Part shown: in pieces, positions 1-23,951 of the stretch
Position numbering within the stretch: the stretch's first letter is position 1
How the letters are laid out: each line of letters opens with the position of its first letter
DNA from: a virus
Direction: 5' to 3' (one strand)
Virus record (IMG/VR): IMGVR_UViG_3300044643_000134
Span: 1-23,951 of that record
DNA: 23,951 nt
Position numbers and translations under genes: made by a program
The notes under the pieces: model-generated
What the model was told of the DNA's origin: nothing
The model's database searches: none
What the model saw: only the letters and a program-made list of their open reading frames with translations

Positions 1-394
1 TAAACCTTTCAGTGTAGTGTTGAGCTATTGAACGCTCTTTTTCTATTAAGAAATCTATTTCGTCTTTTTCTACATTCGTAGCATTCTCTGAATTGTGTTT
101 AAATACGCCTTTATTAGCGATTGTATAAGCCGCAAAGGGTAAGTATTCAACCATCGCCCAATGTATCAGCATAGGCTTTATATACGTCGTTACAAGCGAT
201 AAATAATTACCGCCCAAAGTTTCGGCTACAATATCAGCTTTTATTTTGTCTAATAATTTAGTGCCTAAATAGTTTTGAATATGAATATCTTGAGCTACTT
301 TAATCCATTGAATAAAGTTATCTGTGTCTACGTTGCCATTCATAGCAGTAAACTTCACGATGTCATCTCTTGTTATAAGTAATGCTTCTGCCAT
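1..394 (-). CDS. Head-tail connector protein, gp6-like (partial, C-terminus beyond window)
   Basis: A reading frame opens with ATG at 394, one base after the portal stop codon, and runs without a stop off the window edge; 131 codons are visible. The protein starts MAEALLITRDDIVKFTAMNG, then has an IQWIKVAQDIHIQNYLGTKL segment, followed by YIKPMLIHWAMVEYLPFAAY and a K-E-R-S-I-A-Q-H-Y motif. This alpha-helical pattern is what I know from the small head-tail connector proteins (gp6-like fold) encoded next to portal genes in Bacteroidota siphoviruses. The inferred role is an adaptor ring under the portal that joins head and tail. The position directly behind the portal supports this. The family assignment is from memory, not from a search. 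Confidence 0.75.
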   Translation of the reverse strand, partial: MAEALLITRDDIVKFTAMNGNVDTDNFIQWIKVAQDIHIQNYLGTKLLDKIKADIVAETLGGNYLSLVTTYIKPMLIHWAMVEYLPFAAYTIANKGVFKHNSENATNVEKDEIDFLIEKERSIAQHYTERF

Positions 395-395
395 C

Positions 396-2141
396 TTATT
401 TTCTATAATATCCTTGATTCGGCATATCAATAGGTCTTTGACTTACCAAACTTGGATTTTTAACTACATAACCTAATTTCTCTGCTTTACGCCCTGCAAT
501 TTGTTTTGCAGTGTTTACATCAATAGCTTGACCTTCAAACGTTGCGTATACTCTTTTATTCCAACGGTGGTGACAATTTGCACCGCCTTTATACAACCAA
601 ATTGAATATGTCGAAGCTCCATCAATTCCAAAACCTGCATTAACAGGTTGACTTCCCATTTTTATAATATCCTCTTTTCGATACAGTTTATTTGCTCTAA
701 TCATAGCTTTACAAAATGCACGCCCGTTTTCTTTGTTTTCTCCAGCGTAAACATACCGAGTTAAAAACTTAACGCCATCAATAACCGCATCTTGTCCACT
801 TCGTAAATTAGGTCGAGGGTCTCCAGTTGAAACTAAATTAACAACCTTTGACAATAAACTTTGCTTTGGCTCTTTGCTTAATATCTCGTTGTCTTTATCA
901 TCTGTATCGTAGTCAACTTCATGTTCATCGATTAATATCCAGTCGGGATTTTCGTCCTCACCTAAATCAATTAACGCTTGTGCAATTTTATCACCTTGTG
1001 AGCTTAATTCCGTGCCAGTTTCCTCTGCTACTTGTTCCTCTGTTTGGGCGTTTTCTAAGTCCATAAACTCTAAAGGTTGCAAAGTCTTAAAGAATAATTT
1101 TAAAGAAATACCGTTGTAAGCCAATATTCTATCGAATGCCTCAAGTAACTCATCTTGCATAGGCTTAATAACCATGTTGTCAAACAAAATACTTGAGTTT
1201 TTAAGTTCATCAGCATTTGAACTAAAGCCAGTTGTTGTAGCAATACCAAATAAAAGCGGACTTGTTACATTGTGACCTAACATAATCTTGCGTAAACACT
1301 CTTCACTTAAATACGAATAATGTTCAGGAGCATCGTTTAACGGAATATCGTCTACGGTTGTTTTGCTTGTTTCACTTGCATTAAAAGCCACAATAGTTCT
1401 CAGTCCTTTAGAACCCGTTAATTGTGCGTTTACTTTGTTTGTAATAATACTTTGTTGCTCTTCAGTAGGCACGCCATTGTTGAAGTTTATAACCTTTGTA
1501 CCGCTGAATCCGTGTTGAACTTCGTTAATCAAATAGTCTGCAATCTCCTCTTCTAATTTAGCATAAGGAACGGCACCTTGATAATCCGGATAGGCGTAAT
1601 ACTTCATTCCTACCGTGTAAGGTTTCACAAAAAGTATTTCTATTTGCTCGTTTGAAAATCCGTAAGCAGGTATTCTCTTTGGAGCGTACTTTTTAACATC
1701 CTGCCAGTTATCCGAATAATAATAACCCTCTATTTCTCCGTCTTTATTACACTTTTCAGCACGTAATAAATTAACAGGAATATGATATGCTTTAAGAATT
1801 TTTTTACGGTCTTTAGAGTAATGCACTTGAATAGCACATTGCCCTAACATCTTTCTGTCGACTACTAATTTACGTACACAATCAGCATGAAACAAAGACA
1901 TCATTTGAGCATACTCATTTGGCTTTTTTGAAGCATCTAACGCACTTAAACCACGTCCATAAACTAATCTACTTATATTGTTTATTATTGCGTTATTCGT
2001 CGTTGAATACGTGTATCTATCTATTAGATATTGAAAGTAATTATTGTCTTCTCCAAACTCAACCCAATTATCTCTTTTTGATTCTTGAATTACAGGCGTT
2101 TGGTATGAACTTAAATTAATTATATGTATGTTATCACTCAT
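396..2141 (-). CDS. Portal protein with C-terminal extension
   Basis: 581 aa. The first about 400 residues have the portal pattern: an N-terminal region with RDNWVEFGEDNNYFQYLIDR, a middle alpha/beta region, and a helical stretch around 270-340 (YLSEECLRKIMLGHNVTSPL, then GIATTTGFSSNADELKNSSI) typical of the portal stem and wing. Portals form the dodecameric DNA channel at one capsid vertex. Residues 360-450 are an acidic linker. Residues about 456-535 form an extra domain with RAFCKAMI, YRKEDIIKMG and a KGGANCHHRW motif (Cys523, His524, His525), which I know as a C-terminal module on portals or minor head proteins of Bacteroidota phages; its function is unclear. The ATG overlaps the end of the upstream 110-aa gene by 8 nt. 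The gene lies downstream of the major capsid gene, which is not the usual order. Confidence 0.85.
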   Translation of the reverse strand: MSDNIHIINLSSYQTPVIQESKRDNWVEFGEDNNYFQYLIDRYTYSTTNNAIINNISRLVYGRGLSALDASKKPNEYAQMMSLFHADCVRKLVVDRKMLGQCAIQVHYSKDRKKILKAYHIPVNLLRAEKCNKDGEIEGYYYSDNWQDVKKYAPKRIPAYGFSNEQIEILFVKPYTVGMKYYAYPDYQGAVPYAKLEEEIADYLINEVQHGFSGTKVINFNNGVPTEEQQSIITNKVNAQLTGSKGLRTIVAFNASETSKTTVDDIPLNDAPEHYSYLSEECLRKIMLGHNVTSPLLFGIATTTGFSSNADELKNSSILFDNMVIKPMQDELLEAFDRILAYNGISLKLFFKTLQPLEFMDLENAQTEEQVAEETGTELSSQGDKIAQALIDLGEDENPDWILIDEHEVDYDTDDKDNEILSKEPKQSLLSKVVNLVSTGDPRPNLRSGQDAVIDGVKFLTRYVYAGENKENGRAFCKAMIRANKLYRKEDIIKMGSQPVNAGFGIDGASTYSIWLYKGGANCHHRWNKRVYATFEGQAIDVNTAKQIAGRKAEKLGYVVKNPSLVSQRPIDMPNQGYYRK

Positions 2142-2466
2142 AAACTATAAAAGTATTTGCAGTTGTATTTGAAGTATATTGCCCGTTATTAACCGAAAAT
2201 GTAACTATCGGTTGGTCAGTGCAAAATATCCTATCACGATAAACGATATTCGTTCCGTCTTTTAGTACCAAATTATAAAAATGATTTTCAACTAAGGCAA
2301 CCTCAACTAATAATGTAGAATAGTATTCACCCTCTGTAAAAGTCCATTCCTCAACAACCGTTGTTTCATTTGTTTGGTCATCCGTTATTTCAACTGTATT
2401 GAAGTCTGCATTTCGCGGGATTAAAGCAAATGTTTGTGGATTTGTTGAAGTAGTTAAAACTATCAT
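2134..2466 (-). CDS. Small structural protein of unknown role, between major tail protein and portal
   Basis: 110 aa, probably beta-rich: it opens MIVLTTSTNPQTFALIPRNA and alternates short hydrophobic strands (TFTEGEYYSTLLVEVAL, HFYNLVLKDGTNIVYRDRIF) in the manner of an Ig-like or tail-associated domain. There is no signal peptide or membrane segment. I recognise the general type from virion-gene clusters of Bacteroidota phages but cannot name a function. It begins 92 nt after the major tail gene, just past a strong terminator, and overlaps the portal start by 8 nt, so its translation may be coupled to the portal. It could be a minor head or tail-tube accessory protein. Confidence 0.7.
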   Translation of the reverse strand: MIVLTTSTNPQTFALIPRNADFNTVEITDDQTNETTVVEEWTFTEGEYYSTLLVEVALVENHFYNLVLKDGTNIVYRDRIFCTDQPIVTFSVNNGQYTSNTTANTFIVYE

Positions 2467-2500
2467 ACTTTATTAACTTAAAACACTTCAAATTGTTTCT

Positions 2501-2532
2501 TAAATAAAAAACCCCACCTAAAAAGGCAGGGT
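2501..2532 (-). terminator. Rho-independent terminator after the major tail gene
   Basis: On the minus strand ACCCTGCCT, a TTTT loop and AGGTGGGGT form a 9-bp stem (two G-U pairs), followed at once by TTTTTTATTT. The element sits 26 nt past the stop of the 188-aa gene at 2559 and reads in the same direction. Confidence 0.9.
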
Positions 2533-2558
2533 CTTAAACCTATTATTAACAGACAATC

Positions 2559-3125
2559 CTAAGAGGTAACTACAATAGCGTCATCAGCACCATCAGTAAA
2601 GATAGCTTTTAATGCAGCCTCATCAGCACAATCAATAAAGTATGCAGGGCTTTTTTCCATTCCCGTGAATGTTAAGTTATATCCGTTGAAGTCACCCATT
2701 GCAGTTCCAGAAGATACAGTCCCAGCAGTTACGTCGCATCCTTGATCATAACCAGCTAAAAAGAATTGATGGTCTCTTGTTTCAACAACGATTCTCGGAC
2801 GTCCGTACGCTAACAATTTAACGTTTTTATGCGTTACAGCGTCTTGCTTTTTTAATTGGATAGTCAATACTTGCTCAAAGAAAGTAGTCCCGTTGTCTCT
2901 TGAAGTTTGGATAGTTTGCTCAAAACCATTTGCACCTTTTAATTCGTATTTGTAAAGATTGATTCGTGTTGCAGTAATCCATTCAGTAATTTGGTCATCA
3001 CCATCAAATGTTACATTTGCAGATGAAGACGTTAAATCACCGTAGTTAATAAAGTAAATATTTAGAAGTCCCGAAATTGCATCCTTACACGCTTCTAATC
3101 TTCCGTTTGCTATATCACAGCTCAT
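2559..3125 (-). CDS. Probable major tail protein (tail tube)
   Basis: 188 aa. It begins MSCDIANGRLEACKDAISGL, an N-terminus I associate with tail-tube or related structural proteins of Bacteroidota siphoviruses. The rest alternates beta strands (ITATRINLYKYELKG, QVLTIQLKKQDAVTH, GRPRIVVETRDHQFFLAGYD) as expected for the gpV-like tail-tube fold. The length suits a minimal tube subunit. It follows the major capsid gene with a terminator between them and has its own terminator behind it. This punctuation suits a product needed in many copies. Another virion protein such as a second decoration protein is possible; no diagnostic motif decides it. Confidence 0.65.
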   Translation of the reverse strand: MSCDIANGRLEACKDAISGLLNIYFINYGDLTSSSANVTFDGDDQITEWITATRINLYKYELKGANGFEQTIQTSRDNGTTFFEQVLTIQLKKQDAVTHKNVKLLAYGRPRIVVETRDHQFFLAGYDQGCDVTAGTVSSGTAMGDFNGYNLTFTGMEKSPAYFIDCADEAALKAIFTDGADDAIVVTS

Positions 3126-3147
3126 GTCTTATTTTTTTAATGTTAAA

Positions 3148-3178
3148 CAAAAAAGGGTGGCGTATATTTCACCACCCT
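3148..3178 (-). terminator. Rho-independent terminator after the major capsid gene
   Basis: On the minus strand AGGGTGG (3178-3172) and CCACCCT (3160-3154) form a perfect 7-bp stem around an 11-nt loop, followed by TTTTTTG. It starts 19 nt after the capsid stop codon and ends before the next start at 3125. Confidence 0.9.
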
Positions 3179-3196
3179 CGCTTATTGTTAGTTTGA

Positions 3197-4147
3197 TTAG
3201 TTAGCTGAGTTAACGATACCGTAAGTAACCAAGTCAGATGCAAAACCGTATTTAGCGTCTGCTGTAAATCTCATTACTACACGTACGTTTTGAGAACCAT
3301 CGATGTCACCCATATCCAAAACTTTAACTTCGTTCATGTCATTCATTAAACCAGTTGCAAAATACAAGTTAGATGTTTGAGAAAGCAAAGCAGTGTTTGA
3401 AGCAAGTCCGTTAGCTAAGAAAATCTTAACTCCATCAAAGTAAAGGTCATTCAATACTTGATTAGTTCCTTTGTTATCATAACCGTTAGCACCTACACCT
3501 GAAGCAGCAAAACCACCCAATGCACGAACGTAAGCTCTGTAAATGTTATTAGAAACATAAAGAACTAAATCCTCTTTTCCGTACAAAGCAGCAGGTAAAG
3601 CGTCAACGATAGAACCTAACTCAGCGATAACATTTGAAGCTGTTACAGATGTTCCAGCAACCTCTTGAGCCGCAGGTAAAGCAGCATCAGTAGTTAACTG
3701 TGTCATGATACCAGCAAATTGTCCAGCTGTTGCGTTAACACCTCTCCAAATTGAAGTCTCCATTCCAGCAGCAACTTTCTCAGCAGCGTGTGCAATTAAG
3801 AAATCAGCGAAAGACTTAGGCAAAACGTCGAACGCAGAGTAACCCATTTGGATAGCATCCCAATCAGCACGGAAGTCAGACTTACATAATTGTAGGTTAA
3901 CTTGGAATGATTCAGGTTGAAGAACTCGCTCTGTTAAAGATACAGTTGAAGTTGGGTCAAAGTCGCAAGTCGCATTTCTAATGATGTCATCAGTAGCTAC
4001 TCTTTTAATAACTTGCTTATATTTCACGTTAGGCATGATAGTGATTCCGCCTTTTTCTAAAGTTGGAGCTGACAATAAAGCAGCTGCAATATACTTACCT
4101 GCAAACTCGCCAGCGTAAGTAGTTGTAATTGATTGTGTTGTACTCAT
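3197..4147 (-). CDS. Major capsid protein
   Basis: 316 aa, starting MSTTQSITTTYAGEFAGKYI. Visible features are an N-terminal arm, a QVIKRVATDDIIRNATCDFD strand region, an LCKSDFRADWDAIQMGYSAF segment, then a long helix (DFLIAHAAEKVAAGMETSIW, like the spine helix of HK97-fold capsids) and a C-terminal domain ending in a beta-rich MRFTADAKYGFASDLVTYGI. Size and pattern agree with HK97-fold capsid proteins of Bacteroidota phages. It lies directly behind the decoration-like gene, whose translation-start region it shares almost word for word, and ahead of a strong terminator, consistent with high expression. The protease and scaffold-like genes lie upstream. No intein or insertion is seen. Confidence 0.85.
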   Translation of the reverse strand: MSTTQSITTTYAGEFAGKYIAAALLSAPTLEKGGITIMPNVKYKQVIKRVATDDIIRNATCDFDPTSTVSLTERVLQPESFQVNLQLCKSDFRADWDAIQMGYSAFDVLPKSFADFLIAHAAEKVAAGMETSIWRGVNATAGQFAGIMTQLTTDAALPAAQEVAGTSVTASNVIAELGSIVDALPAALYGKEDLVLYVSNNIYRAYVRALGGFAASGVGANGYDNKGTNQVLNDLYFDGVKIFLANGLASNTALLSQTSNLYFATGLMNDMNEVKVLDMGDIDGSQNVRVVMRFTADAKYGFASDLVTYGIVNSAN

Positions 4148-4168
4148 TTTATGAATTTTTTAAATTAT
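4136..4168 (-). promoter_or_regulatory. AT-rich translation initiation region of the capsid gene, copy 1
   Basis: On the minus strand this reads AATAATTTAAAAAA, a short AT spacer, then AAAATGAGTACAACA. There is no Shine-Dalgarno sequence. The same two blocks precede and start the neighbouring 140-aa gene (4580-4612), so the leader and first four codons are duplicated. A-rich leaders are typical of highly translated genes in Flavobacteria. Confidence 0.6.
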
Positions 4169-4591
4169 TTATACTGTTGTAAATGTGATTGAACCAGCCA
4201 AAGCACCTACTCCCGAAACATACCAGTTTGTACCATCGCAACGTAAGTCGATGAAGTCACCTACTGTGTCAGCAGTTTGAATGAAGTTAATTGAGTTTTG
4301 GTTAGCAGAACCAACATAAACACTGTTAACAATTGCACCGCCATTGATTCGTGCAGTAGCAGCTCTAACCGCCCATGCAGACGTAGCAAATAAAGCACCT
4401 ACGATAAAACGATATTGGTGACCAGCAGAATCAGCAACCGCAGGAAGTGAAATAACCGCTCCAGCAGCAGCGTTAAGAATAAATACTTTACCGCTATCCT
4501 CAGCAGTTAAGACTGTTGCACCCGTCAATGTTTCAACTATGCCTACTTGACGTTGAACATCGTTAGATACTGAAATTAATGTTGTACTCAT
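4169..4591 (-). CDS. Capsid decoration or head-fibre-like protein
   Basis: 140 aa, rich in Ala, Val, Ser, Thr and Gly, and almost certainly all beta: VFILNAAAGAVISLPAVADS and GHQYRFIVGALFATSAWAVR have strand-turn-strand spacing, and it ends with a DLRCDGTNWYVSGVGALAGS segment of the type seen at the end of phage head-decoration and fibre proteins. The gene lies between the scaffold-like gene and the major capsid gene, the usual place for a capsid-stabilising decoration protein. It shares its first four codons and leader with the capsid gene, suggesting matched high expression. The assignment is from position and composition; a short fibre is the alternative. Confidence 0.6.
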   Translation of the reverse strand: MSTTLISVSNDVQRQVGIVETLTGATVLTAEDSGKVFILNAAAGAVISLPAVADSAGHQYRFIVGALFATSAWAVRAATARINGGAIVNSVYVGSANQNSINFIQTADTVGDFIDLRCDGTNWYVSGVGALAGSITFTTV

Positions 4592-4612
4592 TTTTTTTGT
4601 TTTTTTAAATTA
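4580..4612 (-). promoter_or_regulatory. AT-rich translation initiation region, copy 2
   Basis: The leader AATAATTTAAAAAA followed by an A-run and ATGAGTACAACA repeats the one in front of the capsid gene 444 nt downstream. It gives both proteins the N-terminus MSTT. Confidence 0.55.
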
Positions 4613-5197
4613 TTACTTATTTATTTTGTTCATTACTGAATCCATAATTGTGCGAGGTCTTTTTGAAGCTATTTTAACAACCTCAACTTTGTTCTCATTT
4701 TCAGGATTGAAAGAAATTGGCTTCACTTCCTCTTCGATAGCTAACTCAACTTCCGTTTCTTTAACCTCTTTTAATTTGCTTAGTTCAGCTTTTAAAGTTT
4801 CGTTCTCCTCTTTTAGTTTTTCGATTTCAGAAAAGAAAGTTTCTTTAACTACGCTTTCGATAGTTTTTTTAGGAGCTGTTTTTTCAGTTTCCATTTCTTC
4901 CTTTTTCTCGGTTTCAACTTCAACCTCAACCTCAGGCTCTTCAACCTCTTCCTCTTTTTCTTTAACTTCGGAAATAACACCCTCTTCAATTACGATTAAA
5001 AGACGACCGTCTTCAAGTTCATACTCTCCAATTGGCAAAGCGATTTTTTGTTCGTCTTCCGTTACGATAAACACTTCGCTTCCTGCTTCGAATGATTCAG
5101 CTTCAAGAATAGAAACCCCATCCATTAATTTCATTTGCTCAAGTTTTACTTCCATTCCGAGTAAAGTTTTGATTTGGTTTATTAGGCTATTTTTCAT
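4613..5197 (-). CDS. Probable capsid scaffolding protein
   Basis: 194 aa. Residues about 20-80 form a beta-rich segment (LMDGVSILEAESFEAGSEVF and PIGEYELEDGRLLIVIEEGV). Residues about 80-115 are a low-complexity Glu/Val/Lys run. Residues about 120-150 form a coiled coil (EIEKLKEENETLKAELSKLK), and the C-terminus is basic (ASKRPRTIMDSVMNKINK). Acidic-coiled-coil architecture with a short basic tail directly upstream of decoration and capsid genes is what scaffolding proteins look like: the tail contacts the inner capsid surface and the coil dimerises. The N-terminal domain is one I have seen in Bacteroidota phage head clusters. There is no enzymatic motif. The Glu-rich stretch (about 4855-4985) produces a long but meaningless Ser-rich antisense frame. 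Confidence 0.65.
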   Translation of the reverse strand: MKNSLINQIKTLLGMEVKLEQMKLMDGVSILEAESFEAGSEVFIVTEDEQKIALPIGEYELEDGRLLIVIEEGVISEVKEKEEEVEEPEVEVEVETEKKEEMETEKTAPKKTIESVVKETFFSEIEKLKEENETLKAELSKLKEVKETEVELAIEEEVKPISFNPENENKVEVVKIASKRPRTIMDSVMNKINK

Positions 5198-5203
5198 TTT
5201 TGT

Positions 5204-5623
5204 TTATTTAAGTTTATTAGAAAATTCATCTACTATTTCTCTTGTATCTACAAATTTATTTCCCCATGCATTTATTGAAACACCATCTAATAAATTTATT
5301 TCTTGAGGCAATTGAAGACCAAGTGATTCAGCTTGATTTCTTAATTTTGTAATTTGTGAACTAATATCTAAAAGTTTTTTATCTAATACATCAACTTCTT
5401 TTTTTAATGCTAAACCACTTCTTTCTTGTTCACCAATTGCTGCTAATAATTTAGAAGCATTTGCTCCCCAAGAGTCTCTTTTACTTACATGACTTTTCCA
5501 TTCAGCAACTAAACTTGATTTTAATTTATTAATATCGTCCATCAATCCCAACTCAACTTCATGCGAAGCCAACTTAGTTTCTTCTTTAAAAAGTTTACCG
5601 TAAACTGTTTTTAGTGTATTCAT
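5204..5623 (-). CDS. Coiled-coil protein of unknown function in the head cluster
   Basis: 139 aa, mostly alpha-helical: residues 15-50 (KEETKLASHEVELGLMDDIN onward) and 66-105 (EQERSGLALKKEVDVLDKKL onward) show heptad-like Leu spacing. The C-terminus has the phrase LLDGVSINAWGNKF. I do not recognise a named family. It lies six nt ahead of the scaffold-like gene in the same direction. A second scaffold component or a capsid-assembly factor is plausible from position alone. Confidence 0.65.
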   Translation of the reverse strand: MNTLKTVYGKLFKEETKLASHEVELGLMDDINKLKSSLVAEWKSHVSKRDSWGANASKLLAAIGEQERSGLALKKEVDVLDKKLLDISSQITKLRNQAESLGLQLPQEINLLDGVSINAWGNKFVDTREIVDEFSNKLK

Positions 5624-5659
5624 AACTTATTAACTTTTGAATTTATACTTGTTCCGTTT

Positions 5660-5860
5660 TTATCCGTTTTGACGTACTATCGTGCGTACTCCGTCTATTT
5701 CTGTAATCGTTACGTTTTGTGGCGTTACACTCGCTGTTTTACCTATCCCTTGAGCTTGTAAACTACCGTCGCAACATTCCTTAGAGTATTTTCCGTCTTT
5801 ACATAAACAACCCCTTTTGCCACCGCGAGGACTTACTTTGCTTAGTGTTTTTTCTGCCAT
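5660..5860 (-). CDS. Small Cys-rich protein of unknown function
   Basis: 66 aa. Residues 12-35 carry a compact Cys cluster, GGKRGCLCKDGKYSKECCDG (Cys18, Cys20, Cys29, Cys30), followed by GSLQAQGIGKT and a beta-like tail (NVTITEIDGVRTIVRQ). Four closely spaced cysteines could bind zinc or, less likely inside the cell, form disulfides. I know similar short proteins from head clusters of Bacteroidota phages but no function for them. The ATG lies one nt after the stop of the upstream protease gene. Confidence 0.65.
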   Translation of the reverse strand: MAEKTLSKVSPRGGKRGCLCKDGKYSKECCDGSLQAQGIGKTASVTPQNVTITEIDGVRTIVRQNG

Positions 5861-5861
5861 G

Positions 5862-6767
5862 TTATTTGTTTCTGATTTGTTCTAACTTTCTTTGCGCCCA
5901 TTCAACTCCAGCGTCACCACCCCATGCTAACCACATTAAACGACCGCAACCATCCCCAAGTTCCTTTTGTGAACTTTGCCTATGTCGCTCAAAACTTGCC
6001 ATTCGTGCAATAGTGTCTTCGCTTATATTCTCACCGTTTGCTAATTGGTTTGCTCTTGCTTTTCCTACGGGCGTACCACAATCACCCCATCCGTTTTCCT
6101 CTGCATAACGTAAAGCTATTTTAGCGTTTTCGCTTGCCTCTTTTGGGTAGTCGTTATAAGTTTCTAATTTGTATTGTTCGTCTTTTAGTATCAAATCACG
6201 AATAGCATTTATCAATCTATACTCTTCAGTTTCTTGTAAACTCATTTCATATTTATCTACAAAGTAACCCTCAATACTGAATCCTTTTACTTCACCTGCT
6301 TTTACCTTGTTCCAAATCTCATCGTTATTTACTTTCATTGAAATCATCCAAGTTCCTTTCGGTAAATTGAATTTGTATTTTGCTGACTTGTCTTGTTTCT
6401 CGTCTTCAATAATCCAGCTTTCAACAACTGACATACCGTCTAACATTTTCTTTTCATGTTCTAACGTTGCGTTGTTTTGGTTAGCTCTCATTAAAAATAA
6501 CTCCGATGCTTTGCGTACTGTGTCCTCACTAAAATAAATGTAAAACTCTTTGTCTCCGTTTTTACGGTAAATCTGTTTATTAGGAACTAAAGCGGCACCC
6601 ATTAAGATACGTTTCTCACCGTCAATTTCTTTAAGTTCTACTTCGTGTTTTTTTAAGGCTACAAAATTCTCTTCTATTGCTGGGCTTTCAACAACTGAAA
6701 CCGCATTGATACCGCTTTCGATTTTATTCTCATCAATTAGCAGTTCTATAACTTCCATCTTTGCCAT
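5862..6767 (-). CDS. XkdF-like prohead protease with a C-terminal accessory domain
   Basis: 301 aa. Residues about 1-175 resemble the XkdF-type capsid maturation protease: GAALVPNKQIYRKNGDKEFY, YFSEDTVRKASELFLM, an ATLEH motif with candidate catalytic His104, WIIED, and KGFSIEGYF with candidate nucleophile Ser164. This spacing fits the His/Ser pair of herpesvirus-assemblin-fold phage proteases. Residues about 205-295 are a second module (EASENAKIALRYAEENGWGD, TPVGKARANQLANGENISED, RLMWLAWGGDAGVEWAQRKL), known to me as a frequent partner of such proteases in phages of this phylum. The enzyme would cleave the scaffold and capsid arms during maturation. It sits upstream of the scaffold and capsid genes as expected, but directly behind the tape measure gene, which is unusual. 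Confidence 0.8.
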   Translation of the reverse strand: MAKMEVIELLIDENKIESGINAVSVVESPAIEENFVALKKHEVELKEIDGEKRILMGAALVPNKQIYRKNGDKEFYIYFSEDTVRKASELFLMRANQNNATLEHEKKMLDGMSVVESWIIEDEKQDKSAKYKFNLPKGTWMISMKVNNDEIWNKVKAGEVKGFSIEGYFVDKYEMSLQETEEYRLINAIRDLILKDEQYKLETYNDYPKEASENAKIALRYAEENGWGDCGTPVGKARANQLANGENISEDTIARMASFERHRQSSQKELGDGCGRLMWLAWGGDAGVEWAQRKLEQIRNK

Positions 6768-6778
6768 AACTATCTAAC

Positions 6779-8695
6779 TTATAATGTTGCGTTTTGTACT
6801 CTATTTCTATCCAAAGCCTGTGCGCTTGTTACTTCACCACTCACTACATACGCCTTTGTTGGCTGTTGTTGTAACGTTGCTAATTGATTCACACCACTTG
6901 TTCCGATAGTTTGAAATTGCGGAGCTTGTATCTGACCGCCACCGCCTCCACCAGCAGGAGCACCGCCACCGCCACCTTGCGAACCGCCTTCGAACTTTTG
7001 TGATGCAATCTTAGCTACGTTTACTAAACCAGCGGCAACTGCTAAACCAGCAGCAATACCACCACGAACGGGAGAAGTTGGGTCAGGAACGGGTAAGAAT
7101 TGAGAAGCATACGCACCAGTAGCACTTTGGTAAGTATTGATTAAAGCACTTGCAACTTGAGCAGCCTTTTGAACTTGGAATGCGCGTTTAGCTTGTTTCT
7201 CCGATTTTTTTCCGAATAATTCTGTAATGCTTGAAACTATTTCTAAACCTTGTTGAATTGATTTTACTTTAAATGAGTTCGCGTTTTCGTCTATTTTTTG
7301 AGCCCTTACCGCTTGCGCTTCTAATATTTGTGTTTTAAGTAACGCAGCATTTCTTTCAGCTTCAATTTCAGCGTTTAGACTACCTTGTAAATTTTCTAAC
7401 TTAGTGTTACTTAGGACTTTTAATTTATCAATTTTAACGGTTTCTAAATTTAACTCTTCTTTATTGTCATTTGCAATAGCTTGTCTTACCTTTTCCGCGT
7501 TATCTTGTTGAGCAAGTATTAATTGACTGCCTTTTAATTTTTCTAATTTTAAACGGTCAGCTAATAGTTTCTCTAATCTTGCTTTGTCAGTTTGATCTTT
7601 TCTTACTTCCAGTTCAATTAAAGCATCTAACTCATTTTTTCTTGCTTGTATTTGAGCATCGTAGGAATCTTTTGCAGCTTCTTTTTTATCCTTTATTTCT
7701 TGAGTTTGCTCTTGTTTAATTTCAATTCGTTGCTGTTTTTTTAAATCAACCAATTCGGTATATTCCTTTTGAGCTATTTCGCGCATTTCTTTTGCAGAAT
7801 CACCAGCTTTTTTAACAAGTTCTTCCTGCTTTTTTATAACCTCTTCATCTGCATCATTAGCTTTCATTGAAGCCAAAATATCTTTTTCACGTAAATAAGT
7901 TGCTTTTGCCAACTCTTTATTCTTACGTGCCAAAGCCAATTCTTCCTCAGCGTGTTTTATTGCTAATTTTCTTAATTCTTCTGAAGATTTACCCGAAGCC
8001 TTTGCATAATCTTCTTGAAATTTGTTGCTTTTCTCTAAACGTGTTTGCGACTTTTCTAATTCTTGATTCTGTTTATTTAACGCCTTGTTATGTTCCTTAA
8101 TTGAAGCTGTTGCTTTTTCAGTTTCTTTTGCCTGTGCTTGAAAATATTTTACAAGAGAATAACCTACCGCAATCAAAGTCGTTATTCCTGCTATAAGTAA
8201 TCCTATTGGGTTGGCTGCCATTGCCGCATTCCATAAACGTTGACCCGCTGTTACAACTTTTTGAACAACAGAATACTGCATTGCCTTTGCACCTAACTGT
8301 TTAAAAGCGTCACCAGCTTCAAGTAATCCGTCTATTCCTTGCGTGAAAGCCATAACACTTTGAACACGTAACATTGTTTCTTGCAACGCTTCGCTTTCAA
8401 CACCTACCATTCCGATAGCACCCTCAACCGCTTGAAATCCATTTAAAACACCACTTAATGAACCACTTAAAGCATTAAATTTTGTGTCAGGATTGAAGTT
8501 ATCAACTAAATCTTTAGAAAATTGTATTTGATCTTTTAACTCCGCAGCTGCTCTTGCGGCTTTAAGAGCTTCCGCAGATGTTTCGCCGTATTGTGCAGAA
8601 ACTTTCTGTAATTCTTTTACAGCTTCCCTATACTGTTGTTTAAGGCTTTTACTATTGTCTTGTATTTCTAACTCAATTGTCCTTTTTTCTGCCAT
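6779..8695 (-). CDS. Tail tape measure protein
   Basis: 638 aa. The N-terminus is helical. Residues about 153-185 hold the tape-measure hallmark LWNAAMAANPIGLLIAGITT followed by LIAVGYSLVKYF, a hydrophobic segment that may cross the host membrane during DNA ejection. Residues about 190-470 are long charged coiled coils. A second alanine-rich hydrophobic stretch lies near 510-565, and a Gly-rich linker (GGSQGGGGGAPAGGGGGGQ) near 570-600. Such proteins set tail length; with the usual rule of about 0.15 nm per residue this one suits a tail of roughly 95 nm (inference). The start ATG lies inside the 3' end of the 52-aa gene, a 23-nt overlap that suggests coupling. Confidence 0.85.
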   Translation of the reverse strand: MAEKRTIELEIQDNSKSLKQQYREAVKELQKVSAQYGETSAEALKAARAAAELKDQIQFSKDLVDNFNPDTKFNALSGSLSGVLNGFQAVEGAIGMVGVESEALQETMLRVQSVMAFTQGIDGLLEAGDAFKQLGAKAMQYSVVQKVVTAGQRLWNAAMAANPIGLLIAGITTLIAVGYSLVKYFQAQAKETEKATASIKEHNKALNKQNQELEKSQTRLEKSNKFQEDYAKASGKSSEELRKLAIKHAEEELALARKNKELAKATYLREKDILASMKANDADEEVIKKQEELVKKAGDSAKEMREIAQKEYTELVDLKKQQRIEIKQEQTQEIKDKKEAAKDSYDAQIQARKNELDALIELEVRKDQTDKARLEKLLADRLKLEKLKGSQLILAQQDNAEKVRQAIANDNKEELNLETVKIDKLKVLSNTKLENLQGSLNAEIEAERNAALLKTQILEAQAVRAQKIDENANSFKVKSIQQGLEIVSSITELFGKKSEKQAKRAFQVQKAAQVASALINTYQSATGAYASQFLPVPDPTSPVRGGIAAGLAVAAGLVNVAKIASQKFEGGSQGGGGGAPAGGGGGGQIQAPQFQTIGTSGVNQLATLQQQPTKAYVVSGEVTSAQALDRNRVQNATL

Positions 8696-8831
8696 TGTAT
8701 TTGCGTTTAGCTTGTTTATAAATCTTTTTTAGGTTCGTAGTGTATTCGTGTTTTCCTTTGGCAATGTTTACTATCTCACTCACGTTAAAAAAGTCATCCG
8801 TTTTTAAAAGTTCTAATATCTGTGCTATCAT
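8673..8831 (-). CDS. Small helical protein immediately before the tape measure gene
   Basis: 52 aa, MIAQILELLKTDDFFNVSEI through a Lys-rich C-terminus ending RKKDN. The ATG at 8831 overlaps the stop of the 778-aa gene in an ATGA arrangement, and its own stop lies 23 nt inside the tape measure gene, so it is tightly woven into the operon. The HTH-like helical pattern is too short to assign. A small protein here is compatible with a tail-assembly role, but that is position only. It contains one copy of the recurrent motif AAAACACGAAT (read on the coding strand). Confidence 0.65.
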   Translation of the reverse strand: MIAQILELLKTDDFFNVSEIVNIAKGKHEYTTNLKKIYKQAKRKYNGRKKDN

Positions 8832-11164
8832 TCTTGTACTATTATTATGTTTCGATTTATTAAAGTTCCTGCGCTATTAAAATATGATACTACTACAGTA
8901 ATTACTTGAACTGAACTTTCCTCTGTAATTAGATTTAATCCAGTTTCTGTTATTATTGAATTCGTGTTTTCGGCTAATATCTTTGATGTTGTGTTTGGAT
9001 TTGCAGGAATACACACCTCAACCAACTGATTTTGATAGATTGTACTCGGACTAATCGTAACACCCGAAAAAGAACTTGTAATTGTAGCGTATGCACTTCC
9101 ATTTACAAAAGGTATATTAATATCTAAACATTGTGCACTTGAATCGGGGTTAATAGGCTCTTGCGCCAACAATGGTCGGAAGTCTAAATACAAACTGAAA
9201 TTCACCTCACCAGTTGTAAGGTTACTTTTCATTTCGTTTATAATGTATCTCTTATCACGAATTATAAGTCTATCGTTTAATCTAAGCGACGTTAATAGGC
9301 TAATTGGTAAAACAGTCTTAACCGTTACTAAACGTTGCTTTAAATCAAATAAATTAGATAAATACGGAAAGTAATATGTTGCATATAATCCGTTATTTAT
9401 TGTTTCATTGTGTATTATGCTGTTATCAGCTCCAAAGTTTAAACTATATTTCGTGTTTTGGTAGGTTAAATCTTGACCGAATAAAGCGTAAGTGTCAATA
9501 TTTAAATTAGTGCTTCCTGTATAAAATTTAATATCATGGAATAAAGAATCACTTGCGCCATAAAAATAAAGCAAACAAGGCTTTGGGGTGTACGCTTGAT
9601 AGTTTTCGTTTAAAGCATAGCCTAAAATTGCGTAATTAGGAACTGGACTTGTATTGTCAATTGTTCTTGTAAACAATAAATTTTCAAAAGGACTTTCAAT
9701 AGTATATTCTCCACCATCATAATCAAATTGGTAATTCATATCACCGTATTTTTGATTGTAAGTTTTGAAATAATTCTTATTTGTAAACGCTTCGCTTTCT
9801 TGGTATGTGAAATTTATCTTTTTAAATAACGGAACTCTGCTTACATCAATTGAATCTAAGTCGGTGTTTTCGGTTATGTCAACAATAGCCCCTTGACTGT
9901 ACCATAAATCCAAAGGCAACACTTGATAAACATCCTGCTCAACGGGTACGCAAGTCATGTTAAACTCTTTTAACACTCCCGAAAAGAAATCAGCAATTTT
10001 AATGTCGGGCATTACGTTGTTTAAATTTACGTTACCAGTTACTGTTGTGCTTGCATTCGTTGCTGTATATATTTCTGAATTAGATTGATTTGAATTATCT
10101 AAATAAGTCATTATATATGTAATAGAAGATGGAAAAGTAAAACTTTGTAAACCTCTAACATATATTTGAATTTTATTTTTAAGTCCAGCAGTGTTTGCTA
10201 CTTTGTATATTAAATAATTATTAGAACCCGACCCATTAATTGTGCTATAATAAGACCCATTAATATATACATCAATGTAATATTCGTCTGTTGAAATTCC
10301 ACCAATATATACATTAACCGAATGTACAGCAGATGAAGCGTTAAAAGGTAATCCACCTAAGGTTGTAATATAATTTATATTTACAGTATCTGTTGTAAAA
10401 TCAAAAATATTTGCCGCTGCACTTGGATAGCTTACAATATCTAATAACTTTGCCTCACTTACCCATTGATATTCATTCGTGTTTTTTCCCCATAAAAATA
10501 AACGTCTGAATCTTTGGTCATTAAAAAACGAACTTTCAAATGTTATTCCGTATTTATCTTCAATAGCTTCAAATATCTTACTTACTTTTACAGCAGGGAA
10601 AAGTTCATCGTATTGGATAGCATGAGCGTTTTGCGTTATATCCGACCCCGAGGTATTATAAGTCCATAACCGCGTGTTGGCAATTAACGGATAGCGAACA
10701 TCAAAATCTGTTACCGTGTCAGTTATTCTATTATAAATATTAGTTCCAGTAAAGGCAAATTCTAAATTGCTATAATCTAAGTCTTTTAATTTGTCCTCAC
10801 CAAACTTGTCTTTTAATGAAAGTATGTCGCCATAAAAAGTAATAGTGTAGCTTTCGACTTGCCCGTTTTTTACATTCGCCTTTTCGAGCTGTATCTTACC
10901 ACGCCTAAAAAAAGTAAGGTCTATTTCTATAAAAGCATCACGTCGTAAATTTTGGTCTATTGATGGGTTTACATCCGACTGATAAAAGTGTTCAAATATC
11001 TCATTGTTATGAGGTGAAGCAGGAACGGTGAAACTTTGCGAAAAGTCGGTGAATACTTTTGATATGTCCGAAATGTTTTGAACGCTGGAAGTTACGTTAA
11101 TCTGTTCATCGTTGAATAACTCTACTTGAACACCTTCAATAAATACACCTACTATCCGATTCAT
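8828..11164 (-). CDS. Large tail-associated structural protein (tail tip or baseplate-like)
   Basis: 778 aa. The N-terminal about 200 residues (FIEGVQVELFNDEQINVTSS, then DISKVFTDFSQSFTVPASPH) match a pattern I know from large virion proteins of Bacteroidota siphoviruses. The middle is rich in Tyr, Asn, Ser and Thr with many predicted strands, and the C-terminus is Ig-like or carbohydrate-binding in character (SFSGVTISPSTIYQNQLVEV). No enzymatic motif is visible. The role is inferred as tail tip, baseplate hub or receptor-binding structure. It overlaps the upstream gene (ATGA at 11161-11164) and the downstream 52-aa gene (ATGA at 8828-8831). It contains four copies of the recurrent TTCGTGTTT motif, all encoding N-T-N or N-T-K. 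Confidence 0.7.
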   Translation of the reverse strand: MNRIVGVFIEGVQVELFNDEQINVTSSVQNISDISKVFTDFSQSFTVPASPHNNEIFEHFYQSDVNPSIDQNLRRDAFIEIDLTFFRRGKIQLEKANVKNGQVESYTITFYGDILSLKDKFGEDKLKDLDYSNLEFAFTGTNIYNRITDTVTDFDVRYPLIANTRLWTYNTSGSDITQNAHAIQYDELFPAVKVSKIFEAIEDKYGITFESSFFNDQRFRRLFLWGKNTNEYQWVSEAKLLDIVSYPSAAANIFDFTTDTVNINYITTLGGLPFNASSAVHSVNVYIGGISTDEYYIDVYINGSYYSTINGSGSNNYLIYKVANTAGLKNKIQIYVRGLQSFTFPSSITYIMTYLDNSNQSNSEIYTATNASTTVTGNVNLNNVMPDIKIADFFSGVLKEFNMTCVPVEQDVYQVLPLDLWYSQGAIVDITENTDLDSIDVSRVPLFKKINFTYQESEAFTNKNYFKTYNQKYGDMNYQFDYDGGEYTIESPFENLLFTRTIDNTSPVPNYAILGYALNENYQAYTPKPCLLYFYGASDSLFHDIKFYTGSTNLNIDTYALFGQDLTYQNTKYSLNFGADNSIIHNETINNGLYATYYFPYLSNLFDLKQRLVTVKTVLPISLLTSLRLNDRLIIRDKRYIINEMKSNLTTGEVNFSLYLDFRPLLAQEPINPDSSAQCLDINIPFVNGSAYATITSSFSGVTISPSTIYQNQLVEVCIPANPNTTSKILAENTNSIITETGLNLITEESSVQVITVVVSYFNSAGTLINRNIIIVQE

Positions 11165-12234
11165 ATTACATTATTAATTGCGTTGTAAGCAAATTCAAAC
11201 TCCATTTGGTAGTTAATCATTTTCGTGTTTATGTTTTGAAATAATTCCGTGCTTTGCGTGTTTAATTTTACAGGCAAAGAATTAAGCAATATCCTTTCGC
11301 TCAACATTAATTGCTTAACTATCTCTTTGAAGTCTTCACGCACCCAGTCGGTATTTACTTTGATTGTCTTTTTTCCGTTTACGTTGAATGATTTTCTTTG
11401 CCCTACTAAAGTGCTGTAATTAGGAAAAGCTCCTTGCATTAAATTATAATCCGTTTTTTCAACGCTCAACGTATCATTAGAAGCTCCGTAAAACCAAAAC
11501 CTTTGCCATGCTCCATACTTATTTACAAAGTCGCACACAATCGGCGTGTATCGACAATTTAAATACGGCAGAAAATATCCAGTCCATAAAACAACATCGG
11601 AAGCCGTTAATATCTCTAATTTGTTTCCATCAGCGTAATACGCGCTCCATACTTTTGGAACATCTTGTATTGCACCACCAGTGCTTAAATTAAAACCTTG
11701 ATTAGCGTTTGTGCTTAAATTAGTGTATTTTGCTTTCCACGTAGCTGTATTTCTAACTGTTATAAAATTGCTTCTATAATCCTGATTAGTACTTGGATTT
11801 TTGGTCGCATCATAAGCATAATAAAACGTTCCCTCATCGTGTAAAATATCATTCGTTAAACTTGGGTTATATCCTTGTTCGTAATACCCAAAACCATCAT
11901 ACGCTTTTTCTGTTACCGTATTTAAAAGCGTGTAAACTCCACCGTCTAATTTGTATCTTTTTATTTCTACATTGCACCATTGAGCTGTTGGCGTTGTTGC
12001 ATTTGTTGAATATACCGTTTGACGTGTGTCCCAGCTTATATATTCTCGAATGTACGGTGAAACATTATAGTACGTCTTTACGTTGTTTGAAGCTGGAATT
12101 AATTTAGATAACACATAAGTCGGGTCGGTTGGAGCTGACCCAGTTCCGTTCCATAATCTTAATTCTATCTTTGAACCCTCTTGACCTGTTTCGGATATTT
12201 CGACTATATAAGGTGAACGTGCGAAAATACTCAT
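11161..12234 (-). CDS. Tail-associated structural protein
   Basis: 357 aa, starting MSIFARSPYIVEISETGQEG. It is beta-rich and heavy in Tyr, Trp and Asn (IELRLWNGTGSAP, YYNVSPYIREYISWDTRQTV, FWFYGASNDTLSVEKTDYNL), like structural subunits of tail tips or distal tail proteins. I recognise the ARSPYIVEI opening as common in virion proteins of Bacteroidota phages, though no role is established to my knowledge. It overlaps both neighbours by four nt (ATGA), so three consecutive genes from 12746 to 8828 are likely translated in a coupled way. A distal tail protein or adaptor to the 778-aa protein is a reasonable guess. Confidence 0.65.
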   Translation of the reverse strand: MSIFARSPYIVEISETGQEGSKIELRLWNGTGSAPTDPTYVLSKLIPASNNVKTYYNVSPYIREYISWDTRQTVYSTNATTPTAQWCNVEIKRYKLDGGVYTLLNTVTEKAYDGFGYYEQGYNPSLTNDILHDEGTFYYAYDATKNPSTNQDYRSNFITVRNTATWKAKYTNLSTNANQGFNLSTGGAIQDVPKVWSAYYADGNKLEILTASDVVLWTGYFLPYLNCRYTPIVCDFVNKYGAWQRFWFYGASNDTLSVEKTDYNLMQGAFPNYSTLVGQRKSFNVNGKKTIKVNTDWVREDFKEIVKQLMLSERILLNSLPVKLNTQSTELFQNINTKMINYQMEFEFAYNAINNVI

Positions 12235-12746
12235 TTTATATTTTTTAAATTTTGGTTTAAAATTGAATTTAAAAGCGTTTCAGCATCCAGTCCGTATTTA
12301 TCTATTAACACGTCCGGAAGTTTCTTAAATGCTTTCTCAAATGGCTTAGTAAAGAATAAGCTTGGTTTGATTCCGTATTTAAAAACACTTCGAGCTATTG
12401 CAAATTGCAATCCTTTTCTTGACTGAAATTTTCCTTTTATATCTCTTGGTGCAATTCCTTTTTTCACTATCCATTTATCAAACGCTTTTGGCGGTGGCAT
12501 TTTTGATTTGTAGCTATACGGAGTGCTGTACTTTTTTTCTTTACCCGAAACCCCTTTATCTTGAAAGTTTCCATAAGCCTCCATGTCAAAATAAACGCCT
12601 ATTGAATTTGGGAACTCTTTTACCTCACCTTTTATTGATTGAGATAATTTACCAGACGTGTCTTTATTCAGTCGCTTAAGTTCGGCTTTCGCTTGACTTA
12701 CAACTTCATCTCTAAATTTCTGTAAGGCTTTTAGTGTTTCACTCAT
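12231..12746 (-). CDS. HK97 gp10-like neck / head-tail joining protein
   Basis: 171 aa from the ATG at 12746, which overlaps the upstream stop as TAATG; a TTG two codons earlier (12752) is possible but less attractive. An N-terminal helix (ETLKALQKFRDEVVSQAKAE) is followed by strands with EAYGNFQDKGVSGKEKKYST, a segment KMPPPKAFDKWIVKKGIAPR, and SRKGLQFAIARSVFKYGIKP leading to a C-terminal helix. This agrees with the gp10-like tail-completion or neck family in Bacteroidota phages, which closes the head-tail interface. Its position beside the 151-aa tail-completion-like gene fits. Confidence in the family is moderate because I rely on remembered pattern only. Confidence 0.7.
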   Translation of the reverse strand: MSETLKALQKFRDEVVSQAKAELKRLNKDTSGKLSQSIKGEVKEFPNSIGVYFDMEAYGNFQDKGVSGKEKKYSTPYSYKSKMPPPKAFDKWIVKKGIAPRDIKGKFQSRKGLQFAIARSVFKYGIKPSLFFTKPFEKAFKKLPDVLIDKYGLDAETLLNSILNQNLKNIK

Positions 12747-13201
12747 TAGCAAATTGTCATTGAGTTAGGAACTAAAATATCAAGTGTCATTGTCCATCCT
12801 GCTAAATAGTTTTCAAAGCGTTCAGCAAATGGCTCAACACTTGCGTTGCCATCTACCATGAAATTATCGCTGAATAACGCTCCACGTCTTAGGCTTTCGT
12901 AAAGTCTATTTTGAACTGCAAACATGGTATTTAAAACATCTTGTTCATTGCTATCCCCAATAAATACATTCGTGTTTTCGTTCTTTGAAATATCAACAAT
13001 ATCCATACATAAAATAGATACATTAAAACGAATGATATTATTTTCAATTGAACTTGAGTTAACTATCAAATGAGCCAACGGAAAAATTGTTTGTTTAGAT
13101 AAATCCACGCTGAATATGTCGCCCTCCGTTACCGTGTTTATAAACGCGTCATTATCGAAGTGTCCTTTTAACGTGTCCAGTAAATTATAATAATTACCCA
13201 T
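12746..13201 (-). CDS. Tail completion / terminator-like protein
   Basis: 151 aa. It has an N-terminal helix (MGNYYNLLDTLKGHFDNDAF), strands around FSVDLSKQTIFPLAHLIVNS and FNVSILCMDIVDISKNENTN, a helix (VLNTMFAVQNRLYESLRRGA) and a final strand (YLAGWTMTLDILVPNS). This alpha-beta order resembles the gpU/gp17-type tail terminator fold, where a helix packs on a four-strand sheet and hexamers cap the tail tube. The pairing with the gp10-like gene directly downstream (TAATG overlap) supports a neck role. One copy of the recurrent motif lies inside (12968-12978), encoding E-N-T-N. Confidence 0.6.
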   Translation of the reverse strand: MGNYYNLLDTLKGHFDNDAFINTVTEGDIFSVDLSKQTIFPLAHLIVNSSSIENNIIRFNVSILCMDIVDISKNENTNVFIGDSNEQDVLNTMFAVQNRLYESLRRGALFSDNFMVDGNASVEPFAERFENYLAGWTMTLDILVPNSMTIC

Positions 13202-13216
13202 TTTTAAATTTTCTTT

Positions 13217-13963
13217 TTAATTCTCTATTTTCAATTTCAGTTCTTTGTCGCTCGTAAGTAAGGTAGGTAAGGCACTTGCGTATTCCCAATTTGGTAACTT
13301 CATCAAACTTTGTAACATCTCCTTTAGCGAGTGCATAGATTGAATTATACCATCCCCATTGCTTATTGAATTGAGCCCGTTCTGAATAGTCGTGTTCAGT
13401 TCCTTGTTCGTCTTCATCTCCACTTCTAAAGAGGTAAGCGAAGCTTGAACTAAGTCGTTTCCTAAATGATAAAAAAAAACCGATGCTGACATTGCAATAT
13501 CCAAAGGGGCGTATTTCATAAGTTCAGCGAATTCATCCGTTCCTGAATAAGGCATTATATCGTAAGTGCCTTGTTTCGTCTTTTTGGTTATCGGCCTGTA
13601 AAGAACAGCCATTGCTTTATGGAATGTTTCAACCTTTCCGATATTGTGGTCTAAGTCTACATATTCACCAAAGCTCATATCCTCAAGGTTAGGAATGAAT
13701 CCAAACTCCATGTCTTGTATTTTAAACGTAGTTTTGAAGTCCGTCTTTTGCTTAAATAACTCATTGAAGTGATTTGCCAACCCTACGACATCGCTCCATT
13801 TTATTTTGAGTACGTCTTTCATGTTTAAACCACAGAAAATTTCAATAGATTTTTGAGCTATTAACTCTTCATCGTTTGAACCCTCAACCAATTTCATGAA
13901 CTTTTGGTAGCTCATTAATGGAATCTCACTTAGACTTGTTGGAATTACTACTTCCGTTTTCAT
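13217..13963 (-). CDS. Tail assembly chaperone-like protein
   Basis: 248 aa. The N-terminus (VVIPTSLSEIPLMSYQKFMK) and the segment FGFIPNLEDMSFGEYVDLDH followed by FHKAMAVLYRPI match a conserved pattern I know from Bacteroidota siphophages, where the protein sits among tail genes and is regarded as a candidate tail assembly chaperone. It is mostly alpha-helical with no membrane segment. I see no slippery heptamer giving an obvious programmed frameshift. The location is unusual for a chaperone: it is the second gene after terL and far from the tape measure gene (about 4.5 kb), so the role is tentative. Confidence 0.55.
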   Translation of the reverse strand: MKTEVVIPTSLSEIPLMSYQKFMKLVEGSNDEELIAQKSIEIFCGLNMKDVLKIKWSDVVGLANHFNELFKQKTDFKTTFKIQDMEFGFIPNLEDMSFGEYVDLDHNIGKVETFHKAMAVLYRPITKKTKQGTYDIMPYSGTDEFAELMKYAPLDIAMSASVFFYHLGNDLVQASLTSLEVEMKTNKELNTTIQNGLNSISNGDGIIQSMHSLKEMLQSLMKLPNWEYASALPTLLTSDKELKLKIEN

Positions 13964-13975
13964 ATTTATATAACT

Positions 13976-14146
13976 TTATATTTGATAATTGTAGTAAGCT
14001 AAGGCAATATCGAACGCTTTACCTAACATTTTTGTGTGTATTCGTATTTTCATAGGATCATCAAACACTATTTTTATGCGAACACCTTTCTTTTCTTGGA
14101 TATATTTCTCAACTATGCGCACCATCATCGGGAGGTCATCTGTCAT
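13976..14146 (-). CDS. Small protein between terL and the chaperone-like gene
   Basis: 56 aa, from MTDDLPMMVRIVEKYIQEKK to a C-terminus ending AFDIALAYYNYQI. It starts ten nt after the terL stop and ends 12 nt before the next start, filling an otherwise unexplained gap. The composition is a normal helix-strand-helix mix without repeats. I do not recognise a family. It contains a one-mismatch copy of the recurrent motif (ATTCGTATTTT at 14040-14050 on the plus strand). Confidence 0.6.
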   Translation of the reverse strand: MTDDLPMMVRIVEKYIQEKKGVRIKIVFDDPMKIRIHTKMLGKAFDIALAYYNYQI

Positions 14147-14156
14147 TTAGTTGAAA

Positions 14157-16121
14157 TTAGTGTATAAAATACTGTCCGTAATGAGGATTAACTCCCAACA
14201 CTTCCATTTCGTGGTAACGGATTGCGTCAATGCAATTATGAACTAATATACCATTTGCAAAATACTCATGGCAATCTTCAACCATTATATCATAAACTAC
14301 CTCTTTCCAACTTTCTTCTTCTTCTAAGTGCTGTAGCTTTGCAGTTTGGATGACAATATTTTGAAACTCCGCTGTGTCTTGTTTTATATTCTTTGTTACA
14401 AACTTCACAAACCAATAATCTATATTCTTTATTAATCCAGCATTTTTTACCATGTTCAATATGCCATTTTCTTCCTTCTTCTGATTTGTGCCATTTTTTT
14501 GCTTTTTCAATACCTTTTGCATGGAAGTCTTTAGCCCATTCTTTATTCTCTTTAAACCTTTTTTTAGCTTCAAAACGTAAATGTAATTTAGCTTCAATAA
14601 GATTGAGATTAGATATGTCATTATTTGAGGTATTGCCATCAACATGATGTATATGATAGCCTTTAGGAATTTCCCCTTTGTAATATTTCCAAACTTCTGT
14701 ATGAAGTCTTTTATTTCCCCTACTAAAATATCTTTCGCCTTTATATAATCGATACTCTTTTCCGTTAAATAGTTGTATTGGTATAACGTATTGTTCTTCT
14801 CTAATTTCGATATTTCCTGCCATTTTTCTGTTGTTTTTATTTTATGATTATTAGTACAACACAAATATACAACATTAGTATCGAATAGCATCGAGTATTT
14901 ACTCACTTGTTTCAATCCGTTATTAAAAGTTTTTAACACTCTTTTATAGCCTTCCGATGTTAAAACTAAGTCTCCTACCATTATATCTTTTATTTTTACA
15001 TTTCCATTAATAGTAGTTATTAAAGTGTCTCCAACAAAACAATGGTTATTGAAGTCGATAGGCTTGTTTAAACGAACGCCAGTTTTATCAGTGTCCCAAA
15101 TGTAACCGCGTAATTCTTTGATTAGATTAGTGCTGTTTGACGTTACTAAATACTCTTGGCTTTGCATTATCTGAATTCCGAAGTTTATTGAGTCCTTGCC
15201 TTTTGTAACGCCTTTAATCGTCTTTCCGTACCGTCTAATCTCTTCTATTGACTTAGGCTCGGAGCTGTCCGCATATATCGGAACGCTATACGGTAGCACA
15301 TTGGCAATATCGTTATTTAACATTCCTGTTCTATATATTAATTCATTCAGTATTCGCTTACCATTCCACGTATAAACTTCAACCGCTGCGGTGGGGTCAT
15401 TCGTGTATCCAAAGTCAAGTCCAATTCCTATCAATCTCGCATCACTTGGAATACTATCAATCTGTTTCCAGTTGCTGAATATAACGCCCTCAAGCATTCC
15501 TATTTCACCTAAACCATATACCCTCCACCAATTGCTCCAGTACGTGCTTGTAGCCGCTTTCTCGCGATTCTTTTCTATTTGTTCTACTATGGAGTTGTCT
15601 AAGGCTTCGTTATCCTTGTAGGTAAGAATTATAAAGTCAGCATCGGGTTCGTCTTTTAGTTCGGTGTGAACCCAAAACTCATTAGCTGGATTGAAGTCTA
15701 AAAATACCTCTTTTTTAGTCCGTATAGCAAGTTCATTATAAGATTCAAAAGTTACGTTGTTGCATTCGTTAATATAAAGAACATCACGCCTTGCACCCCT
15801 TAATTTACTTGAATCGTCTGCACTAAAAAACTCAATAAAACTTCCATTGGCAAATTCGTATCTTAAAAGCGACTTATTAAAGCGTTCATCAAAGTAACGC
15901 CCAGTGTCTTTCATAATGCGTAAAAAGTCTTTTAATGCACCTCTACGCAAGTGTGGTATTGTTTCAGCTACTACGCTTATTTCAGTTCGTGGATATGTAG
16001 CAGCCTTTGTTATTAATATCGGTAGGATTCCGTATGTTTTTCCCGCACTTGTTCCTCCTTGAATTATTTTAATCCGTTTTTTTAATGAGTTTATTTTACG
16101 GATTGCTGTCGTTATTATCAT
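14157..16121 (-). CDS. terL: Terminase large subunit interrupted in frame by an intein
   Basis: 654 aa precursor. Exteins: residues 1-360 and 630-654 join to a 385-aa terminase of the Terminase_3/PBSX-like type. Walker A is GGTSAGKT (22-29), the Walker B region VLYINE (114-119) and the ATPase coupling region about 139-146. The RNase H-like nuclease shows LDFGYTND (Asp236), YADSSEPKSIEEI (Asp284) and the final DAIRY motif (Asp632). The enzyme packages DNA into proheads and cuts the concatemer. Residues 361-629 are a canonical intein whose Cys1 follows NNH and whose C-terminal HN is followed by Cys630, two residues before the last catalytic Asp. A separate HNH gene is nested in another frame at 14290-14823. 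The start overlaps the methyltransferase stop (ATGA). Without splicing the nuclease site would be incomplete. Confidence 0.95.
   Translation of the reverse strand: MIITTAIRKINSLKKRIKIIQGGTSAGKTYGILPILITKAATYPRTEISVVAETIPHLRRGALKDFLRIMKDTGRYFDERFNKSLLRYEFANGSFIEFFSADDSSKLRGARRDVLYINECNNVTFESYNELAIRTKKEVFLDFNPANEFWVHTELKDEPDADFIILTYKDNEALDNSIVEQIEKNREKAATSTYWSNWWRVYGLGEIGMLEGVIFSNWKQIDSIPSDARLIGIGLDFGYTNDPTAAVEVYTWNGKRILNELIYRTGMLNNDIANVLPYSVPIYADSSEPKSIEEIRRYGKTIKGVTKGKDSINFGIQIMQSQEYLVTSNSTNLIKELRGYIWDTDKTGVRLNKPIDFNNHCFVGDTLITTINGNVKIKDIMVGDLVLTSEGYKRVLKTFNNGLKQVSKYSMLFDTNVVYLCCTNNHKIKTTEKWQEISKLEKNNTLYQYNYLTEKSIDYIKAKDILVGEIKDFIQKFGNITKGKFLKAIIYIMLMAIPQIMTYLISILLKLNYIYVLKLKKGLKRIKNGLKTSMQKVLKKQKNGTNQKKEENGILNMVKNAGLIKNIDYWFVKFVTKNIKQDTAEFQNIVIQTAKLQHLEEEESWKEVVYDIMVEDCHEYFANGILVHNCIDAIRYHEMEVLGVNPHYGQYFIH
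14290..14823 (-). CDS. HNH homing endonuclease nested out of frame inside the terL intein
   Basis: 177 aa, read two bases off the terminase frame (equivalent to -1), with its own ATG at 14823 and TGA at 14292-14290. The N-terminal part has a strand-rich YRLYKGERYFSRGNKRLHTE segment. The HNH core is GYHIHHVDGNTSNNDISNL, with His59, His60, Asp62, Asn64 and Asn68. A C-terminal zinc finger has Cys139-x2-Cys142 and Cys157-x3-Cys161, followed by an Arg-rich tail. This is the architecture of free-standing or intron-borne phage HNH endonucleases, which cut alleles lacking the element and so spread it. Here it lies wholly inside intein coding DNA and overlaps both splicing halves. A TATATTTG box 39 nt upstream (14862-14869) may serve as a promoter. 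No Shine-Dalgarno site is seen. Confidence 0.9.
   Translation of the reverse strand: MAGNIEIREEQYVIPIQLFNGKEYRLYKGERYFSRGNKRLHTEVWKYYKGEIPKGYHIHHVDGNTSNNDISNLNLIEAKLHLRFEAKKRFKENKEWAKDFHAKGIEKAKKWHKSEEGRKWHIEHGKKCWINKEYRLLVCEVCNKEYKTRHSGVSKYCHPNCKATALRRRRKLERGSL
14862..14869 (-). promoter_or_regulatory. Candidate -7 box for the nested HNH gene
   Basis: TATATTTG on the minus strand matches the Bacteroidota -7 consensus TAnnTTTG exactly and lies 39 nt before the HNH start. There is no TTG at the proper -33 distance, and the octamer can arise by chance in AT-rich DNA. Confidence 0.3.
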
Positions 16122-16771
16122 ACAAACAATTTAGTTTGTGCTGTGTGGTTATTTATTCTTTGCATAGCCTTATCAAAATACTCTTTATCAAGCTCACAAG
16201 CTGTTAAGTCAAAGCCGTAATCGTGACAAGCTATTGCTATTGAGCCACTGCCTAAGTGAGTGTCTAATATTTTGTCGTTTGGTTTTGCGTATTTGTCAAG
16301 TAGCCATTTGTAAAGTGCAACAGGTTTTTGTGTTGGGTGTATTCGTGTTTCTTTGTTTTTCATGTCACCTTGCAACATACCTGCCCATCTAAATTCAAAT
16401 TTTCTTACAGCTGTTTTATGATTTGTCCATGCAAGTTCACAATCTGCAAAGTCATTATCTCCATTTTGTTTATCCCAAACAACCCAGCTCGAGCTATTTG
16501 AATTAGGTATATTTTCAATAAAATGATTAGCTCCCCAAATAATAACTTGTTTTGATACTCTTGTAAGTTCAATAAAATAATCTTTTGATGGTGCTGAACT
16601 ATCCCAATTTTTAGCTGTATATAGTGTAGGTCTTGTTGCCTTTCCTCTTGAATGATTCTTTGCACCATCCTCACCAATCCCATAAGGCGGGTCTACAATA
16701 GCCAAATCAAAATAGTTATCAGGATAGCGAGCCATTAGCTCCATGTTATCTTCATTGGTTATCGTCAGCAT
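16118..16771 (-). CDS. DNA adenine (N-6) methyltransferase, beta-class order
   Basis: 217 aa. The catalytic motif IV DPPY (27-30) comes first, HPTQKP lies at 145-150, and the S-adenosylmethionine motif I region DTHLGSGS (170-177) with CELD (192-195) follows. This order marks the beta group of amino-methyltransferases; the DPPY tetrapeptide usually methylates adenine N6, though N4-cytosine is not excluded. No restriction endonuclease is adjacent, so it is probably an orphan enzyme that protects phage DNA from host restriction or marks it for packaging. It is wedged between terS (20-nt overlap) and terL (ATGA overlap), an unusual place that links methylation to the packaging genes in expression. 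One copy of the recurrent motif lies at 16341-16350. Confidence 0.9.
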   Translation of the reverse strand: MLTITNEDNMELMARYPDNYFDLAIVDPPYGIGEDGAKNHSRGKATRPTLYTAKNWDSSAPSKDYFIELTRVSKQVIIWGANHFIENIPNSNSSSWVVWDKQNGDNDFADCELAWTNHKTAVRKFEFRWAGMLQGDMKNKETRIHPTQKPVALYKWLLDKYAKPNDKILDTHLGSGSIAIACHDYGFDLTACELDKEYFDKAMQRINNHTAQTKLFV

Positions 16772-17174
16772 CTAATTTGAATAAAGGTTGTTCAATGTTC
16801 GTTTGTTCAACTTGCTCTTTTAAGTTGTTTAAACGCTGAGTTATACTTGGATTGTATTGCCCTACCATACCTCCTTCTATTTGGTCTTTGCGTATTTCTT
16901 TGCGTATGCGTGAACAGATGGGAGTATATTCTGAATATCTTTTATCGGTGTTTTTAAAATAGTCCTCAACACATCCTACTTCATCCCAGCAGAATATTTC
17001 AAATCCCTCCATTGTTAAAGGGCATTCAAGTGGCTCTGCTCTTTCTTCAAAGTCTTTACCTCCGTATACATATTTTATTCTTGGGTTCGCCTTTACGTTG
17101 GCTTTATACTTTTCAAATAGTCCGTATAGTTGTTCAGGGCTATCTAAGTTTCTTGGTCTTCCTACTTTTGCCAT
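16752..17174 (-). CDS. terS: Terminase small subunit (DNA-packaging protein)
   Basis: 140 aa. The N-terminus VGRPRNLDSPEQLYGLFEKY and the segments PLTMEGFEIFCWDE, DYFKNTDKRYSEYTPICSRI and EGGMVGQYNPSITQRLNNLK are the conserved pattern of small terminase subunits in Bacteroidota phages. It would recognise the packaging site and load the large subunit. It is the first clear gene of the late operon and overlaps the methyltransferase by 20 nt. A copy of the recurrent motif lies directly in front of the start (17181-17191). The start ATG at 17174 is preceded by an A-rich leader (TAAAAA), as usual in this phylum. Confidence 0.85.
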   Translation of the reverse strand: MAKVGRPRNLDSPEQLYGLFEKYKANVKANPRIKYVYGGKDFEERAEPLECPLTMEGFEIFCWDEVGCVEDYFKNTDKRYSEYTPICSRIRKEIRKDQIEGGMVGQYNPSITQRLNNLKEQVEQTNIEQPLFKLDADDNQ

Positions 17175-17177
17175 TTT

Positions 17178-17285
17178 TTAATTCGTGTTTTTGGCTAATT
17201 TAATACTTTTTTTTATAGCTTCGCTTTTATACTGCATATACCACTCAGCATTTAAACCTTTAAATACAAGGTTAGTCCCGAACAT
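17178..17285 (-). CDS. Possible 35-aa protein just before terS
   Basis: The frame runs MFGTNLVFKGLNAEWYMQYK to a C-terminus KLAKNTN with the stop three nt before the terS ATG. GAGGGAAG lies about 6 nt ahead of the ATG and could act as a ribosome site, which is rare in this genome. Composition is protein-like, but nothing else supports it, and a 28-aa frame (17252-17338) overlaps it in another phase. It may be a leader peptide for terS or a chance frame. Confidence 0.35.
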   Translation of the reverse strand: MFGTNLVFKGLNAEWYMQYKSEAIKKSIKLAKNTN

Positions 17286-17459
17286 AACACTTCCCTCTGC
17301 GACCACTTCTTATTTATTCGTGTTTTCACACTTGGCATTTTGGCTCACTTGTTATTTTAACCTTTCGGTATGCAGTACCCGTTGTTAAGCGTAAAACATT
17401 GCGGGATTTGTTTTAACAAGCGTTTATGTCGAGAGTTGTTTTTGGTAACGCAGTTCAAC
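17286..17459 (-). other. Unassigned noncoding stretch with nested inverted repeats
   Basis: No convincing gene is present. On the plus strand CTTGTTA (17348-17354) and TAACAAG (17414-17420) are a 7-bp inverted pair enclosing GGTA/TACC (17367-17370 and 17376-17379) and CCCG/CGGG (17378-17381 and 17402-17405). The two inner stems compete for two bases. A copy of the recurrent motif is at 17316-17326. The segment could be a structured leader RNA, a packaging-site element or the remnant of an insertion. Confidence 0.4.
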
Positions 17460-17480
17460 TTATACAACTGCTATGTAAAT

Positions 17481-17515
17481 AAAAAACCCCATCGTCTGTT
17501 CAGGTCGGATAGGGT
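17481..17515 (-). terminator. Intrinsic terminator in front of the late operon
   Basis: Minus-strand ACCCTATC (17515-17508) pairs with GATGGGGT (17493-17486), eight pairs with one G-U, around a 14-nt loop and is followed by TTTTTTATTT. The loop and the inner side of the 5' arm also belong to an alternative hairpin (see the attenuator entry). Confidence 0.8.
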
Positions 17516-17563
17516 CATATAGTGATTTAAAGAAATCCAATAAAACATCTAACCTGAACTTAG
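17481..17563 (-). ncRNA. Candidate attenuator leader or about 80-nt small RNA
   Basis: Behind a well-placed promoter (17569-17600) the transcript would begin near 17563 and soon contain GUUCAGGUUAGAU (17559-17547). This can pair with AUCCGACCUGAAC (17510-17498): 8 Watson-Crick pairs, one U-G, one mismatch and three more pairs. The second strand of that hairpin contains the loop and the AUC end of the 5' arm of the terminator, so the long hairpin and the terminator compete. Two readings are possible. One is an antiterminator/terminator switch that controls entry into the late operon; the other is a stand-alone terminated small RNA. Both are inference from base pairing; no family is recognised. 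Confidence 0.55.
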
Positions 17564-17568
17564 ATACA

Positions 17569-17600
17569 CAAATATAAAACATTATTTCTTATTCTCCAAA
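17569..17600 (-). promoter_or_regulatory. Bacteroidota-type promoter before the attenuator
   Basis: TTTG (17600-17597), a 20-nt spacer and TATATTTG (17576-17569) match the TTTG-N19-21-TAnnTTTG consensus. It overlaps the 3' end of the 56-aa gene and points toward the terminator and terS. The spacer is unlike that of the three early promoters. Confidence 0.65.
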
Positions 17601-17752
17601 CTAATTAAACGCTTTTCTTTCATTCGTGTTTTCCTTAGTTGTCTTAAACTTTCAGTAACAGTAATGTCAGTTAGGTTAGTTTTAATCCAATCGTTCGTTA
17701 AATCGCTTGAATTAATGTTTAAAAACGCTATTGCTTGAGTTAGCCTTGACAT
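17582..17752 (-). CDS. Small protein, last gene of the middle operon
   Basis: 56 aa, MSRLTQAIAFLNINSSDLTN through a basic C-terminus (RKTRMKEKRLISLENKK). The ATG directly follows the stop of the 79-aa gene with no gap (TAAATG), which favours a real, coupled gene. It is a mixed helical protein with no family I can name. The recurrent motif is present at 17622-17632, encoding K-T-R-M. The promoter in front of the late leader lies within its last codons. Confidence 0.6.
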   Translation of the reverse strand: MSRLTQAIAFLNINSSDLTNDWIKTNLTDITVTESLRQLRKTRMKEKRLISLENKK

Positions 17753-17992
17753 TTAATTAGGGTTATAATAGTAATCTCTAAATTCGTCTTTTGATACAGG
17801 ATAAATTTCCATGACTTTAATTTCGTTGTCTAAAAATACACAGTAATTTATTTCTGTTACTTCCATTATTAATCTTAAAGCGTTCCAGTCTGATTTATGA
17901 ATGTTTGGGTTTATAAACACTATGTAATAATCACTTTTTAAAGTTACGCTACACACTTTATTCGTTCGTGTTTTTGGATAGATTCTCTTCAT
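17753..17992 (-). CDS. Small alpha/beta protein of unknown function
   Basis: 79 aa. It opens MKRIYPKTRTNKVCSVTLKS, then has strands YYIVFINPN and INYCVFLDNEIKVMEIYPVS, and ends EFRDYYYNPN. There is no signal or membrane segment. The start overlaps the 53-aa gene by 35 nt and the stop abuts the 56-aa gene, so it belongs to a tightly packed run. I do not recognise a family. The recurrent motif lies at 17965-17975 in a stretch where two genes overlap in different frames. Confidence 0.6.
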   Translation of the reverse strand: MKRIYPKTRTNKVCSVTLKSDYYIVFINPNIHKSDWNALRLIMEVTEINYCVFLDNEIKVMEIYPVSKDEFRDYYYNPN

Positions 17993-18119
17993 AACTTGTT
18001 GAGCAAACTGCTAATCTTTGGTCCGTATTTTCAAACTCACTTACCATTTTGTCATCGGTCATGCAACGTTGAATGAAATCCGACTTTGTTTCGTTACTTG
18101 TTGGCTTGGGAATCGGCAT
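17958..18119 (-). CDS. Small RCM/AVC-motif phage protein
   Basis: 53 aa: MPIPKPTSNETKSDFIQRCM, then TDDKMVSEFENTDQRLAVCS and a polar tail. The pattern F-I-x-R-C-M ... E-F-x-x-x-x-Q-R-x-A-V-C is one I know from phages of several phyla, often as a short module fused to or near prohead proteases. Here it is a stand-alone gene more than 11 kb upstream of the protease gene. The two cysteines (Cys19, Cys39) are conserved in that pattern. It overlaps the end of the 136-aa gene by 26 nt and the start of the 79-aa gene by 35 nt, in different frames. Confidence 0.8.
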   Translation of the reverse strand: MPIPKPTSNETKSDFIQRCMTDDKMVSEFENTDQRLAVCSTSYEENLSKNTNE

Positions 18120-18504
18120 CTTCGTAAGTGTTATAAACTTGTTTTAATTGGTTTACTCTTTCTAAAATACAAGACCCACATGAAGTTGGTTCGTTGCGTA
18201 CTCCAAACACTCTGCTATGAATTGCAAGTATTGTCTTTTGTTCACTTGGCTTTATTACTTCCGCCTTTTTGTCAAACCATTCTTTTAACCAATCGTACTC
18301 AGCTTGTTCTAAACACTTCGCTTTTCTGTAAGGAAACAACTCGTTTAACTTTACTTTGCGTTCATCGCACCCACAGTCTTCCCCAAGTAACCATTTAGCT
18401 ACTTTTGCTACTCCAGTTACTTCGAGTACCTTTTCAACGGTATCTCCTAATCCTTTGCTTTCTTGAGCTAATATTTCAGCTTTTGTTCGTCTTTTTCTTG
18501 CCAT
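18094..18504 (-). CDS. Conserved Cys-containing phage protein of unknown function
   Basis: 136 aa. The N-terminus is basic (MARKRRTKAEIL). It continues KGLGDTVEKVLEVTGVAKVA, then GEDCGCDERKVKLNELFPYR, EYDWLKEWFDKK, KPSEQKTILAIHSRVFG and PTSCGSCILERVNQLKQVY. The CxC (Cys43, Cys45) and CGSC (Cys108, Cys111) pairs could bind a metal together. I know this protein type as widespread in Bacteroidota phages, without an assigned role. It lies four nt behind the sigma-like gene, between regulator and late operon, so a regulatory or structural-assembly role is possible but unproven. Confidence 0.75.
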   Translation of the reverse strand: MARKRRTKAEILAQESKGLGDTVEKVLEVTGVAKVAKWLLGEDCGCDERKVKLNELFPYRKAKCLEQAEYDWLKEWFDKKAEVIKPSEQKTILAIHSRVFGVRNEPTSCGSCILERVNQLKQVYNTYEDADSQANK

Positions 18505-18508
18505 GTTT

Positions 18509-19051
18509 TTATTTTATTAATTCGTAATCCTCGTTTTTGTAGTCCTCATAATGCTCTCCGACTTCTATTTTTAAACTATCCTTACAATACTTTAACGTTT
18601 GCCATACTGATTTGAAACTAATACCCGTGCATTTTTGTATTTGGCGTGTACTCATTCCTGTATCTCGGTAAAGTTCATATAATAGTTTGTCGTACCAATG
18701 CCAACTGTTTACTGTTTCGTTTATTTTTACTTCTAATTGCTTTTGAGCGTTCGTCTTTTCATATGAGCTACTTTCATCAACTAACTGAATTGCCTCTGTT
18801 ATATCGACTTTTTGAAGCCTTTGTTTAGATTTCTCAAAGTCATAATACATATTTCTTAAAACAACCCACACAAACCCCTTGTAAATAGTTCCGTTGCGGT
18901 AAAATCTTTCTTTGTTTTCGTATTTTGCCAACTTCAAATACATCTCTTGAACAATGTCCTCTGCTAAACTATACTCGCCAAATGACCGCACTACCTTAAT
19001 CCAGTGTTTATGGTCTGCGTATAAGTCATTCAAAAACCGATTAGCATCCAA
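18509..19051 (-). CDS. Sigma-70-like (ECF-type) phage transcription factor
   Basis: 180 aa. Residues about 8-55 (DLYADHKHWIKVVRSFGEYS, AEDIVQEMYLKLAKYENKER) resemble sigma region 2, including the DIVQEMYLKL core-binding helix. Residues about 118-160 (DKLLYELYRDTGMSTRQIQK, GISFKSVWQTLKYCKDSLK) form a region 4 helix-turn-helix. Such proteins direct host RNA polymerase to phage promoters. The position just upstream of the late operon suggests a late-gene activator (inference). The start is odd: a stop codon lies immediately before a TTG at 19051 and no ATG is available for 36 codons, so translation likely begins at TTG and depends on coupling with the upstream gene, which it overlaps by 11 nt. 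A small HTH regulator without sigma activity is the alternative. Confidence 0.75.
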   Translation of the reverse strand: MDANRFLNDLYADHKHWIKVVRSFGEYSLAEDIVQEMYLKLAKYENKERFYRNGTIYKGFVWVVLRNMYYDFEKSKQRLQKVDITEAIQLVDESSSYEKTNAQKQLEVKINETVNSWHWYDKLLYELYRDTGMSTRQIQKCTGISFKSVWQTLKYCKDSLKIEVGEHYEDYKNEDYELIK

Positions 19052-19556
19052 TTAACGCAAGTATTAAAACAACAATCAATCCTACTGAAACACGAATCAA
19101 ACTTTTGCGCATCTCCAACTCATTAAACAACCACTTTTTAAACCTAATACTTGGAATGCTCCAAACAAAAACAAGTACAGCCCTATCCAAAAAGAATAAG
19201 GCTATAATGAAAGGGAATAATTTTTTCTTATAATTAATCAACCGACCTATTCCACGTGCGCAAGTATCTAATCTATAAACGTATTTTTCTGCTAACTCAT
19301 GCAATAATCCTTTCTTGCAATACATGATAGTGTCTGAAATAACCCTCATTCGTGTTTGCATACCATCAATTAATTCGTTTACCTCTTCAATTCTAAATGG
19401 AATTTCATCTTTGTCAGGAACATAACCACAGCCATCACATGACATACAAGTAAAATCAACTGGATTCTGCTCATAAGGAACGTGAGTGTCGTTCAAATCA
19501 ATCGTTACATAACCATGTCCATCACATTCGGGACAACTCATAAATACATTTTTCAT
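19041..19556 (-). CDS. Double zinc-knuckle protein with C-terminal membrane segments
   Basis: 171 aa. Two DnaJ-type knuckles, CPECDGHG (8-15) and CMSCDGCG (37-44), probably bind one zinc ion together. A helical middle (VNELIDGMQTRMRVISDTIM) follows. Two hydrophobic stretches at about 112-133 (LFPFIIALFFLDRAVLVFVW) and 154-170 (VSVGLIVVLILALIG) look like membrane helices. No family with this order comes to mind. It is the first gene behind promoter P1 and overlaps the sigma-like gene. Membrane anchoring next to a transcription factor raises the possibility of an anti-sigma-like or host-takeover role, which is speculation. It carries motif copies in both orientations (19088-19097 reverse, 19348-19357 forward). 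Confidence 0.7.
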   Translation of the reverse strand: MKNVFMSCPECDGHGYVTIDLNDTHVPYEQNPVDFTCMSCDGCGYVPDKDEIPFRIEEVNELIDGMQTRMRVISDTIMYCKKGLLHELAEKYVYRLDTCARGIGRLINYKKKLFPFIIALFFLDRAVLVFVWSIPSIRFKKWLFNELEMRKSLIRVSVGLIVVLILALIGC

Positions 19557-19579
19557 AATAATTAAGTTTAATTGTTGAA

Positions 19580-19609
19580 CAAATATAATAATACTTTTTA
19601 ATATAACAA
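19580..19609 (-). promoter_or_regulatory. Early promoter P1 (conserved-spacer family)
   Basis: TTG (19609-19607), a 19-nt spacer beginning TTATATTAAAAAG, and TATATTTG (19587-19580) on the minus strand. AACAATTAAA follows at 19576-19567, around the expected transcription start. It drives the zinc-knuckle/sigma-like gene group starting at 19556. Confidence 0.8.
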
Positions 19610-19612
19610 CAA

Positions 19613-19648
19613 AATAATTAAAAAAAAGCGGAATTTTTACGTTCCGCC
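19613..19648 (-). terminator. Rho-independent terminator of the early operon
   Basis: Minus-strand GCGGAA (19647-19642) and TTCCGC (19633-19628) form a perfect 6-bp stem, extended by one G at the base, with an 8-nt loop and a run of eight or more T. It lies a few nt after the stop of the Cro/CI-like gene and directly ahead of promoter P1. Confidence 0.92.
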
Positions 19649-19653
19649 TTAAA

Positions 19654-19857
19654 TTACTTACTAAAAAACTTTCCTATCTTTTCAATCGACCTACTCGATA
19701 AAGTGCTTCCACTCATAAATTTATGTAGGTTAGGTTGTTTTACCTCTACTAACTTCGAGAAAGCGTTTAAGCTCAATTCGTGTTTTTGTAGGTACTGTTT
19801 AACCATTACCCTTGTAATTTCATTCGCTTCGCTTAAAACCTCTGATTCGCGCTTCAT
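19654..19857 (-). CDS. Cro/CI-like (Xre family) helix-turn-helix regulator
   Basis: 67 aa, about the size of a single HTH domain. Residues 13-64 (ITRVMVKQYLQKHELSLNAF, SKLVEVKQPNLHKFMSGSTL, SRSIEKIGKFF) show the five-helix Xre pattern with SLNAFSKLVEV-KQPNLHKF as helix-turn-helix. It lacks a C-terminal dimerisation or cleavage domain, so it resembles Cro more than a CI repressor. It is the last gene before the terminator, in the operon of the recombination genes, and the conserved spacers of promoters P1-P3 are candidate operators (inference). The start overlaps the upstream gene stop (ATGA). The recurrent motif at 19776-19786 encodes K-H-E-L here. Confidence 0.8.
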   Translation of the reverse strand: MKRESEVLSEANEITRVMVKQYLQKHELSLNAFSKLVEVKQPNLHKFMSGSTLSSRSIEKIGKFFSK

Positions 19858-20108
19858 ATTCCATTTAAAAAGTCATCAAACTCTTTTCCGTAACTTGGTC
19901 TGCCTTGAGGCTTCACTTGTTGTTTAGCTTGTTCCTGAACTGGTTTAAAACTTAAAGACTGAAACTTTCCTTTTTGTCCGTCTTTTACCCATGCTGAAAC
20001 GTAATAATCTACACCTCCAATTGTAGCTTTACCCTGATAATGTGGGTGCGTTTCTTTTTCTCTTTTGTCGTTAGTAAATAACGCTCCTGAATTGTCTCTC
20101 TTTTCCAT
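19854..20108 (-). CDS. Conserved small phage protein in the recombination operon
   Basis: 84 aa. MEKRDNSGALFTNDKREKET, then a strand-rich HYQGKATIGGVDYYVSAWVK and GKFQSLSFKPV. This D-N-S-G-x-L-F-x-N-D opening followed by a compact beta barrel is one I know from many phages, close to single-strand annealing and replication genes; no function is established to my knowledge. The C-terminal tail is Gln/Pro-rich and ends in an acidic EFDDFLNGI, reminiscent of the acidic tip of SSB proteins, but the rest is too short for an OB-fold SSB. It overlaps the regulator gene in ATGA fashion. Confidence 0.75.
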   Translation of the reverse strand: MEKRDNSGALFTNDKREKETHPHYQGKATIGGVDYYVSAWVKDGQKGKFQSLSFKPVQEQAKQQVKPQGRPSYGKEFDDFLNGI

Positions 20109-20110
20109 TT

Positions 20111-20296
20111 TTACTTTGTTTTAATATATAACCTTTTAAATCTTTCAACCGAACAACAAAACTCTGTTATAGGATTCGCTTCATATTGCCTAATTGTTTC
20201 GTACCAAAGTTTGTCTTTTTTTAAATCTTTAATTTGTACTACTTGGTCTCTTGTTACGTTTTTGTAGTAACCCATTAATGTTAATTTGTCTTTCAT
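20111..20296 (-). CDS. Small protein of unknown function
   Basis: 61 aa, MKDKLTLMGYYKNVTRDQVV, then KDKLWYETIRQYEANPITEF and CCSVERFKRLYIKTK. It is charged and aromatic-rich with no recognised motif; the paired Cys near residue 47 may be structural. The ATG overlaps the stop of the 35-aa gene (ATGA), and the next gene starts after a 2-nt gap, so it is an integral member of the recombination operon. Confidence 0.65.
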   Translation of the reverse strand: MKDKLTLMGYYKNVTRDQVVQIKDLKKDKLWYETIRQYEANPITEFCCSVERFKRLYIKTK

Positions 20297-20400
20297 TTTT
20301 TATACTTTTTACGTAAATAATTTCTCCATTGCTCTTGCTTTCTACCGTTTATAAATATCCAGCCTAAATATAACTCGAATAATCTTTTAAGTTTTTTCAT
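20293..20400 (-). CDS. 35-aa basic protein with coupled overlaps on both sides
   Basis: The protein opens MKKLKRLFELYLGWIFINGR and ends QEQWRNYLRKKYKK. It is strongly basic with an amphipathic, aromatic helix. It overlaps the upstream nuclease stop and the downstream ATG, each in the four-base ATGA form, which is strong evidence for a real gene in spite of its size. No family is recognised; a membrane-surface or nucleic-acid-binding peptide would fit the composition. Confidence 0.65.
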   Translation of the reverse strand: MKKLKRLFELYLGWIFINGRKQEQWRNYLRKKYKK

Positions 20401-21068
20401 AATTCTTGGATTAAATTGTTATAATACTCACGTGCTAACTCTATTCGTTCTTTAATTTGTTCTATTACGCTTTCGTCTTTTGCTATTTTAAAGACTTTCA
20501 CGCGTTTTTCTTTTGGTATGTGGTCAAAGTTATGTTTCGACTGTACAAAGTCTCTTACATCCAAACTTTCATCAATTAGGTTTTGTTTCCAGTGTTCACG
20601 TCTAACCTCGTCTTCTACTATTTGAAAAGGTGTATTGACTAAACAGTAACAAAGTAACGCTTCGTCTTTTCCTGTTAACCACATATAACCCTGAAGTTGA
20701 TAGTAATAATCTTTATTGGGACATTCGCTTTCAAAAAATGGGAACGTTGTAGCATCCCAACTGCATTTTACATCCAAAAGAATTTCGTTCGTGTTTACGT
20801 CTGGCGTTCCAGTTAAATAATCGTTTGTTAAATTCTCTTCATTCTTGTAAATAAAGCCTAAGTCAAGTACATCGTTAACAAGTTCTATTCCATCGTTTTC
20901 TACTTCATTACCTTTGTCAGTGTATCTGCTCCAAAACTCTTTACGGATTCCGTATTTATGTTCAATTGCAAGTTCCTGAATGTAGGTCTTTGTAGTTTTA
21001 GATAAAACCTCCCCTTTTGTTTTAGGGGAAGTCATCAATTTTCCTATTTGTGAAGCTCGTATTTTCAT
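20397..21068 (-). CDS. YqaJ/lambda-exonuclease-type recombination nuclease
   Basis: 223 aa. The N-terminus MKIRASQIGKLMTSPKTKGE is the S-x-I-G-x-L-M pattern of YqaJ-like viral exonucleases. The PD-(D/E)xK core is visible as GTPDVNTNEILLDVKCSWDA (Asp110, Asp118 and Lys120). A YYYQLQGYMWLTG helix follows, as in lambda exonuclease where a Gln and Tyr help metal binding. It would resect double-stranded ends 5' to 3'. It overlaps the ERF gene by four nt, forming a two-gene exonuclease/annealase recombination system like lambda Exo-Beta. The family is sure; the exact polarity is taken from relatives. Confidence 0.85.
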   Translation of the reverse strand: MKIRASQIGKLMTSPKTKGEVLSKTTKTYIQELAIEHKYGIRKEFWSRYTDKGNEVENDGIELVNDVLDLGFIYKNEENLTNDYLTGTPDVNTNEILLDVKCSWDATTFPFFESECPNKDYYYQLQGYMWLTGKDEALLCYCLVNTPFQIVEDEVRREHWKQNLIDESLDVRDFVQSKHNFDHIPKEKRVKVFKIAKDESVIEQIKERIELAREYYNNLIQEL

Positions 21069-21601
21069 AACAATAACAATGATTTTTGTTGAACTTCATT
21101 TAATTCAAACATTGCTTGTAGCTCTTCGGCTGTAAATTCACCGTTACGGATAGCTTCTATTGCTTTTAAGAATCGTTCACCTTGTATTGTAGGTTTTTTT
21201 TCCGTCTTTACGGATTCTTCTTTTTTGTTATCTTTTGAATCAGGATCGCTTTCAGTTTCATCAATTAAGAATAATCCATTCAATGCGTATTTACGAGCGT
21301 AACTTGAAGCCGTGCCAGTACATTGTTCAGATGACATTCCCTTATGTTCACCAAGTTCTGCCCAGCCTAAAACTTCTGCTATCCCGTCATCGGTTTTTAA
21401 AGTTGCTGTTGCTTTTAAAAATAGCTTGTTGCCTACCTGTTCAATACTATCGCTAAGGATTAACGTTGCTCCGTGTTTTAGTAAGATAGGCTTTGCCGAT
21501 TCTAAGATTTGTTCAGCACTACGATACTTAAATCCTCCGAACTTGTTTAAACTTCCCTTTGGACATTTTAATTCTGCCTGAATTTCTAATAACTTTTTCA
21601 T
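21065..21601 (-). CDS. erf: ERF-family single-strand annealing protein
   Basis: 178 aa. The ERF domain spans about 1-125: FKYRSAEQILESAKPILLKH, then NKLFLKATATLKTDDG, and the signature SSEQCTGTASSYARKYALNG followed by LFLIDETESDPD. The C-terminal 50 residues are charged, with a last helix AEELQAMFELNEVQQKSLLL that may bind partner proteins. ERF proteins are Rad52-like annealases that pair complementary single strands during phage recombination and genome circularisation. It is the first gene behind promoter P2 and overlaps the nuclease gene (ATGA), its functional partner. Confidence 0.9.
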   Translation of the reverse strand: MKKLLEIQAELKCPKGSLNKFGGFKYRSAEQILESAKPILLKHGATLILSDSIEQVGNKLFLKATATLKTDDGIAEVLGWAELGEHKGMSSEQCTGTASSYARKYALNGLFLIDETESDPDSKDNKKEESVKTEKKPTIQGERFLKAIEAIRNGEFTAEELQAMFELNEVQQKSLLLL

Positions 21602-21622
21602 AATATAAATTTTAATTGTTTA

Positions 21623-21652
21623 CAAATATAACTATTCTTTTTAATATAACAA
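21623..21652 (-). promoter_or_regulatory. Early promoter P2 (conserved-spacer family)
   Basis: TTG (21652-21650), a 19-nt spacer beginning TTATATTAAAAAG, and TATATTTG (21630-21623). The downstream box AACAATTAAA is at 21620-21611. It fires toward the ERF-nuclease operon starting at 21601. Confidence 0.82.
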
Positions 21653-21686
21653 TGAAAATAAAAAAATATGTAAATTAATTTATTAT

Positions 21687-21729
21687 AACAAAGTATAAAC
21701 GCAATTAAAACTGCGCCTATACAACTGTT
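21687..21729 (-). terminator. Imperfect long hairpin after the 120-aa gene
   Basis: On the minus strand GTATAGGCGCA and TGCGTTTATAC pair over 11 positions (two G-U) with an 8-nt loop; AACA and TGTT extend it after a small internal loop. There is no immediate long U run, so it may be a weak terminator, an RNA-stability hairpin or an operator. Confidence 0.4.
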
Positions 21730-22090
21730 ATAAAAATTTTCTAAGACCTTGCGCACATCGTTCAATGCTGTTTGCACGTTCCTGAAGGCTTTGTATTTGT
21801 TCAGCAATAGTTTGCTTGCAATCGCTTGTAAAGTAGCCGTTAGACGTAGCTATTAAAGGAATAATACCATTTGTGCGAATGTAGTTAACTATCTTACGTA
21901 AACGCGGACCATTCATTTTAGTTTTATAACCTCGTGCTAAAAGATATTCGTTCATTCGGGTTACTATTAACTCCGACTTTATTGGGTTCGCCTTTTTGTA
22001 GTTTCGGAATCCGTGAACTACGATAGGCAGAATCTCCATTTCTTCGCTTGTGAGTTCATGTGTAAACTCTTCAAAATTTGTTACTGACAT
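21728..22090 (-). CDS. Conserved phage protein, winged-helix-like
   Basis: 120 aa. MSVTNFEEFTHELTSEEMEI, GFRNYKKANPIKSELIVTRM, NEYLLARGYKTKMNGPRLRK, IVNYIRTNGIIPLIATSNGY and a C-terminal helix SLQERANSIERCAQGLRKFL. The order helix, helix, GPRLRKIVNYIR recognition-like helix and IATSNGYF hairpin suggests a winged helix that could bind DNA. I know this pattern from replication regions of Bacteroidota phages, without a named role. It is the only gene between promoter P3 and P2, so it may be expressed by itself as a regulator or replication accessory protein. Confidence 0.75.
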   Translation of the reverse strand: MSVTNFEEFTHELTSEEMEILPIVVHGFRNYKKANPIKSELIVTRMNEYLLARGYKTKMNGPRLRKIVNYIRTNGIIPLIATSNGYFTSDCKQTIAEQIQSLQERANSIERCAQGLRKFL

Positions 22091-22113
22091 AATTTTAGTT
22101 TTAATTGTTGATT

Positions 22114-22143
22114 CAAAAGTAATTATTCTTTTTAATATAACTC
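22114..22143 (-). promoter_or_regulatory. Early promoter P3 (conserved-spacer family, weak -33)
   Basis: TACTTTTG (22121-22114) fits TAnnTTTG; the 19-nt spacer beginning TTATATTAAAAAG matches P1 and P2, but the -33 triplet is GAG rather than TTG. AACAATTAAA lies at 22109-22100. The spacer doubles as the last codons (L-Y-stop) of the NinG-like gene. Confidence 0.65.
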
Positions 22144-22656
22144 TAATTGTTTAATCTTTTTTTTATAAATCTGCATTAATTCTTTTAATTCCTCTTTTGT
22201 AAACTTTCGTGTTTTCCTTGCCTCAACTTCTAATTTCTGATAATTTTCTATTCCGATTTTATGTATTAAGTTTCTTTGGTACTCAATTAGGTTACCACTT
22301 AAATACGTGTTGCAGTGTTCACACTGGAGATGAACATTAAGTTCATTAAAGCGAACGTTCCAATGATTGTTTGCGTTGAAATAATGCCCAGCGTTTTCCT
22401 TTAATGGTTTCCTTTGGCAGCTTATACAAACTTGTCCTTTATCTCGTAATCTGATATATTTATTAAAAATAATTTGAGTAGCTTTAATTAGTTCCTGGAC
22501 TGTCTCAAGATCATTTTTCATTTTGGCTTTCGTCTTTTTCCAAGTCTTTTCCTTTTCGGATTCTACCCAAACACGAACGCATTCAGCTTGTAAGCAAAAT
22601 TTTTGGTTAAAGCGTACTGGCTCAAACTTCTCTTTGCAATGTTTACAGCGTGGCAT
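22132..22656 (-). CDS. ninG: NinG-like recombination protein
   Basis: 174 aa. The N-terminal zinc knuckle CKHCKEKFEPVRFNQKFC (from Cys4) continues with Cys26. A long helix (EKEKTWKKTKAKMKNDLETV) follows. The central HNH-like domain has VCISCQRKPL, AGHYFNANNHWNVRFNELNV, HLQCEHCNTYLSGN and then YQRNLIHKIGIENYQKLEVE. This is the conserved layout of lambda NinG/Rap, a nuclease that resolves recombination intermediates such as Holliday junctions and D-loops. It sits among replication and recombination genes, and its stop codon lies within promoter P3. The start overlaps the 97-aa gene by 14 nt. Confidence 0.88.
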   Translation of the reverse strand: MPRCKHCKEKFEPVRFNQKFCLQAECVRVWVESEKEKTWKKTKAKMKNDLETVQELIKATQIIFNKYIRLRDKGQVCISCQRKPLKENAGHYFNANNHWNVRFNELNVHLQCEHCNTYLSGNLIEYQRNLIHKIGIENYQKLEVEARKTRKFTKEELKELMQIYKKKIKQLELY

Positions 22657-22936
22657 CTTTAAAATTTAATTGTGTTTGCAAATCCTTGACTTTGAATTTC
22701 TCCTCTTGTAGTAACTTTTCCAAACGAAAACACGATTGTAAAGCACTACGATATTCTTTCTCCATTGTTGCATAAACTAAACTTATTTCTTGAATGTCTT
22801 TTAAGGTACGCTCCATTGAATCAATTATATCTTTTCGATTAGGGTGGTTTGTCTTTATCTCTTCTAAGCTGTTTTTAACTTTTAAATAAATAGTTTGGAT
22901 TCCTACTTTGGCACTTATAATATTCAATTCATCCAT
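22643..22936 (-). CDS. Coiled-coil protein of unknown function
   Basis: 97 aa, almost entirely helical: KVGIQTIYLKVKNSLEEIKT, DIIDSMERTLKDIQEISLVY and SCFRLEKLLQEEKFKVKDLQ show heptad spacing typical of a coiled coil. There is no catalytic motif. It lies between the helicase and NinG-like genes. A role as replication or recombination accessory factor is a guess from position. Directly in front of the start is a copy of the recurrent motif (22938-22948), in the 27-nt gap after the helicase stop. Confidence 0.65.
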   Translation of the reverse strand: MDELNIISAKVGIQTIYLKVKNSLEEIKTNHPNRKDIIDSMERTLKDIQEISLVYATMEKEYRSALQSCFRLEKLLQEEKFKVKDLQTQLNFKDATL

Positions 22937-22963
22937 AATTCGTGTTTTTGCTTGTTATAATAA

Positions 22964-23920
22964 TCAAAATGGTATATCTTTTTTCATCTTTTCCGAAAAC
23001 GAAAGTAATTCTTTTCCGTTTACTATATCGGGTTCAATTAAAGGAAGTTGTTTAGCTGGAAAACTATTTGAAACGGTTACAGATTGTAACGGGTTAACTG
23101 AATTAATTTTAAATCCTAAGCCGTTATTAAACTCACATAATACAGGTTCATCTAATTTTGTGTGCATCCCACCTGTGTCCATGTCTTTAATTTTTTCTAC
23201 GTTTACCATAGTGTAATACTTCATTGTTTCGTGTTTTATTAGCCTGTGAATTACAAACATATCATCACATCTATTTAAAAAAGCCTTGCCGCCCTCAACG
23301 TGGTCTTTTAACGGTGGTTTAAGATGCCCTTTCCATTGATGGTTTTCAGGATATAAGTTGCCACTTCTACCGCTTTCGCTGTTTGGATGGGTGTTTATGT
23401 AAATTGTCATTCCCGATTCATTAACAAATTGACGCGCTTGATTTAAAAACTGATAATTACCCTCATAAGTCATAGGTCGGTCAAGTCCAGTAAACGGGTC
23501 TATTAATCCAGCATCGCAATCGCTATCCTTAAACAGCTTCAAAATATCTGCTGGAGTGTAAAGTTTATCGTTTGGAATGAAATCAAAATACTGTTCAATG
23601 AAAGTTGCTGTGCTTAATATCTTTTTATCGTCTATTTCTGAAAACTTTTTGCCTAAATACATTTGAATCATGTCGCGTAAAATTTGTCCTTTTTGGTTTT
23701 CACCGCTCCAGATACAAAATCTTAATTCGTGTTTTACTGCCAACGTTAAAAAATACCAATTAATCCAATAAGTCTTACCAACGTTATCGTGTCCTAAAAT
23801 TATATTAAGCTGTTTTCGTTTAAATCTAAGATGATTATCTAAAAAGCAATCTATTCCATAACCCTTTTTAATTTTTCCGTGTTTATAATCCAGTAAGTAT
23901 TGTGTAGCATCTCCTTTCAT
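22964..23920 (-). CDS. RecA/DnaB-like replicative ATPase (helicase)
   Basis: 318 aa. Walker A is GHDNVGKTYW (43-52), followed by FCIWSGENQKGQILRDMIQM (a DnaB-like glutamate in SGEN), Walker B in CDAGLIDPFTGLDR (Asp141), and a sensor-like TIYINTHPNSESGRSG. The ring-forming RecA fold is followed by a tail of about 80 residues with a strand-rich ending. No DnaB-type N-terminal primase-interaction domain is present, so it resembles compact phage helicases of the DnaB/Gp4-like or RepA-like type. It would unwind DNA at phage forks, or act as a RecA-like recombinase loader. The ATG overlaps an upstream stop codon (ATGA). Two motif copies (23228, 23725) lie in it, both encoding K-H-E. Confidence 0.85.
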   Translation of the reverse strand: MKGDATQYLLDYKHGKIKKGYGIDCFLDNHLRFKRKQLNIILGHDNVGKTYWINWYFLTLAVKHELRFCIWSGENQKGQILRDMIQMYLGKKFSEIDDKKILSTATFIEQYFDFIPNDKLYTPADILKLFKDSDCDAGLIDPFTGLDRPMTYEGNYQFLNQARQFVNESGMTIYINTHPNSESGRSGNLYPENHQWKGHLKPPLKDHVEGGKAFLNRCDDMFVIHRLIKHETMKYYTMVNVEKIKDMDTGGMHTKLDEPVLCEFNNGLGFKINSVNPLQSVTVSNSFPAKQLPLIEPDIVNGKELLSFSEKMKKDIPF

Positions 23921-23951
23921 AATCCAAGTTGTTTGTTAACGTATTCTACTA
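23917..23951 (-). CDS. C-terminal end of an upstream gene (partial)
   Basis: The frame ...VEYVNKQLGL ends with TGA at 23919-23917, overlapping the helicase ATG as ATGA. Only ten codons are visible, but the overlap form is the one used throughout this genome, so a coupled upstream gene is likely. Confidence 0.5.
   Translation of the reverse strand, partial: VEYVNKQLGL

Follow-up and report, generated by a model that had tools for sequence, protein, structure and literature searches.

In the window (the whole 23,951-base stretch that was analysed, IMG/VR virus record IMGVR_UViG_3300044643_000134), we identified a conserved leader RNA upstream of terS, called RNA1, which combines covarying, mutually complementary hairpins with an intrinsic terminator, and this is established at the level of the sequence. 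Its parts, their order, two alternative pairings and their covariation are all evident from sequence, and the best-supported function is that of a promoter-proximal transcription attenuator acting in cis, which we hold to be the probable one by a slight degree.

Almost every gene of the record lies on the minus strand. The early part, at high coordinates, encodes SSB, ERF, NinG and a protein weakly resembling sigma factors, and it is followed on the minus strand by terS, a methyltransferase, terL with a putative intein and more late genes. RNA1 and a second, larger RNA, called RNA2, lie between the early genes and terS (Table 1).

Table 1. Features of the RNA1/RNA2 region in the window.
Feature	Positions	Strand	Basis
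Promoter: TTTG (-33 type) 17600-17597, N20, TATATTTG (-7 box) 17576-17569	17569-17600	minus	sequence pattern; box kept in relatives
RNA1, predicted leader/small RNA of ~85 nt, start near 17564	17481-17565	minus	conservation; start inferred from box position
Hairpin P1, ATCTAA-GTTCAGG-TTAGAT, loop GTTCAGG 17559-17553	17547-17565	minus	sequence and loop covariation
Middle hairpin, GATTT-CTTT-AAATC	17524-17537	minus	folds; most relatives also have a hairpin at that place
Intrinsic terminator T, GACCCTATC 17516-17508 / GATGGGGTT 17493-17485, U-tract 17486-17481	17481-17516	minus	fold and conservation
RNA2, non-coding RNA of ~260 nt, structured and with a pseudoknot; the core model matches at 17433-17277	17213-17472	minus	alignment and covariance model
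terS, first gene behind RNA2	16752-17174	minus	phrog_606 terminase small subunit, E 6.8e-10; start 38 nt past the RNA2 3' end
Whole cassette: 56-aa ORF, RNA1 and RNA2, between the 79-aa gene and terS	17176-17752	minus	comparison with L009, L014 and L017

The promoter, the hairpin arm and the intrinsic terminator described in an initial annotation of this DNA are present at the positions given there, on the minus strand. The TAnnTTTG box of the promoter matches the -7 box of Flavobacterium psychrophilum sigma-A, which spans -12 to -5 (PMC9723704), so the start would fall near 17564, and P1, whose region reads ATCTAAGTTCAGGTTAGAT directly after the promoter, would stand at the extreme 5' end of RNA1. 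The terminator loop consists of 14 nt, CGACCTGAACAGAC (17507-17494), and contains CCTGAAC (17504-17498), to which the P1 loop GTTCAGG is complementary. The initial annotation had paired a 13-position arm, GTTCAGGTTAGAT (17559-17547), with 17510-17498 inside the terminator; 12 of the 13 positions do pair, but the partner is mostly the terminator loop. It overlooked that the complementarity is centred on two loops, which could kiss, and it also overlooked the larger, structured RNA2 between the terminator and terS. Judged from the window alone, the RNA1 signal is modest: the promoter pattern has three matches against 1.38 expected, and the z scores are -2.0 for the 86-nt fold and -2.2 for the terminator. 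We regard RNA1 as real because its parts are conserved and its loops covary across phage loci.

When we searched viral contigs with TerS, the 56-aa ORF and conserved DNA patterns as queries, 20 distinct RNA1 units were found, a sample that represents few independent lineages on metagenomic contigs. All phage loci in which RNA2 is accompanied by sufficient upstream sequence have the promoter box, the 5' arm, the terminator and the U-tract (the upstream part of L221 is lost at the contig end). The -33 TTTG is absent from some phage loci, and the TAnnTTTG box stands directly before RNA1 in every eligible locus. All 20 units have the terminator stem and a U-tract of at least six T; L234 is without a clear P1 stem. 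The loops measure 6-7 nt in P1 and 8-14 nt in T. We observed ten loop words, namely GTTCAGG(T), GTCAGAA, GTCGCA, GTCAAG, GTAGCAG, (CAT)GAGAAG, CATCCAC, TCCACAC(T), CTCGTAC(T) and CTCCACT(T), and each of them pairs with its own terminator loop. The summed pairing length was 74, against 40.0 ± 2.9 for shuffled loops and 41.3 ± 4.7 when the loops were dealt among the types, where none of 50,000 trials reached the observed value. Since MAFFT misaligns the loops across all RNA1 lineages, covariation was counted on an alignment of group II and by loop matching. In that alignment of six close relatives (L236-L241), both partners had changed in 6 of 7 loop-loop pairs, none was broken and all counted cells were paired, the aligner having gapped two of the seven pairs in three sequences. 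The group II terminator stem was maintained through G-C, G-U and A-U changes. The loop sequences differ and yet their pairing persists, indicating that the interaction is under selection.

We then compared the pairings that compete with the terminator. The P1 5' arm pairs with the 3' side of the terminator at -31.0 kcal/mol, against -17.7 ± 3.7 kcal/mol for shuffled arms (2 of 2000; 7 lineages), and the mirror pairing, between the P1 3' arm and the 5' side of the terminator, was strong in some lineages and overall not significant (225 of 2000; one sequence per lineage). According to the initial annotation, the two structures exclude each other, and compensatory changes absent from homologous sequences would have spoken against the idea. 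Such changes do occur in the loop words, the group II pairs and the P1 5' arm, and exclusion holds for the longer duplex, which uses the upper terminator stem and so leaves no room for T, but not for the loops, which can kiss with both stems intact. The nested-fold energies of the duplex and of the two-hairpin fold lie within about 2.5 kcal/mol of each other in 6 of 14 sequences, and in the two window-type sequences the duplex is the more stable fold, by about 5 kcal/mol, as a switch would require. The two-hairpin fold has an advantage of 4-8 kcal/mol in L227, L232, L234, L237 and L239 and of about 3 kcal/mol in L241, so that read-through in these six would need help. An intrinsic terminator lies between promoter and gene, together with a conserved pairing that excludes it, strongest for the loop words and the P1 5' arm and weak for the P1 3' arm. 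The calculated energies and the pairings would fit a bistable attenuator that passes through a kissing intermediate.

In the attenuator that we propose, a sigma-A promoter would start RNA1, and P1 would fold at once. If P1 stays closed, the terminator would form and an RNA of about 85 nt would be released. Opening of P1 would free its 5' arm and loop to engage the loop and the 3' side of the terminator, and the 3' arm of P1 would engage the 5' side; with T blocked, the polymerase would go on to transcribe RNA2 and the operon that follows, with terS and late genes in the window and replication genes in other phages. The loop-loop kiss would be a likely intermediate or a locked form. Transcription start, termination and read-through are what we infer from these sequence features. 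We favour the attenuator because of the ten complementary loop words, the group II covariation, the pairing of the P1 5' arm, the near-equal folds and the U-tracts, and because RNA2 and the next gene come directly behind RNA1 and no further TTTG/TAnnTTTG site lies between RNA1 and terS in the window, which would make reading through T one possible route into the late operon. It is also favoured because RNA2 copies on Chryseobacterium plasmids occur without RNA1, a short leader standing in its place in three of the four copies read. The switch idea of the initial annotation appears largely right in this respect. An attenuator and a small RNA of about 80 nt, which had been offered there as alternatives, do not exclude one another, the terminated product being a predicted RNA of about 85 nt.

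Several observations count against the attenuator in cis: the two-hairpin fold is favoured in the six sequences named above, the pairing of the P1 3' arm is not significant, L234 is without a clear P1 stem, and the lineages are few. In addition, a purely cis-acting element has no need of loop words that are exchanged as whole units on an unchanged scaffold. In six relatives, CTCGTAC, TCCACAC and CTCCACT are found on near-identical scaffolds in a mosaic pattern, which suggests selection for specificity, as would be expected if RNA1 were a trans-acting small RNA. The terminated RNA would then accumulate, and its loop would bind either the read-through transcript or a nascent RNA1 of matching type. 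In this way it would control termination or expression in a phage that enters the cell or already resides there, as in P4 immunity or Gifsy-1 IsrK, and the loop words would define specificity groups. The layout, with a short terminated RNA and a read-through form, is also like that of IsrK (PMC4825925). However, no target beyond chance was found in the window (best run 15, against 14-18 for shuffled RNA1), and the loop words are without a systematic partner in RNA2, and we consider such a trans function the main rival of the attenuator, though a somewhat unlikely one. The full-loop complementarity, which is compatible with both stems, might instead belong to a stable structural or decoy RNA, in which the 5' and terminator hairpins kiss within or between molecules and protect the ends or form a multimer; termination would then be unconditional, and RNA2 would come from other transcription. 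Kissing between molecules is known for the phage RNAs ROOL and GOLLD (PMC12286853), but such an RNA would have no use for the extra pairing between the P1 5' arm and the 3' side of the terminator, and in phages RNA2 always lies directly behind RNA1; this reading is quite improbable.

The weak window statistics would by themselves agree with a plain promoter and terminator whose hairpins are complementary by chance, but for the complementarity chance is ruled out by the covariation over ten loop words, and we regard this reading as extremely improbable. A broader proposal, which we consider unlikely, is an RNA-based immunity or incompatibility system of flavobacterial phages, in which RNA1 would act as attenuator and also, in trans, as the RNA that gives this attenuator its specificity. 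Its fast-diversifying, covarying loops would set the groups, and it would gate expression of RNA2, a new pseudoknotted RNA that occurs in phages as well as plasmids and would have a separate function.

Terminator/antiterminator attenuators such as trp leaders, riboswitches and the T-box have two exclusive folds, one of which is a terminator. RNA1 is like them in this, but neither an aptamer nor a leader peptide is conserved in it, the gene that it would regulate is not uniform, and its switching sequence is hypervariable, with complementarity as the one property that is maintained. The lambda PR' leader is a short promoter-proximal RNA with the terminator tR' before the late operon, and it needs protein Q and DNA sites. 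As a short, promoter-proximal terminated RNA before a late operon, RNA1 of the window resembles it, whereas the lambda leader does not rely on covarying hairpins, and the module described here is also found upstream of early genes; in group II, Erf/DnaB operons follow. ColE1 RNAI/RNAII and phi29 pRNA kiss between molecules through loops of about 4-7 nt whose complementarity is kept as the sequence varies. The short, fully complementary and variable loops of RNA1 are similar, but both partners lie in one RNA, one of them inside the terminator, and since the phage of the window encodes TerS and TerL, a pRNA is not expected.

IsrK, a small RNA of the Salmonella prophage Gifsy-1, has a phage promoter, a short, intrinsically terminated form, a read-through form and alternative structures at its locus (PMC4825925), all of which have counterparts in RNA1, whose read-through form would extend into the next genes. 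The effect of IsrK is on the translation of an ORF that lies downstream (PMC4825925), whereas RNA1 precedes RNA2 and not an ORF, comes from a different phylum and shows no detected sequence relation. In satellite phage P4, self-complementary leader elements (seqA, CI RNA) before the replication genes control premature termination (PMC4825925), and group II RNA1 is likewise a self-complementary leader upstream of replication genes. The complement of seqA, however, lies in the separate downstream CI RNA and that of RNA1 in its own terminator; RNA2 was considered as a P4-type partner of the RNA1 loops and rejected, its complementarity to them not being systematic. IsrK and P4 seqA/CI are functional relatives, and membership of RNA1 in either is not supported.

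Rfam gave no match in the window at the gathering threshold; below it, the best hits on the RNA1 strand were RybB and trpB (E 0.3-1.1), and a permissive search that included the ROOL/GOLLD models gave nothing convincing for RNA1 or RNA2, although a missing Rfam match does not prove that they are undescribed. Open-access papers contained no description of RNA1 or RNA2, and BLAST in the phage collection returned no homologue of either. The pattern GTTCAGGT-N-ACCTGAAC has at least 120 matches in viral contigs, and a descriptor scan gave no RNA1-like unit with promoter, P1 and terminator among the matches listed, as expected if the words vary. RNA1 adds a testable RNA switch candidate in several lineages of Bacteroidota phages, where few phage regulatory RNAs have been described, and its hypervariable yet strictly complementary words make structure cleanly separable from sequence. 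It also exposes RNA2, a complex RNA without an Rfam relative that occurs on phages and Chryseobacterium plasmids.

The RNA2 model comprises 50 pairs in 18 sequences, with standard pairs in 98.6% of the cells and 18 of 50 pairs changing on both sides, and the helices 53-60/129-136 cross 105-113/250-258 (positions of alignment A4). Its covariation score was 0.277, against 0.115 after shuffling, and no slid version scored above 0.055; the structure was drawn by eye and with RNAalifold from the same alignment, so that the contrast with the slid controls is partly expected, and the shuffles are fairer, though blind to relatedness. A covariance model built without plasmids found RNA2 on three Chryseobacterium plasmids (E 3e-19 to 5e-18). 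Few bacterial genomes carry RNA2: 3 of 148 within the genus and 2 of 196 within the order. From the promoter type and these plasmids we infer a flavobacterial host. In plasmid copies L229 and L230, a TATCTTTG box stands immediately before the leader, which contains GGGCTC-T6/7; L246 shares that stretch, and its resemblance to a terminator 3' half is only suggestive. Plasmid RNA2 (L228-L230, L246) lies before a WYL-domain gene in L228 and L229, and in L230 it follows a divergent AAA ATPase gene; the context may be one of defence or maintenance. RNA2 resembles ROOL and GOLLD (PMC12286853) as a structured phage-borne RNA without assigned function, but is much smaller. A 35-aa ORF across its 3' end has lost the ATG in relatives, indicating a non-coding region. 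Conserved cores of self-splicing introns, HDV-like and other ribozymes were sought by eye, and these identities were unsupported; ARAGORN found no tRNA or tmRNA in RNA2.

The initial annotation had tied the switch to terS and the late operon, and this link was not supported by comparison of the loci. In the close relatives L009, L014 and L017 the cassette is absent and the gene before it abuts terS, so the 56-aa ORF, RNA1 and RNA2 form an insertion of about 575 bp. In group II (L232-L241), the RNA1/RNA2 unit precedes small genes that lead to an Erf-like annealing protein and the DnaB helicase, and the first gene behind RNA2 varies even inside group I (L222, L226). Based on these replication-gene contexts and the varying next gene, the unit is not specific to late control. 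The same spot between the 79-aa gene and terS apparently holds a GIY-YIG-like gene in L006 and L011 (by eye) and a short ORF in L008, and it may be a cassette hotspot.

Several further features were observed in the window. The terL gene (14157-16121, minus strand) contains an intein-like insert, for which PF14890 scored slightly under its cut-off, and an HNH endonuclease ORF (14290-14823, minus strand) overlaps this insert in a different frame. The sigma-like protein (18509-19051, minus strand; 180 aa; phrog_1740, E 1.7e-4) is encoded upstream of the late operon and is a possible candidate for a late-gene activator. The 9-mer AAACACGAA, often AAAACACGAAT, is polar and strongly over-represented on the minus strand throughout the window (for example at 8744, 12968, 17181, 17316, 17622, 19776, 22938 and 23725), and AAAACACGAAT with at most one mismatch has 23 matches against 2.0 expected. 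It occurs 281 times on the coding strand and 22 times on the opposite strand in loci of terS relatives (419 kb), and once in 69 kb of group II. It sits in all reading frames and also at cassette junctions; whether it might be a Chi-like or a recombination/packaging motif we pose as a question. A strong intrinsic terminator, AAGGCGGAACGTAAAAATTCCGCTT followed by a T-run, lies at 19625-19650 (minus strand), with similar terminators in L007, L016, L027 and L029, and immediately after it stands a promoter-like TTTG-N22-TATATTTG (19580-19613, minus strand).
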